The position numbers and the translations under genes are program-made. Below, piece by piece: positions 1-64,000 of a DNA stretch of 64,000 nucleotides. The notes beneath the pieces were generated by a model. The model did not search any database. It was not told where the DNA came from and worked only from the letters and a program-made list of their open reading frames with translations. Origin of the DNA: Lewinella sp. LCG006 (lineage in GTDB: Bacteria > Bacteroidota > Bacteroidia > Chitinophagales > Saprospiraceae); NCBI RefSeq assembly GCF_040784935.1, contig NZ_CP160680.1, positions 4,755,802-4,819,801 on the forward strand, in the 5' to 3' direction. Every line of letters starts with the position of its first letter. Within the stretch, counting starts at the first letter, position 1.

Positions 1-3000
1 TGGATACCATCACAATTGAGATCAAGCCATACGCGATTACCTACTTCAGCCAGACAGTCTTCTGTAATGGTGAACTGGGTAATGACCGTAGCCTCACACT
101 CTTCTGGATCAAGTGGGATCAATGTAGCTACCAACTCGTAGCTTCCTGCATTCAGAGCGATTGGATCAATCGTCGTACTGATTACACCATTAATGGTGAA
201 GATCATATTCCCTGGAATATTAGGATTTGCACCTAATTCAATCGGAGCATCAGACAAACAAAGGGTTGTTGGTGGCAGCTCATTAATGTTGAGTGTTGGG
301 TACTCGCAAGTATTGGTGATCGATAAGGTGTCAAAGTTATTCGTTGTTACCACAGAATAAGTGATCTCGTCGACCAACCGGAAGGTGAACTCGTAAACAC
401 CAGGTTCTACCTCGGTCATCACCTGTGGGTAGGTGATGTGTACTGGATCTACTGGTGGTTCTCCGTTAATAGCTTCGTACATCCCGGTACCATCAATAAT
501 GGTCCAGGTTTCATTGGGATAACTGTATACGGTGAAGGTCTCCGTAAACTGACCATTGTCTTCCGTCGTTGAATTGTTCAAACAAGTACAAGGGTCACCA
601 ATCACACCATTGGGTGGTACGTAGATACCGCCATCAACAGTAAGGTCTATCTCACCTGGATCAAGGACATAGATGCCCGTCATACCGTTCATACCAGGTA
701 CAATGTCACTGTCTAGTGCATCATCTCCCTGGTTAGAGGCAGTATAGTCGAAACCGTCAGGGATAACAAACTGAATAGAATAGCTTCCAGGATCAAGACC
801 GAGGAAGTAGTATTCCCCATCGTCATTGGTAACCGTAGTGGCAATAACCACACCGTTAACATCTTTGAGGTTGACGGTTACACCAGAGATAGCAGGTTCA
901 TTATCGTCTTGCTGACCATCGTGATCGATGTCTTCCCACACGTAGTTTCCGATACCTGAAAGTGCTTCCAGGGTAGCAGAACAAGTAGTCTGACAGCCGT
1001 TAGTATCCGTTACCGTTACGGTATAAGTACCAGGGGCAAGGTCGGTAATAGTTGCAGTATTAGCACCATTGCTCCAGCTGTAGCTGAAAGGAGCCGTGCC
1101 GCTGGTAACGTTTACCATCAGGATACCATTGTTGCCGAGCGTAGAAGGTTGTACTTCTGTTACGGAACATGATGGTGCTGGGAAAGTTGTTACGGCAGCG
1201 AAAGCCGTTTGTACACAACCATTGGCATCGGTAACAGTCACGCCGTAGGTGCCAGGGGCAAGATTGGAGACGGTAGCAGTAGTAGCACCATTGCTCCAAA
1301 TATAGGAATAAGCAGGTGTGCCACCAGAAACATTCGCTACCAGAATTCCCTGGTTGACGTTGCTACAAGTACCACTGTTTTGGGTCACGTTTACCACCAA
1401 AGGCGTTGGTTCGGTGATTGTGATCATATTGGTCGCTTGGCAACCCTTGCTATCCGTAACGGTCACGGTGTAGACACCACCAGATAAACCATTGATGGTT
1501 TGGCTTACTTGCCCGTTGCTCCAAGCGTAGATGAATGGAGGAGTACCACCACTAGGAGTTACGGTTGCACTACCATCGGCATCGCCACCACAATCAAGGT
1601 TCACACCGTTGAGGTTGGCAACCAAAAGGGCAGGCTGTGTAATCACCACACTGGCGGTAGCAAAACACTCGTTGGCATCAATAACGGTCACAGAATAGGT
1701 ACCTGGAGCCAAGCCTGTAATCATTTGCGTTATACCTCCATTGCTCCAGTTGTAAGCAAAAGGAGCTTGACCGCCATTGGTAACTACATTTGCCGTACCA
1801 TCATTGGCACCAAAGCAGGTAACCATAGTGCCTGGAGCACCAGCTGTAAAGCCAGCTGTTTGAGTGATTTCAGCACTACGTACGGCCTGACAACCACTGG
1901 CGTCGGTGACGGTCACGGTATAAACACCTGCTGTCAGGTTGGTGATGGTAGGACCACTCTGGCCATTGCTCCAACTAAAGGTATAAGGAGCAGTGCCGTT
2001 GGTGGCGCTTGCGGTAATAGCTCCAACTGGAGCCGTAGTACATTCCAGGTTGGTTACGTTGAAGTCTATATTGATAGCAGGTAGTTCGTTTACGACAATA
2101 GCTGACACGACGGCTGAACAACCGTTGGCGTCCGTTACCGTAACGCTGTAAGTGCCCGCCGCTAAATTGACTGCGGCTTGGGTCGTCTGACCATCGCTCC
2201 ACAGGTAGGTATACATGCCCGTGCCACCGGTTACGATCGCAGTAGCGGTACCCGTAGCCGTACCACCACAAGTGATGGTAGGAGCAGTAACATTAACATT
2301 CAATGCTGGAGGATCACTAAGGGTGACACTGGCCGTTGTAGTACAGAGGTTGGCATCCGTTACGGTTACGGTATATGTTCCTGCTCCCAAACCATTGATG
2401 GTATTGGAAATGGCGCCATTGCTCCAGCTGTATTGGTAAGGTCCAGTACCGCCATTAGGTGTAACAGTGGCAGAACCGTTGGTGTCGCCAGGACAAGCAG
2501 GGTTGTTGCCGTTGGCTACTGCGGTAAGCAATTGAGGTTGGCCTACGGTAACATTGGTTTCTACGACACAGCCATTGGCTTCCGTCACGGTCACGCTGTA
2601 GGTGCCAGCGGTTAAGCCAGTGATTTCGTTCGTCATTTGTCCGTTGCTCCACAAATAAGAGTAGGGCATGGTGCCACCAGAGGCGATTGCCAAAACACTG
2701 CCGTTGTTATCTCCGAAGCAGAGTGCATCGCGTGGAATCAAGTTGACGGCAAAGTCGCTAATCACGTTGATCGTGATGCTTTCCGTACCTGTACAGCCAT
2801 TGGCGTCGGTGACGGTTACAGAATAAGTGCCACTAACCAGGTTGGAGACACTTTCAGTTGTCGCGCCAGTACTCCAATTGTAGACAAATGGACCAACTCC
2901 ACCAATAACGATGGTGCCTGCGAAACCAGAATCTTCCGTGCCACACACAATGGTCTCACCAGTGATGACAACATCAATTTCTTGAGCCTGTGAAACAGTA

Positions 3001-5324
3001 AAGCTAGCTACCGCCTCACATTCATTAACATCTGTGGCCGTTACGGTATAGACTCCGGCTGGAAGTCCGGTGATGGTTGCGCCCGTTTGACCATTGCTCC
3101 AAGCGTAGCTGTAGCCAGGTGTACCACCACTTGCCGTAGCAGTAAGCGTAGCATCGGCAGCACCAAAACAGTTCACTGGGTTAGTCGCCTGAATACTTAC
3201 TTGTAAAGCCGGAGGAGCTGTAACGGTGAAGGAATTTTGTGCTGTACACCCGTTGGCGTCAGTGATAACTACCGTATATACACCCACCGCAAGACCATTG
3301 ATGGTCTGTGTGTTGGCACCATTGCTCCAGGCAAAAGAATAAGGTGCATTGCCCCCACTTGGGAAGGCCGTAGCTGATCCAGTATTCTCACCTGCACAAA
3401 GTAGGCCTGATCCGTTGGTGGTTACAATAAGATCATCAATAATATTGATGAAAATAGATTGGGTAGCAGAACATCCATTGTCATCCGTTACGGTGACGGT
3501 ATAAGTACCTTCAACCAGTCCGCTGATGCCGGCAGAAGTTGCGCCAGTATTCCAGAGGAAAGAAAAAGGAGGGGTACCACTAGTAGGAGTTGCAGATGCT
3601 GAGCCAGTGTTACCTACTCCACATACGGTGTTGGTTCCTGTCAAAGTAAAGGTAACACCTGGTGATTGTTGGATGGTAATTGACGCAATATCATTACAAC
3701 CGTTGGCATCGGTGACGATGACAGAATAGTTGCCAGCACTTAGACCACTAATCGTTTGTCCACTGGCGCCGTTGCTCCAGTTAAAGGTGAATGGTGCTGT
3801 TCCTCCAGTTACCACAGCAGTAGCTGTGCCAGCGGTACTGCCTGGACATAAAATAGGCGTGCCTGTGATACTCACAAATACATCAGGAGGAGCTACCAAG
3901 GTAGTACTTGCAGAGGTCAGACAGCCGTTGCCATTGGTTACGGTTACGGAATAAGTGCCTGGTGCCAGGTTGTTGATCGTTTGGGTTGTTGCTCCTGTAT
4001 TCCAGCTAAAGCTGAAAGGACCAACTCCCTGGGTAATGATCGCTGTCGCAGAACCGTTGCTGGCACCACAGGTGCTGGGGTTGCTTCCTGCAGCAACTAC
4101 GGTAAAGGCTGGTGCTGCGGGTACATTCACAATGGTAGTCGCTACACAGCCAGCGGCATCCGTGACGGTGATACCGTAATTGCCGGGTGCTGCATTGGTA
4201 ACGACTTGTTGGGTAACACCATTACTCCATTGATAGGAGTAAGGCATTACACCTCCCTGAGGGTTGGCAGTAGCAAAACCATTATTTGCACCGGGGCAGG
4301 TTTCTGGAGTGCCCAGGCCTCCCAAAGTGAGGTTCGAATTATTGGCTAAAGTAATACTTGCAGTTTGTACACAACCATTGTTGTCTACAACGGTGAGTAC
4401 ATAGGTGCCAGCACTTAAGTTGAAAATATTGGGTGTGTTGGCACCCGTATTCCAAGAAAGGCTATATGGTGGTGTGCCACCAGAAATAGTGGAGAAAACA
4501 CTACCATTGGTATCCCCTATACAGTTGGGATTATTACCATTCAGATTGATTACGATAGGAGGAGGCTGGCTTACAAAACCAGTTGCGCTATCCGTACAGC
4601 CATTGGCATCGGTAAGCGTAACGGTGTAAGTTCCAGCGGTTAAGCCAAAGATGGTTTGCCCACTAGCACCATTGCTCCAAGCGTAGGTGTAAGGAGGTTG
4701 CCCACTGGAGGGAAAAGCGGTAAGGCTTCCATTACTACCACCCGGGCAAGTCACACTTCCAGTGTTGACACTTACGGATGGGGGATTGACATTAACGGTA
4801 ATACAAGTGACGGGGCCACATAAGTGGCTATCAACAATGGTTACACAATATTGGCCACTGGTAACGTTGGTGATGGTTTGGGTCATGGCTCCGTTACTCC
4901 AGTTGTAAGAGTAGGGCGGAACCCCACCCATGGGGTTTGCGGTAATTGTAAATGGGTCACTACATACATCGTCTGCCGTAAGGGTAGCGGTGACTTGAGT
5001 AGGTTGATTTACAACGACACTACTGGTGGTGGTTTGGGCAGCCGCATCAGTGACGGTTACAAAATAAGTACCTGCTGCGAGGCCGGTAATTGTTGCGCCA
5101 GTTTGTCCATTACTCCATTGGTAAGCATAAGCGGGTACTCCACCGCTGGCAGTTGCAGTAACGCTGCCGTTAGGCAGCCCAAAGCAATAGGCGTCGGTGA
5201 CGGAAAAAGATACTTGCAGTTGTGCGTGCAGGGATATACTCCCCCCCAGGCAAAGCGCTAGTAGAAGCATCCAAGTAGGCAGTAAGCTTGAAAAAGCTTG
5301 TTTCCAGGGTAGCTGTTTTGTCAT
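1..5324 (-). CDS. SprB-repeat giant adhesin-like secreted protein, partial (3' end outside window)
   Basis: The frame is open from the ATG at 5324 to the left edge, giving at least 1774 codons. The N-terminus (MTKQLPWKQAF, then a hydrophobic stretch ending SISLHAQ) is a Sec signal peptide. About 19 repeats of 75 residues follow, each with a PYxYxWSNG motif, then GLxAGTYTVTVTDANGC. This is the SprB repeat known from the Flavobacterium gliding adhesin SprB. Near 600-960 the repeats give way to an SdrD-B/Cna-B-like domain (GNYVWEDIDHDGQQD), and a second one starts at the left edge (EVGNRVWLDLNCDG). Such proteins are exported by T9SS and serve in surface attachment or gliding. The expected C-terminal sorting domain lies outside the window. 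A purely structural or biofilm role is also possible. The family call is firm; the function is inferred. Confidence 0.9.
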   Translation of the reverse strand, partial: MTKQLPWKQAFSSLLPTWMLLLALCLGGSISLHAQLQVSFSVTDAYCFGLPNGSVTATASGGVPAYAYQWSNGQTGATITGLAAGTYFVTVTDAAAQTTTSSVVVNQPTQVTATLTADDVCSDPFTITANPMGGVPPYSYNWSNGAMTQTITNVTSGQYCVTIVDSHLCGPVTCITVNVNPPSVSVNTGSVTCPGGSNGSLTAFPSSGQPPYTYAWSNGASGQTIFGLTAGTYTVTLTDANGCTDSATGFVSQPPPIVINLNGNNPNCIGDTNGSVFSTISGGTPPYSLSWNTGANTPNIFNLSAGTYVLTVVDNNGCVQTASITLANNSNLTLGGLGTPETCPGANNGFATANPQGGVMPYSYQWSNGVTQQVVTNAAPGNYGITVTDAAGCVATTIVNVPAAPAFTVVAAGSNPSTCGASNGSATAIITQGVGPFSFSWNTGATTQTINNLAPGTYSVTVTNGNGCLTSASTTLVAPPDVFVSITGTPILCPGSTAGTATAVVTGGTAPFTFNWSNGASGQTISGLSAGNYSVIVTDANGCNDIASITIQQSPGVTFTLTGTNTVCGVGNTGSASATPTSGTPPFSFLWNTGATSAGISGLVEGTYTVTVTDDNGCSATQSIFINIIDDLIVTTNGSGLLCAGENTGSATAFPSGGNAPYSFAWSNGANTQTINGLAVGVYTVVITDANGCTAQNSFTVTAPPALQVSIQATNPVNCFGAADATLTATASGGTPGYSYAWSNGQTGATITGLPAGVYTVTATDVNECEAVASFTVSQAQEIDVVITGETIVCGTEDSGFAGTIVIGGVGPFVYNWSTGATTESVSNLVSGTYSVTVTDANGCTGTESITINVISDFAVNLIPRDALCFGDNNGSVLAIASGGTMPYSYLWSNGQMTNEITGLTAGTYSVTVTEANGCVVETNVTVGQPQLLTAVANGNNPACPGDTNGSATVTPNGGTGPYQYSWSNGAISNTINGLGAGTYTVTVTDANLCTTTASVTLSDPPALNVNVTAPTITCGGTATGTATAIVTGGTGMYTYLWSDGQTTQAAVNLAAGTYSVTVTDANGCSAVVSAIVVNELPAINIDFNVTNLECTTAPVGAITASATNGTAPYTFSWSNGQSGPTITNLTAGVYTVTVTDASGCQAVRSAEITQTAGFTAGAPGTMVTCFGANDGTANVVTNGGQAPFAYNWSNGGITQMITGLAPGTYSVTVIDANECFATASVVITQPALLVANLNGVNLDCGGDADGSATVTPSGGTPPFIYAWSNGQVSQTINGLSGGVYTVTVTDSKGCQATNMITITEPTPLVVNVTQNSGTCSNVNQGILVANVSGGTPAYSYIWSNGATTATVSNLAPGTYGVTVTDANGCVQTAFAAVTTFPAPSCSVTEVQPSTLGNNGILMVNVTSGTAPFSYSWSNGANTATITDLAPGTYTVTVTDTNGCQTTCSATLEALSGIGNYVWEDIDHDGQQDDNEPAISGVTVNLKDVNGVVIATTVTNDDGEYYFLGLDPGSYSIQFVIPDGFDYTASNQGDDALDSDIVPGMNGMTGIYVLDPGEIDLTVDGGIYVPPNGVIGDPCTCLNNSTTEDNGQFTETFTVYSYPNETWTIIDGTGMYEAINGEPPVDPVHITYPQVMTEVEPGVYEFTFRLVDEITYSVVTTNNFDTLSITNTCEYPTLNINELPPTTLCLSDAPIELGANPNIPGNMIFTINGVISTTIDPIALNAGSYELVATLIPLDPEECEATVITQFTITEDCLAEVGNRVWLDLNCDGI
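1000..5215 (-). repeat. Tandem array of about 19 SprB-type repeats, period about 225 bp
   Basis: The segment encoding WSNG recurs on the minus strand near 1063, 1288, 1513, 1738, 1963, 2190, 2411, 2641, 2866, 3091, 3316, 3541, 3766, 3992, 4210, 4441, 4668, 4888 and 5107. Spacing is 225 bp or very close to it, so the frame is kept. Units are clearly diverged in nucleotide sequence. This suggests an old array under protein-level selection rather than a recent expansion. Confidence 0.9.
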
Positions 5325-5576
5325 GGTAGATTAATAATTTATTTTTTAAATACTTCAACCTTCTGATGCGTAACACCAGGGATAGGGGCAGTTGTTTGCA
5401 ACTGCTTGTTAAAAAATTAAGCACAAAAACTCCAGTAAAGCCGGAGGCAAGTAGGTAAGGGAAAAACAACGGTGGGGAAGATGATGCAACTTACGTTGCT
5501 TCATGTAACCACAAATTAACGAAAAATTTGACGACTATTCAACGTATTTGTCACAATAAAAAAAAATATCATATGG

Positions 5577-5612
5577 ATAAAAAAAAAGAGCCGTGCTGTC
5601 AAAGACAACACG
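5577..5612 (-). terminator. Intrinsic-terminator-like hairpin reading toward the adhesin
   Basis: In minus orientation the arms CGTGTTGTC and GACAGCACG pair over 9 bp around a 3-nt loop. GCTC and a run of nine T follow. One position is a G-U pair on the minus strand but a C-A mismatch on the plus strand, so the hairpin favours minus transcription. It lies about 250 nt upstream of the adhesin start, and so could terminate or attenuate a long leader. Confidence 0.6.
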
Positions 5613-5695
5613 ACCTGCTAATAACAAATTATAATCCCATGATTCTTGTGGCTAGAAAGCCATATATTTTAGTACACGAAATAGTTTTGTGACAG

Positions 5696-5725
5696 CTTTA
5701 CTTCTGAAAGTAAAGGGCTTTTTTT
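5696..5725 (+). terminator. Intrinsic-terminator-like hairpin on the plus strand
   Basis: CTTTACTT and AAGTAAAG form a perfect 8-bp stem with a CTGA loop, then GGC and seven T. No plus-strand coding gene lies upstream within the window. It may end a short non-coding RNA, whose 5' part would include the small hairpin TGGCT-AGAA-AGCCA near 5650. Confidence 0.4.
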
Positions 5726-5849
5726 CGTAGATAGTGAAGTGTGTGGAATAGTCGCTGTAAGCAGATATTAAACTGCTGAAAGGTCGAAATTATTGTGACC
5801 TTTATTAAAGAAACAAAAGCAAGAGGAGAAAAGTTTCGCGGGAAAAAGT

Positions 5850-5882
5850 GAGTCGCATCACTCTCCCCAGGTGATACGACTC
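5850..5882 (-). repeat. Stem-loop 2 upstream of the adhesin
   Basis: In minus orientation GAGTCGTATCAC pairs with GTGATGCGACTC over 12 bp, including one G-U pair that would be C-A on the plus strand. ACTTTTT follows. Just upstream on the minus strand is CATGGGATTATAA, which is also found before the hairpin at 5592-5612. Confidence 0.55.
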
Positions 5883-5980
5883 AAATACTTATAATCCCAT
5901 GAACATTTGCGAATATATAACAGTCGAAACTGTTTTTATTTTTGGTATTCTCTTAGTGTGTGTCAGATTCGGAATTTGGT

Positions 5981-6020
5981 GTAGTAAGTCAGATTTAATC
6001 CCTTTCATCTGACTTACTAC
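5981..6020. repeat. Stem-loop 3, perfect 13-bp arms
   Basis: GTAGTAAGTCAGA (5981-5993) is perfectly complementary to TCTGACTTACTAC (6008-6020), with a 14-nt loop. In minus orientation it is preceded by TTGGGATATTAATTTG, a degenerate form of the motif before stem-loops 1 and 2. It has no T-run, so terminator function is unlikely. Confidence 0.55.
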
Positions 6021-6303
6021 TCACAAATTAATATCCCAAATACTTTTCCAAGTTTGAAAGTTGATTCGTTCATCAACGTTTCCTTTGTTTGACATTACAA
6101 TAATGAGGATAAATAATGCCTAGAACAAAGACAAAAAAGGTTATTTGTGATTTATTTGTAAGGTGTTTTTTTTATTAAAAAATTGATAATCAGTTAGTTG
6201 TCGGTGTATTTTGTGAATTTTTTATATTTGATCTCTATTCTTTTTTAAAGAAAAAAAAGTCGTTTTTTTTGAAAAAAGAGTAAGATCAAGTACTTAATAG
6301 GAA

Positions 6304-7428
6304 TCAGAATGGATTTTGGAAGCGAGGATTGTTCACAAAAGAGGTATCGGTAAGGGTGTGTAAAAATGCGATTAATGCTTCTTTTTCTTCTTGGGTTAAG
6401 TCAAAAGGTCGGATGTTGGGATCTTCGTTTTCAACGCCATGTCCTCCCTGAGCATAATTATCTAAAACTTGTTCAAGGGTTTCAAAACGACCATCGTGCA
6501 TATAGGGAGCTGTAAGTGCAATATTTCTTAAGGATGGTGTTCGGAAAGTCCCATTGTCAAAAAAGACGCCATTAATAGCACCTCTTCCTAGGTCTGAAAA
6601 ATCTGCCAGAGAAGCCACATTGTCCAAGCCGTTGTTATGGAACTTATTATCGGTAAAGTTTGGCCCACTGTGGCAATGGGTACACCCGGGGTGCTCAAGG
6701 GTAATAGCTGTTTCGACCTCGAAAAGCTCCAGGCCTAGTTGTTCCTGCTCTGTAAATTCCTGCGAAAGGTCATTGAACCATATTACTTTGTCGTATTTGC
6801 TATTGCCACTGATCAGTGTACGCTCAAATTGAGCAATGGCCTTTACCGCTAGGTCTCTAGTAATTTCGGAGGTGCGATCAATGCCAAAAGCTGCCCGAAA
6901 CAAGGCTGGATAATCATTGTGACGGCGTAATTTTGTTTCAACATTTTCCCAACTGTCATTTAACTCATCATGAGCTTCGATGGGGAGAAAAGCCTGATCT
7001 TCCAGGCTATTAGCTCTACCGTCCCAAAAGAAGTCTTTCTCCATAAATACCATATTGACCAATGACATAGCACTACGTTGGGTAGGAATACCCAAAATAC
7101 CGACACTTTTATCCAACCCATCCGTAAAACTTTGTTCTGGAAAATGGCAGCTAAAACAGCTCATGGTACTATCCGCAGAAAGGATGGGATCAAAAAACAA
7201 CATTCTTCCGAGCAGGATACCTTGCTCCGTCATTGGGTTGTCAGCCGGAAGGTTGGGTTGTCCTAGAAAGGATGGAAATTCCAGGGTATAGGGAGTAGGA
7301 ACGTTAGGCCCAGTAATGAGTTCGTCGGGGCAGTTGTCACAACTTGGCATTTCATCATCATCACAAGCTAAAAAAGTAAAGCAAGCAAGGCAGGCAGCTA
7401 GAAATAGAAGTTTAGTGTAAGTCTTCAT
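6304..7428 (-). CDS. MauG/cytochrome c peroxidase-type di-heme lipoprotein (copy A)
   Basis: This 374-residue protein has a type II signal peptide with Cys22 (TFLACDDD), so it is probably a lipoprotein facing the periplasm. Two c-type heme sites are visible: CFSCH (91-95) and CTHCH (249-253). The conserved family segment APYMHDGRF (307-315) follows; its Met is a candidate axial ligand. Length and order fit bacterial di-heme cytochrome c peroxidases and MauG/MbnH enzymes. Those use H2O2 either simply to be reduced or to oxidise a residue in a partner protein. The next gene upstream is a second di-heme enzyme 7 bp away, then an MbnP-family gene. That context favours a protein-modifying role over plain peroxide removal, which is an inference. 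Confidence 0.88.
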   Translation of the reverse strand: MKTYTKLLFLAACLACFTFLACDDDEMPSCDNCPDELITGPNVPTPYTLEFPSFLGQPNLPADNPMTEQGILLGRMLFFDPILSADSTMSCFSCHFPEQSFTDGLDKSVGILGIPTQRSAMSLVNMVFMEKDFFWDGRANSLEDQAFLPIEAHDELNDSWENVETKLRRHNDYPALFRAAFGIDRTSEITRDLAVKAIAQFERTLISGNSKYDKVIWFNDLSQEFTEQEQLGLELFEVETAITLEHPGCTHCHSGPNFTDNKFHNNGLDNVASLADFSDLGRGAINGVFFDNGTFRTPSLRNIALTAPYMHDGRFETLEQVLDNYAQGGHGVENEDPNIRPFDLTQEEKEALIAFLHTLTDTSFVNNPRFQNPF

Positions 7429-7435
7429 TTTGGGC

Positions 7436-8488
7436 TTAATTTTTAATCGGATAATACGATTGATTGCTTAATGCGGCGGAGTCGGTTAAAGTTTGTAAAA
7501 ATGCAATTAAATCTTGCTGATCTTTCTCACTAAGGTGCAATGGTCTGACATTAGGATCAACATTTTCAGCATAATGCCCTCCTGAGTTGTAGTGTTGAAC
7601 CACTTCTTCGATAGTTTTAAAACGACCATCGTGCATATAAGGAGCGGTGAGGAGAATATTCCTCAAAGTTGGTACCCGGAATTTGCCATTGTCATATTTG
7701 TTGCCACTAATTTGCCCGAGTCCCTGGTCTGGGAATTCATCAAGTGAAGAAATTTCATCTAATCCATTGTTGGAGAAGTCAAGATTAGTGAACAGTGGAT
7801 CGGTATGGCAGTGACTACACTCCGCCATGGGGGTAGCAGGATAGCCAGCGTCGAAAAAGATGGTCCAACCACGCTTTTCTTGCGGTGTAAATTGGGCTTC
7901 CCCCCGTTGTACTTGATCGAATTTACTGTTGGCACTCACCAGCGTGCGTTGGAATTGTGCAAGTGCCTTAGCTGTCGATTCCTGATCAATAGATAGACCG
8001 GGGAAAGCTTCGTGGAAAAGCCGTGGGTATTCCGGATGCTGACGAAGTCGTGCTTGGATAAGATCCCAATGATTACCCATCTCCAGGCTATCGCCAAGCG
8101 GGTGAAGAGCTTGTTCTTCCAGGCTTGGGCTACGTCCGTCCCAGAAAACACCTTTGTAATGAAATCCAATATTGAGCAGGCTGGGAGCCGAGCGCTGGCC
8201 CATTCTTCCGGCAATACCTCTACTTACCGCTCCACCATCGGTGAAAGCCAACGCAGGCTGGTGGCAGCTGGAACAACTAATAGTACTGTCCAGCGATAGC
8301 ACAGGATCGAAAAAAAGCGCCCTGCCTAAAGCTACTCCTTCGTAAGTGAGTGGGTTGTCTTCCGGGATTTGCATTTTCACGAAACCCTCAGGTTCAGGTA
8401 TGGGGTAAGGAGGGGTAGGGGTTTTATCACAAGAGGTAAAAAGGCTGATCACTAAGAAGGCTAACAGGAACACGCTATTTGAAATCAT
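7436..8488 (-). CDS. MauG/cytochrome c peroxidase-type di-heme lipoprotein (copy B)
   Basis: The start is placed at the ATG at 8488, which opens a clear lipoprotein signal (MISNSVFLLAFLVISLFTSC, lipid Cys20). The frame stays open upstream to 8848, but that extension reads like translated intergenic DNA and overlies several stem-loops. The 350-residue product has heme motifs CSSCH (72-76) and CSHCH (224-228), and the family segment LTAPYMHDGRFKT. It is a paralogue of the adjacent copy A, 7 bp downstream, and the two are probably co-transcribed. An MbnP-family gene lies upstream in the same direction. A role in oxidising a residue in that partner is suggested by context and not shown by the sequence. 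Confidence 0.87.
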   Translation of the reverse strand: MISNSVFLLAFLVISLFTSCDKTPTPPYPIPEPEGFVKMQIPEDNPLTYEGVALGRALFFDPVLSLDSTISCSSCHQPALAFTDGGAVSRGIAGRMGQRSAPSLLNIGFHYKGVFWDGRSPSLEEQALHPLGDSLEMGNHWDLIQARLRQHPEYPRLFHEAFPGLSIDQESTAKALAQFQRTLVSANSKFDQVQRGEAQFTPQEKRGWTIFFDAGYPATPMAECSHCHTDPLFTNLDFSNNGLDEISSLDEFPDQGLGQISGNKYDNGKFRVPTLRNILLTAPYMHDGRFKTIEEVVQHYNSGGHYAENVDPNVRPLHLSEKDQQDLIAFLQTLTDSAALSNQSYYPIKN

Positions 8489-8860
8489 CAACGGAAATAA
8501 GCGGTTGTTAAGAAGGGAGCGATTCTTGATGTTTAAACTCCCAAGCCGATAATGTGGGGTATGTTGGTGTGCACTTGGTTCAGGGGAGGTAGGAGAGGAG
8601 AGGGTACAGGACCCGCTTGTGGGAGGGTCCCACCCAGCTGACCGGACCGCCAAAACTGCTCCTTCTGCATCCTTGGCAAAAGGGCAGGCGTCATCATCTG
8701 CTCTGTTAACCAGAGCAGCCAAACAATACGCTAAAAAAACACCGCTGAATGCTCCTCTGACAAGAGGAGGTAATTGCCTATGAGGGTGCTGGTAGTTTGT
8801 CAGGCTACCAGCGGAGCGCAAACTTAATACTTTTTTGTTTTTATTCAAAATAAAATAAAA
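8489..8860 (-). other. 372-bp structured intergenic segment inside the MauG/MbnP cluster
   Basis: No credible gene is seen. At least three perfect stem-loops are packed here: CTGCTCTG/CAGAGCAG (8698-8718), CTCCTCT/AGAGGAG (8752-8769) and GCTGGTAG/CTACCAGC (8788-8812). A GGACCC/GGGTCC pair lies near 8610-8630. The segment is more GC-rich than its flanks. Any transcript from the MbnP gene into copy B must cross it, so it may act as a processing or attenuation region, or be a repeat insertion. Confidence 0.5.
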
Positions 8861-9622
8861 TTAATTATTTATTTCGAAGGCGTTACTCAAGTTTTCCCAC
8901 AGCCAACCATAGATGGCAACATTATTGGTGTGGTCTTGCGTGTTTTCTTGGATGTTGATATCCAGGTAGTTACCATCACGTGACAAAATATCGTATAAGT
9001 CTACGGTGAAGGTCATACTAGCAGGGTTGTCTTTTTGGATGATCAAGGGCTTGTTCATCGTCAATGTAGTGAACAATTCATCTTTGCCGATGTGATAGGT
9101 GAGTGGATCGGAAAACTGACCGTCACCATCAAGGTCGGCACGAGCTTCCACTTTAGCAAACACATAGCCTCGGGCCCACGACCAAAAATTCTGGCTCAAT
9201 GGATGACCAGCGGCATAATCACCCGGTTGGGTGGCGTTCAATTCTCCGGTAAGTCCCAGCCCGATTTTTATGCCTGTATATACACCTGGTTCCAGATCGG
9301 TGAAGCTGAGTTTTACGCCTTGTTCAGCAGTAGCCACGTCATAGAAATCTTCGTAGTTGATGAGTTCAACTTCTGATACCAGTTGGCCTTCTGTACTGCC
9401 CTCTTTGATCAAGGTAATGTCGGATACGTAATAGTTGAAAAGCTGGAACTTCAGAGGACTACCATCCGGATAATTATACACCTGATCGAACATCACCAGT
9501 GGTGCATCTTGATAAGTAGCTTTAAAAGTTAAGTCTAGGTTTCCGCGACCTTCCTCGCTGTCCGGGTCGCAGGCAGAAAAAATGAAAGTGGCAGAAAGTA
9601 GCAATAAGAATAATGGACGCAT
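8861..9622 (-). CDS. MbnP-family lipoprotein (putative copper-binding), Trp-containing form
   Basis: The start is chosen at the ATG at 9622 because it opens the lipoprotein signal MRPLFLLLLSATFIFSAC (lipid Cys18). The 253-residue product has the MbnP-family pattern: a beta-rich N-terminal half (FQLFNYYVSDITLI, 59-72), then FWSWARGYVFAKVEA (146-160), and a His-containing segment (LTYHIGKDE). In the methanobactin operon, MbnP binds copper after MbnH, a MauG-type di-heme enzyme, converts a Trp to kynurenine. Here two MauG-type genes follow directly downstream. Trp147 and Trp149 are candidate target residues, but this assignment is inference. An alternative upstream start at 9649 lacks support. 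Confidence 0.8.
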   Translation of the reverse strand: MRPLFLLLLSATFIFSACDPDSEEGRGNLDLTFKATYQDAPLVMFDQVYNYPDGSPLKFQLFNYYVSDITLIKEGSTEGQLVSEVELINYEDFYDVATAEQGVKLSFTDLEPGVYTGIKIGLGLTGELNATQPGDYAAGHPLSQNFWSWARGYVFAKVEARADLDGDGQFSDPLTYHIGKDELFTTLTMNKPLIIQKDNPASMTFTVDLYDILSRDGNYLDINIQENTQDHTNNVAIYGWLWENLSNAFEINN

Positions 9623-9650
9623 GGTAGTGGTTTTGAGGGAATGATACAAC

Positions 9651-9812
9651 TAGAGTTGTTCTGCTGGGGGCTGTTTTAGCGAAAGCGCTAAAATTTTATT
9701 CTGAACGAGGCAGATTTTGCAGCCGAATGCGGGCAATTCGGCGAAAAATCTAACGAAGTTCAGGATGAAATTTTTCGCTTGCAGCAAAACTTGTCCCAGC
9801 AGAACAACTCTA
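9651..9812. repeat. 162-bp foldback element between the two MbnP-family genes
   Basis: TAGAGTTGTTCTGCTGGG (9651-9668) is perfectly inverted at 9795-9812. Further inverted segments lie inside, including CTGAAC near 9700 and GTTCAG near 9759, and a TTTTAGCG-AAA-GCGCTAAAA hairpin near 9673. A small minus-strand reading frame crosses it, but shows no protein-like features. It looks like a MITE or palindromic repeat rather than a gene. Confidence 0.7.
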
Positions 9813-9885
9813 TGATAGAGAAATGACGTCTTTGCTGTCTTTCTCCATGATATATAACAAATAGAGCCCACCAAAGTTAAGCTGG

Positions 9886-10740
9886 TTATTGTGCCAAAAC
9901 CTGTGTTAACTGAAAGGATTGTGTAAGGTTATCGACAAATTGATTCTTTAAGGCAGTAGTATCTGTTTGCCGAACATCGATGCCTGAAAACCAGCGGGAG
10001 ATATCGTTTTCAATAACCAACACCGGATTAAAGCCTTCAATAAAAGTGGTGGGTACAGGTAGATCTAGCTGAAGCTCCCTGATGAAATCGCTGCCATAAA
10101 TATTGATGATCCTCGGAACGGTGTCGATCGCCGTAGTGTCCTGAAAATACTCAATCTTGGCAAAGATGTAGCCGGTGGCAGCACCAAGGTTCATCTGTCC
10201 GGTTTTAGGTGCTAGAGGGTGGCTGTTGGAAACGGAGGTCGTAACCGCTTTGTTGACCGGGTCCTTGATGCCAAAGGTGGCTTTCAAGCTGGCAAGTTCT
10301 CCACTGGGTGCTAAAGTTTTGAGCGTAACACTGCGCGTCGCGCGATCAATATCAGCAAATAAATAATCATCCCTTACCGTAATCATACTGGTATCGGTTC
10401 CGTTGGCAATGCTTAGATCAAGGGAGTCTGTAATGGTAAGTGTTTCGCCATTACTCAGTTGGAGCTCCAAATCAGACCAGTAAAAACGAATGCGTTGAAT
10501 ACGGAAAGGGTGATTATTGGCATCTATATAAAAGGTGTCCAGTCGTAAGGAAACCATCTCGTCGGGATAAGTCCAGGTATTGTCGAAACGAATGCTTAAT
10601 TTGGGGAAAGTGCAACAATCGGGGCAAGCTTCATCGGCATCCAGGTCAAAATTCGTTGCACGCGTGTCCAGACAGCCAGGGGTCGGTTCATAGCAGCCGG
10701 AAATACAAAGCACCACCAAAAGAAAGAGAACGATCCGCAT
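9886..10740 (-). CDS. MbnP-family lipoprotein, form without the Trp pair
   Basis: The start is the ATG at 10740; the two preceding codons (TTG CTC) are less likely. The product has 284 residues, with lipobox LCISGC (Cys16), then a Cys-rich stretch GCLDTRATNFDLDADEACPDCC (23-43). This stretch resembles the C-x-D-x-x-A-x-N-Y motif common in secreted Bacteroidota proteins. The MbnP-type core follows: FRIQRIRFYWSDLEL, then GAATGYIFAKIEYF where the sister protein has FWSWARGYVFAKVEA. The Trp pair is missing. It probably shares the copper/redox setting of its neighbours. Whether it can still be modified is open. It lies 9 bp after the exonuclease gene, so the two could be co-transcribed. Confidence 0.72.
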   Translation of the reverse strand: MRIVLFLLVVLCISGCYEPTPGCLDTRATNFDLDADEACPDCCTFPKLSIRFDNTWTYPDEMVSLRLDTFYIDANNHPFRIQRIRFYWSDLELQLSNGETLTITDSLDLSIANGTDTSMITVRDDYLFADIDRATRSVTLKTLAPSGELASLKATFGIKDPVNKAVTTSVSNSHPLAPKTGQMNLGAATGYIFAKIEYFQDTTAIDTVPRIINIYGSDFIRELQLDLPVPTTFIEGFNPVLVIENDISRWFSGIDVRQTDTTALKNQFVDNLTQSFQLTQVLAQ

Positions 10741-10749
10741 GAGCAAGGC

Positions 10750-11562
10750 TTATTTTTGCTGCGTTTCCCGCATGATTTTTTTGACAATTTGCTTTACCTG
10801 ACTGGAAAACTCTTTGTTGACGATCCAGTTGTAGTAGTTTTTATCCTTTCTTAAGACGTCGGCTACTGCCTGGCCGTTGTATTTGCCAAAAGCAAAAACA
10901 ATATTTCCGTGCTGGTCATATTTCATCTTTTGGGTAGCATCTACAAAGCGGGTGTCATTAGTAAAGTCGTGGAGTAACTTAATGTCTGGCTGGATGGCAT
11001 TGGGCGTAACTTGGCCGTCTCCGTCTACGTAGTCTTTACCTTTATACATGTCTAGTTGACCCATAAAGACATCAATGGTTGCCTTCACATCAGCCATGGC
11101 GTCATGAGCGTTTTCAATTTCTTTTTGGCAATAAAAACGCAAGGCAGCAGAGAGTGTCCGCGGCTCCATTTTATAGAAAATTCGCTGCACATCAATCAAG
11201 CGCCGATTATCGATGTTGAACTCCAAACCAGCACGGTCAAACTCCTCCATGAGCATTGGAACATCAAAACGGTTGGAGTTGTAACCCGCTAAATCTGCAT
11301 CACCAATGAAATCAAAAATTTCCTGTGCGATCTGAGCAAAGAGTGGTTTGCGCGCCACATCCTTGGGTGTGATACCATGAATGCTCATGGCCTCTTCTGA
11401 AATGGGAATTCCAGGGTTGACCAAATAGGTTTTCTCCTCAGGAGATTTTCCTTTGGCGGAATATTTGATGAGTGCTATCTGTATAATCCGGTCGCGGATA
11501 ACGTGTAGACCAGTAGACTCAATGTCAAAAAAAACAAGGTCTTTGCTAAGTTGTAAATCCAT
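10750..11562 (-). CDS. DEDDh 3'-5' exonuclease (DnaQ/ExoX-like)
   Basis: The start is placed at the ATG at 11562 (MDLQLSKDLVFFDIESTG), which puts the ExoI motif DIE at residues 13-15. The ExoII region (GYNSNRFDVPML) and the ExoIII motif HDAMADV (His and Asp) complete a DEDDh active site for removal of 3'-terminal nucleotides. The C-terminal part (FAFGKYNGQAVADVL, NYYNWIV) matches the small domain found after the exonuclease fold in ExoX-like proteins. The 270-residue length is normal for stand-alone proofreading or repair exonucleases. The exact substrate cannot be read from the sequence. A further upstream start at 11610 would only add a non-conserved tail. Confidence 0.9.
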   Translation of the reverse strand: MDLQLSKDLVFFDIESTGLHVIRDRIIQIALIKYSAKGKSPEEKTYLVNPGIPISEEAMSIHGITPKDVARKPLFAQIAQEIFDFIGDADLAGYNSNRFDVPMLMEEFDRAGLEFNIDNRRLIDVQRIFYKMEPRTLSAALRFYCQKEIENAHDAMADVKATIDVFMGQLDMYKGKDYVDGDGQVTPNAIQPDIKLLHDFTNDTRFVDATQKMKYDQHGNIVFAFGKYNGQAVADVLRKDKNYYNWIVNKEFSSQVKQIVKKIMRETQQK

Positions 11563-11615
11563 GTAAGGGCTCGATTTCGGGCAAAGGTAGACAAACAATC
11601 GCGAAAGCAAGCATC

Positions 11616-12674
11616 TTAGTCAGCCAGTAGTACCGCAAAACCTTTGGTAGCTTTACTGCGCAACTGTCCTTCGTCGTCGCTGTAGATGAAATAGCCTTCC
11701 AGGCCCGCTTGCGCTTCTATCAAAGCATAGGCTTTATCCAGCCCCAGTACCATACAGGCCGTAGCAAATCCGTCAGCAGTTGCGCAATCGTCAGCCAAAA
11801 TAGAGGCACTCAATAGGTTGCTCCTTTCCGGATAACCGGTGAAGGGATTGATGGTGTGACTGAATTTTTGTCCCTTTACCTCGTAATAATTTCGATAATT
11901 ACCTGAAGTCGCCACCGCTTTATCGACTAATGGGATAGCCACCTGTAGGTCATTAGGGGAGGCGTCTTCCTTTGGTACGGCAATGCCCACCCGCCAGGGT
12001 TGATCACTCGCGCCTTTGTTGCCCGCAGCTACTACTTCGCCACCAATATCCACAAAATAATTACGGATGCCGCGTTGACGCAGATAAGCAGCAACTAAGT
12101 CCACACCATAACCTTTGGCGATGGCCGAAAAATCTAGTTGGGTGCCCGCAAAGGCTTTATCCAATTGAATAGCAGAAGGGGAGTGGATGACAGAGTCGTA
12201 GTCAATCTTATCCAGCCCCACAAAGGTCATTAAGGAGTCAACAGTGGCACTGTCCACCGCCGTTACCGGATGTTTGGGAGTATATCCAAAGCCCCAATAA
12301 TTGACCAGGGGCATGATCGTAGGATTGAAATTGCCTCCGGTAATTTGCGCAATCTTTAGCGACAACTTCAGATTGGCTAGGAAATGAGGTGCTGCTTGCA
12401 AGGTCTCCGCTTCAATCGCGGGCAAATCACCGTGGTTGAAACGAGAAATGAGTGCTTCAGGAATGTAGGTGGAGACCTCCAGGTTGAGCGCCACCAGTAG
12501 AGAGTCCACACTCGTTTTTAAGTTAGTAATCTCTTCGCCGAGGTAGCTCACCTTATAATAGGTGCCCATGGTTTCACCTTGGATATGTTGCACCTTCGTC
12601 TCCGATAGGTTTTTATGTCGGCAGCCCGCTAGCAGCAGCAGGCTCAAAAAAAGCGTGTAAAAATTAGTTTTCAT
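11616..12674 (-). CDS. apbE: FAD:protein FMN transferase (ApbE), lipoprotein
   Basis: The 352-residue protein has an SPII signal (LFLSLLLLAGC, Cys18). ApbE family marks follow in order: GETMGTYYKVSY; DFSAIAKGYGVD with the Asp/Lys region for FAD binding; NYFVDIGGEVVAAG; TSGNYRNYYE; SHTINPFTGYP; and ADDCATADGFATACMVLG. ApbE moves FMN from FAD onto Thr/Ser of flavoproteins such as Na+-NQR and RNF subunits, on the periplasmic side with Mg2+. No such target is in the window. It sits between the DEDDh exonuclease and DoxX genes on the same strand, with gaps of 53 bp and 25 bp. Length is typical. Confidence 0.94.
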   Translation of the reverse strand: MKTNFYTLFLSLLLLAGCRHKNLSETKVQHIQGETMGTYYKVSYLGEEITNLKTSVDSLLVALNLEVSTYIPEALISRFNHGDLPAIEAETLQAAPHFLANLKLSLKIAQITGGNFNPTIMPLVNYWGFGYTPKHPVTAVDSATVDSLMTFVGLDKIDYDSVIHSPSAIQLDKAFAGTQLDFSAIAKGYGVDLVAAYLRQRGIRNYFVDIGGEVVAAGNKGASDQPWRVGIAVPKEDASPNDLQVAIPLVDKAVATSGNYRNYYEVKGQKFSHTINPFTGYPERSNLLSASILADDCATADGFATACMVLGLDKAYALIEAQAGLEGYFIYSDDEGQLRSKATKGFAVLLAD

Positions 12675-12699
12675 AAGGAGGGGGGAGTGTGTGGGGGTA

Positions 12700-13104
12700 T
12701 TAAATCATCCGACGGCGATCCCACCAGCCATCCAGCGAATAGCGGCCAGGACCCATGAGTAGGATGACCAAGTATACGGTGCCAAACAGCAGTGCTGATT
12801 CCCTGTCACGAATGGAATCACCTGCGTGAACGATAAATGCGGCAACCAGCATGGTAATCAAGGCCGGAACCGATGCCCATCGGGTAAACAAGCCTACTAC
12901 CAATAAGATGGAGCAGACCACTTCTGAAAAAACGGCCAGACCCAGCGATACTTCAGCACCTAAACCTATCGGGTCGCCAAATTTTATCGGACCCTCAGCG
13001 AGTAATTTCTCTAATTTACCCCAACCGTGGTTGATTACCATCAGCCCACCAAAAGCGAACCGTAAAAGGAGCAAAGAAATATCAGTAGCTTGTTGATTGG
13101 ACAT
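12700..13104 (-). CDS. DoxX-family membrane protein
   Basis: This 134-residue protein has four predicted membrane helices. The opening segment LLLLRFAFGGLMVINHGWGKL is the DoxX family hallmark; ALLFGTVYLVILLMGPGRYSLDGWW closes it. DoxX proteins are widespread inner-membrane proteins. Some are subunits of terminal oxidases or work with thiol/redox systems, but most have no known activity. The gene starts 6 bp after the glycosyltransferase gene ends, so the two are probably co-transcribed. Function beyond the family name is not inferred. Confidence 0.9.
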   Translation of the reverse strand: MSNQQATDISLLLLRFAFGGLMVINHGWGKLEKLLAEGPIKFGDPIGLGAEVSLGLAVFSEVVCSILLVVGLFTRWASVPALITMLVAAFIVHAGDSIRDRESALLFGTVYLVILLMGPGRYSLDGWWDRRRMI

Positions 13105-13110
13105 ACTTTA

Positions 13111-14541
13111 TTAATTTATTGGTTCTAATAACCAGACTTTGTCTGGGAGTGTATCTGTAATCTCATAACGTTCGTAAATCGAATTAGTTAGAAGATTGTG
13201 TGGATGATCAGTTCTTAATAAAATGAAACGCGGATGTTGATCCAAAATACGTTTTGCTTCCTTGGTCAGGTCGATTTCCAATGCTTCCACATGATGATCG
13301 TAGAACAGTAGCGAGGAATGCACATAAGGGGTAAGCCCTTGCTGACCCAATAAATGATAGACGATATGGTGGTAATTTCCTGTATAGACCAACTCTCCCG
13401 GCGCTAGCCGCTCCTTCAAGGCTGCGGCTACCAGACGAGGCCCGTCCAGCTTATTGCGAAAGTAAAAAAACAAGCCCACAGAAATCCCAACGAAAGCAAC
13501 GACCATGAAAGGCTTGATCCAACGGGCGGCAGCCTTGCGTAGCCATCCCTGCTGCTTGCGCTCAGGGTCAAACCACAGTGCCGCTAAAAGGGCCAGTGGT
13601 GGCATCATCTGGATTTGATAGTGCCCAAAGGTTTTACCTGGCAACAGGGTCATCACGGTGACGCAGCCCAGCCAAAGCAAGAGAAAACCCTGCCAGGTGC
13701 GATCCTTTGCCAGAGGCTCCCTGAGGGCAAAAATGGCTAGTAAAGTAAACGGAAAAAATCGCCCGAAAAACGCCAGGGCAAACAGCAGGCGGTCAACCCA
13801 GCTGGCTTCTACCGGATACTTACTCGTTACATCAAAGGTATAAAACAAGAAGGCTTCGGTCTGCCCAATACTGGCGTAGTACCCGTACGTCAGGGCCAGA
13901 GGAAGAAAAAACACCAGCGTGAGAGGCAAGCATTCTTGCAGGATAGTTCGGAAAATACGTTCTTTTCGCCATCCCTGCCAAAGCAAAAATAGCCCAATCG
14001 CTAAAGCGTCGGCAGCAATCACGTATTTGATCATAAATCCAGCCCCCAGCAGTAAACCCGCCAGCAAAAAATGATGGATTTTTCGCCCTTCTCCCCAAAC
14101 CAGCAGCAGCGCACCCAGGGTGAAAGGATTGAAAAACAGTTCCGTATTGGGAGAAATACCGTAAAATTTAAAAATCGAGGTCAGCAAGAGGTAGCTTATC
14201 GCTGCGGCCCAGCTTGCTTTTGTGTTACCACTGGCGCTGTTTCCTAATAAGTAAAGAAGATAGGCGGTCAAACCGATCACCAAGGCAGTAAACAGCCGCA
14301 AAAAGAAGATAGCACCTCCTCCCAACCAACTCATCAGGGCATAGATCAGAAAAATTCCCACTGGTTTGGTATCATAGCTGTCTACCAGGTAGGTTTGGCC
14401 CTCCAGGAGCCCTTTCCCAATCAGGAAATAAGTACTCTCATCATGATTGATCACGCTGGGAAAGAACGTTCCCCAACGCAGTAATACGGCTAAAAACAGC
14501 AGTGCTGGTAGTGCCCATTTGGACCAATCAATTTGTCGCAT
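13111..14541 (-). CDS. GT39/ArnT-like membrane glycosyltransferase
   Basis: The product has 476 residues and about ten hydrophobic helices. The first large loop has the dolichyl-mannosyltransferase/ArnT (PMT_2) pattern HDESTYFLIGKGLLEGQ followed by YDTKPVG. The acidic residue near the start is the catalytic-base position in this superfamily. A short soluble C-terminal domain ends LPDKVWLLEPIN. Such enzymes move a sugar from a polyprenyl-phosphate carrier to lipid or protein on the periplasmic face. Donor and acceptor are unknown here. The ATG overlaps the TerC stop codon (TAATG at 14539-14543), pointing to translational coupling. Confidence 0.87.
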   Translation of the reverse strand: MRQIDWSKWALPALLFLAVLLRWGTFFPSVINHDESTYFLIGKGLLEGQTYLVDSYDTKPVGIFLIYALMSWLGGGAIFFLRLFTALVIGLTAYLLYLLGNSASGNTKASWAAAISYLLLTSIFKFYGISPNTELFFNPFTLGALLLVWGEGRKIHHFLLAGLLLGAGFMIKYVIAADALAIGLFLLWQGWRKERIFRTILQECLPLTLVFFLPLALTYGYYASIGQTEAFLFYTFDVTSKYPVEASWVDRLLFALAFFGRFFPFTLLAIFALREPLAKDRTWQGFLLLWLGCVTVMTLLPGKTFGHYQIQMMPPLALLAALWFDPERKQQGWLRKAAARWIKPFMVVAFVGISVGLFFYFRNKLDGPRLVAAALKERLAPGELVYTGNYHHIVYHLLGQQGLTPYVHSSLLFYDHHVEALEIDLTKEAKRILDQHPRFILLRTDHPHNLLTNSIYERYEITDTLPDKVWLLEPIN

Positions 14542-15392
14542 TATCCTTTGGCCTTGCCCTCAAGAATCCCTTCTTTTATGGCCTCTTCTTCCACACCGTG
14601 CAGTTGCACCGTATCTACTCCTGTCTTGCGCAAACGCATATTCAGGAATTCTACCAGCAGTGAAAAGGCAATCGCAAAATAGAGATACCCCTTAGGGACA
14701 GTTCCTACTTCAGAGCCCGCAATCGAAAGATGTGCCAGGTGTGCTCCTTCAACGATCAACATAAAGCCAATCAGAATCAAAAAGGCGAGCCCCAGCATCT
14801 GGATCGTTGGGTTGCGGTTTACGAAATTACCTACTGGGGTGGCAAAAAGCATCATGATTGCTACCGAAACCACCACTGCTGCAATCATAATCGCCAGTGC
14901 GCCGTACAGTCCATTGGTCATTCCCACGGCCGTAAGGATCGAATCGAAGCTGAAGACAATATTGATAATGGTAATCTGAACAATAACGTTAGAAAGGTTG
15001 GATTTGCCCGATTTAGGACCTGTTTCTTCTTCTTGACCCTCCAGTTTATGGTGGATTTCACTGGTCGATTTGTAGAGTAAAAACACTCCACCGGCGATCA
15101 ATATCAAGCTCTGTCCCGTAAAGCCCGCCTCAATCAACCCGGTATGGATGCTGAACAAGGAAGCACTCATGGCTACCAGCGCCGAAATACCAAACAAGAG
15201 AATAATTCTCATCACCATGGCCAGCACCAGACCAATATTCGTTGCTCTGGGGCGCTCAGCCTCCGGCAGTTTATTGGCGGCAATCGTAATGAAAATGATG
15301 TTGTCAATACCAAGTACGATTTCTAGAAACGTCAGCGTAATAAAGCTCATCCACACACTGGCATCTCCCAAATTAGGCATCACAAGTTCCAT
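14541..15392 (-). CDS. TerC-family integral membrane protein
   Basis: This 283-residue membrane protein has the TerC signature SFITLTFLEIVLGIDNIIFI near the N-terminus, with the conserved acidic residues in the helix, and a second copy-like motif IINIVFSFDSILTAVGM. TerC proteins are linked to metal export, especially Mn2+ loading of secreted enzymes, and to tellurite resistance. An acidic linker (LEGQEEETGP) and a C-terminal tail (HGVEEEAIKEGILEGKAKG) are visible. It overlaps the downstream glycosyltransferase gene by one base. Its location next to membrane glycosylation and DoxX genes gives no further clue. Confidence 0.92.
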   Translation of the reverse strand: MELVMPNLGDASVWMSFITLTFLEIVLGIDNIIFITIAANKLPEAERPRATNIGLVLAMVMRIILLFGISALVAMSASLFSIHTGLIEAGFTGQSLILIAGGVFLLYKSTSEIHHKLEGQEEETGPKSGKSNLSNVIVQITIINIVFSFDSILTAVGMTNGLYGALAIMIAAVVVSVAIMMLFATPVGNFVNRNPTIQMLGLAFLILIGFMLIVEGAHLAHLSIAGSEVGTVPKGYLYFAIAFSLLVEFLNMRLRKTGVDTVQLHGVEEEAIKEGILEGKAKG

Positions 15393-15475
15393 AGCAAGGT
15401 AGTCATTGATGATTAAGCTGCAAGTTTACGACATTCTCCAGAGTTTCTGGAATCAGGCCAATGTTAAATTACACA

Positions 15476-15612
15476 GGATGTTGTTTTGGGCACCCCCTCC
15501 GCACATGCTCCGGGCCGGGTCGTCCGCCACGCGCTGTTCGCTTGGCCCTGCGGGCGCCCCGCGTTGCGGTGCTGGCTCCCACCCCTGGTGCAAGTCGGGC
15601 ACAGAAATGGTT
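15476..15612. other. GC-rich island in an otherwise AT-rich intergenic region
   Basis: About 135 bp is strongly G+C-rich (for example GGGCCGGGTCGTCCGCC, CTGCGGGCGCCCCGCGTTGC), while the flanks are AT-rich. Frames run through it on both strands, but their translations are rich in Arg/Pro/Cys and show no family. I take it as a non-coding repeat or remnant. Composition differs sharply from the neighbouring genes. Confidence 0.5.
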
Positions 15613-15662
15613 GGGGTGTCTCTTTTCTTTGATAAAGCGTTATTTTACTGTCATAAATCAAA

Positions 15663-15670
15663 TACTTTTG
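15663..15670 (+). promoter_or_regulatory. Bacteroidota -7 element (TACTTTTG)
   Basis: The sequence fits the TAnnTTTG consensus and lies 50 bp before the ATG at 15720. No clear -33 TTG is seen at the ideal distance. Confidence 0.35.
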
Positions 15671-15719
15671 TGTGCTACGGGAATAAGTGAAGAAGTCTAC
15701 CAACTAATCAACTAAATAG

Positions 15720-15887
15720 ATGACTGCCTCTTACTATATCAGCATAACGCTTTCAATTGGACTGGTACTGATGCAGTTTTCTTGTGGGAACTATAAGTCG
15801 CAATCAGAAAAGGAATTATCAAGGTCTTGTTTCTTACTCGAGTATAATGAATCGAAGGAGAAAAATAGTGATATTATGTCCTTGTAG
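15720..15887 (+). CDS. Tiny putative lipoprotein, 55 residues, possibly truncated
   Basis: The ATG at 15720 opens MTASYYISITLSIGLVLMQF-SCGNYKS, a hydrophobic signal with a possible lipobox ending in Cys22. Only about 30 residues follow before TAG at 15885-15887. The stop codon lies inside a perfect palindrome (15880-15903), so the repeat may have cut off a longer gene. A TAnnTTTG element lies 50 bp upstream. No homologous family is recognised. It could be a real small lipoprotein or a remnant. Confidence 0.35.
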   Translation: MTASYYISITLSIGLVLMQFSCGNYKSQSEKELSRSCFLLEYNESKEKNSDIMSL

Positions 15888-15903
15888 TCTGGAGACTACA
15901 AGG
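15880..15903. repeat. 24-nt palindrome with perfect 11-bp arms
   Basis: CCTTGTAGTCT (15880-15890) pairs with AGACTACAAGG (15893-15903) around a GG loop. The left arm contains the TAG stop of the small ORF at 15720. Confidence 0.65.
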
Positions 15904-15909
15904 AGCGCT

Positions 15910-15984
15910 CAGGTTGCGCGTGGCTTTAGCCCGCAACGAATTCTCTCCTTTTTATGATTGCGGACTAAAGCCACGCGCAACCTG
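15910..15984. repeat. Inverted repeat, 27-bp arms
   Basis: The arm at 15910-15935 (CAGGTTGCGCGTGGCTTTAG, then CCCGCAA) is inverted at 15958-15984 with one mismatch. The loop is about 22 nt. With the palindrome just before it, this forms a repeat cluster in the 0.9-kb non-coding gap. Confidence 0.65.
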
Positions 15985-16297
15985 GCTGAGGGCAACTTTT
16001 GCTCATTGAATTGCACCCCTTATGTTCGTTCTCAGCCTATCCTGATCTCTTGGTCGGAAATATCCCGCTGGTCGCCCTACCAGCAGAGGAGGGAAGCCCT
16101 TTACCGCAAGGGCTACCCTCCCTCAATCCTGCGGATCGGTCCCTCCAAAGGATTATATGGCACTTATTATCATGTCGGATTTGTGGTGTCAAATTATATG
16201 AGGAGCTTGCGACGATTAATACCCTCTTACTAAGTACCCAGTACCGTGTACCTAGTACCATGAAAACCTTACCTTTGCCCGGCAAAATGAAAATAAC
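15985..16297. other. Non-coding gap with two further hairpins
   Basis: No credible gene is seen. GCTGGT/ACCAGC pairs at 16067-16084. At 16088-16121 a 14-bp stem with one mismatch has an AGCCCTT/AAGGGCT core. The TACCTTTG element near 16270 may drive the next gene. Confidence 0.45.
16270..16277 (+). promoter_or_regulatory. Bacteroidota -7 element (TACCTTTG)
   Basis: It matches TAnnTTTG and lies 20 bp before the ATG at 16298, implying a very short leader. No good -33 element is visible. Confidence 0.35.
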
Positions 16298-16786
16298 ATG
16301 AAGTTTAGACGCCTCACCAAAGAAGAATTGCAAGGCCTCGAAGGAGAATTCGTTCAGTTTCTGGCCGCCAATACGGTCACAGCTCAAGATTGGGAACAGC
16401 TCAAAACAGAGGAAGTCGTAAAAGCGGAAGAACTCTTGAATATGTTCAGTGATATCGTCTTTGAGAAGATTATCAAGCAAGTCGTCTACCTCGAAGTACG
16501 CACGCCCAATGACCTGAAGACTTTTCACTGTCTAGAAGACAAGATCGTGCTGAATGGTCTCCATGTTGAAGGTCAGGCCATCCACGATCTTACCAGCGAT
16601 CTCCCCACTTCGGAGATCATGGAAAGCTTCAAACAAGCCGATGTTCAATTGAAAATCTATACCGCCGAAAAGGCCTATCTTCCCGATCGCGCAGCAGAAA
16701 TCTTCCGCATGCTCGAAAGCGGTGCCCTCATCGCCCCCCAAGGCCAGTGGTTCCAGACCATCGAGGCGCTTAAGAAGGATGCTTAA
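16298..16786 (+). CDS. DUF6495-family conserved protein
   Basis: The product has 162 residues, is soluble and has no signal peptide. The opening MKFRRLTKEELQGLEGEFVQFLAANTVTAQDWEQLK and the later FHCLEDKIVLNGLHV fit a Bacteroidota-specific family that I recognise as DUF6495. Its biochemical role is unknown. It is convergent with trmD, whose stop is 24 bp away. Conservation in Bacteroidota suggests a housekeeping task, but nothing in the sequence names one. Confidence 0.75.
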   Translation: MKFRRLTKEELQGLEGEFVQFLAANTVTAQDWEQLKTEEVVKAEELLNMFSDIVFEKIIKQVVYLEVRTPNDLKTFHCLEDKIVLNGLHVEGQAIHDLTSDLPTSEIMESFKQADVQLKIYTAEKAYLPDRAAEIFRMLESGALIAPQGQWFQTIEALKKDA

Positions 16787-16810
16787 TTGGGTGATACACA
16801 TTTCCAACTA

Positions 16811-17488
16811 TCAATCCTCCAACAAATCCGGCCTCCGTGCCTGTGTGCGAGCCAGGGCCTGTTCGTAGCGCCACTCCTCAATCTTGGCGGTATTGCCAGA
16901 GCGAAGGATGTCGGGAATGTCTTTTCCTCGAAAAGAGGCAGGGCGAGTATATACCGGAGGGGCCAGCAGATCGTCCTGAAACGAATCCGTCAGTGCCGAT
17001 TGTTCATCGCCCAATACGCCGGGTAGTAATCGCCCGATGGAATCTACCAATACGGCGGCGGCGAGCTCACCACCGCTGAGTACATAATCGCCAATGCTGA
17101 TCTCTCGGGTTACGTAAAGTTCACGGATACGCTCGTCAATGCCCTTGTAGTGGCCACAGATGAGCAAGAGGTTGCCTTTGAGGGAAAGTTGGTTGGCAAT
17201 GGATTGACGGTAACGCTCTCCGTCTGGTGTCAGGAAAATGATCTCATCGTAGGTGCGTTCCTTTTGCAGGTCGTCTATGCAGTTGGCCAGTGGCTCGCAC
17301 ATCATTACCATACCAGCCCCGCCCCCAAATTGATAATCGTCAAGTTGTTTGTGTTTGCCCAGGCCGTAGTCTCGCAGGTTGTGTACCTCCACTTCCAGTA
17401 ATCCTTTTTCCTGTGCCCGCTTCATGATCGAATGCTCAAACGGACTGTGTAATAACTCGGGCATCACAGAAATAATATCAATACGCAT
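16811..17488 (-). CDS. trmD: tRNA (guanine-37-N1)-methyltransferase TrmD
   Basis: The start is at the ATG at 17488 ([20 protein letters not shown]), which matches the family N-terminus. A longer frame to 17536 adds an unconserved tail. The 225-residue SPOUT methyltransferase shows [37 protein letters not shown] and [15 protein letters not shown], which form the trefoil-knot SAM site. It methylates G37 of tRNAs reading CNN codons and prevents frameshifting. In many bacteria trmD is in an rpsP-rimM-trmD-rplS operon. Here rpsP is 1.5 kb away on the other strand, with no rimM or rplS between. Confidence 0.97.
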
Positions 17489-17606
17489 AGACGGCTGATT
17501 TTTCGCAAAGCTGACCATTTTTTCTTGCTCAGGCAATTTTTGTGAACCAATTTCTCATCGGGATACAAATGCTCAACCATTGCCTACACTTACTCATCTT
17601 TGGTAG

Positions 17607-17634
17607 TTTGGCGGTAGATGCGCCGCTATTTTTG
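17607..17634 (+). promoter_or_regulatory. Probable promoter of the SH3 protein gene
   Basis: TTTG at 17607-17610 and TATTTTTG at 17627-17634 (fits TAnnTTTG) are 16 bp apart. They lie 24 bp before the ATG at 17658, the layout expected for a Bacteroidota primary sigma factor. Confidence 0.5.
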
Positions 17635-17657
17635 GTCTATCAACAAAACCAAAGAAC

Positions 17658-18743
17658 ATGCGCACCGCACTATTGACCATCATTATCATCAGTGCCCATT
17701 TTTTGTTTGGGCAATATGACGAAGCCTTTTCCACCGTGACTGCTCCTTCGGGGCTCACCTTGCGCGAAGGGCCAGGACTTGACTACGATCGGTTGACCAC
17801 CATCCCATTTAATACCCAGGTAAACCTCATGGAAGACCAAATCAATTACCAGCAAGTAGACACCATTGGTGATATCAGTGGCTATTGGGTACCTGTTCGT
17901 TACCAAAAAAAGGAGGGTTATCTTTTTTCTCCCTACCTCAAAAGAGGCTATTTGTTTACCCCAGCTAATGATGGAGTGAACAAAGATTACCGTATCGTTA
18001 TTCCGGGTATGCGAGTCAGTGCCCTCAACTACGCCCCTGATCTCTACTGGTACGCCCTGATCGCTAAAGCAGGGGAGGAGTACGGTGATTTCCTTTTACA
18101 AAAGGTGGATCCCATTGTAGATTTTGCCCCCATGACCATGGAAGAGCATTACAATTGGGCGTATGAAGAAGGCTTGGTAAGTATGGACTTGGAGGTGTCG
18201 GACGATTATGTTTTCCTCTTCATCGGTACCCAAAAGCCTATCGAAGAGGTAGAAAAAATGGTACAAAAAACCTACTACAATGAGGCCGCTGGTTACCCTG
18301 ATTGGGGGCAATCAATCTATCCCTACCAACAACTTCCCATTTTTGAAGACAAAGATGGGGGCAGATTTGTCCTTTCTGGGCACATTGCCCCTACCAAGAG
18401 CACTTATCAAAGTGGTGATGAAATCGACTATTCTCTTGGAATAAGTTACTGCCGATATCCGGGAGATTACCAGCAGGTGCCTCATCAAGTCCTTACACCA
18501 GAACTCAGTACCTCTACCGTTGAAGAGGCATTGCCTTCTTATTTCTATCATCATCCCCGCATTTTCTGGCAAGGTGATCTCAATGGTGACCAAATGCCAG
18601 ATTTGATCTTCTATCAACCCAATACCAGCGAGTGCTGTGGTGGTTCTGAAAGCTTTTACCTTCTCATGTCTGAGCAAATAAATGGAAACTGGGAGTGGCA
18701 CCGCGCCGCAGAAGATACTTTGGAGAGTTGGGGTGGGTGTTAG
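17658..18743 (+). CDS. Secreted SH3-domain protein of unknown role
   Basis: The 361-residue protein has a signal peptide (MRTALLTIIIISAHFLFG-QYDEA). Residues about 24-95 look like a bacterial SH3 domain (TAPSGLTLREGPGLDYDRL, IPFNTQVNLM, YWVPVRYQKKEGYLFSPYL). The rest is not recognised, but includes DLNGDQMPDLIFYQP near the C-terminus, a Ca2+-loop-like motif as in VCBS/FG-GAP repeats. Such proteins usually act in the periplasm or on the surface, often binding cell-wall peptides. It stands alone, divergent from trmD, with its own promoter. The function is unknown. Confidence 0.75.
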   Translation: MRTALLTIIIISAHFLFGQYDEAFSTVTAPSGLTLREGPGLDYDRLTTIPFNTQVNLMEDQINYQQVDTIGDISGYWVPVRYQKKEGYLFSPYLKRGYLFTPANDGVNKDYRIVIPGMRVSALNYAPDLYWYALIAKAGEEYGDFLLQKVDPIVDFAPMTMEEHYNWAYEEGLVSMDLEVSDDYVFLFIGTQKPIEEVEKMVQKTYYNEAAGYPDWGQSIYPYQQLPIFEDKDGGRFVLSGHIAPTKSTYQSGDEIDYSLGISYCRYPGDYQQVPHQVLTPELSTSTVEEALPSYFYHHPRIFWQGDLNGDQMPDLIFYQPNTSECCGGSESFYLLMSEQINGNWEWHRAAEDTLESWGGC

Positions 18744-18870
18744 TTAGTATACGCTTTGAGCATTACCTACTACGTTTACGAGTTATCGGTAGTTTATCTA
18801 AGAATGTAACGAGCACGCTGACGAGTACCAATAAATTTGGGCAAAAGTTAGTAGATTAATCAAATAAACG

Positions 18871-18878
18871 TATCTTTG
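18871..18878 (+). promoter_or_regulatory. -7 element of rpsP (TATCTTTG)
   Basis: TATCTTTG matches TAnnTTTG and lies 95 bp before rpsP; the same octamer is found before rpsU. The long leader (about 90 nt) could hold control sequences. No clear structure was recognised. Confidence 0.5.
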
Positions 18879-18973
18879 CGGCTCCGCCTGGAAATAGGTG
18901 GAAAAATTTGGCAATCCCGTAGCTTGCTGGACAAGGTAAACGGGGATCATTCAACAAAACAGGACATTTAAAT

Positions 18974-19540
18974 ATGCCAGTTAAAATTCGCTTACAGCGT
19001 AAGGGTCGTAAAAAGCGCCCTTTCTACCACATCGTAGTTGCCGACGCACGTTCACCACGTGATGGCCGTTTTATCTCTAAGTTGGGTACTTACAACCCTA
19101 TGACTAAGCCTGCTACCATTGATATCAATCGTGATGAGGCTTATGAGTGGTTGATGAAAGGTGCACAACCTACCGATACCGTTCGCGCTATCCTTCGTTT
19201 CAAAGGTGTATTGTACCGCAAGCACTTGATGCGTGGTGTACTTAAGGGTGCACTTACCCAAGAAGAAGCTGATACAAAATGGCAAGCTTGGATTGATGCA
19301 AAAGAAGACAAAGTGGCTGCTCGCCGCGATGCTGCACTTGCTGAGATCGAAAACTTCCACGCTAAATTGCTAGGAGAAGCACCAGTAATTGTTGAAGCGG
19401 CTCCTGTAGTTGAAGAAGCTCCTGTTGCGGAAGAAACTGCTCCTGAAGCAGAGGCTCCTGCTGAAGAAGCACCAGTAGCAGAAGCTGCTGCGGAAGAGGC
19501 TCCAGCTGCGGAAGAAGAAGAAAAGCAAGACGAGGCTTAA
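18974..19540 (+). CDS. rpsP: 30S ribosomal protein S16 with long acidic C-terminal tail
   Basis: Residues 1-80 are a standard S16 ([62 protein letters not shown]), a primary binder of 16S rRNA. The protein continues to 188 residues, twice the usual length of 80-90. The extra part is a linker ([22 protein letters not shown]) followed by an Ala/Glu/Pro-rich tail of about 60 residues. Extended S16 proteins occur across Bacteroidota. The tail's job is unknown. A TAnnTTTG element lies upstream and a strong terminator follows at 19567, so it is transcribed alone. Confidence 0.97.
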
Positions 19541-19566
19541 TCCTTGTTTCGAATAAAGTTTACGGA

Positions 19567-19600
19567 GGGCTTATCTGCAAATCGCAGGTAAGCCCTTTTT
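19567..19600 (+). terminator. rpsP intrinsic terminator
   Basis: GGGCTTATCTGC and GCAGGTAAGCCC form a 12-bp stem with one G-U-type pair and a 5-nt loop, then TTTTT. It begins 27 bp after the rpsP stop. Confidence 0.88.
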
Positions 19601-19602
19601 AG

Positions 19603-19727
19603 TGACGGATCCAAAATAACTTATTCCACTTTTGATTCGCTAAAATTTTCTAAGCAAGCAACTAAAAGGAGCTTGCGTGAAAATATTCGCGAATCGTTGA
19701 AAAAAATGGAATAAGTTATTTCCGTCA
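19603..19727. repeat. Foldback element, AAATAACTTATTCCA family, copy 1
   Basis: AAATAACTTATTCCA (19614-19628) is perfectly inverted at 19707-19721. TGACGG flanks both ends, the left end with a 5-nt insertion. Inner segments also pair (GATTCGC/GCGAATC, GCAAGC/GCTTGC). A second copy with nearly the same ends is at 48453-48576. It looks like a MITE-type repeat. Confidence 0.7.
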
Positions 19728-19763
19728 AATTACTAAGTTAGAATTTAACGTCCGAAATTATTT

Positions 19764-19789
19764 TTTGCAAAATACACAATGTATATTTG
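19764..19789 (+). promoter_or_regulatory. Probable promoter of the 19894 gene
   Basis: TTTG (19764-19767) and TATATTTG (19782-19789) fit the Bacteroidota -33/-7 pattern, though the 14-bp spacing is short. Initiation would give a leader of about 95 nt containing the hairpin at 19835-19870. Confidence 0.4.
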
Positions 19790-19834
19790 CAACGGCTTCC
19801 TAAAAGCCATACTTTATTCCAAAATTATTGCAGT

Positions 19835-19877
19835 GAACCTGGTAGTGCCGAATGTCGCACTACCAGGTTCGCTTTTA
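19835..19877 (+). promoter_or_regulatory. Leader hairpin with perfect 14-bp stem before the 19894 gene
   Basis: GAACCTGGTAGTGC (19835-19848) pairs perfectly with GCACTACCAGGTTC (19857-19870), with an 8-nt loop, then GCTTTTATAAAA. It ends only about 20 nt before the start codon. It may be an attenuator, a 5' stabiliser, or just the end of an upstream transcript. Confidence 0.5.
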
Positions 19878-19893
19878 TAAAAAATAGCTTAGG

Positions 19894-21291
19894 ATGTATG
19901 AGTTAATGCCAGAATATCTGGAAAGATTAGAAACCATCGCCGGAGAAATCCAGGCGAGTGAAGTCCTGCAACAGTACCTCGAAGAGGAAGAGGAAGAGTA
20001 CTTCAATACCCTCAAAGAAACCTTTGAGCCCAATATCAATTTGGTCTACCAGGATGTAGCCACCCATCATCCGCTACAGTTGATCCATCTTGAGCGTATT
20101 CTGCTGGATCCTGCTTTCGAAGGATTGTTTTTACCGCGTATTCTTGGGTTCAGTGTACTACGAGGGACGGTTGATCACCGCTACAAGTATACACGGCCTC
20201 AACATCACTTTCAGGACATTCTCCTGGCTATTTGTAATTCGGCCAATTTTGATATTCTCAAGAAACGGATTGGACAGACCATTCAGATTGGTTTTGCACT
20301 AAGCAGTGATATTTGGGTCACCAACCTGATCAATGCCATTGATAACCGTCGGGTTCGTCACTATTTGCAAGGTTTGAAATCAGATCGGCTGCGTGTAGTT
20401 GAGGAGCGCCAACGTGATTACGCCCGCTACAATCGTCAGTTCCTGAGCGAAAATTACCTGTCGGTGGTATTCCCAGACACTCCAGCGGAACTGACCATCG
20501 AGTATGCTGGTCTAGAGCGTTTCCTCCTTTACCGTATCAACACCCAAGAGGATAATACCTCACTGATTGCTCCCCTGGATGAATTTGTGAGCAGTGAAGC
20601 CCTCATTGGTACACCTGAGCATATGAAGGTGGTAACCCTTTATGGTGCATTTTTTACTTTACCGGATGATAGCGAGGTCGTGGTCAGCGAAGCGATTGAG
20701 AAAATGCGCGCTTCCTTGCCTGATGCGGATGAAGCGCAATTGGAATTTTTGCTCTACCTCCATGCCCACGAAGAGGTGAAGCTGACGCCTGAAGCTGATC
20801 TCAATCTAGCAGCCCTGTACGATCGTCAGATCGACGATCAGCTCAGTGGTTATTTCAACATCATTGAGAAAATCCACACGGAAGGCTACACCAATGAGTC
20901 GACCCAAGAAGCTATCCGGGAGGCTTATTTGAATCACGAAGGGCTTTCTTCGTTTAATGAAGGTATTCGCCGGACCATTTACAGCTACTTTTCCACTTTT
21001 GTGAAAAACCTTGAAGTATCGGATTACCCGGAATATTTTGAGATCACCAAGCTGTTTGCCGTTTATATGGGCTTGTTTGGCAACCAGCAGTTCAACCAGG
21101 ATCTCAAAGAGCTTTCTATGGCTTATATCCGTAAGTTGCTTAAAGTTTACACGGATAAGCGCGGTAAGGACTATCAGGATATCAAGAAGTTTGTTTCTGC
21201 TACCTTCCTTGATTTTGGCTTCCTGACGGACAAAGAAATTGTCAACCTCTTCAAAACACGCCGTAAGCGTAAGAAGAAAGAGGACGAATAG
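19894..21291 (+). CDS. Conserved-looking cytoplasmic protein of unknown function
   Basis: The 465-residue product is soluble, with no signal peptide or clear membrane segment. The N-terminus is acidic and probably helical (QYLEEEEEEYFNTLKETF), the middle has ILLDPAFEGLFLPRILGFSVLRG and HHFQDILLAICNSANFD, and the C-terminus is very basic (FKTRRKRKKKEDE). I recognise no domain. The mostly helical, Leu-rich pattern might suggest a scaffold or nucleic-acid-associated protein, but this is weak. It has its own promoter-like sequence and leader hairpin, and a strong terminator at 21309, so it is probably monocistronic. Codon use looks like that of its neighbours. Confidence 0.75.
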   Translation: MYELMPEYLERLETIAGEIQASEVLQQYLEEEEEEYFNTLKETFEPNINLVYQDVATHHPLQLIHLERILLDPAFEGLFLPRILGFSVLRGTVDHRYKYTRPQHHFQDILLAICNSANFDILKKRIGQTIQIGFALSSDIWVTNLINAIDNRRVRHYLQGLKSDRLRVVEERQRDYARYNRQFLSENYLSVVFPDTPAELTIEYAGLERFLLYRINTQEDNTSLIAPLDEFVSSEALIGTPEHMKVVTLYGAFFTLPDDSEVVVSEAIEKMRASLPDADEAQLEFLLYLHAHEEVKLTPEADLNLAALYDRQIDDQLSGYFNIIEKIHTEGYTNESTQEAIREAYLNHEGLSSFNEGIRRTIYSYFSTFVKNLEVSDYPEYFEITKLFAVYMGLFGNQQFNQDLKELSMAYIRKLLKVYTDKRGKDYQDIKKFVSATFLDFGFLTDKEIVNLFKTRRKRKKKEDE

Positions 21292-21302
21292 TGAGGTATT
21301 CA

Positions 21303-21335
21303 AAAAAAGCCGCAAGCATTGCTTGCGGCTTTTTT
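21303..21335 (+). terminator. Intrinsic terminator after the 19894 gene
   Basis: GCCGCAAGC and GCTTGCGGC form a perfect 9-bp stem with a 3-nt loop. It is flanked by an A-run and a T-run (AAAAAA/TTTTTT), so it can work in both directions. Confidence 0.9.
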
Positions 21336-21436
21336 GATGAATAGAAGTTAAGTACTCAAAAGTATTGTGTAAGGCACGGAATTTGTTAAATTGGGCACGA
21401 TTAACCAATACGCTTTAGTCGTTAAAGTTCCCTCCT

Positions 21437-23500
21437 ATGCGTTTGAGTACCCTTGACTGGGGCATCATTGCCGCCTTTTTTCTTTTTTCTCTGGTAATTG
21501 GGGTCTGGACCTCGCGGCGAGCCGGCAAGGGCTTTGCTGAATTTTTCCTTTCTGGCCGTGGAATGCCCTGGTGGCTACTGGGGATCAGTATGGTAGCTAC
21601 TACCTTTAGCGCGGACACTCCAAACCTTGTAGCCGATATTGTGCGCCAAAATGGGGTGGCGGGCAACTGGGTATGGTGGGCTTTCCTCCTTACCGGAATG
21701 CTGACTGTTTTCTTGTACGCGAAACTATGGCGTAGGTCAGGCGTATTAACGGATCTCGAATTCTACGAACTGCGCTATAGCGGCAAACCCGCTTCTTTTC
21801 TACGGGGCTTTCGTGCTGTTTACTTGGGGGTGGTTTTTAATGTCATGATCATGGCTACCGTCTGTTTGGCCGCGATCAAAATAGGCGGGGTCCTCCTGGG
21901 CCTGACTCCCGTGCAAACGGTCTTGATAGCCTCGGTGGTAACCGTCATTTACACCAGCATGGGAGGGCTAAGAGGAGTGATCATTACTGACTTTTTTCAG
22001 TTTGCATTGGCCATGGGGGGCATGGTTTGGGCTGCGATGATCATCCTGGATCGGCCGGACATACAGGGGCTGGATAGCCTCCTGGCGCACCCTAACCTGC
22101 AAGGTAAGCTAAGCTTTCTTCCTGATTTTAATAATTGGGAAGTGGTCTGGCCCTTGTTTATATTACCGTTAGCGGTGCAGTGGTGGTCAGTCTGGTACCC
22201 GGGAGCAGAACCTGGTGGTGGTGGCTACATAGCCCAGCGGATGCTGTCGGCAAAAAATGAGAAGCATGCGATCGGGGCAACCTTGTTGTTCAATATTACG
22301 CACTATGCACTGCGTCCCTGGCCTTGGTTGCTCATCGCACTGGCTTCATTGATCTACTATCCACTAAAAGTTGATCCCAGTCCGGCAACGCCACAAGTAT
22401 ACGTACATGCGGATGCTGCGGATTTTCTAAATAAGCATCTAGACGAGGAAGCTCTGCCTGTTTTAGCGCAAGGACTCGCTTACCAGGTGGCACAAAATGC
22501 AGGTGGAGAAAAGCAGGTAGATTATCAGCGCTTGGAAAAAATAGTGCAAGAACATCCTATGTCACTAGAAGTACGCTCGCTGGCTTACATCTTTTATGAA
22601 AAAAACAAAGGCACTGCCGAGCAAGCAAAGTGGACGGACCCCTTGTCGGAGGAAGGCTTGGTCTACATTCACCTGGCGAAACCCGATATCGCATTAAACA
22701 AACTGGGGCACGATCTTGGGTTTTCACTGATGTTGCAGTTTATGCCTTCTGGCTTGCTAGGACTTTTGCTCGCTGCCCTGATTGCTGCTTTCATGTCGAC
22801 GATTTCTACGCACCTCAATTGGGGAGCTTCTTATTTGGTCAACGACGTATACCGACGTTTCGTTAAACCAACAGCGACGGAGCAAGAACAAGTATTGTTG
22901 GGGCGTGTGATGACGGTGGTGCTGATGGCACTCGCGGCCTTATTGGCCCTGGCGTTGGAAGATGCCCTGGCGGCTTTCAATATTATCCTGCAAATTGGTG
23001 CCGGTACGGGATTGTTGTTTATTCTACGTTGGTTTTGGTGGCGCATCAATGCCTACTCGGAAATTGCAGCCATGTTTATTTCCTTCTTCGTAGCCGTGTA
23101 TTTCGAATTTTTACACCCGACTGATCTGCCTGATCATGCCCGATTGGTGTACAGTGTAGGCATTACGACCGTGGGTTGGGTAGTCGTAACTTTTCTGACG
23201 CGACCTACTGCCAAAGACACCCTCATTCGTTTTTACCGCCTCATCAGGCCGCACTCTGCTGGCTGGGATGCGGTTATTCAGTATGCGAAAAAAGCGGAAG
23301 AATTGGCCGCACCCATTCCCACCAGCTCCTTTATGCTGGAGTTGACCTGTATGTTTGCTGGCTGCTTTTTGGTCTATGGATTATTGTTTAGCACTGGCTT
23401 CCTTCTTTACGGCGCACTTGGTCAAGCAGCCATAAGTTTATTGTTGTCCGTACTGTCAGGTTGGGTGATTTACCACAACTGGTCAAAAATTCAGCAATAG
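21437..23500 (+). CDS. Sodium:solute symporter (SSS family) with soluble insertion
   Basis: The 687-residue membrane protein begins with the SSS pattern: DWGIIAAFFLFSLVIGVW, then FAEFFLSGRGMPWWLLGISMVATTFSADTPN, where Ser/Thr residues near the Na+ site are conserved, and later VIYTSMGGLRGVIITDFFQF. About 12-14 helices are visible. After the HYALRPWPWLLIALASL helix comes a soluble stretch of roughly 100 residues (about 315-425; HADAADFLNKHLDEEALPVLAQ, MSLEVRSLAYIFYEKNKG) that is not typical of SSS transporters. Then FMPSGLLGLLLAALIAAFMSTISTHLNWGASYLVND resumes the core. It imports a small solute with Na+. The substrate is unknown. Confidence 0.9.
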   Translation: MRLSTLDWGIIAAFFLFSLVIGVWTSRRAGKGFAEFFLSGRGMPWWLLGISMVATTFSADTPNLVADIVRQNGVAGNWVWWAFLLTGMLTVFLYAKLWRRSGVLTDLEFYELRYSGKPASFLRGFRAVYLGVVFNVMIMATVCLAAIKIGGVLLGLTPVQTVLIASVVTVIYTSMGGLRGVIITDFFQFALAMGGMVWAAMIILDRPDIQGLDSLLAHPNLQGKLSFLPDFNNWEVVWPLFILPLAVQWWSVWYPGAEPGGGGYIAQRMLSAKNEKHAIGATLLFNITHYALRPWPWLLIALASLIYYPLKVDPSPATPQVYVHADAADFLNKHLDEEALPVLAQGLAYQVAQNAGGEKQVDYQRLEKIVQEHPMSLEVRSLAYIFYEKNKGTAEQAKWTDPLSEEGLVYIHLAKPDIALNKLGHDLGFSLMLQFMPSGLLGLLLAALIAAFMSTISTHLNWGASYLVNDVYRRFVKPTATEQEQVLLGRVMTVVLMALAALLALALEDALAAFNIILQIGAGTGLLFILRWFWWRINAYSEIAAMFISFFVAVYFEFLHPTDLPDHARLVYSVGITTVGWVVVTFLTRPTAKDTLIRFYRLIRPHSAGWDAVIQYAKKAEELAAPIPTSSFMLELTCMFAGCFLVYGLLFSTGFLLYGALGQAAISLLLSVLSGWVIYHNWSKIQQ

Positions 23501-23732
23501 CGCAGTCGGCAGTAATTTGCAACGATGCAGAGCTAAGATAATGATGTTAAAATGCTTGGGTAGACGAACTAAAATCTGTGCTAAGGAGTTTTTATGTCAA
23601 GCAATCATTTGTTGTTAAAATTTGGATTATTTATTTTTTCCAAAATATAATTCGTATTTTTAGCATCGGATGGAATAAGAATTGCAATTATGTTTTTATT
23701 TCTGTTGCCTAATCGTTTTATCATCAAACTCA

Positions 23733-23972
23733 ATGCTCATGAATCGTAGGTCTCTCAAGCAGAGGTTATTAAGGACCCGTATTGCCCTCAAACAGACCCT
23801 AAATCGAATTTTGGACATTAACCGTAAGCGAAAAGCACTCAATGATTTAGTTGAATTCAAAGAACATTCCGCCAAATTGGAAGATGAATTGAAAGTGCTG
23901 AATCAACTAGCGTCAAATCAGGCTAGCTTAGTCAGGAAATACGAAAATGATTTGGCCGTTTCCGACGCCTAA
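23733..23972 (+). CDS. Small basic coiled-coil protein, unknown
   Basis: The first in-frame ATG at 23733 (or the one at 23739) gives about 79 residues. The N-terminal half is very basic (MNRRSLKQRLLRTRIALKQTLNRI) and the second half is heptad-rich (LVEFKEHSAKLEDELKVLNQLASNQASLV). This looks like a coiled coil, possibly nucleic-acid-associated. No family is recognised. A longer frame to 23682 would need a non-ATG start. A good terminator begins 36 bp after the stop, which supports a real transcription unit. Confidence 0.5.
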   Translation: MLMNRRSLKQRLLRTRIALKQTLNRILDINRKRKALNDLVEFKEHSAKLEDELKVLNQLASNQASLVRKYENDLAVSDA

Positions 23973-24007
23973 ATCAAACCAGCTTAACAGTAATGTTCGG
24001 CGAACCA

Positions 24008-24047
24008 ATGGGGCTATCTTCAACAGAAGGTAGCCCATTTCTTTTTT
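24008..24047 (+). terminator. Intrinsic terminator after the small coiled-coil gene
   Basis: ATGGGGCTATCTT pairs with AAGGTAGCCCAT with a 6-nt loop; the stem core GGGCTAYCTT is strong. TTCTTTTTT follows. Confidence 0.8.
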
Positions 24048-24052
24048 GGGTA

Positions 24053-24210
24053 TAGTCCTCCAAGGCAGGATTTGTGAATTCTGACTTGCCCTTTTCCCGT
24101 CTCGCTGCGTTAAAAAGCCTCGCCAACGCGCTGCGTTGCCTACGTTTTTTGCCTTGCGAGTCGAGAAAATAGCGGCGTCATCTTTCCACAAATCCTGCCT
24201 TGACGGACTA
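24053..24210. repeat. 158-bp foldback element with 24-bp terminal arms
   Basis: The left arm TAGTCCTCCAAGGCAGGATT, continuing TGTG (24053-24076), is inverted at 24187-24210 with two mismatches. Inner parts are GC-rich and contain CGCTGCGTT-like repeats (near 24104 and 24131). No gene is seen here. It looks like a MITE or composite palindromic repeat. Confidence 0.7.
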
Positions 24211-24375
24211 TGAAAATGCTGCTACTCATTCTGCCAAAATCCCGGACATATTCTAACGTATTATTTGCGCTAATGATGAAGCGCTGACAAAATATCGAGC
24301 AAAATGATGAACAATTCACCACCCTCTGTTTGTTAGGTGTGCAGGAATAAAATAAACTTATTCCGTCAGCCGTAT

Positions 24376-24918
24376 ATGAACACGTTTTCAATCGACCAGG
24401 AGGTAATAAAAAGTATGCTTACCAACGAAGGGAGCAGCCTTTGGGATCTTACCTTTGAGCAACCAGTGTTGTTGGTTTTTTTGCGGCACTTTGGCTGTAC
24501 GTTTTGCCGAGAAGCACTCAGTGATATTGCAAAGATTAAGCCTCGAATAGAAGCATCAGGTATTCAGGTGATTTTTGTACACATGACAGATAACAAGATT
24601 GCTGACCGTTACTTTCAACGGTATCAACTTGCGGGTGCTGTACATATCAGCGATCCAGAATGTGAATATTACGCACAATTCGGGCTGGTCAAAGGCAATT
24701 TTACCCAGTTATTCGGCTTGCAATCCTGGATACGAGGATTTCAGTCGGGTATCATTGAAGGAAATGGTTTGAGTTACAAGCAAATAGGAGATGGTTTCCA
24801 AATGCCTGGTGTCTTTGTCCTTCAGGAAGGTAAAATAAAGGACGCTTTCGTGCACCGTCTTTCGCATGATCGACCAGATTATGAAAGCTTGATTACAAAT
24901 TGTTGTGAAATTAATTGA
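24376..24918 (+). CDS. Thioredoxin-fold AhpC/TSA-like redox protein (SelL/PRXL2-type)
   Basis: The start is at the ATG at 24376 (MNTFSIDQEV); an upstream start would add an unconserved tail. The 180-residue product has the core VLLVFLRHFGCTFCREALSD, with a CxxC pair (Cys41, Cys44) in the place of the peroxiredoxin active site, followed by VIFVHMTDN. The C-terminal MPGVFVLQEGKIKDAF is the cis-Pro loop region of a thioredoxin fold. This fits the AhpC/TSA-2 antioxidant group. The likely role is thiol-disulfide or peroxide chemistry in the cytoplasm. It is convergent with the methyltransferase gene and overlaps it by 8 bp. Confidence 0.8.
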   Translation: MNTFSIDQEVIKSMLTNEGSSLWDLTFEQPVLLVFLRHFGCTFCREALSDIAKIKPRIEASGIQVIFVHMTDNKIADRYFQRYQLAGAVHISDPECEYYAQFGLVKGNFTQLFGLQSWIRGFQSGIIEGNGLSYKQIGDGFQMPGVFVLQEGKIKDAFVHRLSHDRPDYESLITNCCEIN

Positions 24919-25579
24919 TCACCATTAGATCAAGAATATTTACCGTTCGGGTAACGCCATCCCAGAGAACATCGTCAGTAACTAACCGTAGCTTATAGTC
25001 AGGGTTTTCCCCTAGTTTGCTAATAAATTCTTTGGCCATGGTGCGGGAAGGTTCGGTAAGAATAATACGTCCACCTGGACGCATCATCAGCTTAAAAGCA
25101 TTTTCCAAGTCCGCAAAAAAACGCTCCTCATAAGCTACGTCAGAAGCTAGTAGTAAGTCTGTTTGTACCTCCTTGGCTGGTTGCCGCCAGTCCATTTGTA
25201 AAGTCTGGAGTGGAGCCTTTGAGTTTTGCTCCCAATTGGTTTTCAAGAACACCAAAGGCTCCGCAAGATAGTCGGTCATTAAAACGTTTGCGCTCAACAT
25301 TCCTGCCACGATGCCAGGAAGACCAAGGCCGCATCCTATTTCTGTTACCTTCAAATCGGGTTGGATGATTTTCTCCCGTACCAGGTACTTACCCAGAGCG
25401 ATAGCAGAATGCCATAAATCAGCCCAATAGGGAATACGCTGATCGCGATAATCTTCGTGATCTTCTCCTTTTTCAATTAATGCATCCAACAACTCATCGA
25501 GGTTGGTAATATGGGTAAGTGTTACTGCTAGACCATCCAGGTCGAGGGTAACGGTCTTGGTTTGATACGGGAAAGTCAA
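24911..25579 (-). CDS. Class I SAM-dependent methyltransferase (METTL21-like)
   Basis: The frame has no ATG before the conserved core; the only suitable start is TTG at 25579, because an in-frame TAA lies just upstream. The 222-residue product shows motif I VTEIGCGLGLPGIVAGML, an acidic motif II (LMTDYLAEPLVFLKTNW), DLLLASDVAYEERFFADL as the post-I/III region and RPGGRIILTEPSR. WADLWHSAIALGKYL upstream is typical of the METTL21/protein-lysine methyltransferase group. The substrate may be a protein lysine, but the family is too broad to decide. It is convergent with the redox protein gene, overlapping by 8 bp. Confidence 0.86.
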   Translation of the reverse strand: MTFPYQTKTVTLDLDGLAVTLTHITNLDELLDALIEKGEDHEDYRDQRIPYWADLWHSAIALGKYLVREKIIQPDLKVTEIGCGLGLPGIVAGMLSANVLMTDYLAEPLVFLKTNWEQNSKAPLQTLQMDWRQPAKEVQTDLLLASDVAYEERFFADLENAFKLMMRPGGRIILTEPSRTMAKEFISKLGENPDYKLRLVTDDVLWDGVTRTVNILDLMVIN

Positions 25580-25678
25580 ATGGACAATTTTGCCCCAAAG
25601 TTAATTAAGTACTTAGTATCAGGTACTCAGATGGAACGTCTTTTTAATCCAAGTACACCGTGCCCAATACCAAGTACG

Positions 25679-25732
25679 GTGAGGTTGGGGGCCGTAACTA
25701 CTTGGTGATCAGATTATCATCCCCAACCTCAC
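25679..25732. repeat. Inverted repeat at the 3' end of the CBS gene
   Basis: GTGAGGTTGGGG (25679-25690) is perfectly inverted at 25721-25732, one base from the CBS stop codon. The loop is 30 nt and there is no T-run. It may be an mRNA 3' stabiliser. The region just before holds several degenerate AAGTAC/GTACTT words. Confidence 0.55.
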
Positions 25733-25733
25733 T

Positions 25734-26171
25734 TTAATACACACCAGTCCGCATTTCTGTAAAGGCATAGCGCAGCAGGTCGTGGGTAGTTACGATGCCG
25801 ATCAGTCTGCCATCATCCAGAATGGGTAGTGCATGCATTTTGTTGGACAAGAATACGTCTGCTGCGAGGTCTATCTGGTCGTCAGGGGTCAGAAAAACAG
25901 GGTAGGCGGACATAATGTCTTGTGCAGAAAGATAATCAAACTCTTTCTGGCTGTAGGTCCGGCCAGAAGAATTAAGGCTAAGGATGTAGGTGGCTTTGGC
26001 CAGGTCTTCTTTACTGATAATCCCTTTCAATTGGTTATTAAAATCTAATACAGGCACATGGTGGAAATGGTGCGTATCAAAAATTTTCTTCACTTCTGAA
26101 AAGGTAGCGGTTTCGAATACACTGATGACGTTTTTCGTCATGATGCGCGCAACAGTATGTAGATTATCCAT
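25734..26171 (-). CDS. CBS-domain pair protein
   Basis: The start is placed at the ATG at 26171; a GTG at 26198 in frame could add nine residues. The 145-residue product is nearly all two CBS domains: VARIMTKNVISVFETATFSEVKKIFDTHHFHHVPVLD, then QDIMSAYPVFLTPDDQIDLAADVF and MHALPILDDGRLIGIVTTHDLL. CBS pairs bind adenosine nucleotides such as AMP, ATP or SAM and act as sensors. No effector domain is attached, so it would regulate a partner. The gene stands alone between the methyltransferase and rpsU. Confidence 0.9.
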   Translation of the reverse strand: MDNLHTVARIMTKNVISVFETATFSEVKKIFDTHHFHHVPVLDFNNQLKGIISKEDLAKATYILSLNSSGRTYSQKEFDYLSAQDIMSAYPVFLTPDDQIDLAADVFLSNKMHALPILDDGRLIGIVTTHDLLRYAFTEMRTGVY

Positions 26172-26304
26172 AACTTGTAGTCGTTGATTAATACCCACAA
26201 GTTCGTTGGAAAGCCGTGTTAAGTAAGTGATTTTTCTCAGCGATGGGGAATGAATTTTATCAGGCTCTTCTACCTGTCCTAACAGCGCAAGTCTGTTTTC
26301 TCAA

Positions 26305-26342
26305 ATAAAAAATCCCAAATAACTGATAGCTATTTGGGATTT
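26305..26342 (-). terminator. rpsU terminator
   Basis: AATCCCAAATA (26311-26321) and TATTTGGGATT (26331-26341) form an 11-bp stem. In minus orientation TTTTTTATTTG follows. It lies 45 bp after the rpsU stop. Confidence 0.85.
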
Positions 26343-26386
26343 TCTGGCACCAAAGATGGGCCATAATAAATTAATGGTAAGCGTGC

Positions 26387-26578
26387 TTACTCTACGTCGC
26401 GGAATTTTGTTTCCTTGTAGATAGCCTTCAAGGTTTCATTACGACGCTTTACAGAAGGCTTCGTAAATTCACGGCGGGTACGTACTTCGCGGATGATGCG
26501 AGTATTGATAGATTTGCGCTTGTAACGCTTGAGTGCTTTGTCAATAGTTTCGCCACTGCGAACGTCGATAATTAACAT
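26387..26578 (-). CDS. rpsU: 30S ribosomal protein S21
   Basis: The 63-residue basic protein MLIIDVRSGETIDKALKRYKRK, with TRREFTKPSVKRRNETLKA, is a clear S21. In Bacteroidota, S21 sits near the 3' end of 16S rRNA and helps to hide the anti-Shine-Dalgarno, which suits the near absence of Shine-Dalgarno sequences in this window. A very good promoter (26608-26637) and a terminator (26305-26342) frame the gene, so it is monocistronic. Length is normal for the phylum. Confidence 0.97.
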   Translation of the reverse strand: MLIIDVRSGETIDKALKRYKRKSINTRIIREVRTRREFTKPSVKRRNETLKAIYKETKFRDVE

Positions 26579-26607
26579 AATTCCTACGAGTTATTAATTT
26601 TGCGGTG

Positions 26608-26637
26608 CAAAGATAGAATTATATGCTAAACATACAA
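26608..26637 (-). promoter_or_regulatory. rpsU promoter, TTG-N19-TATCTTTG
   Basis: In minus orientation TTG (26637-26635) and TATCTTTG (26615-26608) are separated by 19 bp, the textbook Bacteroidota housekeeping pattern. The -7 octamer is the same as that before rpsP. The start codon is 30 bp downstream. Confidence 0.75.
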
Positions 26638-26668
26638 GGGGTGGGAGAGATTTTTTTGCGTAATACTT

Positions 26669-27268
26669 ATGTCCATGGCAGATAGGTCGGACCAGGCACA
26701 GTTGCGGGCGTTTTTTAATCAAACGGTAGCACTAAAAGAAGAGGTGTGGGCAGCCTGCCTTCCGGCTTGGCAGCCCTTTTCTGCCAAACGGCGTACCATC
26801 TTGACGGCGGCGGGTGAGCGAGAGCGTTACCTGTATTTTGTTTTGGAGGGTATTCAACGGGTCTTTTTTCTTACCGAAGATGGCGCCAAAGAAGCTACGC
26901 TGGTGTTTATGTACGCCCCTTCTCTAAGTGGAGTGGCTGACTCTTTTCTGGGGCAGCATCCTTCTCATTTTTATTTAGAAACGCTCACGGATAGTCGTTT
27001 TTTGCGTATTTCCTACGAGGCATTTATCGAGCAGTGTCTCACGTATCCGGAAATGAATCGCTTGGCACTGGCATTGGCCGCGAGTGCTTTTGAAGGGGTG
27101 TTATTGCGGCAAGCGGAATTGCAGACGGCCGGTGCAGAGGCTAAATTCAGGGCGCTCTTAGCGCGTAGTCCGCATGTGCTCAATTTGATTCCCCACAAAT
27201 ACCTGGCTTCGTATTTAGGCATTGACCCGGCCACTTTTAGCCGCCTACTAGGAAGTGTGAAATTATAA
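26669..27268 (+). CDS. Crp/Fnr-like cyclic-nucleotide-binding regulator
   Basis: The 199-residue product has an N-terminal cNMP-binding barrel (FSAKRRTILTAAGERERYLYFVLEGIQRVFF, then ATLVFMYAPSLSGVADSFL) and a long helix. The C-terminus KYLASYLGIDPATFSRLLGSVKL is the helix-turn-helix end typical of short Bacteroidota Crp-type proteins. The Arg that contacts the phosphate in true CRP is not obvious, so the ligand is unknown. It may regulate the DinB-family gene, which begins 69 bp downstream on the same strand. Confidence 0.87.
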   Translation: MSMADRSDQAQLRAFFNQTVALKEEVWAACLPAWQPFSAKRRTILTAAGERERYLYFVLEGIQRVFFLTEDGAKEATLVFMYAPSLSGVADSFLGQHPSHFYLETLTDSRFLRISYEAFIEQCLTYPEMNRLALALAASAFEGVLLRQAELQTAGAEAKFRALLARSPHVLNLIPHKYLASYLGIDPATFSRLLGSVKL

Positions 27269-27337
27269 ATCTTGACATTCCTCAAGATTTTTTTCTGGGA
27301 ATAGCTGCTCCTTTGCGGTAGAATTAAAAAGAAGAAC

Positions 27338-27904
27338 ATGCCTGTATTTAATCGTAAGGAATTACTACAAGATTTAGAAGCCAATGTGCGAAGAGGAATT
27401 GACGTTGTCACAGCACTCCGCGCTAGTAATGATGCTCGTCTGAGTGCTCCTGGAGCAGGAGATAGTTGGAGCGTTGTTCAGCATCTGTATCATCTGAATT
27501 TTTATGCCACCTTTTACACAGCAGCCCTTGAGCGCTGTTTGGATGACACGCAGAGCAGTGCTAAGGAGACCTTCCGTAGTGGTTGGTTGGGTAACTATTT
27601 TACCAATATCATTGGTCCGGCTGAAGAGGAGCAAGCCCTAAAGGTGAAAATGAAATCACCAGCAAACGCCATTCCCCCTCACAGCAGTGAATTAGAAGTA
27701 GATGCTGAAATAGAAGCCTTTTTGGCACTTCAGAACCGGTTGTTGTACCTGCTGCAACGTGCCCGACAGGTAGACCTGGGGGCGTACCGAGTACCGACCT
27801 CTTTGAGCAAATGGGTAAGCCTGAAATTGGGGGATAGTTTCCGATTTGTGATTGCGCATCAGGAGAGGCATTTTCAGCATATTGAAAGGAATAATATCCC
27901 GTAG
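27338..27904 (+). CDS. DinB-family protein
   Basis: The 188-residue protein has the DinB/YfiT four-helix pattern with a metal triad: WSVVQHLYHLNFYATFY (His near residues 49-53) and the closing FRFVIAHQERHFQHIERN (HxxxH). DinB-like proteins are metal-dependent; some work as thiol-dependent transferases and some are stress-induced without known activity. It lies directly downstream of a Crp-like regulator. The TAG stop is inside a palindromic repeat (27901-27928), so the native C-terminus may have been altered by the repeat. Confidence 0.88.
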   Translation: MPVFNRKELLQDLEANVRRGIDVVTALRASNDARLSAPGAGDSWSVVQHLYHLNFYATFYTAALERCLDDTQSSAKETFRSGWLGNYFTNIIGPAEEEQALKVKMKSPANAIPPHSSELEVDAEIEAFLALQNRLLYLLQRARQVDLGAYRVPTSLSKWVSLKLGDSFRFVIAHQERHFQHIERNNIP

Positions 27905-27928
27905 AGACGCGACGCATCGCGTCTCTAC
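27901..27928. repeat. GTAGAGACGCGA palindrome, copy 1
   Basis: GTAGAGACGCGA (27901-27912) is perfectly inverted at 27917-27928 with a CGCA loop. It supplies the TAG stop of the DinB gene. Related copies lie at 33865-33894 and 35437-35470. Confidence 0.75.
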
Positions 27929-27942
27929 AGGATGCGTAACCA

Positions 27943-28038
27943 GATCGTATGATCGTGTTGGTACGATTGGCCCGGATCGTATGATCGTATTGGTACGATT
28001 AGCCCGGATCGTATGATCGTGTTGGTACGATCAGCCCT
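27943..28038. repeat. Three contiguous copies of a 32-bp repeat
   Basis: The unit begins GATCGTATGATC and contains TTGGTACGAT. Copies start at 27943, 27975 and 28007 and differ at only a few positions. There are no spacers, so it is not a CRISPR array. It lies between DinB and the IS element. Confidence 0.8.
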
Positions 28039-28141
28039 CTGCCCAAGAAACTACGCGTAAGGTGCCGGTAGGCACGCAACAGCAAAGGATGGCAGCGGTT
28101 CCGCTCCTTAGAATCGGGTTTCTAGGTAAGTACGTAAAAAA

Positions 28142-28696
28142 TTAATATTCCATTATTTTGACATCGGAATGCCTAAAAGCCGCACGGATTCTATCTGGCA
28201 TCATCGCTAAGTATTCCAGCCCAGCCTCTACCGTTTTGTGAAGCTGGCTCTTAGTTTTGCACCAGCGGTGCTTTAGGAATTCCGATTTCAAGAAGTTCCA
28301 AACCTGTTCGTCAGGGTTGTACTGGGGGCAGTATACAGGGGTTGAATAGAGTTGTAAGCGATTACGTGCTTGTGAATCTGATCGTAAAAAATGTTTTAGC
28401 TCTTTACTCTTGTGGATACTTGCATTGTCCCAAATGATATTGAGTTGACCTTCCATTTTGTTCAGGCAAAGTTTTAAAAAAGCGATGATCTGCTTCGTGC
28501 TAATAGCAGTGCGGTAAACCTCACTAAACAACTCTCCTCGTGGTGTTATGCCGCTAATGGCATAAACTCTTTCAGTTACACTGTTTACTTCCTTGAGTAC
28601 CGGACTATGTCCAATCAATTCATAGACTTTAGTAGAACTAGAGGCACTACAAAAGCTGCTCTCATCTACAAAAACGATGTTTTGATCTGGCTCCAT
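28142..28696 (-). CDS. IS630-type transposase, DDE catalytic half (OrfB)
   Basis: The 184-residue product is the catalytic half. The first Asp is in IVFVDESSF (the DE pair), the second in IIWDNASIHKS, and the last acidic residue in YCPQYNPDEQVWNFLKSEFLKH, matching the DDE_3 domain of IS630/Tc1-mariner transposases. Its ATG overlaps the stop of the upstream half (TAATG). A run of nine A and C just before the stop offers an A-AAA-AAA slip site. A -1 shift would make one protein of about 335 residues, the usual IS630 length. The coding part looks intact. Confidence 0.9.
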   Translation of the reverse strand: MEPDQNIVFVDESSFCSASSSTKVYELIGHSPVLKEVNSVTERVYAISGITPRGELFSEVYRTAISTKQIIAFLKLCLNKMEGQLNIIWDNASIHKSKELKHFLRSDSQARNRLQLYSTPVYCPQYNPDEQVWNFLKSEFLKHRWCKTKSQLHKTVEAGLEYLAMMPDRIRAAFRHSDVKIMEY

Positions 28697-29160
28697 TAGT
28701 TTTTTTTTAGCTCCGGGATTACTTCTGTTTCGTAATAAGCTATTTGTTCAGAACGCTGTCTAGTGTCTTTGACTTGAGGCTGCTTAAGACTGTAACCTAG
28801 TCTGGTCATTAACCTACTAATATGAGGAAGGCTATAATCTACTTGGAAACGAACACTTATAAAGGATTGAATCCTCATCCGAGTCCAACCATCGCTTGGA
28901 AAACCATTGGCCTTAGCTCCTTTGGCTAGCAACCTCTTCAATTCTTGTCGCTGATGACGTTTAAGCTTTGCTGGTCTACCACTAGGCTTGCCTACTTTGT
29001 AGTTTTCTACACCATTCGCGGATTTGATTTTGGCAAGCGTATGGCTTATTCCTGCCTGGGTATAACCCGTCGCAAGGGCAATATCTTTTTGTGTTAATCC
29101 CTGTTCCGCAAGGCGATAAATGATTTTGTGAATATGTTCTTTGTGCTCAGTAGCTGTCAC
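28696..29160 (-). CDS. IS630-type transposase, DNA-binding half (OrfA)
   Basis: The 154-residue product starts with GTG at 29160. It shows a helix-turn-helix (LAEQGLTQKDIALATGYTQAGISHTLAKI), then a Leu/Arg-rich second winged domain (SFISVRFQVDYSLPHISRLMTRLGYSLKQP). This is the end-binding part of the transposase. The frame ends ELKKN-stop at a poly-A tract, where a -1 frameshift would join it to OrfB. Length and order are as expected for split IS630 elements. Confidence 0.88.
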   Translation of the reverse strand: MTATEHKEHIHKIIYRLAEQGLTQKDIALATGYTQAGISHTLAKIKSANGVENYKVGKPSGRPAKLKRHQRQELKRLLAKGAKANGFPSDGWTRMRIQSFISVRFQVDYSLPHISRLMTRLGYSLKQPQVKDTRQRSEQIAYYETEVIPELKKN

Positions 29161-29407
29161 GACTTAAGTATTTGGTACACAAGAATATACAAAATATATT
29201 TGTACTTACCTACATACCCGATTCTAAGGAGCGGAATGAGCGTACAGCCAGACCACCGCCCTTAGGCTGGTGGTGATGCAAATAAATTGAAAATTCCGAC
29301 CTTTGTGTTTTGGAACTCATGAGGAGGTTTTTGTGTTGTGGCTCACAAGCTCACTTTACATGAACTTTGTGAGCGTCCCTGACGGAAAAAACGCAAATTA
29401 TACCACC

Positions 29408-31624
29408 ATGAATCGTCTTGTTCTGACCTTGCTCAGTGGCCTGCTTGGAGTGGCTGCTATGGCTCAAAGTGAACGCCCCAACCAATCTTCTCATCAACTC
29501 GGCATTCAACGTTCTATTGACAACATTCAACTGGATGGCGCTTTGTCGGAAGCTTCGTGGGAGCAGGCAATGGTAGCAGATGGGTTCTGGGAAAAAGACC
29601 CGCGTGATAATGTACGGGCAAGCCTGAAAACGGAAGCTCGGCTGACCTATGATGACCAGTTTTTGTACGTAGGGATTGTCTGTTACGATACCAGCCAAAA
29701 CCATATTATTCAGACCCTGAAGCGAGATGCTGGTTATTGGGAAAGCGATGCCGTAGCGATCACGCTGGACCCCGTAAACGAGGCCACAAATGGCTTTATG
29801 TTTGGGGTAAACCCTTTGGGGGTGCAGATGGAGGCCCTCTTGGGCGGCGGTAGCGGCGATGGTAATTGGGACAATAACTGGGACAATATCTGGTTTGTAG
29901 CAACCCAGCAGTACAGTGACCGCTGGACGGTAGAGATGGCCATACCATTTAAGACCTTACGCTACGAAGCAGGTACCACCGAGTGGGGCATCAATTTTTT
30001 GAGGAATGACATCAAGCACAATCAGTTTCACGTATGGGCTCCGATTCCGCGACAATTTTGGGGGATAGATCAGGGATATTCTGGCAAGTTGGTGTGGGAT
30101 ACAGCACCGCCGGTAGCCAAGGGTAATGTGGCGGTGATCCCTTATTTGTCAGGGGCTTATCAACAAGATAAGGAAGCGGAATTACCCGAAGATCTTGAAG
30201 ATTTTGTAGGCCAGGTAGGGGCGGATGCCAAGATTGCGCTGAGCCCTTCTCTCAATCTGGACCTGACGGTGAACCCCGATTTTAGTCAGGTAGATGTAGA
30301 TGTACAGCAGACCAACCTGACGCGATTTAGCCTGTTTTTTCCAGAACGCAGAAACTTTTTCCTGGAGAATAGCGACCTGTTTGCCAGCTTTGGTATCCCT
30401 CCGGCGCGGCCGTTTTTCAGTCGGCGGATCGGATTGGATGAAGATGGACAGGCCGTACCCATCACCTTTGGAGCTCGCCTGACGGGCAATGTGACCGACG
30501 ATTTGCGCATCGGTGTGTTGGGGGTGCAGACCAAGGCCAATGATGTTCAGGCTGGGCAAAACTATGTGACGGCCGCTTTCACGCATCGCGTGCTGGAGCG
30601 TTCTACCGTCAGGGGGATGTTTACCAACCGGCAGGCTTTTGCCAATGGTGAATTCAGTACCACGGATTATAACCGCAATGCCGACCTGGAATTTAACTAC
30701 CAGAGTGCTGATGGAACCTGGTTGGGCTGGACGGGCTACCACCGTGCTTTTCGGGAAGGTGTAGCGGATAAGCATACCTTTTATAATATGGGGGGAGCTT
30801 ATACTGCCGCTAACTTTAATGTTTTACTGGATATGGTATCCGTAGGGGAAAACTACTTTGCGGATGTAGGTTTTGTCAATCGCCTGGAGAATTACGATGC
30901 CCTGCGGGATACGATCATCAGGAGGGGATACAAGATTCTTTACACGCCTGTTTCTTTTACCTTATTGCCGGCCGCAGACTGGTTGCAAAACTTGAATATC
31001 ATCGTTGAGAACGCACTTTTCCTGAACGATGACTATAGCCTGAATGAAAGAACGACCTCCTTGATTGGCGAAGCTGTATTCCCGAATTCTTCTCGGTTTG
31101 TTGTCGGGGGAACCAGCTTTACGACGGACTTATTGTTTCCTTTTGATTTTACAGAGGGCGACCCACTACCTGCTGGCCGCTACAACTACCTGGACTACGG
31201 CATGAATTACACTTCCGATCAACGCAAGCGGTTTGGCTTCAATTTGCGGGCCGAGTCGGGTGGTTTCTACAACGGCCAGCGTGTTTTACTAGGAGCAAGT
31301 GCGCAGTACCGCGTACAACCCTGGGGGAATTTTACCTTTTCGGCAGAGTATAACCGGCTGAAGTTTCCTGAAAATTACGGCGAGCGCGAGCTGTGGCTCA
31401 TTGGCCCACGGGCAGAGGTGAATTTTTCCAAAAACCTCTTTTGGAACACTTTCGTGCAATACAATACCCAGGACGACAATTTCAACATCAATAGCCGATT
31501 GCAGTGGCAGTTTAAACCTTTGTCGTGGTTGTTTTTGGTCTATACAGACAACTATGCGGTGGAGGTTTGGGGGCCTAAAAACCGGGCCTTGGTACTAAAG
31601 CTGAATTATTGGCTGGTTCTGTGA
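29408..31624 (+). CDS. DUF5916 outer-membrane protein with CBM9-like N-terminus
   Basis: The start is placed at the ATG at 29408 (MNRLVLTLLSGLLGVAAMAQ), a good signal peptide; an upstream frame to 29303 adds an unlikely leader. The 738-residue product has an N-terminal CBM9-like carbohydrate-binding fold (IDNIQLDGALSEASWEQA, WESDAVAITLDP, WTVEMAIPFKTLRY). Then comes a long DUF5916 part (FSQVDVDVQQTNLTRFSLFFPERRNFFLENSDLF) rich in alternating hydrophobic beta-strands, ending LVLKLNYWLVL with a C-terminal aromatic-rich strand. It is predicted to be an outer-membrane beta-barrel with a sugar-binding domain. The substrate is unknown. It lies just downstream of the IS element, and 61 bp upstream of the cytochrome c gene. 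Confidence 0.85.
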   Translation: MNRLVLTLLSGLLGVAAMAQSERPNQSSHQLGIQRSIDNIQLDGALSEASWEQAMVADGFWEKDPRDNVRASLKTEARLTYDDQFLYVGIVCYDTSQNHIIQTLKRDAGYWESDAVAITLDPVNEATNGFMFGVNPLGVQMEALLGGGSGDGNWDNNWDNIWFVATQQYSDRWTVEMAIPFKTLRYEAGTTEWGINFLRNDIKHNQFHVWAPIPRQFWGIDQGYSGKLVWDTAPPVAKGNVAVIPYLSGAYQQDKEAELPEDLEDFVGQVGADAKIALSPSLNLDLTVNPDFSQVDVDVQQTNLTRFSLFFPERRNFFLENSDLFASFGIPPARPFFSRRIGLDEDGQAVPITFGARLTGNVTDDLRIGVLGVQTKANDVQAGQNYVTAAFTHRVLERSTVRGMFTNRQAFANGEFSTTDYNRNADLEFNYQSADGTWLGWTGYHRAFREGVADKHTFYNMGGAYTAANFNVLLDMVSVGENYFADVGFVNRLENYDALRDTIIRRGYKILYTPVSFTLLPAADWLQNLNIIVENALFLNDDYSLNERTTSLIGEAVFPNSSRFVVGGTSFTTDLLFPFDFTEGDPLPAGRYNYLDYGMNYTSDQRKRFGFNLRAESGGFYNGQRVLLGASAQYRVQPWGNFTFSAEYNRLKFPENYGERELWLIGPRAEVNFSKNLFWNTFVQYNTQDDNFNINSRLQWQFKPLSWLFLVYTDNYAVEVWGPKNRALVLKLNYWLVL

Positions 31625-31685
31625 TCCAGAACACGGAATACCAATCGTGAGGTACTGATCTTTGGTGTTGAATCAACACCCATTG

Positions 31686-32234
31686 ATGATGCAAAAGATA
31701 ATTGCTCCATTCATTTTCAAGCAGAGGGCTACTTGGAGCCGTATTAGCCATACTGTAAGCTTGCTTGTAGCGGCCCTTTTCCTTGGAGGAATAACATTTG
31801 CTTGCCAATCAGAACCAGCTAATCAAGAAGAGGTACTCACTGCCGAAACACTGGCCGACTTGGCGCAAATTATTCCACTGTCGGAAGAAGAAGGTGCGCG
31901 CTTACTTAAGCAAAACTGTTATTCGTGTCATAACCCTGAGTCGGCTTCGCATGATGATATGCTGGCTCCCCCTTTGGCGGGCATAAAACACAAGTACCAA
32001 CAGCTTTACCCCGATCGCAATGTTTTTGTGCAACGTTTAGCTTCGTTTACGATAACACCCACCGAGGAAAACGCGGTCATGCGCGGGCCGGTACGTCGGT
32101 TTGGACTGATGCCTCCGGTAGCTTTGCCTTTAGCGGAGGTGCAGCAGTTGGCGGCATTTATTTACGATCACGACTTACCCGTACCAGCATGGTTCCCCGA
32201 ACATTTTAAGGAGCAACACGGCGAAGCTTGGTAG
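31686..32234 (+). CDS. Mono-heme cytochrome c lipoprotein
   Basis: The start is the ATG at 31686 (MMQKIIAPFIFKQ). A hydrophobic segment (VSLLVAALFLGGITFAC) ends in a lipobox Cys, so it is probably a membrane-anchored lipoprotein. The 182-residue product has one heme site CYSCHNP and a later GLMPPVALP, where the Met is the likely axial ligand, followed by the helix EVQQLAAFIYDH. It is a class I c-type electron carrier. The T9SS Kelch-like protein starts 33 bp downstream, so they are probably co-transcribed. The electron donor or acceptor is not in sight. Confidence 0.86.
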   Translation: MMQKIIAPFIFKQRATWSRISHTVSLLVAALFLGGITFACQSEPANQEEVLTAETLADLAQIIPLSEEEGARLLKQNCYSCHNPESASHDDMLAPPLAGIKHKYQQLYPDRNVFVQRLASFTITPTEENAVMRGPVRRFGLMPPVALPLAEVQQLAAFIYDHDLPVPAWFPEHFKEQHGEAW

Positions 32235-32267
32235 GTACATTTTTTAAAAAAATCAACACATTTCAAT

Positions 32268-33869
32268 ATGCGTATATTATTTAGCCTCGCCCTTGTCATT
32301 ACTATGGGCGGGATACTTATGGGCCAGTCTTTTAACTACTCGGTGGCCCTGGAGCCCATTGCGATCGACAATTTGGGCGGCCTTCAATCCTTCGCGCATG
32401 GCGAGTACGATGGCCAGTGGCTGATCGTAGGCGGGCGGCTGGATGGCTTGCACCGTCGGCAGCCATTTGCCTCCTTTGATATTGCCGGGCACAATGATCA
32501 ACTGATCGTGGTAGACCCTGTGCAGCAGCAGCGTTGGGTCGCCAGTTTGGAGACTTTGCCCGCAGCGCTTCAGGAGCAATTGCGCGCTACCAATCTTGAG
32601 TACCAACAGGAGGGGGATTATCTCTACGTGTTGGGGGGCTATGGCTTCAGTAATTTGGAGAACGACCATACGACCTTCGGTCAGATTGCCGCGATCCATG
32701 TGCCGGGAATTATCACGGCCATCAAGAACAATGGAGACTTGAACCCCCATATTCGCTATCAGGCAGTGGAGGACTTTGCCGTTACTGGCGGGCAGTTGGA
32801 TAAAATTGGGGATACCTACTACCTGGTGGGCGGACAAAAATTCATTGGTCGTTACAATCCTCACGGGCCGGATCATGGGCCTGGATTTTTTCAGGAGTAC
32901 ACCAATCAGATTCGCCGCTTCCAATTAACAGATGATGGCAATGAGCTGACGATTACGATGCTGACACCTTGGACCGATACCGTCAACTTACACCGCCGCG
33001 ATTACAACCTGGCGGCCCAAATCATGCCGGATGGTACGCCGGGACTGACGCTATTTTCCGGCGTGTTTCAGTACGAGCAGGATTTACCCTACCTCAGCAG
33101 CGTCAATATTACCGCCAATAGCTATCAAGTACAGGCTAATTTTGAACAGTACTTTAATCACTATCACTGTGCTCACGTCTCGCTGTACGCGGCTTCGACC
33201 AACGAAATGCACACCGTGTTTTTTGGTGGGATGGCGCAGTACTATCAAGACGGTAACGACCTGATGCAAGACGATAATGTACCTTTTGTGAATACCATTG
33301 CCCGTGTAAGCCGAATTGCGGATGGCACCATGTCGGAGCACAAACTAGAAGAAGTGATGCCTGCTTTGCTGGGGTCTGGTGCTGAGTTTATTGCTTTGCC
33401 AGGTTTACCAATGTACGAAAATGGTGTTTTGCAAATGGATCAACTCACTGCTGATACCATGGAGTTGGGTTACATCTTTGGTGGTATCAGCAGTAGTGCG
33501 CCTAACATTTTTTGGGTAAACGATGGCACCCAAAGTGTGGCCAGTAATGTCATCTACCGCCTCAAGCTGATCAAGAAGGTCAGTACCTCTGTGGAGGACA
33601 TCACAGATGGAGACCTCGACCTGAAAGTTTTTCCAAATCCTACCACAGGAACGTTCACTATTCAGCTAAACGTCAGGAAATCCGCGACAGTAACTGTATC
33701 TTTGCGCGATATAGAGGGGAAAGTTGTGGTAACGGATACCATTAAAGGCGTCCAACCCGGTACTTTCACCTGGCAAAACCAAATTATACCACCACTGACG
33801 GCAGGCGTTTACCTCCTAACCGTTTCAACTGATGACCAGCGCGCCAGCCGTAAAGTTGTGGTAGAGTAG
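32268..33869 (+). CDS. T9SS-secreted Kelch-like beta-propeller protein
   Basis: The 533-residue protein has a signal peptide (MRILFSLALVITMGGILMGQ). The body carries Kelch-like repeats with GG motifs (LIVGGRLDG, LYVLGGYGFSN, YYLVGGQKFIG, TVFFGGMAQYY, LGYIFGGISS), about one per 60-80 residues, as in beta-propellers. The C-terminus LDLKVFPNPTTGTFTIQLN ... GVYLLTVSTDDQRASRKVVVE is a type A T9SS sorting domain. The protein is thus predicted to be exported and attached to the surface. It follows a cytochrome c gene, but no redox site is visible in it. The TAG stop lies in a GTAGAGACG palindrome. Confidence 0.85.
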   Translation: MRILFSLALVITMGGILMGQSFNYSVALEPIAIDNLGGLQSFAHGEYDGQWLIVGGRLDGLHRRQPFASFDIAGHNDQLIVVDPVQQQRWVASLETLPAALQEQLRATNLEYQQEGDYLYVLGGYGFSNLENDHTTFGQIAAIHVPGIITAIKNNGDLNPHIRYQAVEDFAVTGGQLDKIGDTYYLVGGQKFIGRYNPHGPDHGPGFFQEYTNQIRRFQLTDDGNELTITMLTPWTDTVNLHRRDYNLAAQIMPDGTPGLTLFSGVFQYEQDLPYLSSVNITANSYQVQANFEQYFNHYHCAHVSLYAASTNEMHTVFFGGMAQYYQDGNDLMQDDNVPFVNTIARVSRIADGTMSEHKLEEVMPALLGSGAEFIALPGLPMYENGVLQMDQLTADTMELGYIFGGISSSAPNIFWVNDGTQSVASNVIYRLKLIKKVSTSVEDITDGDLDLKVFPNPTTGTFTIQLNVRKSATVTVSLRDIEGKVVVTDTIKGVQPGTFTWQNQIIPPLTAGVYLLTVSTDDQRASRKVVVE

Positions 33870-33894
33870 AGACGTGATGCATTGCGTCTCTACT
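33865..33894. repeat. GTAGAGACG palindrome, copy 2
   Basis: AGTAGAGACG (33865-33874) is inverted at 33885-33894, with GATGCATT at the centre. It supplies the TAG stop of the Kelch-like gene. It is about 17 bp before gap. Confidence 0.7.
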
Positions 33895-33910
33895 TTAAAA
33901 CCACCACCAC

Positions 33911-35386
33911 ATGTTAGTTGAAAAAGCTCCGCAAGCAGTACGTGTTGATGCAGCACTGGAAGCATGGCGCCACGAAGAAAAGCAGGCGTTAGAACTTTTA
34001 CAGATCGTTGGCGATCTACGTTTTGATCGCGCCATTGAGTTGGTATTGTTCCGCGAGGATATTTACGATGCCCGACCAAGCGCACTGCTGAATGACCACC
34101 GTTTCGCAGAAAATTATTCGGCGGAGGCACTCCACATTACCGAGACACTGGCTTTGGCCAAAGCCATTCGTGACCTGGAAGACCTGCCTGCTGCCCGGAT
34201 AGATTTAGGCAAGCTAGGGCTGGAATGGCAAGCAGAGGCCAAAAACTATCCCGATTTGGCCGCCTTCGTTGGTGATAAAATGAACCACCTGCGGGGCGCA
34301 GCTCCCCTCAATGAAGATGGTCGCGACATTGTACTTTACGGCTTCGGTCGTATCGGCCGCCTGGTTGCCCGCCGGATCATTATGTCTACCGGCCGGGGAG
34401 AGCAGCTGCGACTAAAGGCGATCGTGATTCGCCCAAAATTGGCGGACCGTTTTGCAGAAGCAACCAAGCGTGCTTCCTTACTGGCCTCCGATTCCGTGCA
34501 CGGCGAGTTTCACGGCCTGGTAGAAGTAAGCCCCGACGGCAACGAGCTGATCGTCAACGGCAATCACATCCAACTGATCTACGCCGGATCACCCTCCGAG
34601 GTTGATTACACGAAATTTGGCATCCAGGACGCACTCTTGATCGACAATACCGGCGTTTGGCGTGATGATAAGGAACTGAGCACTCACCTGCGTCCAGGTA
34701 TCGCCCAGGTGCTTGTGACGGCTCCCGCCAAGGGCGATGTACCCAATATCGTCTACGGCGTCAATGAGCCGGAAGACTTTTCGCAAAGGCAAATTTTCAG
34801 TGCTGCCTCCTGTACCACCAATGCCATTGCGCCGGTGCTAGCAGTATTGGAAAAACAGTTGGGGATTGAGCAAGGCCACATTGAAACGATCCATTCCTAT
34901 ACCAATGACCAAAACTTGCTGGACAACTTCCACAAGAAACCTCGCCGTGGCCGCGGAGCACCCGTAAATATGGTACTGACCTCCACTGGAGCCGCTACTG
35001 CCGTGGCTAAGGTGCTGCCCAAATTGGCGGGTAAGCTCACAGGCAATGCCATTCGCGTACCCACGCCTAATGTGTCACTCGCCGTGTTGAACCTGCAACT
35101 CAAGCAGCCAACCACCGTGGATGACCTCAATAATTACCTCAAAGCAGCAGCTTTGGAAGGCGACTTGGTAGAACAAATCCAATATTCTTCCTCCACGGAA
35201 TATGTGTCTAGCAACGCGGTAGGCACCACTTGTTGCTCGGTGGTCGATGCGCCGTCAACCATCGTTTCTGCCGATGGCCGCAATGTTGTGCTCTACGTTT
35301 GGTACGACAACGAATATGGGTACACCTGTCAGGTCGTTCGCCTGGCCAAGCATTTGGCGCGAGTACGTCGGTACAGGTATTATTAA
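33911..35386 (+). CDS. gap: Glyceraldehyde-3-phosphate dehydrogenase, N-terminally extended
   Basis: The 491-residue enzyme has a Rossmann motif LYGFGRIGRLVARR (about residues 142-155), the catalytic SAASCTTNAIAPVL (Cys301), HSYTNDQNLLDN and YDNEYGYTCQVV. The usual length is about 335; the extra 135 N-terminal residues (KQALELLQIVGDLRFDRAIELVLFRED) are typical of the long GAPDH form found in Bacteroidota and some Proteobacteria. It converts glyceraldehyde-3-phosphate to 1,3-bisphosphoglycerate with NAD(P)+. The extension's role is unknown. The gene follows the Kelch-like gene by 41 bp and has no clear promoter, so read-through is possible. Confidence 0.95.
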   Translation: MLVEKAPQAVRVDAALEAWRHEEKQALELLQIVGDLRFDRAIELVLFREDIYDARPSALLNDHRFAENYSAEALHITETLALAKAIRDLEDLPAARIDLGKLGLEWQAEAKNYPDLAAFVGDKMNHLRGAAPLNEDGRDIVLYGFGRIGRLVARRIIMSTGRGEQLRLKAIVIRPKLADRFAEATKRASLLASDSVHGEFHGLVEVSPDGNELIVNGNHIQLIYAGSPSEVDYTKFGIQDALLIDNTGVWRDDKELSTHLRPGIAQVLVTAPAKGDVPNIVYGVNEPEDFSQRQIFSAASCTTNAIAPVLAVLEKQLGIEQGHIETIHSYTNDQNLLDNFHKKPRRGRGAPVNMVLTSTGAATAVAKVLPKLAGKLTGNAIRVPTPNVSLAVLNLQLKQPTTVDDLNNYLKAAALEGDLVEQIQYSSSTEYVSSNAVGTTCCSVVDAPSTIVSADGRNVVLYVWYDNEYGYTCQVVRLAKHLARVRRYRYY

Positions 35387-35436
35387 CGGAAGTTGATCCT
35401 CCTGTTTTAAGGCCATGCCAGTAGCGGTAGGTAAAT

Positions 35437-35470
35437 ATTGTAGAGCTGCGATGCATCGCGGCTCTACAAT
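35437..35470. repeat. TGTAGAGCTGCGA palindrome, copy 3
   Basis: ATTGTAGAGC (35437-35446) is perfectly inverted at 35461-35470, with GCGATGCATCGC at the centre. It is the third member of the GTAGAG...GATGCAT...CTCTAC family. It is located in the short gap between gap and the convergent macroglobulin gene, and may serve as terminator there. Confidence 0.7.
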
Positions 35471-35603
35471 ATAACCCTCTGCGTCTCCGCGTCCCTGCCT
35501 GCCAGCAAGCTGGCCTTGCAGGCAGGGACGCGCGAACTATATTTGCAGGCTATTTCCATCAATCCCAGGTTCGGCGTCGGTTGCACCTACGTCGCCACTA
35601 TCA

Positions 35604-38600
35604 TCATTCAATCCTCACCCCCTTCATCCCCTCCCGCCCAAAGAAAACAGGGAAGTACATCTGCTCCGCTTTCGCCGGGTTCAACTGAAATTGGCCAGTA
35701 AACCTCGGCTCCAGCTCAATGAAGTAGTTGTAAGTGCCGGGTTCGAGGTGCTCACAGAAAATGGCGACTTTATTGCGTAGGTATTCGCGGTAGGTTTCGG
35801 TGTAGCCGCGAATGCCTTGCTTGCTTCCGTAAGAACAGCCTGCCGGGATGGGAACTTCCAGGAGCAGGTAGTCGGTCGCTTTTTCTACTTTTAGTTCCAC
35901 CTTCAGGAAGGCGGGACGGCTTTGCTCCAACTGGTCGGTTTCCTGGTTTCCTTGCCAGAGGCTACTGGTGACGATGAAAGGTCCTTCTACCCGTTCGGGC
36001 TGTGGGTTCCAGCGTTGTTGGTAGGCCGTGAGGAAGGTTTGCCCTATCCCCGTTTTCTGGATGCGAATGGCTTGGCCCGCATCAATGGTCACTTGTTGTG
36101 GAAAGGAATCCCAAAGGATGTTTTCTTGTGCGCTAATGACCAGCTGTTGTTTGAAATTGAGGGCAGTGTCTCGGCGATATTCCTCCAGTAAATCGGGTAG
36201 AATAGTGCGTAGGATGAGGGCGGCCTCAAAGGTGTTGCGGTAGCCTGCTCGCCCGTGATAACCTGGGCTACGGTGCCGTTGTTCCAGAAAGAACTGCCGA
36301 ATGGGAGCAAGTGCTTCGGTTACTCCTGCTGCCCTATAAGTACGGTAGGCAAGCAGGTTGTATTGTTGGTAATTGTGATAAAAACCGTAGCCATCTTGTC
36401 CCCAGTAATGCCCACCGAAGAGGGTTTCCTGACGGTATTTGGCCAAGGTGTCCAACTGGAAGGGGAGGCCCTGTTGAGCTTGGATCAAGGTGGTGGTCAG
36501 CGTGGTCCAATTGAGGTAGGGCAGGGTGTCGTAAGGCGTCAAGAGTGCCTCATAGTCCATGTTTTGCCCGATTTCGGAAAACAAAGCGATGGCTTCCAGG
36601 CGAGAAGTTCCGCCAAGGCTATTGAATTGGTTGGTCAAGAAAATTAGGCCTTTTTCGAGAGCTTCCGTTTCGTAACCTGCTTCCTTGGCTGCGTGCAAGG
36701 CACGGATCACGTAAATGGTCATCCACTGATTGCGTGGACTACCGCCCCACCAACCCCATGAACCATCTGGTCGCTGGCGTTGCCGCAAGAGGGCGACCAT
36801 TTTCTGGATAGCTTCTTCACCCGTAAAGGTTTGGCCAATGGCTTCCTGAATTTCTTTGTGCATCAGCAAGGCCAGCAGTCTACTGGCGCTTTGTTCATTA
36901 CAGCCGTAGGGATAATCAATCAGTGCTTCGATCTCCTCCAGCATCACGCGCAGCATATCGGGCTTGGCGTAGATAGTGACCGGCCCGTCTTCCGGTGGGA
37001 AACTTAGCTCAATGGTTGTGTCGCCCTGTAAGCGGTGGAAAGCGCCAAGGGTTTCTTCCGTTCCCACTTTGAAAATAGGGATAGAACGTTCTTCACCATC
37101 CTGGTAGTTGCCGGTTTGGAGGGTGTATTTGGCTGTAAGGCTATCCCTACCTTCCAGGGCGGTATAACTAACCTCGTCGGTAATGCCGTCGATGAGTTGG
37201 TGTTCTTTTTGGAGCAATGACACCCCTTCTACCTCCAATTGGGTGCTGATTTGGAAGGTGTCGTTGGTGTAATTGACGCTACTTCCTACCAGATCAATTT
37301 GATCACCGGGCAGCAGAAAACGAGGCAGGAACAATTGGGCCAGTACGGGCTTGAAAGCTGCCGTTTCGCCGTACCATGCACCAGCCCGTTTGCGGTCGTC
37401 CATGCCCAGGACGAAGGTCTTCCACTGGGTGATATCATCCGGAAAAGTGACTTGAAAGTAGGCCTCGCCTTGTTTGTCGGTGATCAGATCGGTGACCCAA
37501 AAGCCGTAATCGCGAAACTCGGTGCGCAGGCCGCTGCCGCTGAGTAAAAGTTCCGCACCGGGTAGGGCGGCACTTACGCGGACACCATCTATGTAGTAGT
37601 AAGTAGCCGCATCGCGGCTGCCACGAATGTTGATTTGATCACCATCGGCAACACTTATGCCCGCCGTTGTTGCTGCCAGGGCATTGATGTTGCGGGTGGG
37701 GAGACGTTGGATTTGGATGCCAGAAAGGTTGCCGGAAAGGATAGTGCTAGTGGTATTGTCTTGCCTGATTACGGGTGAATAGCCCGTTACAACAATTTCC
37801 TCTAAAAGAATACCTGCGCTACTCAGTGCAACTTGTTCGCCTGTTTTCCCTGCCTTAGCCTGTTGGGTACTAAAACCGGTATACGAAAATTGCAGGATCG
37901 CATTGGCATCGGGTACCCAAAGTGCATAACGGCCATCAATATCCGTTGTCGTACCTATTTCAGTACCCGCAAGCAAGACCGTCGCACCAATGAGTGGCTC
38001 ACCTTCTTCGTCGGTTAAGACCCCCGTTGCCAGATAGCCAATATCCTGATAGATGTTGTTGGCAGGTCTGGTGTTTTGATCAGTATAGGTTATGAAACTG
38101 GGCTTTGCTAATTCGTAGGTGTACAACTCTTTGAAAAGATCAAGGGTGGTATCTTGCTCGAAGGCAACACCACGAAAATCCAGTACTTGCAACTGCTGGG
38201 GGTAGATCCAACATTTTCGTTGAGCGGTATAACCCGCCGGAGTAATCAGGGTAAGCTTGTAATAACCCTGTGGCAATCTCGCAAAATAGCGGTCGCTGGC
38301 CCGGTAAATGCTGTATTCCCCATTGACGTTTTGCAGGCTTATGGCGGCCAGGGTAGAATCATTTTCCTGTCCATAGAGGAGCTGCAGATGACCGCCATCC
38401 ATGTCGTAATGCCAACCACTGCGAAAAAGCACCCTTTTCTGTAAAGGAGAGGAAGCCATGATGTCTGATGGTCTCAGCGCGAGCTGATTCAGCGCAGGGT
38501 GGGGGAGCACTTCCGGCAAGTCGTACCTGGTTTTCGCCACCAGAAAGGCGTCGCTGTAAAGCCGTTCCCTCCCACTTCTGATCTCGTAAATGTAGCCTGG

Positions 38601-41270
38601 TTCGTAAAAGAAGCGGTTTCTTAATCCATCCCGCTGTAAATAGGTGAGGTATTGGTTAGCTGGCACAGGCCCGATCACTTTGGGATTGAGATTGGTGTAA
38701 GCATTGTTCCATTGGTAGATTTGGGTGCTGTCGGAATAGAGATAACTAACAGATCGCCTCTCCTCTTTTCTGATGCGGATCATTTTCAAATTGAGCAAAT
38801 CTTTCTCTCCCTGGCTAAGGTGTTTTTCGGCGGCTGTTCGCTTAATCCGCGAGCCATAAACCGGGTGGAGGCCAAACGTTTTTGCGTCAAGCGCAAAACT
38901 CAGCTTGTGGCCTGCTTTTACATACACACTATCGATCCGGTACTCGGCTTCGAGGGTGCGAATACGGATTTGATTGTAGCCAGGGCGAGCGTTGAAGGCG
39001 TAGCGACCATCGTCCTGACTGTAATGACTGTACACCAGCTCCCTGTTTAGATAGATCAAATAGATCGGCTGCAACTTGTGGTCTTCCACCAGGTAGGGGC
39101 TGATCTGTGGGTTTTGCAAATAAAACGAATCGGCGAGGATGGTATCCTGCTGCTCGAAAACCCCTAGTTCCGGATAACGGATTTGGTAGTACAGCATGGT
39201 GTCAAGCGCAAATCGTTGGTACCATTGCGGACTGATGGACGTAATATGTTGGTTACTGACGGCTTGCAAATTAAACTGATGCCGCTGTTTGAAGCCTTTG
39301 CGGTTTTTGTAGGTGATCTGAGGCGGGGTAAGATTTTGTAGTGAATTGAATTGAGCATTGACGGCACCGGCGACCATCTCTACGCCTTTGGCGGGACGAT
39401 CCATCTGGTCAGTAGCCTGTATCTTTACCTGCACGGTCTGGCCGGGAATAATTTGATCCGGCAGTTCGGTACGGAACTGCAATTGGCGGGCATAAGACTG
39501 AAACGTCTGCGTTTTGTTGCGAGCCACCCCGGCCCAGGTATACTGAATATCCAGTTGGTATTTTTTCTGTGCTTGGGCTGCCATTCCCAGAAGGGTATCT
39601 TGTCCTAAATTACCTTCCGCAATACCTTGGGCCCCTTCATAAAGCTGGTAAGTGATGTTGACACCGTGTGGATTGATGAATTGAAGGAACAAGGAATCAC
39701 CTGCGTGTTGCCCTAGGGTTTCCACGCCGCTTGCTTCTTGACTTATGCTCAGGGGATATCGAAGCTTATTGCTGGTTTCCAGGAGGTAGTTGGTGACAAA
39801 TGGGTCGAGCTTTTCCTGGTGGGGAAGGGTCACCGTTTTATTTTGGATAAAAGGAGGGATGCTGCGATTTATTGCCAAAGTTGCTGTTTGGCCAACGCTG
39901 CTGTCCGCTTCCTGGTAGGTAAACTGCCACTGGCCCTGTTGGAGAGAATGTTCAACTTTTCCGGAGCGGTACAGGTAGGTAAAATGACCTGACTTTTGTG
40001 CTGATTCTCCACCAGCGGTAGAAAAGAAGGCCTCTATTTTAACCGAGTAATCAGCGGGATAAAGCAAGCTATCGGGTAACCTTATTTTAGTATCCTCCCG
40101 CAAGCTTAGGTCTTGCTGATAAGTCCAGAGGGTATCCGGTATCATCAGCGAATCTGGTTGGATGTCCGTGACGTGCTGCCGCAATGCCACCAGCTCTACC
40201 GCTGCGCCAGGAAGTGGGTTGCCGTTTTTGTCTTGCCCGCTGGCGCTAATCAGGATGGGTTCACCAGGGCGGTATTGCTTTTGAGGAATGTCAAACTCAA
40301 AGGAAGCTGCATCCAACTCGTAATCTTCTAAATGGAAGGAGGCCGTTTTTTGGCCGTATTTACTTTTTTTGGGCACCGAAAAGTAGAGTTGATACGTCTG
40401 GTCAAGCCTCAAGGAGTCGGCCAGCAAGATTTCGGTGGTGAAAGCACCTGGACGGTTCGGTTCGAGTTTCCTATCGATTATTTGTTGGTACCGATAACCT
40501 TTCACCTGCAATTGAATCGGTTTGTTGAATGGTCGGCCACTGCGTTTGGTGAGGTAGGTTTTGAGTTGCAGCGTATCACCAGGCCGATAGCGGGGCTGAC
40601 TGAGGGCGATGTAGCCTTTGAGGGTACGGTCTTTTTTTGGGAATGGCCAGATGCGCCGCCAGTTGAGGTACCAGTTGCCGTGCCCAATACCGCGCTTAAA
40701 GTAATGGTAAGTGTTTTTAGCAAAACGGTAAGGCGTACTCAAAAAATAACCAACTGGCGTACGAAAGAAGCGCCGCCGCTGGGGCTTGATTTTGTTGTAG
40801 GCTACCCGATAGAAGAGTGTATCGCCGGGCATTTCGATGCGTAGCCAGCCATTGTGGCGCGGCTTTTTAGTACGATAACTTTGCAATTCTGCTTGCCAGG
40901 GGATTTGCTCTTCGTCAAAAAGTAGGCGACCATTTGCGACAAGCAAGCTATTGGTATCCCTTACTTCTATTCGAAGATGATTGCCATCGGCAATTTGCTG
41001 TACGCCGTATTGGTGTACACTGTGTTGCTGGATATTCAGACCTTCCCTTGCCGCCTTGACCAGCAAATAATGACCGATAGCAAGGGCCGGAATCTCCGTT
41101 TTAAAAGAATCCACCAATTGGTAAAGAAACGGATCACTGTACAGATCTTTTCCTTGGTATTGATAAAGTGTTTGCGCCTCGTCGGCCGTAATTTGAAAAA
41201 CGTAAGTGTACTCCGATTGCTGTGCAGCTAGGAGGAGTGGGAGCGCGAGAAGGAGGGAGATGGCTTTCAT
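35604..41270 (-). CDS. Alpha-2-macroglobulin-like protein with embedded CarboxypepD-reg/TonB-plug segment
   Basis: The start is placed at the ATG at 41270, which opens a Sec signal (MKAISLLLALPLLLAAQQSE). The 1888-residue product has an MG2-type domain (LKGYIALSQPRYRPGDTLQLKTYLTKR), several further macroglobulin-type beta-domains, the A2M signature (FVTDLITDKQGEAYFQVTFPDDITQWK in part), and the thioester-type CNEQ in DYPYGCNEQSASRL (Cys near 1456). Bacterial A2M proteins trap proteases in the periplasm. Unusually, residues about 1075-1250 read like the start of a SusC-type receptor: TGVLTDEEGEPLIGATVLLAG, LEEIVVTGYSPVI, INIRGSRDAATYYYIDGVRV. No TonB barrel follows; the A2M part resumes. No lipobox is seen. 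Confidence 0.88.
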   Translation of the reverse strand: MKAISLLLALPLLLAAQQSEYTYVFQITADEAQTLYQYQGKDLYSDPFLYQLVDSFKTEIPALAIGHYLLVKAAREGLNIQQHSVHQYGVQQIADGNHLRIEVRDTNSLLVANGRLLFDEEQIPWQAELQSYRTKKPRHNGWLRIEMPGDTLFYRVAYNKIKPQRRRFFRTPVGYFLSTPYRFAKNTYHYFKRGIGHGNWYLNWRRIWPFPKKDRTLKGYIALSQPRYRPGDTLQLKTYLTKRSGRPFNKPIQLQVKGYRYQQIIDRKLEPNRPGAFTTEILLADSLRLDQTYQLYFSVPKKSKYGQKTASFHLEDYELDAASFEFDIPQKQYRPGEPILISASGQDKNGNPLPGAAVELVALRQHVTDIQPDSLMIPDTLWTYQQDLSLREDTKIRLPDSLLYPADYSVKIEAFFSTAGGESAQKSGHFTYLYRSGKVEHSLQQGQWQFTYQEADSSVGQTATLAINRSIPPFIQNKTVTLPHQEKLDPFVTNYLLETSNKLRYPLSISQEASGVETLGQHAGDSLFLQFINPHGVNITYQLYEGAQGIAEGNLGQDTLLGMAAQAQKKYQLDIQYTWAGVARNKTQTFQSYARQLQFRTELPDQIIPGQTVQVKIQATDQMDRPAKGVEMVAGAVNAQFNSLQNLTPPQITYKNRKGFKQRHQFNLQAVSNQHITSISPQWYQRFALDTMLYYQIRYPELGVFEQQDTILADSFYLQNPQISPYLVEDHKLQPIYLIYLNRELVYSHYSQDDGRYAFNARPGYNQIRIRTLEAEYRIDSVYVKAGHKLSFALDAKTFGLHPVYGSRIKRTAAEKHLSQGEKDLLNLKMIRIRKEERRSVSYLYSDSTQIYQWNNAYTNLNPKVIGPVPANQYLTYLQRDGLRNRFFYEPGYIYEIRSGRERLYSDAFLVAKTRYDLPEVLPHPALNQLALRPSDIMASSPLQKRVLFRSGWHYDMDGGHLQLLYGQENDSTLAAISLQNVNGEYSIYRASDRYFARLPQGYYKLTLITPAGYTAQRKCWIYPQQLQVLDFRGVAFEQDTTLDLFKELYTYELAKPSFITYTDQNTRPANNIYQDIGYLATGVLTDEEGEPLIGATVLLAGTEIGTTTDIDGRYALWVPDANAILQFSYTGFSTQQAKAGKTGEQVALSSAGILLEEIVVTGYSPVIRQDNTTSTILSGNLSGIQIQRLPTRNINALAATTAGISVADGDQINIRGSRDAATYYYIDGVRVSAALPGAELLLSGSGLRTEFRDYGFWVTDLITDKQGEAYFQVTFPDDITQWKTFVLGMDDRKRAGAWYGETAAFKPVLAQLFLPRFLLPGDQIDLVGSSVNYTNDTFQISTQLEVEGVSLLQKEHQLIDGITDEVSYTALEGRDSLTAKYTLQTGNYQDGEERSIPIFKVGTEETLGAFHRLQGDTTIELSFPPEDGPVTIYAKPDMLRVMLEEIEALIDYPYGCNEQSASRLLALLMHKEIQEAIGQTFTGEEAIQKMVALLRQRQRPDGSWGWWGGSPRNQWMTIYVIRALHAAKEAGYETEALEKGLIFLTNQFNSLGGTSRLEAIALFSEIGQNMDYEALLTPYDTLPYLNWTTLTTTLIQAQQGLPFQLDTLAKYRQETLFGGHYWGQDGYGFYHNYQQYNLLAYRTYRAAGVTEALAPIRQFFLEQRHRSPGYHGRAGYRNTFEAALILRTILPDLLEEYRRDTALNFKQQLVISAQENILWDSFPQQVTIDAGQAIRIQKTGIGQTFLTAYQQRWNPQPERVEGPFIVTSSLWQGNQETDQLEQSRPAFLKVELKVEKATDYLLLEVPIPAGCSYGSKQGIRGYTETYREYLRNKVAIFCEHLEPGTYNYFIELEPRFTGQFQLNPAKAEQMYFPVFFGREGMKGVRIE

Positions 41271-41396
41271 GGTATAAAAGTAGAGCTTATTCCTTCTAAA
41301 ACGCAGTAGCATTGATTAATCGCTGCCTGTAGGGGTGTGGTGGTACTCGCTGCGCTCGTGGGAGTGCTCTCCCGACGAAAGGTCGGGATCGCGGGG

Positions 41397-41426
41397 GTGT
41401 TCGTTCCGATACTTCAGAACGAACAC
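41397..41426. repeat. Hairpin with perfect 10-bp arms
   Basis: GTGTTCGTTC (41397-41406) pairs with GAACGAACAC (41417-41426). It lies in the 270-bp gap between the macroglobulin and SbtA-like genes, next to a CCCGAC-GAAAG-GTCGGG hairpin near 41370-41387. No gene is seen in the gap. Confidence 0.5.
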
Positions 41427-41539
41427 TTCTACTCCTTATCCTCCACAAACAGACAAGGTACCCCTGCTATCATCATAGCAACCCCACCGATAATAAGTGC
41501 AAAGACCTAAGCATACCCCCAAAAAAAACTTGGGAAAAA

Positions 41540-42523
41540 CTACACCACCGCAGCCCCCAATTGAATCAAATAGAGGTAAATCGGCATTCCCAAGGTAATG
41601 TTAAAGGGAAAGGTAATCGCCAGTGCCATAGGTAAATAAAGACTTGGATTAGCTTTAGGAGCCGCCAGTCGCATGGCTGCCGGTACCGCAATATACGAAG
41701 CACTGGCAGCAAGAATTGACAACAAAAAACGGTTGCCTGTGCTATCGCTAAAGGTATCACTGGCTAGTGCTACCACACAACCATTGAACAGTGGAATAAC
41801 AATGGCGAACGCGAAAGCAAACCACCCTTTTTTGATAAATGCAGCAATTTTTTTACCACTGGTAATTCCCATGTCCAAAAGGAAAACCGCAAGAAAACCT
41901 TTGAAAATATCTGTCGTAAAAGGTTTGATCCCTTCTGCTTGTTGCTCGCTGGCCAGGAGGCCGATGGCCAAGCTACCAAGGATCAGCAGTACACTGCCAT
42001 TGGTGACGGCGTGGCGAACAATCTTACCCAGAGCAGGCTTTTCCGCACGTTCTTTATTGTAAATAGCTATCAGCAATACGCCCACGATAATCGAGGGTGC
42101 CTCCATCAATGCCATCACTGCTACCATATGTCCACCAAAAGGAATCTGCTCCATTTCCAAAAAGGAGATCGCCGTTACGAACGTTACCGCACTTACCGAC
42201 CCATAAGAGGCGGCTATGGCACCTGAATTGTAGACATTGAACTTGCGCCGAAGCAAGTAAAAAGTATACAGTGGGACGATGATGGCTAGTAGAATTCCCG
42301 CTGCAATTGACCAGAAAATTTCCATGTCCAATTGGCTGTGAGAAAGTTCCTGGCCGCCTTTGAAACCAATGGAAAGCAAAAGATACAGCGAAATAAATTT
42401 GGAAGATCCTTCCGGTATTTCCAAATCACTTTTCAGCTGAGTAGCCAAAATACCTAGGAAAAAAAACAGCAGTGCAGGGTTACTTAAGTTGTCAATCAGT
42501 AGATGTAAATCCATTATAGACAT
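41540..42523 (-). CDS. Sodium-dependent bicarbonate permease, SbtA-like
   Basis: The 327-residue protein has about ten membrane helices in two inverted halves. Family segments of the SbtA/PF05982 type are visible: NPALLFFFLGILATQLKSDLEIPE, KFISLYLLLSIGFKGGQEL, SGAIAASYGSVSAVTFVTA, and KGFLAVFLLDMGITSGKK. SbtA imports HCO3- with Na+ in cyanobacteria, where SbtB regulates it. No PII-like SbtB gene is seen here. A small membrane protein gene precedes it. A role in supplying bicarbonate for carboxylases is plausible in a heterotroph. A start at ATG 42514 is also possible. Confidence 0.88.
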   Translation of the reverse strand: MSIMDLHLLIDNLSNPALLFFFLGILATQLKSDLEIPEGSSKFISLYLLLSIGFKGGQELSHSQLDMEIFWSIAAGILLAIIVPLYTFYLLRRKFNVYNSGAIAASYGSVSAVTFVTAISFLEMEQIPFGGHMVAVMALMEAPSIIVGVLLIAIYNKERAEKPALGKIVRHAVTNGSVLLILGSLAIGLLASEQQAEGIKPFTTDIFKGFLAVFLLDMGITSGKKIAAFIKKGWFAFAFAIVIPLFNGCVVALASDTFSDSTGNRFLLSILAASASYIAVPAAMRLAAPKANPSLYLPMALAITFPFNITLGMPIYLYLIQLGAAVV

Positions 42524-42619
42524 AAAGGGTTATGGGCAAGCTATTGCCGATGAGAAAAGAATAAAGATGGAGGAGGGAAAATCATGGAGCATTCCTGCAA
42601 AAAGAATGCTCCATAAGGA

Positions 42620-42814
42620 TTAGTCTGATAGTTGGGAGGAGGACAACGTCTTCATACCCACAAGAATTAAAATGATAACACCTGAAACCAGCAATTGAGG
42701 TAGAAATAACCCATTGTTAGCGAGTGACAACCAGATCACAAAAACCAGAAGACCCAGGCTAGCGATTAAAGGAAGAAAAGAAGAATTTACATGCTTGTTC
42801 ATTGACTTTTGCAT
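42620..42814 (-). CDS. Small two-helix membrane protein, unknown
   Basis: The 64-residue product (MQKSMNKHVNSSF...) has two hydrophobic segments: LPLIASLGLLVFVIWLSLA and LFLPQLLVSGVIILILVGM. A start at the second Met is equally possible. No family is recognised. It lies 96 bp upstream of the SbtA-like permease on the same strand, and could be co-transcribed and act as a small partner, but this is only context. Confidence 0.5.
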   Translation of the reverse strand: MQKSMNKHVNSSFLPLIASLGLLVFVIWLSLANNGLFLPQLLVSGVIILILVGMKTLSSSQLSD

Positions 42815-42980
42815 TTGCTGAACAGTTTCTAATTAAGAATGATATTATTGCTTAATCACATTGACAGGGCAAAGGTCTGTTTTTTTGATTATAAGTTTTT
42901 ATCTATACTTTTAATGATTAGTATTTAAATAAGTAATGTTTTTGAGTTGTTTTTTCAAACACAAGTCTTATATATCAACC

Positions 42981-43013
42981 AAAAAAGGCGACCCATCTTT
43001 GGCCGCCTTTTTT
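42981..43013 (-). terminator. Terminator of the CotH/T9SS gene
   Basis: AAAAAAGGCG (42981-42990) and CGCCTTTTTT (43004-43013) form a 10-bp stem with a 13-nt loop; in minus orientation the stem ends in a T-run. It begins 24 bp after the stop of the gene at 43037. Confidence 0.82.
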
Positions 43014-43036
43014 GTTCAACTAGGAGATGATCAACA

Positions 43037-45304
43037 TCATTCCACCACCACCTTAGTAACGGCATTTCCAATTTTGATCACATAAAGCCCTGTGGGCCAG
43101 TAAGAAACATCTATTTGGGTCTTTTGCCGAATCATGCCTTGGTACACTTTGGTGCCATTGAGGTTGTAGATCAGCACGATTTGCTTGTCCTCTGTTTTTC
43201 CGTCAATGCTTAGGGTAAAGCTATCGTTCGCTGGATTAGGATAGACTTTAATCTCTTGCTGCTTGACGAAGGGATCGCTGGTCGAAGTGGTTCCTGTATT
43301 TTCAGCGTTGAAGGTGGGGCTCATGGATTGAAAATCACCCGTGCCGTTGGGATAGCGGCCGTAAGAGACGTCTGTCACTTGATTGATGTAGCTTACTTCG
43401 TCGACAATAGTACCAGTGGGATCAACGAGTAACACTGCTTCCGCAGCAGCGGATAATTTGAAGTTGGTATGGAGGCCCTCCTGCTCTTCGTCGTCGTCTG
43501 CCCAGATGATGAGGTAGCCGTTGCTGGCAATGGAAGTACCCGCAGGGAAGGCCCACTTCATAAGATCATCGGCATCATCCGTTAGGTAATATCCGTCAAG
43601 GCTTATTCCTTCGCTGCTGTTGTTGTACAGCTCCACCCAATCATCAAACTCACCATCCTGGTCAGCGGCGGTAATGTCGTTGGAGGCCATAAATTCATTG
43701 ATCACCAAATCTTCTACCATAGGATCAGAAACGGTGGCCGTCAGGCTGTGGAACTCATGTTCTGCTCTTTGGGGCGAGAAAATACCGGCGTTGTTGTTTT
43801 CCGCGTAGAGGTAATATTGAACAAAAGTGTTATTGATCGGCAGCTCCGTAGCGTAGGTACCGTCGTTGGCTGCACCATCATTGTGCAAGCCATCGTCGTA
43901 CATGGGGATTCGGGTAAATGGAGCACCACGTTCACTGCGATACCCCACAAATACGGCATTCTCATCCGACACAAAAGCAGAAATCGTAACCGGGGTATTA
44001 ACCACTGGCGTAGGATCAGATACCGTAATGTTGGAAATGGCTGGCGTTGTTTGGTTGAAATCGGCTAAACCCAAAAGGTAGGTTGCTCTACCATCCATCA
44101 GGTTGGTGATTCCCGGTGTTGCTCCACCACCAGGGCCGGGGGCACCATTGATGTCGTTGGTCAGGTTGCTGAGAAAGTTGGCGTAGGTGAAAAACTTATT
44201 GTTGTCCGCCTGAACTGCCGCGTCGATGGTGTTTTGCAGGGTTTCTGCCGTCGTTACGTACGTACCATTGTCGAAATTTTCCAACAGGATAGTCTTGCAG
44301 TGAGCAATATACATCCGTCTGTAAATCGGCACACTCAATAGCTTTTGGACCAGTGGAAAGGCGACGTCGTTTTGATGCAGCAGGTGGCTCATCTGCTGTT
44401 TGGCGGTGGTGCTACTAAGGTTACTACTACCCGTACTGGAGAACCGGCCGAAGGATTCGTTCAAGTCCCAGATGACAGGCACAAACTGACCATAATCGGT
44501 GCGGTAGAGGTAATAGTTTTGGGCGAAAGCCCCGATGTAGCTATCAAGATTCACCAAAACATTGTTGAACGCCAGCATCCATAGCGCACGATCAACGTCG
44601 AGAATTTGCTCAATAGCTCCCAGTTCGTTGGCGAGCGTATCACACAAGTCTATCAGTTCTTGCCAACCGCCATCGGATTTCAACTCGTAGGCATCGTAAT
44701 AATCAGTACTGTCCTGGCCGAGGTAGCGCAAATTGGGGTAATCGTTGGATTGTGGCCCCGCGCCATCGGGGGGATTGCACTTGAAGAAGGTATTAGTATT
44801 GGAATAAAACCGGCTGTTGACAAATTTCTTGGAGATGGATTCCGAGTTGCTGTAAAGTCCAATCAGGTTGCCGTTGACGTACACGTTGGCGTAGTTAGAG
44901 AGCGGTGCATCCATGTACTGCCGCAGAATTTGGTAAGACAATACTTCCCGCAGAAAGGAAGGATCTTTGGCAACATTGCTGAGTTTTATGTCCGTATAAC
45001 CATCGTACTCCTGGTCCTTGTAGGTGTCCAGTTCAATGTGGAAAGGGTTCTTCACTTGGTTGGCGTTGTAGGTACTGTTGCCCTTGTATTTTACGCCTAC
45101 ACTGTCAAAGACTTCTCCATTGATAACCACATTTTGGGCCATGATGTAGCCTCCGCTTCCGGCGTATTCGGCGTCCAGCAATTGATCCCAGTTGCTTTGC
45201 GCAAAGGTGATTTCTATGGTTTGGATATTGGCCATGTTATAGAATTCCTGGGCAAAACTGCTGTTGCAGAAGAAAATCAGGAGAGAAAAATAGGAGTACT
45301 TCAT
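43037..45304 (-). CDS. CotH-kinase-like, lamin-tail-domain T9SS protein
   Basis: The 755-residue secreted protein (signal MKYSYFSLLIFFCNSSFAQ) begins with a CotH kinase-like region: VGVKYKGNSTYNANQVKNPFHIEL, IKLSNVAKDPSFLREVLSY, NVYVNGNLIGLYSNSESI and FVPVIWDLNESFG. Then come an Ig-like stretch, and a lamin-tail domain (LVINEFMASNDITAADQDGEFDDWVELYNNS). A T9SS type A sorting domain ends the protein (IKVYPNPANDSFTLSI ... GNAVTKVVVE). CotH of Bacillus phosphorylates spore-coat proteins; in secreted bacterial relatives the substrate is unknown. It is divergent from the histidine kinase at 45478. Confidence 0.9.
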   Translation of the reverse strand: MKYSYFSLLIFFCNSSFAQEFYNMANIQTIEITFAQSNWDQLLDAEYAGSGGYIMAQNVVINGEVFDSVGVKYKGNSTYNANQVKNPFHIELDTYKDQEYDGYTDIKLSNVAKDPSFLREVLSYQILRQYMDAPLSNYANVYVNGNLIGLYSNSESISKKFVNSRFYSNTNTFFKCNPPDGAGPQSNDYPNLRYLGQDSTDYYDAYELKSDGGWQELIDLCDTLANELGAIEQILDVDRALWMLAFNNVLVNLDSYIGAFAQNYYLYRTDYGQFVPVIWDLNESFGRFSSTGSSNLSSTTAKQQMSHLLHQNDVAFPLVQKLLSVPIYRRMYIAHCKTILLENFDNGTYVTTAETLQNTIDAAVQADNNKFFTYANFLSNLTNDINGAPGPGGGATPGITNLMDGRATYLLGLADFNQTTPAISNITVSDPTPVVNTPVTISAFVSDENAVFVGYRSERGAPFTRIPMYDDGLHNDGAANDGTYATELPINNTFVQYYLYAENNNAGIFSPQRAEHEFHSLTATVSDPMVEDLVINEFMASNDITAADQDGEFDDWVELYNNSSEGISLDGYYLTDDADDLMKWAFPAGTSIASNGYLIIWADDDEEQEGLHTNFKLSAAAEAVLLVDPTGTIVDEVSYINQVTDVSYGRYPNGTGDFQSMSPTFNAENTGTTSTSDPFVKQQEIKVYPNPANDSFTLSIDGKTEDKQIVLIYNLNGTKVYQGMIRQKTQIDVSYWPTGLYVIKIGNAVTKVVVE

Positions 45305-45477
45305 GTTCTTTATTTACAGAAAAAATCAATCCAGAAAATTGTATTGTTGAGACAGCACAAGATGAGCAATCCTTCGGGGGGAGTTGAAAAATAATAATTG
45401 TAAATTTAGAAAATGCTACTTTGTAAGCATTAATTGTTTTCGTGTAATATTTTGGAGTCTGAAACACCTGCTTGTAT

Positions 45478-48252
45478 ATGAAAATACCGTTACTTACGCT
45501 TTTATTTTTTGGTGCGCTCTTACCGCTGACACAGGGGCAAATTATACAATACACCTATGAAGACGATGAAGAGCAAAACATCTGGTTTGAAGAGGAAATG
45601 CGATTTATCGTCGATTCCATCGGGGAGCTTACGATAGCAGATGTTTTGGCCGATTCCAGCTTGGTGTTCGTTGATCCCAAGCAAGTAGAGATGCCCGATA
45701 CCATCTATTATCTCTGGACAAATGTGGAACTCAGCAATCAAAGTAAGGTGTTTCGTAATGAGTTTTTTGGCACGATTTGGGATATAGATTCGATGTGGAC
45801 CTACACGACTGTTGGGGATCAGGTAACTAACCTGCAAATCACCGGGGAGGGGGTCTCGATCTGGGACAAGCATTCTCCGTCCGTCTATAATACGACGCCA
45901 TTAAGTCTCCTCCCCGGAGAAACCAAGACTTTTTGGTTGCGCTTTCGGGTTCGCCTGCCCAGTACCAAACGTTATATTCGTCTTAATCGATTATTTAGCG
46001 TAGCATCCATAGCACCCATCAACAAGTTCATTATTGTACCCATTGTCTGGTCGTTTTTCTATTTGGGTTTTATGGTGCTTTTTTGCTTGTTGAGCTTTTA
46101 TATGTACAGTCTGTTCCGGGATCGTATATTTCTCTATTTTGGGGGACTGATGCTCAGCTTTGGCTGTTTTTTTATGATCATACATAGAGTATCGGATACG
46201 TTTTTAATTGATTATTTTCCTCATCAGCGGTATTTGTTTTTGTACTCGGCCATTTCAGGTATCGTTTTTTGCTTCAGTCTTTTTGTTGTCAATTATCTGG
46301 ATTTATGGCAGCGTTACCGAAGTTATGTTCGCATTGCTTTCATCTATATTATTCTCATGGAGGCTTTTGCTCATTTGGCTCCTTTATTTATAAGTAGAGA
46401 GGTCTTGGGGCATTATCATAATCTCATGCTCCTTTTTTGGATTGTCTTGTGTTTTTTTGTGATAGGGATGGCTGCCTGGCGCAAAGAACCAAAAGGAAAG
46501 ATATTGTTTAGAATGGCCCTGATTCTTATTTTAGCGTCGGGTATCCATATTCTACAGCTAACTAAAACTGGATTATTAGGTAGTTTCTTTAATATTTTTC
46601 AGTTGAGCACAATTATCTTTGCCGCTGTCTTATTCTATGATCTGTTTACCCGAATAGATACCATCCGCCGCGAAAAAGACCGTTTTCAGGAACTCGATCA
46701 GCTCAAATCCCGCTTTTTTGCGAACATCTCTCATGAATTTCGCACACCGCTGACCTTGATTATGGGGCCACTCAATCAACTAAAAGAGAAGCAGCCCGAC
46801 CCCGAAGATCGCAAACTGATGGGCCTCATGCACCGCAATGCGGAACGCCTACTGAACTTGATCAACCAAATCCTGGACCTTTCTAAGTTAGAAGCTGGTA
46901 AGATGAAGCTGGACTTGCAGCAGGTGAATTTTCCAGCCTTGCTGAAGGGGATCGTCATGTCTTTCGAATCCTTTGCGGAACAGCAAGGTGTGCGGCTGCA
47001 TTTTGCCAGTGAAGTGGATGAATTGACACTAGCAGTCGACCCTGCTAAGATGGAACAAATCTTCAATAACCTCTTGTCCAATGCTTTTAAATTTACCAAA
47101 GTTTCGGAGGAGGTATCAGTACTCCTTACGGTGAAGGAAGAATGGGTAACCGTCTTGGTGAAAGATACCGGGCGAGGTATCCCTGCCGATCAGTTGCCCC
47201 ATATTTTCAACCGCTTTTTTCAGGCGGATGAGGCGAAAACGGAGGACGTTCCCGGTACCGGAATAGGACTGACTTTGGTCAAAGAGCTGGTCCACCTGCA
47301 CGGCGGAACCATCGACGTACGAAGTATCGAAAACAAACGAACTTCTTTCCGGCTTCGTTTTCCTGTGGTGAGTAATCCCGCTGGCGAACAAAAAGAAGAG
47401 GAGATTTTCATGCGTACATCATCGTCCACATTCACTTTTCCTGACAAGGAGCTTGTTCCTGCTACCGATCATCAACTTCCCTTTTTACCCCTTGATCGCC
47501 ACAGCAGTAGCACTCCGCTCGTGTTGATCATAGAAGACCATGAAGATGTCCGGTTTTATATTAAGCAGAATCTGCGCCAGCATTATCGCTTACTAGAAGC
47601 CGCCGATGGGCAGGATGGTATTGATAAAGCCCTGGAATACCAGCCCGATCTCATCATCAGCGATGTGATGATGCCCAAGAAAAATGGTTACGAAGTCTGC
47701 CGCACCTTGAAAAACGATCAGCGAACGAGTCACATTCCACTCATCTTACTAACAGCTAAAGCGGCCCGGGAAGAGAAATTGCACGGACTGGATGAAGGAG
47801 CCGATGATTACTTGCTCAAGCCTTTTGATACCGAAGAACTCCAATTACGGGTCCGCAATCTGATCGCCTCCCGCCAACAACTGCGCCAGCAGTTTACCGA
47901 GCCCGCCGAACAAGCGGTCATTGACCCTCAAATGAACGCAACCGACCGGGCATTTCTGGAACAAGTATATGCCGTTCTTGATACTCACCTGGACAATGAA
48001 CAGTTTAGTGTAGACGTGCTCGCTGAGGAAATCGGGATGAGCCGGCGGCACCTTAATCGCAAGCTCAGCGCCCTCACCGACTTGTCGGCCAATCCATTTA
48101 TTCGAAACTACCGCTTACAAAAAGCACTGCTGATGCTGGAGCGGCAAGAGGGCAATGTATCCGAGGTTGCGCTGGCTACGGGCTTTAGCAGTACTGCCTA
48201 TTTTGTGAAGTGCTTCCGCGAAAAATTCGGGCAAACGCCGGGGAGCTTGTAG
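45478..48252 (+). CDS. Hybrid histidine kinase with 7TMR-DISM sensor, receiver and AraC output
   Basis: The start is ATG 45478 (MKIPLLTLLFFGALLPLTQGQ). The 924-residue protein is a signal pathway in one chain. A periplasmic 7TMR-DISMED2-like domain comes first, then seven hydrophobic helices (about 175-390), a HisKA box FFANISHEFRTPLTLIMGP (His419), an HATPase (NLLSNAFKF, VKDTGRGIP, PGTGIGLTLVKELV), a receiver (LIISDVMMPKKNGYE, Asp729; LTAKAAREEK) and a C-terminal AraC HTH (FSVDVLAEEIGMSRRHLNRKL, VALATGFSSTAYFVKCFREKFGQTPG). It should sense an outside signal and regulate transcription directly. Its divergent neighbour is the CotH gene, and a T9SS gene follows; both are possible targets. Confidence 0.94.
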   Translation: MKIPLLTLLFFGALLPLTQGQIIQYTYEDDEEQNIWFEEEMRFIVDSIGELTIADVLADSSLVFVDPKQVEMPDTIYYLWTNVELSNQSKVFRNEFFGTIWDIDSMWTYTTVGDQVTNLQITGEGVSIWDKHSPSVYNTTPLSLLPGETKTFWLRFRVRLPSTKRYIRLNRLFSVASIAPINKFIIVPIVWSFFYLGFMVLFCLLSFYMYSLFRDRIFLYFGGLMLSFGCFFMIIHRVSDTFLIDYFPHQRYLFLYSAISGIVFCFSLFVVNYLDLWQRYRSYVRIAFIYIILMEAFAHLAPLFISREVLGHYHNLMLLFWIVLCFFVIGMAAWRKEPKGKILFRMALILILASGIHILQLTKTGLLGSFFNIFQLSTIIFAAVLFYDLFTRIDTIRREKDRFQELDQLKSRFFANISHEFRTPLTLIMGPLNQLKEKQPDPEDRKLMGLMHRNAERLLNLINQILDLSKLEAGKMKLDLQQVNFPALLKGIVMSFESFAEQQGVRLHFASEVDELTLAVDPAKMEQIFNNLLSNAFKFTKVSEEVSVLLTVKEEWVTVLVKDTGRGIPADQLPHIFNRFFQADEAKTEDVPGTGIGLTLVKELVHLHGGTIDVRSIENKRTSFRLRFPVVSNPAGEQKEEEIFMRTSSSTFTFPDKELVPATDHQLPFLPLDRHSSSTPLVLIIEDHEDVRFYIKQNLRQHYRLLEAADGQDGIDKALEYQPDLIISDVMMPKKNGYEVCRTLKNDQRTSHIPLILLTAKAAREEKLHGLDEGADDYLLKPFDTEELQLRVRNLIASRQQLRQQFTEPAEQAVIDPQMNATDRAFLEQVYAVLDTHLDNEQFSVDVLAEEIGMSRRHLNRKLSALTDLSANPFIRNYRLQKALLMLERQEGNVSEVALATGFSSTAYFVKCFREKFGQTPGSL

Positions 48253-48452
48253 TGCTCTTGCTGGCCTGTTTTTTATAAGAATGTCCCAAAATTGCAACTC
48301 CTTTTCTGAAATTTATACAAGTCGTCTTGTTTTTGCTAACGCTCCGCATGGTCTTGCCCCCACCTTTGGGTTAAGCACGGAAAAGTACCGTGTGACACTT
48401 TTTTCATCAAAAAGCAAAACCATGCAATTAAGTACAATTACACCAAGTAGTT

Positions 48453-48576
48453 TGACGGAAATAACTGATTCCATTTTTTCTGGAGGCTTGTCTTTATGCA
48501 CACGCTTCGTGCAAGTATTCCTAAGCTTAGTGCATAAAGCCAAGCCAAAAATGGGATCAGTTATTTTTGTCCCGTC
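48453..48576. repeat. Foldback element, AAATAACTGATTCCA family, copy 2
   Basis: AATAACTGATTCCATTTTT (near 48460-48478) is inverted at 48547-48565 with one mismatch. Inner segments also pair (CTTTATGCAC/GTGCATAAAG). The left end TGACGGAAATAACTGATTCC matches copy 1 (19603-19727) except at a few bases. The right arm contains the ATG of the next gene. Confidence 0.7.
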
Positions 48577-49729
48577 TATCACCTTATTTTTCCTGGTCGT
48601 ACTTTGGACGACGGCCGGAGCACAAATTATCCTCACGGCTGAAAACAGTACCCCTCCGGCAGGATATACGGATAGCGTTTATTTTGGGCTCACGGGTGGA
48701 TTAACGGCCCCCACGGGTGGAGCAGCCCAGGTGTGGGATTATTCCAATGTTGCTTTAGATTTTCCAAGGGTAGTAGAGATCACCGATGAGCGAGACAGTC
48801 CTATTTTTACCGAAGCATACAGTGGAACGCCAGGTGTGCTAAGGTTTGTGGGATTTGACGCCGATGCCGTATTTTACGACGCGGCTGACGAGGATGGCTT
48901 TTATGCTATCGGGCGACTGATCGCTGAGACGAGCTTCCCACTTACGACGATTACGGGCAACCCTGACGATACCTTCAAGTATTTAGCAGACACCTCTGTC
49001 TACGAAGGCCGAGTAAATGAATTAACATTTCCAATGACCTACCAGGACACTTACGAAGGTGCCCGTCTTGAACGGTCGCGTCTCTCGCTAAGCGTTGCGG
49101 CCTTTGGACTCACCAATGCGCCAGTTGAAACTCGCCGTTACTACGCCGAAAGTCACTCCGTGATTGGTTATGGCCAGGTGATCATCCCATTAGAGGATCA
49201 GAGCCCTTCGCCGCCCATTGATGTACTACTCGTGCAAATAGACCGTTCGTCCATTGACAGTTTCTTTGTGGCAGGGATGGTCGCACCACCTGAGCTAACA
49301 GCACCTTTTGGGGTAAGCCAGGGAATGATGGCCACCGATCAGGTATTTGTCTTTTTAACGCCCGGCCTGGAAGCACCCGTAGTGCGGATGAATGTTACTG
49401 CTGGTACGGTCGATGATTTTATTTACCGGCCCCGGGCGGCTAATTTGATTTCCAGTACCCGCGAATTGAGCACCGCTCACTTGCGTATCTCCCCTAATCC
49501 AGTACCTCGTGGTGGCACCTTGAGGGTCCAACTGGATCAGGAATTTACGGCTGGCTCCATGCGATTGCTGAATCAGCAGGGGCAAATGATCAGCGTTCCT
49601 GCGGTAAATAACCAAGGAAAAGAATGCACGGTAGAGATTCCTGCGCAGCTTCCAGCAGGAATTTATTATCTACAAGCTATCGATGCTAACGGCCGACTGA
49701 TTCCGGCCCAACGGATTGTCGTGCAGTAA
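48551..49729 (+). CDS. T9SS-secreted protein of unknown function
   Basis: The start is chosen at ATG 48551, because MGSVIFVPSITLFFLVVLWTTAGAQ is a good signal peptide. The frame is open up to 48281, but that part lies over a repeat and looks non-coding. The ATG itself is inside the right arm of a foldback element. The 392-residue product has a beta-rich body (YTDSVYFGLTGGLTAP, VWDYSNVALDF) without a recognised domain. It ends with a type A sorting domain (HLRISPNPVPRGGTLRVQL ... GIYYLQAIDANGRLIPAQRIVVQ). It follows the kinase gene on the same strand; a strong terminator comes after. Confidence 0.78.
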   Translation: MGSVIFVPSITLFFLVVLWTTAGAQIILTAENSTPPAGYTDSVYFGLTGGLTAPTGGAAQVWDYSNVALDFPRVVEITDERDSPIFTEAYSGTPGVLRFVGFDADAVFYDAADEDGFYAIGRLIAETSFPLTTITGNPDDTFKYLADTSVYEGRVNELTFPMTYQDTYEGARLERSRLSLSVAAFGLTNAPVETRRYYAESHSVIGYGQVIIPLEDQSPSPPIDVLLVQIDRSSIDSFFVAGMVAPPELTAPFGVSQGMMATDQVFVFLTPGLEAPVVRMNVTAGTVDDFIYRPRAANLISSTRELSTAHLRISPNPVPRGGTLRVQLDQEFTAGSMRLLNQQGQMISVPAVNNQGKECTVEIPAQLPAGIYYLQAIDANGRLIPAQRIVVQ

Positions 49730-49750
49730 AATTGACGTAACTATTTAGTA

Positions 49751-49799
49751 AACAGGCAGGCTACCATCGGGGGAATGGATAGCTTGCCTGTTCTTTTTT
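49751..49799 (+). terminator. Terminator of the 48551 T9SS gene
   Basis: AACAGGCA and TGCCTGTT form the outer stem with further pairing of GCTA/TAGC inside, then CTTTTTT. It begins 21 bp after the stop. The following 200 bp up to the MarR operator holds no gene. Confidence 0.8.
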
Positions 49800-50012
49800 A
49801 CCCTTCACCAATGGCGGACAAGGTTTTGTTCACTTTTTTCTTGCAAGTCCGCTACCTTGAATCTCCTGTCCGACTGGCCGGCGAGGTCTACAGTATAGAG
49901 AACTCGCGCCTATCCACATCTCCATTAACATCACCATAAGGGGCATTCACAGATAAGCAAACCTCGTTCGTAGCGGCAATGGAACAAATTTCGGTAATTC
50001 GTGTTTCGCTAC

Positions 50013-50035
50013 AATAGTTTGCAGTGTAAACTATT
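50013..50035 (+). promoter_or_regulatory. MarR-type palindromic operator
   Basis: AATAGTTT (50013-50020) and AAACTATT (50028-50035) are perfect 8-bp inverted arms with a 7-nt spacer (GCAGTGT). This is the size and symmetry of a MarR dimer site. It lies directly before the MarR-coding region, which suggests autorepression of the whole efflux operon. It also implies that a GTG at 50001 is not the true start. Confidence 0.7.
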
Positions 50036-50048
50036 TCAATCTCAACTT

Positions 50049-50534
50049 TTGACAGATCATAATAGTAATATTCTTCCTTTCGGTAAAGTCTTCAGTGAAT
50101 TAGCGAAAGCTTATGCTGATCACTTTACTGCTCAATTAAAGGATTTGCCACTGAAGCGATATTACTACGCTTTGGTGGTCATTGAATCCTATCAGGGAGA
50201 TATTAACCAAACCCTGTTGGGAGAAGAGCTTTACATGGACAAAGCGTCTATAGTAAGAATGCTAGACTACCTAGAAGCAGAAAAGTGTATTCGACGTGTT
50301 CAGAATCCACAAGATCGGCGGGCCCATTTGCTGGAACTAAGCCCCAAGGCAAAGGCCATGATTCCAGCGATCAAAAAAGCTTTAAAGCAGAGTAATGTTG
50401 TTTGTTTGGAAGAGGCAAGAGCTTTGGGAATCAGTAATATAGAGCTTGCACTAGAACAGATGTACCATGCCTTACAATCAGGAGGTGATACTAAATTTCA
50501 AATTCATTTCGTACCGAATAATGAGGACAATTAA
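50049..50534 (+). CDS. MarR-family transcriptional regulator of the efflux operon
   Basis: The frame is open from GTG 50001, but the operator at 50013-50035 makes TTG 50049 (LTDHNSNILPFGKVF) the more likely start; there is no early ATG. The product has about 161 residues. LPFGKVFSELAKAYADHFTAQL is the N-terminal dimer helix. The winged helix is ESYQGDINQTLLGEELYMDKASIVRMLDYLEAEKCIRRVQNPQDRRAHLLELS, with the conserved DRR at the wing. It is predicted to bind the upstream palindrome and to release it on binding of a toxic ligand. Its 3' end overlaps the adaptor gene by 14 bp. Confidence 0.88.
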   Translation: MTDHNSNILPFGKVFSELAKAYADHFTAQLKDLPLKRYYYALVVIESYQGDINQTLLGEELYMDKASIVRMLDYLEAEKCIRRVQNPQDRRAHLLELSPKAKAMIPAIKKALKQSNVVCLEEARALGISNIELALEQMYHALQSGGDTKFQIHFVPNNEDN

Positions 50535-51582
50535 TTATTTACTACTCGGCTTTACCATGCTGGTATTGGGAAGTTGCAAGGAAGAAGCGGCAGCGATTGG
50601 CAATGGTGCAACACCTGCTAAAGTGATGCAAGCTGATTACGTTGTGCTGGAGGCCCGCCCGATTGCTAATAAAATTAGCCTCACGGGAACGCTGATGGCC
50701 GGTGAATCTGCCATGCTCAGTGCCCAAACATCGGGCTTGATTACCAGCATCCATTTTCAGGAAGGAGAACGTGTAACCAAGGGGCAAATGCTCGTCAAGC
50801 TAGACGATCGGCAGTGGGTTGCACAACGGCAAAAGTTAGCGGCCCAACTCCAAACCGCCAAGACCAACCTGACCCGGCAAGAGGAACTCCTCAAAATCAA
50901 AGGCGTCAGCCAGGCCGAAGTAGACAATGCTGCCCTACAGGTAGCCACCATCGAAGCAGACCAGCAGGAGCTGGAGGTAATGATCGACTACGCACTCATC
51001 CGTGCCCCTTTTAGTGGGCAGATAGGCCTGCGTTCTGTGAGTCCTGGTGCGTATCTGCAAGTGGGTGCACCCGTGGCCCGGCTGGTGCAGCTTGACCCGC
51101 TGAAGCTGGAATTCAATGTGCCTGAGCGCTACGCTCCCCAAATAAAAAAAGGCCAGGCCGTACGTTTTACCGTAGCTGGCCAGGATGTTTCCTACGAAGG
51201 GACGGTCTACGCGAGCGAGCCCGTCATCAATGAATCCACCCGTGCGCTGCGCATCCGTGCTCGGGTGCCCAACCGGGAGGGTAAGCTCATTGCAGGGGCT
51301 TTCGCCGAAGTGAACCTGACTTTAGACAGTATTCCCGATGCGTTACTGCTACCTACCGAGGCGGTAATTCCTCAGTTGGATGATCAGATTGTCTACCAGA
51401 TTTCAGGGGGGACGATCAGGGCCGTGAAAGTCAAGCCAGGGGTACGCCTGCCCCGTTTGCTACAAATTCAGGAAGGACTGAGTAGCGGCGATACGGTGAT
51501 GGTCGCAGGCCTCTTACAGGCAGAAGACGGCATGAAAGTGGCGGCAGGAAAAGAAATCGTGGTCGAAAAAATGGATAACTAA
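50521..51582 (+). CDS. RND efflux periplasmic adaptor (MFP), lipoprotein
   Basis: The start is ATG 50521 (MRTINYLLLGFTMLVLGSC), giving a lipoprotein with Cys19; an upstream start at 50467 would read through the MarR gene. The 353-residue protein has the lipoyl halves around a coiled coil: SLTGTLMAGESAMLSAQTSGLI and IRAPFSGQIGLRSVSPGAYLQVG, with helices QRQKLAAQLQTAKTNLTRQEELLKIKGVSQAEVDNA between. The beta-barrel and membrane-proximal domains follow. It bridges the RND pump and TolC channel. The gene overlaps marR by 14 bp, and the pump gene starts 4 bp downstream. Confidence 0.93.
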   Translation: MRTINYLLLGFTMLVLGSCKEEAAAIGNGATPAKVMQADYVVLEARPIANKISLTGTLMAGESAMLSAQTSGLITSIHFQEGERVTKGQMLVKLDDRQWVAQRQKLAAQLQTAKTNLTRQEELLKIKGVSQAEVDNAALQVATIEADQQELEVMIDYALIRAPFSGQIGLRSVSPGAYLQVGAPVARLVQLDPLKLEFNVPERYAPQIKKGQAVRFTVAGQDVSYEGTVYASEPVINESTRALRIRARVPNREGKLIAGAFAEVNLTLDSIPDALLLPTEAVIPQLDDQIVYQISGGTIRAVKVKPGVRLPRLLQIQEGLSSGDTVMVAGLLQAEDGMKVAAGKEIVVEKMDN

Positions 51583-51586
51583 GCTT

Positions 51587-54500
51587 ATGAATCTCTCCTC
51601 GTTAAGTATCCAGCGCCCGGTGCTGGCCATGGTGTTTACCATCGTCATCCTCCTTTTTGGAGCCATCGGGTTTAGCTACCTCGGTATCCGGGAATACCCC
51701 AGTGTGGATCCGCCGATCGTTACGGTGACGACCAATTACACGGGCTCCAGTGCGGATATTATGGAGTCGCAGATCACCGAACCACTTGAAGAAGAAATCA
51801 ATAGCGTCAGCGGCATTAATACCATGAGTTCTACCAGTGCCGATGGTCGTAGTACGATACGGGTAGAATTTGACCTGGGCGTCAACATGGACAATGCGGC
51901 CAACGATATTCGCGACAAGGTCTCACAAGCCATCCGTAGTTTGCCGCCAGATGCTGATCCTCCGATCGTGCAGAAAAGTGACGCTGATGCGCAAACGATT
52001 TTTGCCCTGACGGTACAGAGTGGCAAACGTAGTTTGCTAGAGCTTTCTGATATTGGTCTCAATATGTTCAAAGAGCGCTTGCAGACCATCAGCGGTGTCA
52101 GCGAAATCAATATCTGGGGCGACAAACGCTACGCCATGCGCCTCGCCTTGGACCCCGATCGGCTGGCAGCTTTTGAACTTACCCCCTTGGATGTGCGCAA
52201 TGCCTTGCAATCGCAAAATGTCGAACTACCCAGTGGCCGTATTGAAGGTTACCGCACGGAATTGACCATCCGTACCTTTGGTCGTTTGTCGACCGAGGAG
52301 GAATTCAATGATCTGCTTATCGCAAAACGGGGGAATACCTTGATTCGCCTCAAAGACGTAGGGCAAGCCCGCCTCAGCCCACAGAACGAACGCAGCCTTC
52401 TGCGCGGTAACGGCGGCATTCCGATGATCGGTATTGCCATCCAACCCCAGCCCGGCTCCAACTACATTGAAATTGTTGATGAAGTCAAACGCCGGGTAGA
52501 ACAAATCAAAAAAGACCTACCCGAAGATATCGAACTCGGGGTAGCCCTGGATACCACCATCAGCATCCGTCGCGCTATTGAAGAAGTGCAGCAGACCGTT
52601 TTCATCGCCTTCGGACTGGTGGTACTGGTGATCTTTTTCTTCTTAAGGAATTGGCGCACAACACTGATCCCGGTATTGGCGATCCCCATTTCTTTGATTG
52701 GTGCCTTTTTCGTGATGTACATCGCCGATTTTTCGATCAATATTCTTACGCTGCTGGGCGTAGTTCTCGCTACCGGATTGGTGGTGGATGATGCCATTGT
52801 GGTGATGGAAAACATTTACGCCAAGGTAGAAAAGGGCGAGGACAGGGTACAGGCTGCCTTTTCTGGTTCGCGAGAAATATTCTTTGCGGTCATTTCTACC
52901 ACCATTACCTTGGTTGCGGTGTTTCTGCCGGTAATTTTCCTTCAGGGGGTCACCGGACGCCTCTTCCGTGAGTTTGGTGTAGTGGTGGTAGGTAGTGTGA
53001 TCATTTCTTCCTTTGTGAGTTTGAGCCTGACTCCGATGATGTGTTCGCGGATTTTGAAAAAAGGTCGCCCCAAGAGCAAGTTGAGCAATTGGATTGGCGA
53101 TGGCCTGAAAGGTTTGGGCAATCGGTACGAAAGCTCGCTACAGGGCTTTATGAATCACAAATGGCTTTCTTTTGTAATTATTCTGGCTTCGGTGGCCATG
53201 GTTTTCGGGATAGGACGTTTACTCCCTTCCGAGTTGGCACCGCTGGAAGACAAGGGCCGTTTGCGCATTTTTTCCACCGCACCGGAGGGGACATCTTACG
53301 AGATGATGGATGAGTACATCAAGCAGATTGTGGATATGACGGATACCTTGCCGGAAAAGGAATCCTTACTCTCCGTAACGGCTCCCGGGTTTGGCTCTTC
53401 CAACAGTATCAACAGCGGCTTTGTACGGCTGACCTTGTACCCCTCGTCGCAGCGCGAAAAGAGCCAAATGCAGTTGGCCAGCGAACTAAGTGCGAAAATG
53501 CGGGAGTATAATTTCGCACGCTCATTTGTGATCCAGGAACAAACCATTCAAGTGGGTGGTGGAGGCCGTGGGCTGCCCGTTCAGTTTGTCGTGCAGGCGC
53601 CGACCATTAAGGAGCTGAAAGAAATCATCCCGGCGTTCATGGCCCGGGCCAGTGAAAGTCCGGTTTTCGATGCGGTGGACCTTGATTTGAAATTCAATAA
53701 ACCGGAACTGACCGTAGAGATTGATCGTAACAAGGCTCGTGAAATGGGCGTACAGGTGGCGGATATTGCTCAAACCTTACAGTTGCTCTACAGCGGACAG
53801 CGCTTTGGATATTTTGTTAAAGATGGCAAACAATATTTCGTCATTGGTGAAGCGATCCGTTCAGCGCGTGATGAACCTTCTGATATTGGGAAAATTACGG
53901 TCCGTAACGATCTGGGAGAACCCGTGCAGTTGGATAATTTGGTAAAAACCAGTTTTGCCAGCAGCCCTCCGCAGTTGTATCGCTATAATCGGTTTGCGGC
54001 AGCTACCTTCTCGGCGGCACCTAAGGATGGCATTACTATAGGGCAAGGCATAGAGGAAATGGAGGCTATTGCTAAGGATTTACTGGATGAGACCTATTCG
54101 ACCAGCCTGGCCGGCACCTCCAAAGAATTTAGTGAAAGCTCGGGAAGTTTGGTTTTTGCCTTTTTATTGGCCTTGATTTTGGTTTACCTGGCTTTGTCTG
54201 GGCAATTTGAAAGTTTCCGCGATCCTTTTACCATCATGCTGACAGTGCCACTGGCCATCGGTGGGGCAATCCTGGCTTTGTGGTTGTTTGGCCATACCCT
54301 CAATATTTTTAGCCAGATCGGGATGATTGTCCTTGTAGGCATTGTAACCAAAAATGGTATCCTCATTGTAGAGTTTGCCAACCAGCGCCGCCAGGACGGA
54401 TTGGGCATCGAAGCGGCAGCGGTAGACGCGGCGGCTCAACGTTTTCGCCCTATCCTCATGACCAGTATGGCTACCATTCTGGGGGCGATGCCTATTGCGC

Positions 54501-54661
54501 TCGCTTTGGGTGGTGGTTCTACCAGCCGCATCCCAATGGGGGTCGCCATCATTGGTGGACTGGTGTTTTCGCTGGTACTGACCCTTTATGTGATTCCGGT
54601 ACTTTATACGATCATAACCAGTAAGAAAGACAAGACTTTGCTGGAAGACAAAACGGTATAG
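51587..54661 (+). CDS. RND multidrug efflux pump (HAE1/AcrB-like)
   Basis: The 1024-residue inner-membrane pump has the RND layout: one N-terminal helix (PVLAMVFTIVILLFGAIGFSYLG), porter loops, and two sets of helices. The proton relay Asp pair is visible in VLATGLVVDDAIVVMENI. The second repeat ends with GIVTKNGILIVEFANQ and ALALGGGSTSRIPMGVAIIGGLV. Length matches AcrB/MexB. It exports hydrophobic drugs from membrane and periplasm with the proton gradient, with the flanking adaptor and TolC gene products. The substrates cannot be told from sequence. The gap to the TolC gene is 1 bp. Confidence 0.96.
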   Translation: MNLSSLSIQRPVLAMVFTIVILLFGAIGFSYLGIREYPSVDPPIVTVTTNYTGSSADIMESQITEPLEEEINSVSGINTMSSTSADGRSTIRVEFDLGVNMDNAANDIRDKVSQAIRSLPPDADPPIVQKSDADAQTIFALTVQSGKRSLLELSDIGLNMFKERLQTISGVSEINIWGDKRYAMRLALDPDRLAAFELTPLDVRNALQSQNVELPSGRIEGYRTELTIRTFGRLSTEEEFNDLLIAKRGNTLIRLKDVGQARLSPQNERSLLRGNGGIPMIGIAIQPQPGSNYIEIVDEVKRRVEQIKKDLPEDIELGVALDTTISIRRAIEEVQQTVFIAFGLVVLVIFFFLRNWRTTLIPVLAIPISLIGAFFVMYIADFSINILTLLGVVLATGLVVDDAIVVMENIYAKVEKGEDRVQAAFSGSREIFFAVISTTITLVAVFLPVIFLQGVTGRLFREFGVVVVGSVIISSFVSLSLTPMMCSRILKKGRPKSKLSNWIGDGLKGLGNRYESSLQGFMNHKWLSFVIILASVAMVFGIGRLLPSELAPLEDKGRLRIFSTAPEGTSYEMMDEYIKQIVDMTDTLPEKESLLSVTAPGFGSSNSINSGFVRLTLYPSSQREKSQMQLASELSAKMREYNFARSFVIQEQTIQVGGGGRGLPVQFVVQAPTIKELKEIIPAFMARASESPVFDAVDLDLKFNKPELTVEIDRNKAREMGVQVADIAQTLQLLYSGQRFGYFVKDGKQYFVIGEAIRSARDEPSDIGKITVRNDLGEPVQLDNLVKTSFASSPPQLYRYNRFAAATFSAAPKDGITIGQGIEEMEAIAKDLLDETYSTSLAGTSKEFSESSGSLVFAFLLALILVYLALSGQFESFRDPFTIMLTVPLAIGGAILALWLFGHTLNIFSQIGMIVLVGIVTKNGILIVEFANQRRQDGLGIEAAAVDAAAQRFRPILMTSMATILGAMPIALALGGGSTSRIPMGVAIIGGLVFSLVLTLYVIPVLYTIITSKKDKTLLEDKTV

Positions 54662-54662
54662 T

Positions 54663-56006
54663 ATGTATAACTTTAGGAGGTTACTAATCGCCATGGTTTT
54701 CTTCGCTGCTATTGCTTGTCCTACGAAAGGGCAAGCCCAGGCCGAGCAAGGCGAAATTCAGTTGAGCTTGGCCCAACTCATTGAGCGCGCTTTACAGGAA
54801 AACTACCAAATCCGCATCGTTCGCAATACCGAACTGATTACCGCCAACAACAATACGCGGGGCAATGCCGGTATGCTACCGGAAGTGAATATTACTGCCC
54901 AGCGCCGTACTTCCATCAACAATTCTCAGCAGCAATTTTTTACGGGAGATTCCCAGCAAGCCAACAACGCCAAGAGTACGGCGACTTCCGCCAATCTGGA
55001 AGCCAGCTGGGTGGTTTTTGATGGTCTGGCGATGTTTGCCCGCAAGGATCAACTTGCCCAGCTTCAGCAGTTGAGTAAAGCCGACACCCGGTTCTTTATG
55101 GAACAAACGGTCGCGGATCTGGCCAGCACTTACTATCAGCTACAGCAAGAAAATCAGCTGCTTGCTGCCTTTCGGGAATCGCTGGATGTTTCACAGGAAC
55201 GCCTGGATTTTACGGAACGATCTTATGAGCTGGGGAATTCCAATATGCTCGATGTACAACTCGCTCGTGTAGACTGTAATACCGACAGTGCGCTGATCGT
55301 CAATCAATTGGCGCAAATTCAGGAGCTGACCATCGCTATCAATCGCCTGATCAACCGCGACCTGGTAGCCCCCATTCAAACTACTGACAGCATCCAGCTC
55401 AACCCCAGCCTCGAACTACCCACGCTGGCGGCAAGTGCCCGTGCCAACAATGCCTCTCTCAACCAACAACAACTGGCTGAGCTTATTGCCATCAGCGAAG
55501 TAGATATCCGCAAGGGAGCCTTATTTCCCGAAGTGGAGCTGTACAGCAGCTTTGGCTTTAATCGGCAGGCCAATGAGGTTGGTTTCCTGCAATCCAACCG
55601 TAGCTTTGGCCCAGAGTATGGCATCCGCGTCCGCTTCAACCTCTTCACTGGTGGTCGCGAAGAAGTCCAACGCCAGAACAGCCTCATCCAGGTGCAAACC
55701 GAACAACTCCGCACCGAAGACCTGATCCTGGAGACGGAAGCCGCATTGCAAGTAGCCTACGCCCGTTGGCAGAGCCGAGTTCGTCAGACCGAACTGGAGC
55801 AGCAGAGCCTCGCAGCGGCGCAAGAAGCCCTCTTCATCGCCCAACGCCAATACGAACTCGGTGCTTTGACCAATGTAGATTTTCGCCTCATCCAGCTCAA
55901 TGTTGTCAATGCCAATACCCGCTTTTTGCAGGCTCAATTGTTGGCCAAACAACGCGAGTTGGAGCTGCTGAGATTGAGTGGGCGATTGTTGGAGGGGGGG
56001 TGGTGA
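54663..56006 (+). CDS. TolC-family outer-membrane efflux channel
   Basis: The 447-residue protein has a signal peptide (LLIAMVFFAAIACPTKGQAQA) and two OEP repeats of long helices: IELSLAQLIERALQENYQI-type starts (QLSLAQLIERALQENYQIRI), LASTYYQLQQENQLLAAFRESLD, and TEAALQVAYARWQSRVRQTELEQQ, QYELGALTNVDFRLIQLN. The beta-strand parts EVNITAQRRTS and EVELYSSFGFN form the barrel. It completes the MarR/MFP/RND/TolC operon as the exit duct. It is the last gene; no clear terminator is seen before the foldback element at 56262. Confidence 0.93.
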   Translation: MYNFRRLLIAMVFFAAIACPTKGQAQAEQGEIQLSLAQLIERALQENYQIRIVRNTELITANNNTRGNAGMLPEVNITAQRRTSINNSQQQFFTGDSQQANNAKSTATSANLEASWVVFDGLAMFARKDQLAQLQQLSKADTRFFMEQTVADLASTYYQLQQENQLLAAFRESLDVSQERLDFTERSYELGNSNMLDVQLARVDCNTDSALIVNQLAQIQELTIAINRLINRDLVAPIQTTDSIQLNPSLELPTLAASARANNASLNQQQLAELIAISEVDIRKGALFPEVELYSSFGFNRQANEVGFLQSNRSFGPEYGIRVRFNLFTGGREEVQRQNSLIQVQTEQLRTEDLILETEAALQVAYARWQSRVRQTELEQQSLAAAQEALFIAQRQYELGALTNVDFRLIQLNVVNANTRFLQAQLLAKQRELELLRLSGRLLEGGW

Positions 56007-56665
56007 AAATCCTGAGCCTTGAAGCTCCCACTAAAAGTCGGAAGAGGGTCCCAAGGTGTCGGGAGGAAGTTGGAAATAAGCTGGTGTGAAGGGGTAAGTG
56101 TTGGAAGTGTGTAAGGGTTAGGCTTTGCGCGAGACACCTAAATTTGAACACTCTGACTAAAACCAGTTGAAACGTATCTATACCGACTGAAGTATTTGGG
56201 CTCGTCACGCTTGCTTTAGCAGGTTTCGCTCTAGGTTTCATGTAAAGAAAGAGTGGACTGAAGCCCTACGGTTGGGACACATCTTTGTGTAAGATTTTGA
56301 CCTCGGAGAGGTCATATATTGGAAGAACCATGTTCATTGGAGTTAAAGCGACCTCGGATGAGGTCGAATATCAATCCACACTGACTGGTTGGTTAGAAAT
56401 CATCAAAATGGAGGCCGATATTTCCTATTGTGCGACCTCATCCGAGGTCGTATAGCTTCCCTTTATCCTTGTTCTACCAATATTACACCTCTCCGAGGTG
56501 TTTATTCTTGATCAAGTCCTTTATTTTTTGGAAATGTGTCCCAACCGTAGGGCTGAAGCCCGGAACCACGAAGTAGCAGCAAAGTTAAATCTATTTAAAT
56601 GAGTAAAGTGAGAATTACTAGCTTTTTGAGCTAACAGGATTAGGCAAAGTCCTTCTTCTCACCTT
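56007..56665. other. 659-bp non-coding region with a large foldback element
   Basis: No credible gene is seen. Most of the region is explained by the foldback repeat at 56262-56554. The remaining 255 bp after the TolC gene shows no coding or structural signal that I can support. Confidence 0.5.
56262..56554. repeat. 293-bp composite foldback element with four inner hairpins
   Basis: AGCCCTACGGTTGGGACACA(T) at 56262-56282 is perfectly inverted at 56534-56554. Inside are four small palindromes: GACCTCGGAGAGGTC (56299-56313), GACCTCGGATGAGGTC (56350-56365), GACCTCATCCGAGGTC (56434-56449) and ACACCTCTCCGAGGTGT (56485-56501). Hairpin 1 with its flank also matches the inverse of hairpin 4, so the whole element can fold back on itself. 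Confidence 0.8.
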
Positions 56666-57043
56666 TCAATCATCGATATCCCATTCTTCTAGATTATCTA
56701 CTGGGTTCGGCAATCTACCTTCCAGCCATTCTTTCAAGGTTTGGGGTGCGAAATCTTTATCTTCTGTTTCTATCACCCAACTAAGAAAATTCTTTGGACC
56801 TCCATTTATATAAGGTGCCGGCGATACAGGATAGAATATTGTCGGCAATCTCTCTTCAAATGAAAGATAGTTAACTACGCTTCCCAATTCCTGAACCGTT
56901 TGCCACGCTAATTTATGATCAATGTCTATTTGGAATTTAACCCACCATAAGCCATCTTCACCGACACCTGTAGCTATATCCGAGTTTATAGTAGGTATCC
57001 TTTTTAGGTAGTTGGTCAGCTCTGTGAAAATACTTTTATCCAT
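56666..57043 (-). CDS. Small acidic protein of unknown function
   Basis: The 125-residue product is soluble and acidic (MDKSIFTELTNYLKRIPTIN... ending NPVDNLEEWDIDD). It has GLWWVKFQIDIDHKLAWQTVQELGSVVNYLSFEER in the middle and FLSWVIETEDKDFAPQTLKEWLEGRLP near the end. I recognise no named domain. Size, acidity and isolated position next to a foldback element would also fit an immunity-type protein, but there is no toxin gene beside it. It has its own ATG and normal codon use. Confidence 0.65.
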   Translation of the reverse strand: MDKSIFTELTNYLKRIPTINSDIATGVGEDGLWWVKFQIDIDHKLAWQTVQELGSVVNYLSFEERLPTIFYPVSPAPYINGGPKNFLSWVIETEDKDFAPQTLKEWLEGRLPNPVDNLEEWDIDD

Positions 57044-57146
57044 TTTAACTATTCAATTCTAAGCCCATGCCTTTTTTTATTTATCGGATAAAATTACCAA
57101 AATAAAAATCTCCGTGCCACTGTGGCTAATTTATTCTCTGCTGGTG

Positions 57147-58244
57147 TCAATTACCCGTTACTGCCCTCATCACCCCCACCAAGCGATCAATATCCTCCTC
57201 GTTATTATAAAAATGAATCCCCAAGCGCAGCCCTCGGTTGTAGGAACATACGACTTGCTGCGCATTGAGTTGCTTGACCAAGGGAGGGGGTGCATCTACC
57301 GAAAGGATGCCCGAGGCCACGCCGGGATCTTCTGAAGTGATGATGGCGTAGGGCGTTTCTGTCGCGATCATCTCCCGAGCGTAGGTTTTTACTTTGCGGA
57401 TTTGGGCTTGAATATTATCAAAACCAATAGCCTGATGTTGCTCTATTTGAAAGCACAGCGACTGGAAAGCCAGTAAATCCTGGTGGCCGGGCTCAAAATA
57501 CTCTCCGAGGGTGGGAGTACCTTCCTGGCGCGGTTGCTTGTAGGTATTGTAGCCCCTGAGCTGCGAGTCGAGCAACTGTTCCATTTGTTCACTGAGAAAA
57601 AGAACGCCGTTGCCGTAGCCCGCACACAGCCACTTGAAGGCACTGGCAACGAATACATCAATCCCACTTTCGTGAAAATGAAAAGGTGCAATGCCCAAAA
57701 ACTGCGTGGCGTCGACGATGATGAGCAACCCAGGAAAGCGGTCTTTCAGTACCCGAAAGGTAGCAGGAGGGATGATCTCCCCATTGGAATACTGCACCGC
57801 GCTGACCGCCAGGATTTCAATGCGCTGCGATTCGATGGCTGCGCTAAGCGTTTCCAAAGTATAGGCCTCAGGTCCTTTGGTACCTAAAGTTGTACAAACG
57901 AAATTTCTACTCGTAAATGGCCATACTATCGAGGGGTAGTCTCCCGGTAGGTGCAAGACTTTCTGGCCATTGGCCAAAGCATCCAGCACCATATTGATGC
58001 CGTGCGAGCAACTGGGAATCAGCGCTGTTCGCTCCGGATGGCCGCCAAAGATGCTTGCTGCTACGGATTTGATTTCCTTAATTTTATCGTAAACGCCTGC
58101 CCGAAAATTACTCCCCTGAAGCTGGTACTCCTCGTCTAGGTTTCGCCGAAAGGCCAATAAGTCCTTCGACATCAGACCAGAGGAGCAGGAGTTGAGGTAG
58201 GTGAACTGTTCTAAAGCAAGGTATTGCTCGCGTAGCGCATTCAT
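57147..58244 (-). CDS. Class V aminotransferase-fold PLP enzyme
   Basis: The 365-residue protein has the class V fold seen in cysteine desulfurases and selenocysteine lyases. SCSHGINMVLDALANGQKVLHLPGDYPSIVWPF is the cofactor and substrate region. LLIIVDATQFLGIAPFHF holds the Asp that contacts the PLP pyridine, and ASAFKWLCAGYGNGVLFLS has the PLP Lys. LRLGIHFYNNEEDIDRLVGVM closes the C-domain. The desulfurase-type active-site Cys loop is not obvious. The exact reaction is unknown. It stands 124 bp downstream of the SusC/D operon end, on the same strand, separated by a hairpin. Confidence 0.88.
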   Translation of the reverse strand: MNALREQYLALEQFTYLNSCSSGLMSKDLLAFRRNLDEEYQLQGSNFRAGVYDKIKEIKSVAASIFGGHPERTALIPSCSHGINMVLDALANGQKVLHLPGDYPSIVWPFTSRNFVCTTLGTKGPEAYTLETLSAAIESQRIEILAVSAVQYSNGEIIPPATFRVLKDRFPGLLIIVDATQFLGIAPFHFHESGIDVFVASAFKWLCAGYGNGVLFLSEQMEQLLDSQLRGYNTYKQPRQEGTPTLGEYFEPGHQDLLAFQSLCFQIEQHQAIGFDNIQAQIRKVKTYAREMIATETPYAIITSEDPGVASGILSVDAPPPLVKQLNAQQVVCSYNRGLRLGIHFYNNEEDIDRLVGVMRAVTGN

Positions 58245-58318
58245 GACGATCAGTTTTTATTCGTCGAGAAGGTCGTAATAATTTTCTGTTTTCAGGATAA
58301 TGTCTTTTACACAAAGTA

Positions 58319-58348
58319 GTTCTCGGACAAGTTGCCTTGCCCGAGAAC
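58319..58348 (-). terminator. Hairpin after the SusC/D operon, GTTCTCGG family copy 1
   Basis: GTTCTCGG (58319-58326) and CCGAGAAC (58341-58348) are perfect 8-bp arms, with inner CAAG/CTTG pairing. It lies 20 bp after the last gene of the operon in minus orientation. A near-identical hairpin is at 63842-63872. The T-run is weak (ACTACTTTG). Confidence 0.55.
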
Positions 58349-58368
58349 TTTATAAATCAAACATTACT

Positions 58369-58806
58369 TTACATAAGAATATCCACGGTAACGCTCGCGT
58401 CTCTGGTCAGACCATTTTTGTTGATGATCTCTACCTTGAGGATAACCTTGGTTACTGTAGCGGGTAGATTTGCCGGAATGGTATAACTCATCAGGAGCTT
58501 ATCGGTCTGGCTGTCTTCCGCAAAATTGGGGGTGTAAGCAAAGGTTTCTTCCTCCGTCTCCACTGCATCAATGATGCTGGAAAGAACGATACGATCAATC
58601 TCATCGACGGAGAAGAAGCGCAAGTCCAACTGGACCGTTTCGCCAGCAGCAAATTCGCTGCCATTGGTGGTGCCGAAAGTAGAAATGACCGGAAAGTTGC
58701 CGCGTCCGGGCGTTACGTTCTCGGCCAGCCAATCTGGCTCTTCGTAACAAGAGCTAAAGCCTACAACCAGTAGAGAAAGAAAAATGCTAATATGAATAGA
58801 TTTCAT
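58369..58806 (-). CDS. SusE/F-position outer-membrane lipoprotein
   Basis: The 145-residue lipoprotein (signal MKSIHISIFLSLLVVGFSSC, Cys20) has an Ig-like beta pattern (FAAGETVQLDLRFFSVDEIDRIVL, LPATVTKVILKVEIINKNGL). It is the third gene of the SusC/SusD operon, where SusE/F-type surface glycan-binding or accessory lipoproteins are common. No binding residues can be named. Length is short for SusE. It lies 107 bp downstream of susD. Confidence 0.7.
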   Translation of the reverse strand: MKSIHISIFLSLLVVGFSSCYEEPDWLAENVTPGRGNFPVISTFGTTNGSEFAAGETVQLDLRFFSVDEIDRIVLSSIIDAVETEEETFAYTPNFAEDSQTDKLLMSYTIPANLPATVTKVILKVEIINKNGLTRDASVTVDILM

Positions 58807-58913
58807 AATAATTGTCTTTTGAATTAAAAAATGAGTGGGGCTGAATAAGGGATCATCAAAATCCCTATACCCCTGTCCGCTTGGCCAGGCGGGCTCTACT
58901 AAATACCTGGTAC

Positions 58914-60329
58914 TTAGTTAAGATCTCGCCACATCTGTGTTTCAAAGTCGCGAACGACTTTACTTACTTCTGCACCATTACGGTTGAACTCATCCGTAGG
59001 ATAGAGTGCCCGTTGAGCAGGCCCACCAAATCGATCCGTATCCGGAATGACAAAGTTGCGGTAGACGTTGCTGCTGTAGTTGTAACGACGCATATCCGTC
59101 CATACTTCGTAGTTGAAATAAAGGGCAATGTACTTCTCTTTCATGATCAGTTCGTTGGTCAATGCTGCTGCTCCAACGGCAACGACCGGATCATTGAGGT
59201 AAGCATCAGCCGCAGCAGGGTCTACGCCGTACTTGTCCATGCTGGCCTGGATGCCGGCAAGGTAAGCCGTGTAGGCAGGGCCGGTCTGTCCGAGCGCCAG
59301 TTGTGCCTCAGCTTCGATGAATTTCATCTCTGCGTAAGTGAGCATAAACATGGGGGTCTGTTCGCGGCTGTGGAAAGTCGTTTCCGAGAAATCGACCGTA
59401 TTAGCTGGAGCATCATCATCGTAGCTGTCGATACCGATATACTCGGTTTCGTTGCCAAATAAGATTTCAAGACGGGGATCAGCTACATTGTAGAGCTCGC
59501 CGTTGAGCAATCTTACGGCATAGCCTCCCGGGGCCACGGTGAAGTTGCCGGTATTTACGGCTAGCGCAATGCCTGTATGTGCAGGGTTGCGTTCTACGTC
59601 GTTGTACGCAAATTCGAAGTCATCGTCATTACTGGTAAAGGCTTGATTTGCTGCGTTAATGGCTGCTGTCGCGTTTGCTGTTCCTTTATTCAAAAGGTGG
59701 ATTGCCATGCGAGCACGTAATGCACTGACCATCTTCAGCCATTTGCTCATATCGCCGCCGTAAATCAGGTCACTACCAGCACTTACGCAAATCTCGTTGT
59801 CACAATCCACGACCTCATACTCCAACAGAGGAGTGGCCTTATCCAGTAAAGTATTGATGGTTGCATACAGCTCTTGCTGCTCATCAAACACAGGCTCCAG
59901 GTTGTTGCTGCCGTCAAAAGCTTCAGACCAGGGAGCTGCTTCCCAGCTGTCGGTCACGGTACTTAAGGCGTAAGCCTGGATGGCATAAGCAATCCCTTCG
60001 TAGTTGGGGACTTGTGCGGCTGCGGCCTGGCGAGCCAAGATATCCGCATTGGCCAATACCCGCAGGTAGAGGATGCTCCACGCATCACCCATGCGGAAAT
60101 TTTCGAAATAGCCAAAATAAGAAGCCGTCTGCTGCGTAGCTTGCGCTGCTTGATAAGATACTGAATATTGAGCATCAGCTAATCTGAATTCAATGGCAGG
60201 TAGCAAGGAAGACAAACCCACCTCGGTGAGGTTGTTGGGGTCATCATTGACGTCCAGGTAGTCTTCACAATTGGTCAGTGAAAATACCAGGAGCAATGAA
60301 GGGATAATATATTTGAAATGCTTGCGCAT
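58914..60329 (-). CDS. SusD/RagB-family outer-membrane lipoprotein
   Basis: The 471-residue lipoprotein (MRKHFKYIIPSLLLVFSLTNC, Cys21) has the SusD-like pattern: EDYLDVNDDPNN at the start, TPR-like helices (YEGIAYAIQAYALSTVTDSWEAAPWSEA), GGDMSKWLKMVSALRARMAIHLL, and TYAEMKFIEAEAQLALG. SusD proteins cap the SusC barrel on the cell surface and bind the nutrient, usually a glycan or peptide. It lies 32 bp after susC. No glycoside hydrolase is in view, so the nutrient class cannot be named. The amidohydrolase-like gene upstream hints at a non-glycan substrate, which is weak. Confidence 0.93.
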   Translation of the reverse strand: MRKHFKYIIPSLLLVFSLTNCEDYLDVNDDPNNLTEVGLSSLLPAIEFRLADAQYSVSYQAAQATQQTASYFGYFENFRMGDAWSILYLRVLANADILARQAAAAQVPNYEGIAYAIQAYALSTVTDSWEAAPWSEAFDGSNNLEPVFDEQQELYATINTLLDKATPLLEYEVVDCDNEICVSAGSDLIYGGDMSKWLKMVSALRARMAIHLLNKGTANATAAINAANQAFTSNDDDFEFAYNDVERNPAHTGIALAVNTGNFTVAPGGYAVRLLNGELYNVADPRLEILFGNETEYIGIDSYDDDAPANTVDFSETTFHSREQTPMFMLTYAEMKFIEAEAQLALGQTGPAYTAYLAGIQASMDKYGVDPAAADAYLNDPVVAVGAAALTNELIMKEKYIALYFNYEVWTDMRRYNYSSNVYRNFVIPDTDRFGGPAQRALYPTDEFNRNGAEVSKVVRDFETQMWRDLN

Positions 60330-60361
60330 AATAATCAGTTTTTTATTGAAAAAAAGGAGGG

Positions 60362-63300
60362 TTAAAAGGTAAGGTTGAGGCTGGCCGTGTAGGTCCGGAC
60401 TCCTGGTGTCTGAAGACCCGTGAATCCGTAAATACTGGAACCTGAACCCAGGTAATTGGTCTCTGGATCAAAGCCACGGAAAGGCGTGTTGATGAAGAGG
60501 TTGTTCCCCGTCAGGGTCACCCTAGCGGTGGAAATAAACTTACCACCTCCTAACAATGATTTGGGTAAATCGTAGAAGACGCTTGCGCGACGGATACGGA
60601 ACCAGGAAGCATCCTCAAGGATGATTTCTGCCGCACCGTTATAGCGTGCGAAACTACGGTAGAGACTCTCTCCGGTGATTTCCACTGGCTGGGTATTGGG
60701 TTCGCCCGTTTCGGTAACGCCATTAAAAATAACCTCCTCGTACTGACGAGCTGTTTGTGCAGGAAGACCGTTTCGAATACTATTACGGATGCCCATATCA
60801 ACCATGTCCCCTCCATCACGCCATTCCAAAAGGACCGACAAGCCCAGGCCTTTGTAGCGGAATGTATTGGTCAGGCCAGCAGTGAAGTTGGGTAGCGCAT
60901 TGCCTACTTTTACTAATGTGTCCTGGTTGATTGAGGGGAAACCATCGCTGCCAATGATCAAATTACCTGCATCATCACGATTGAAAGCGTAGCCAAACAA
61001 ATCACCTACTTGCCCACCAGGGACGAGCTTGTAAGTGATGCCACCCGTGCCTTCAAAACGGACAATTTCTTCAATACCATCGCGGATAGAAATTACTTTA
61101 CCGCGATTGCGGGTGTAGTTCAGCGAAGCATCCCAGGTGAAATCGCCGCGCTTGACGGGTGTAGCGTTCAACAGTACTTCGATCCCCTTGTTCTCAATCT
61201 CACCGGCATTGGTAAGAAAGCGGGAGAAACCAGTCGTATTGGAAACAGGCACCTGCAAAATCTGATCTTTAGAGTTCTGCTGATAATACGTTACATCAAG
61301 CCCCAGGCGGTTGTTGAAAAAACGCAAATCAACACCAACTTCCGAAGAAGTAGTCGTTTCTGGTTTGAGGTTGAGGTCACCAAAAACAGAATTCAGGCGG
61401 AAGCCATTGGTGCCAAACTGTGGAAACGCAGGGTCTTGGCCATACAAAGTACCAATCAGGTAAGGGTTGGTATCTTTTGCAACTTGTGCTACGGAACCAC
61501 GTAGTTTCGCAAAGCTTACAAAACTCGGCAGGTTTAACATATCAGAAAGCACCAAAGACAAGCTCGCTGAAGGATAGAAGAACGACTGATTGGCTATCGG
61601 CAGCGTGCTCGACCAGTCGTTACGGCCAGTAATATCCAGGTAGATCGCATTGTCGAAATCAATACTCAAAAGGCCAAAGCCACTGACGATCCGACGCAAA
61701 GACTTGCTGTTGTCAATAAAGCTGACTTCCGTATTGCTGAGGTGATAGAAGTCGGGTTCCGTGAAGCGTTCCCCACGGACATTGGTGGTTTCGCTGCGGC
61801 GTTCATTCATTTCGTGTCCCAACAACAGGTTGGCTCCGATTTTATCGGTAAGCTGTTTTTTGAAATTCAAGGTCAGCGTACCGTTAAATTGGCGCTGGTC
61901 GATGTCGGTTTCAATGATAAACCCACCTACCTGAGAAGAAACATCCAGCCCGGCAGGCACGATACGCACCCGAGAGTCATTGTAGAAGTCCAGACCGGCA
62001 CGATAGCTCAGCGAAAACCAATCGGTAGGCTCATAGGTGAAGCCCATGTTGCCCAAAAAGCGGTCGACATCGTCATTGAGGGTAGAAAATTCGGCCAAGT
62101 AGCGAGGGCTATCAATGATCCCATCCGAATAATCCCGCTGGGTACCGTCGGCGTTGATGTAGTCGTTTACATCAAAACTGGTAACGTGGTAGCTCAGCGA
62201 AGATAAGATCGATTTGTCGCCCGAGTGAGGTTTATTACCCCCGGAATTGGTGTAGTTGACGGAACCCGTAAATTTGAGCTTGTCAGATGCTTTGACGGTT
62301 CCAGACAAACGTCCGGTGATACGGCTCCAAGTAGAATTGGGGATAATCCCTTCCTGGTCGAGGTAGGAGAAAGAGGTTGCGTAAGTTGCTTGCTCTGATC
62401 CTCCGGAAATGCTCAGGGAGTGATCCTGAGAATAGCCACTTTGGAAGAAGTCATCAATCGGATCAAACTGTGGCGTCAGGCCGGGGTAAATTTTTGGTCC
62501 AAACTGCTGAAAACGCAAAGGCGAGCCGTCGCCATTGAAGCGTAGTCTACCAAAACGACCTTCGCGGTAAACTTGCTGGTATTCGGGGCGTTTGGCGATT
62601 TCTGAAATACCATACGACGAATTCAAGGACACCTGGGCTTTGCCAGCGGTACCGGTTTTAGTAGTAATTAGGATAACGCCATTCGCTGCCCGGAGGCCAT
62701 AAAGCGCCGTTGCCGCAGGTCCTTTCAGTACCGAAATACTGGCAATATCAGCTGGGTTGATATCTGCTGCCCGGTTGGTAAAGCTGGATTGCTCGGAACT
62801 GCCAGGAGAATTTGAACCCGCACTGGGGAGGTTGTTTCCCGCAATGGTACTGTTATCAATGGGTACCCCATCCACCACAAAAAGCGGCTGGTTGTTGTCA
62901 CCAAAAGAGGTAATCCCCCGGATAACGATGTTGGAGCCCGCTCCCGGAGCACCTGATGAACTGTTGATCAGTACACCCGCTACTTTTCCTTGTAGCGAAT
63001 TGACCAGGTTGCTCTCCTGCGTTGCCGCCAGATCATCACCGTCGAGTTCCTGGACGGCATAGCCCAGGGCTTTCTTTTCGCGGGAGATTCCCAGTGCTGT
63101 TACCACCACTTCATCCAGGCGAGTGCCCGCAGTGAGGGTCAAGTCAATGATTTTTCGACCATTCACAGCAACCGTTTCTGGCGTGTATCCTGTGTAGGAG
63201 AATACCAGGGTTGCATCGGCAGGTACCGAAAGGCGGTAACTACCATCAAGGTCGGTAACGGTACCCGTAGCAGTACCTTCAACCAGGATATTAACGCCAA

Positions 63301-63406
63301 TCAGCGGTTGTCCGTCCGCATCATCCGTAACCGTACCCGTTACGGAAATGTCTTGGGCCAGGAGTGGCACTGTGCCCAGTAAAAGTAGGGTGATTAAATA
63401 CTTCAT
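60362..63406 (-). CDS. SusC/RagA-family TonB-dependent outer-membrane transporter
   Basis: The start is ATG 63406 (MKYLITLLLLGTVPLLAQD). The 1014-residue product begins with a CarboxypepD-reg domain (VTGTVTDDADGQPLIGVNILVEG), then the TonB box-like RLDEVVVTALGISREKKALGYA, the plug (VAGVLINSSSGAPGAGSNIVIRG, FVVDGVPIDN, ISVLKGPAATALYGLRAANGVILI) and a 22-strand barrel, ending VRTYTASLNLTF with a C-terminal Phe. It imports a nutrient into the periplasm with TonB energy, with its SusD partner. The upstream region to 63842 has no gene. Confidence 0.96.
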   Translation of the reverse strand: MKYLITLLLLGTVPLLAQDISVTGTVTDDADGQPLIGVNILVEGTATGTVTDLDGSYRLSVPADATLVFSYTGYTPETVAVNGRKIIDLTLTAGTRLDEVVVTALGISREKKALGYAVQELDGDDLAATQESNLVNSLQGKVAGVLINSSSGAPGAGSNIVIRGITSFGDNNQPLFVVDGVPIDNSTIAGNNLPSAGSNSPGSSEQSSFTNRAADINPADIASISVLKGPAATALYGLRAANGVILITTKTGTAGKAQVSLNSSYGISEIAKRPEYQQVYREGRFGRLRFNGDGSPLRFQQFGPKIYPGLTPQFDPIDDFFQSGYSQDHSLSISGGSEQATYATSFSYLDQEGIIPNSTWSRITGRLSGTVKASDKLKFTGSVNYTNSGGNKPHSGDKSILSSLSYHVTSFDVNDYINADGTQRDYSDGIIDSPRYLAEFSTLNDDVDRFLGNMGFTYEPTDWFSLSYRAGLDFYNDSRVRIVPAGLDVSSQVGGFIIETDIDQRQFNGTLTLNFKKQLTDKIGANLLLGHEMNERRSETTNVRGERFTEPDFYHLSNTEVSFIDNSKSLRRIVSGFGLLSIDFDNAIYLDITGRNDWSSTLPIANQSFFYPSASLSLVLSDMLNLPSFVSFAKLRGSVAQVAKDTNPYLIGTLYGQDPAFPQFGTNGFRLNSVFGDLNLKPETTTSSEVGVDLRFFNNRLGLDVTYYQQNSKDQILQVPVSNTTGFSRFLTNAGEIENKGIEVLLNATPVKRGDFTWDASLNYTRNRGKVISIRDGIEEIVRFEGTGGITYKLVPGGQVGDLFGYAFNRDDAGNLIIGSDGFPSINQDTLVKVGNALPNFTAGLTNTFRYKGLGLSVLLEWRDGGDMVDMGIRNSIRNGLPAQTARQYEEVIFNGVTETGEPNTQPVEITGESLYRSFARYNGAAEIILEDASWFRIRRASVFYDLPKSLLGGGKFISTARVTLTGNNLFINTPFRGFDPETNYLGSGSSIYGFTGLQTPGVRTYTASLNLTF

Positions 63407-63834
63407 TTTCAAAAGTTTAGTGAGTAAAAAGTAATATTCCTTTCGGGGAACATCCATCCTGCAAAGACGATGGACTACCCGATAGGAGCGTAACCAAAAG
63501 CAGCATGGTTCAGTCGCCTAAACCCTGTGCTATCGGTGAAAATCTAGATTGCAGTTTACGATTGCACTTAGTAGCGTACCGAGCGCTTGTTGAAGCGCAA
63601 AAAGTTGCGTTACGAATGGCTTATCGCCCAAACGCAGCGTACGTTAGTAATGGCTAGTGAAAGGAACCTGCCTTGAGAAAAGATGTAACAACATCAGTGT
63701 TTTTGAAAACACACTTCTCTTAATTCCACAGGGATAAGCTGTAGAAAATGGCTGGCGAAAAAAGATGTTCTATAAATCCAAGAAGAGCAATGTTAAAGAT
63801 TTTATTCCTAATCTACAAATTAAGGGGGCGTCTT
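63407..63834. other. Upstream region of susC, about 430 bp
   Basis: No gene is seen. Small hairpins are present, GTGTTTT/AAAACAC (63697-63712) and GCGCTT-GTTG-AAGCGC near 63575-63590. No sure promoter was found. No anti-sigma/sigma pair, which often controls such operons, lies in the window. Confidence 0.4.
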
Positions 63835-63872
63835 AAAAAATGTTCTCGGACAACTGGAAGTTGCCCGAGAAC
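63835..63872 (-). terminator. Terminator of the amidohydrolase-like gene, GTTCTCGG family copy 2
   Basis: GTTCTCGG (63842-63849) and CCGAGAAC (63865-63872) plus CAACT/AGTTG form a stem; in minus orientation CATTTTTT follows. It starts 10 bp after the stop of the gene at the right edge. Confidence 0.75.
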
Positions 63873-63882
63873 AAACAAGCGC

Positions 63883-64000
63883 TTATTTACGGATACCCGG
63901 TACACCTTCCGGCGCAGCCTGGTGCCACTCAAAAGCGGGGGCTTTGCGCGCCTGAGGGTACACCTCGTCCAGGTTCTCCGCGTTGAAGAGGCGGCCGTTT
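63883..64000 (-). CDS. Amidohydrolase-family protein, C-terminal end only
   Basis: The last 38 codons of a minus-strand gene are present, ending with TAA at 63883-63885. The readable end NGRLFNAENLDEVYP ... RKAPAFEWHQAAPEGVPGIRK resembles the C-terminus of secreted metal-dependent amidohydrolases in Bacteroidota (a Gly-Arg-Leu-Tyr/Phe-Asp/Asn-Ala, then Leu-Asp-Glu pattern). The metal-binding part lies outside the window. A terminator follows. Confidence 0.6.
   Translation of the reverse strand, partial: NGRLFNAENLDEVYPQARKAPAFEWHQAAPEGVPGIRK

Follow-up and report, generated by a model that had tools for sequence, protein, structure and literature searches.

A MauG/MbnH-like gene cluster encoding a proposed kynurenine copper protein and a site-less protein of the same fold

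Four real genes on the minus strand (positions 6304–10740 of the window, the whole 64,000-nt stretch of DNA analyzed) encode two MauG-like heme enzymes, H1 and H2, and two small MbnP-family proteins, P1 and P2. MbnH converts the first Trp of the WxW motif of MbnP to kynurenine, and MbnP binds Cu(I). The best overall explanation, to which we gave about an even chance of being right, is an MbnP/MbnH-type maturation cluster with P1 as the proposed kynurenine copper protein and P2 as an unmodified partner. MbnP/MbnH pairs outside methanobactin producers are already known; the site-less MbnP partner P2 is the new part.

The distal enzyme H1 (6304–7428, minus strand) and the proximal enzyme H2 (7436–8488, minus strand) matched CCP_MauG with 179.8 and 191.8 bits, respectively (cut-off 25.6). 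With two CxxCH motifs each and Tyr replacing the peroxidase Met, they are MauG/MbnH-like, and an earlier note on this DNA, which described four genes on one strand and two enzymes with CxxCH pairs, was borne out on these points. The Tyr that takes the place of the Met of di-heme peroxidases was seen in H1 and in each of the enzyme-group consensus sequences; in MauG, the Tyr at this position is a heme ligand. The best PDB relative of H1 was 6e1c, “Di-heme enzyme” (E = 3.8e-49), which we take to be MbnH. Scores against NCBIfam TIGR04039 (MbnH) were 280.4 bits for H1 and 249.2 bits for H2, below the hypothetical-equivalog cut-off of 362.85, which was passed by only 1 of 150 family genomes, via neighboring copies in one frame. 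The called H2 ORF (470 aa, extending to 8848) was rejected as starting too far upstream: its N-terminal portion falls within an interspersed repeat, of which the genome has partial copies at other sites, and the start of H2 was therefore set at the ATG at 8488.

In the enzyme tree (136 enzymes kept; those cut by locus ends or shorter than 290 aa dropped, long N-terminal ends trimmed; like all trees here, of a quick kind), H1 and H2 fell into old, separate lineages, and the H2 side held 31 of the 33 enzymes from one-enzyme clusters. Enzymes of the relatives were retrieved first with H1 and then with a profile. Recent duplication of H1 and H2 was rejected on this tree, and “duplicated,” the word applied to the system in the earlier note, is misleading for the enzymes.

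P1 (253 aa; 8861–9622, minus strand) and P2 (284 aa; 9886–10740, minus strand) scored 90.9 and 65.7 bits against Pfam MbnP (PF20243; cut-off 27), but 30.4 and 13.1 bits against NCBIfam TIGR04052 (MbnP), below its equivalog cut-off of 140; the MbnP profile search proposed earlier for both proteins thus succeeded in Pfam only. The AF2 models (pLDDT 85.6 for P1 and 87.8 for P2) both had 7l6g (MbnP) as best Foldseek match (E = 4.6e-8 and 2.6e-8), and among the matches listed this was the sole solved structure at E < 0.001 for either model. MbnP-profile matches occurred in 148 of the 150 family genomes sampled, and 87 P1, 100 P2, and 19 canonical MbnP relatives were compared.

Window P1 contains the WxW motif, with its first Trp, as NFWSWARG. 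The first W of WSW (codon 9182–9184, minus strand), whose aligned counterpart in 7l6g is the first W of MAWNW, is the proposed kynurenine precursor; candidate metal ligands are the His of YHIG (codon 9092–9094, minus strand), aligned with VHVG of 7l6g, and, from its conservation, the C-terminal His of QDHT (codon 8930–8932, minus strand). At the aligned positions, the first Trp was present in 83/87 P1, 18/19 canonical MbnP, and 13/100 P2, the YHIG His in 82/87 P1 vs. 1/100 P2, and the QDHT His in 77/87 P1 vs. 0/100 P2 (a gap in 99). The labels P1, P2, and canonical came from profiles built on our first sorting, so this contrast is partly built in; gene place and the Cys module described below nevertheless speak for it. 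In the alignment, window P2 has neither the WxW Trp nor either of the conserved histidines, and 12 of the 100 P2 proteins have no Trp anywhere. P2 was judged unlikely as an oxidation substrate because the site residues are absent and some P2 lack any Trp; sharing the fold without the site, it would not be a substrate of the Trp-oxidation reaction. The two MbnP-type proteins of the earlier note are both family members, but their equivalence as substrates was not borne out.

The three site residues of P1 were kept or lost together. After nine of the 87 P1 were dropped as truncated loci, 71 of the remaining 78 kept all three, four had none, and three lacked only the last His. An enzyme lay directly downstream of 69 of these 78 P1. 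Any loss was more frequent without an adjacent enzyme, both in P1 only (3/9 vs. 4/69; P = 0.03) and in P1 plus canonical MbnP (6/12 vs. 5/80; P = 0.0004; Fisher tests, kinship ignored); for Trp loss alone in P1 the values were 2/9 vs. 2/69 (P = 0.06). Two of the four P1 lacking all three residues (L118 and L116) still stood beside one or two enzymes. The Met just before WxW, a possible Cu ligand in MbnP, was present in 17/19 canonical MbnP vs. 1/87 P1 (Asn in window P1); since it is gone from nearly all P1, the P1 site must differ from that of MtMbnP.

The second Trp of the P1 WxW motif is variable. Among 70 rows, Trp at +3 was absent with two enzymes in 32, present with one in 31, present with two in seven, and absent with one in none. 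On the P1 tree (3 of 87 P1 dropped, long N-terminal ends trimmed, site columns excluded), the pattern came down to three and five changes, with two independent pairs on starred branches and five on all branches. With so few independent pairs, shared descent can account for these seemingly striking counts, and co-evolution is not claimed.

P2 has features of its own. Its N-terminal Cys module (GCLDTRATNFDLDADEACPDCCTFP; 10603–10677, minus strand, from the alignment) holds four Cys besides the lipid Cys, kept in 99, 90, 90, and 99 of 100 P2. P2 is under purifying selection; for window P2, dN/dS was 0.07 in the single pair with finite dS, dS being mostly saturated elsewhere. All P2 in the mixed MbnP tree (a random 33 of 87 P1 and 33 of 100 P2, with 18 of 19 canonical proteins; site columns excluded) formed one clade (support 99). 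A fixed P2-then-P1 order was found in 80/100 P2 loci, a count conditional on the loci having been selected for holding P2; five of the 100 had P2 and an enzyme without P1, and in 13 P2 stood alone in the stretch examined.

All four proteins look like lipoproteins, as had been noted: a script picked out lipobox-like N-termini for H1 and P1, and those of P2 (ISGC followed by YEP) and of H2 from ATG 8488 (LFTSC followed by DKT) were identified by eye. The script gave no valid choice for P2 and a wrong one for H2. The earlier note had all four facing the periplasm; the acids after the lipid Cys of P1 (CDPDSEE) and H1 (CDDDE), however, resemble Bacteroidota surface-export signals and may point to the cell surface instead. 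In the lipobox scan, which looked at 87 P1, 98 P2, 39 distal, and 39 proximal enzymes, at least two acids in +2 to +6 were counted in 50/72 P1, 55/78 P2, 24/36 distal, and 4/26 proximal enzymes, from script-chosen lipoboxes of which some were wrong. The surface-export consensus derives from other genera (PMC5080379).

Immediately upstream of P2 lies an RNase T/ExoX-like exonuclease gene (10750–11610, minus strand; Pfam), a similar gene occupying the same position in 74/100 P2 loci, followed by an ApbE-family gene (11616–12674, minus strand; Pfam, 257.8 bits), whose like occurred in 61/100 P2 loci, two places upstream in 59 of these 61. Downstream of H1, at a distance of approximately 1 kb, a giant SprB-repeat protein (3–5324, minus strand; 18 SprB stretches) runs off the window. 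The neighbor survey and Pfam matches showed no known copper gene among these conserved neighbors. The earlier suggestion that methanobactin genes are absent held for the MbnB family at the cluster: no MbnB-family gene lies beside the MbnP/MbnH genes, although the genome has a single PF05114 match approximately 2 Mb away.

Under the preferred explanation, P1 would be exported as a lipoprotein, and a MauG/MbnH-type enzyme would oxidize the first WxW Trp of P1, yielding kynurenine; H2 is the most likely candidate because nearly all enzymes from one-enzyme clusters also fall on its side of the tree. The kynurenine and the two co-conserved histidines would then form a mononuclear copper site. P2 probably works together with P1, by means of its fold and Cys-rich N-terminus, as a partner or scaffold that is itself not modified, and H1 may have a different function, retained over a long time, that acts on P1 or on some other exported protein. 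The enzyme–substrate copper system proposed in the earlier note was supported for P1 (fold, aligned Trp, joint retention or loss of the three residues, adjacent MbnH-type enzymes) but not for P2, where the site is absent. We counted in favor of our explanation the MbnP matches and folds, the joint keeping or loss of the three P1 residues and its excess where no enzyme is adjacent, the enzymes directly downstream of P1, the Tyr in the enzymes, and, for P2, purifying selection, the single clade, and the P2–P1 order. We counted against it the four site-less P1, two of them beside enzymes, the P2–enzyme loci without P1, the 13 P2-alone loci, the Met change in P1, the lack of a copper gene nearby, the scores below the NCBIfam cut-offs, the P value of 0.06 for Trp alone, and the partly built-in contrast between P1 and P2.

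Four other explanations were weighed. Two enzymes paired one to one with two MbnP substrates, both forming kynurenine copper sites, would suit the Pfam matches of both small proteins, the adjacency of the genes, and the aligned Trp in 13 P2; given a window P2 without site Trp and histidines, the first His in one of 100 P2, the second in none, and 12 P2 with no Trp at all, we considered this very unlikely. The enzymes might instead oxidize another exported protein, such as the downstream SprB-repeat protein, with P1 and P2 guiding or inhibiting them. An SprB-like gene was found downstream in 18/34 two-enzyme vs. 0/28 one-enzyme loci (window excluded), and the open part of the window copy has 24 Trp; however, the gene starts approximately 1 kb off, its Trp seem part of the ordinary repeat, and the pattern may track one clade, as enzyme number does, which left this reading very unlikely.

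That H1 and H2 are ordinary di-heme cytochrome c peroxidases removing H2O2, their nearness to P1 and P2 being historical, was judged unlikely: CCP_MauG is their main Pfam match and enzymes persist next to P2 in five loci that lack P1 and next to site-less P1 in two loci, but Tyr replaces the peroxidase Met, the best PDB relative of H1 is 6e1c and not a peroxidase, and most untruncated P1 genes are directly followed by an enzyme gene. Somewhat less unlikely, though still improbable, is copper binding by P1 at a plain two-His site without Trp oxidation, the enzyme merely keeping the copper reduced or oxidized. The loss of the canonical Met in 86/87 P1, which suggests shifted site chemistry, and the variable second Trp are consistent with it; the first Trp, in contrast, is kept as strictly as the histidines and lost with them, which is hard to explain as mere packing.

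Beyond the preferred explanation, we can envisage, as a rather unlikely extension, a two-component and perhaps surface-exposed copper complex of a modified P1 and a dedicated, unmodifiable twin, P2, which would have arisen once in this family by loss of the Trp/His/His set while keeping the four-Cys module, served by two specialized MauG-type enzymes, one for kynurenine and the other for a second oxidation or another protein. If so, MbnP would be the founder of substrate/pseudo-substrate pairs. If the kynurenine assignment is true, Trp-to-kynurenine copper sites would be nearly universal in one bacterial family, whose members are not known to oxidize methane. The P1/P2 contrast is a natural control (same fold, same cluster, site present vs. 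erased), and the four P1 that have lost the whole set of three residues could be used to test directly which roles the site and the enzymes play.

Among known systems, MauG, which acts on methylamine dehydrogenase, shares with H1 and H2 the two-heme enzyme class and the Tyr at the peroxidase Met position, but the window enzymes scored 203.4 and 194.9 bits against TIGR03791, far below 443.85, and a neighboring methylamine dehydrogenase gene was not noticed. In the methanotroph systems CorA/CorB and MopE/SACCP, as described in PMC3912023, a di-heme enzyme gene adjoins a protein with a copper site of two His, water, and kynurenine. The window cluster likewise has a di-heme enzyme gene next to a small protein, the copper site of P1 being proposed. 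CorA has a Kyn-x-His arrangement (Kyn62, H64, H114; PMC3912023), whereas a His two residues after the Trp occurred in 0/87 P1, and CorA was not named among the structure matches of P1 listed (Foldseek, 50 of 342). A second cluster of the same genome (cluster B, L042), with one MbnP and two di-heme enzymes, resembles the window cluster in combining an MbnP with two MbnH-type genes, arranged P-H-H. It differs in that its MbnP carries the canonical motif, MHWGW, and ends in a sorting tail for type IX secretion, that its enzymes come from lineages other than those of H1 and H2, and that no P2 was recognized in the 16 kb examined. A 2013 paper by Kenney and Rosenzweig (PMC3621798) already describes the MbnP/MbnH pair as conserved far beyond methanobactin producers. 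P1 is like MtMbnP (7l6g) of this pair in its MbnP fold, in the alignment of the first WxW Trp and of the HxG His, and in its adjacent MauG-like enzyme. The cluster differs from the pair in P1 lacking the Met before WxW, in window proteins scoring below the TIGR04052 and TIGR04039 cut-offs, in often having two long-diverged enzymes, and in keeping a second, site-less MbnP upstream.

The four minus-strand genes at 6304-10740 that the earlier note had read from the sequence were recovered in the order P2 (9886-10740), P1 (8861-9622), H2 (7436-8488), and H1 (6304-7428). The proximal and distal enzymes, H2 and H1, each contain two CxxCH motifs and match CCP_MauG. Their top NCBIfam profile was 'MbnH family di-heme enzyme', and that of the lipoproteins P1 and P2 was 'MbnP family copper-binding protein', all below the curated cut-off. 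Among solved structures, H1 was closest to the 'Di-heme enzyme' 6e1c (E 3.8e-49); peroxidases and MauG ranked lower. H1 has a Tyr at the position aligned with the axial Met ligand of peroxidase 4aal; this Tyr was the consensus residue in all enzyme groups examined. The H2 open reading frame seems 120 aa too long because of an interspersed repeat at 8500-8850, between P1 and H2 (partly matched at 10 other places in the genome, 71-86% identity). An inverted repeat with 45-nt arms (76% complementary, 72 nt spacing) lies between P2 and P1 (9651-9812).

The note had also taken both small proteins for MbnP-type. Family membership stood for both (Pfam MbnP matches far above cut-off), but P2 has neither the Trp nor the matching histidines of the P1 site, which comprises the first Trp of WSW, the His of YHIG, and the C-terminal His (QDHT). 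For the AlphaFold models (pLDDT 85.6 for P1 and 87.8 for P2), the sole PDB matches at E ≤ 0.001 were the six chains of 7l6g, the MbnP of Methylosinus trichosporium. Query-length TM-scores were modest (P1, 0.51-0.52; P2, 0.40-0.46) and therefore indicate a shared fold rather than close likeness. A profile of P1 plus canonical MbnP detected 7l6g by sequence (E 3.8e-5), in an alignment that pairs the first W of the 7l6g WNW with the P1 Trp, and the His of HVG with the P1 His. That first W is reportedly converted to kynurenine, as Manesis and colleagues are said to have described in 2021.

Conservation was counted in the window plus 120 retrieved stretches. L042 came from the same genome, and L043-L160 and L014 came from others; apart from L059, from another family of the same order, all belong to Saprospiraceae. 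Site Trp was kept in 83/87 P1, 13/100 P2, and 18/19 canonical MbnP, the first His in 82/87, 1/100, and 18/19, and the second His in 77/87, 0/100, and 13/19 (99/100 P2 having an alignment gap there); the labels are best scores against profiles from our first sorting, so the P1-P2 contrast is partly built in. Among 78 untruncated P1, 71 had all three residues, four had none, and three missed only the last His, and this nearly all-or-none pattern is what one joint site predicts. With kinship ignored, loss of any residue was commoner without an adjacent enzyme, both in P1 (3/9 vs. 4/69, P = 0.03) and in P1 plus canonical MbnP (6/12 vs. 5/80, P = 0.0004). Trp loss considered alone, kinship again ignored, gave 2/9 vs. 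2/69 (P = 0.06) and, pooled, 3/12 vs. 2/80 (P = 0.015). Two genomes counted as lacking an adjacent enzyme (G049 and G149) each have one elsewhere.

Most likely, H2 would convert the first P1 Trp by oxidation into kynurenine, which with the two P1 histidines would form a copper site, P2 would be a partner without a site, and H1 would have a separate role. One of two main points against this mechanism is that site-less P1 still directly adjoin enzymes in two loci, L116 and L118. These, with L142 and L115 (a site-less P1 copy, then a normal P1, then an enzyme), lost Trp and both His together, and the four are natural test cases. The other main point against it is that five P2 loci have an enzyme but no P1. 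Trp was entirely absent from 12/100 P2; two of these 12 have a neighboring enzyme but no visible P1 (L149 and L153, the latter truncated by the end of the locus).

The P2 gene is not decaying. In comparisons of the window P2 with same-genus relatives, synonymous change was saturated or nearly so, and dN was 0.14-0.34. P2 formed a single clade (support 99, subset tree), and, apart from the lipid Cys, four of its Cys are nearly invariant. Its profile matched 14/296 genomes drawn across the phylum: the six matches from Saprospiraceae began at profile position 3-8, and the eight from outside began at position 55 or later (at most 110.6 bits) and therefore lack the Cys module.

Among 100 loci picked for P2, some shortened by contig ends, P2-P1-H-H (H, any such enzyme) was the order in 38, P2-P1-H in 32, P2 alone in 13, P2-P1 in nine, P2-H in five, and P2-C-H, P2-P1-P1-H, and P2-H-C-H (C, canonical MbnP) in one each. 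Across 150 genomes of the family, MbnP matches occurred in 148, MbnH-family matches in 149, and P2-profile matches in 147, at a loose threshold that also catches other MbnP. A quick-method tree was built from 136 enzymes not cut short. Its 39 distal members all fell within a 40-enzyme group whose only other member came from a one-enzyme cluster (support 86, unstarred), and its 39 proximal members all fell in a group of 76 (support 85, unstarred) that also holds 31/33 enzymes from one-enzyme P1 clusters. H1 and H2 belong to starred clades of 30 distal (support 98) and 30 proximal enzymes (support 99). Distal and proximal enzymes have been long maintained side by side and therefore likely do different jobs. 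Two genomes with enzyme-less P2-P1 have a distal-type enzyme elsewhere (L170 3580-6764; L171 1571-4683), by best blastp matches, adjoining genes that resemble the window's ApbE and exonuclease, a hint that the link with ApbE may be meaningful.

Upstream of P2, with neighbors named from the window's members and by likeness and counts lowered by short flanks, a window-like exonuclease gene was present in 74/100 loci, an ApbE-like gene in 61/100, DoxX in 27/100, and TerC in 21/100; we know of no copper gene among them. Downstream, the window holds a giant SprB-repeat gene (3-5324, 18 SprB stretches, extending beyond the window). Excluding the window, such a gene followed 18/34 two-enzyme vs. 0/28 one-enzyme loci with at least 1.5 kb in view, which may be explained by shared descent. 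Acidic residues often followed the lipid Cys in P1, P2, and distal enzymes but seldom did so in proximal ones; surface exposure is therefore possible, and the periplasmic placement of all four proteins proposed earlier is tentative.

The same genome has a second cluster (L042 6338-9565; about 3.604-3.608 Mb), in which a canonical MbnP with an MHWGW motif and a type IX secretion sorting tail precedes two MbnH-type enzymes, both from lineages other than those of H1 and H2. L169 2459-6421 (about 6.833-6.837 Mb in this genome) carries a gene of the MbnB/TglH/ChrH family (366 bits) together with a DUF2063 gene, a ferritin-like gene, and a 213-aa Cys-rich open reading frame that matches nothing in Pfam; the set resembles a metal-binding RiPP cluster of the bufferin type.

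No title on tandem site-less MbnP was among the matches listed for open-access literature on MbnP, MbnH, and MauG with kynurenine, and no open-access paper was found for 'metallo-mystery pair'. Passages on MbnP or MbnH in several other open-access papers gave nothing further on whether the arrangement is known or new. Passages of PMC3621798 place MbnP/MbnH pairs far outside methanobactin producers. CorA and MopE, in passages of PMC3912023, have kynurenine copper sites with two histidines. P1 itself deviates from canonical MbnP in that the Met two residues before Trp, present in 17/19 canonical MbnP, is replaced in 86/87 P1 (by Asn, His, Glu, and others).
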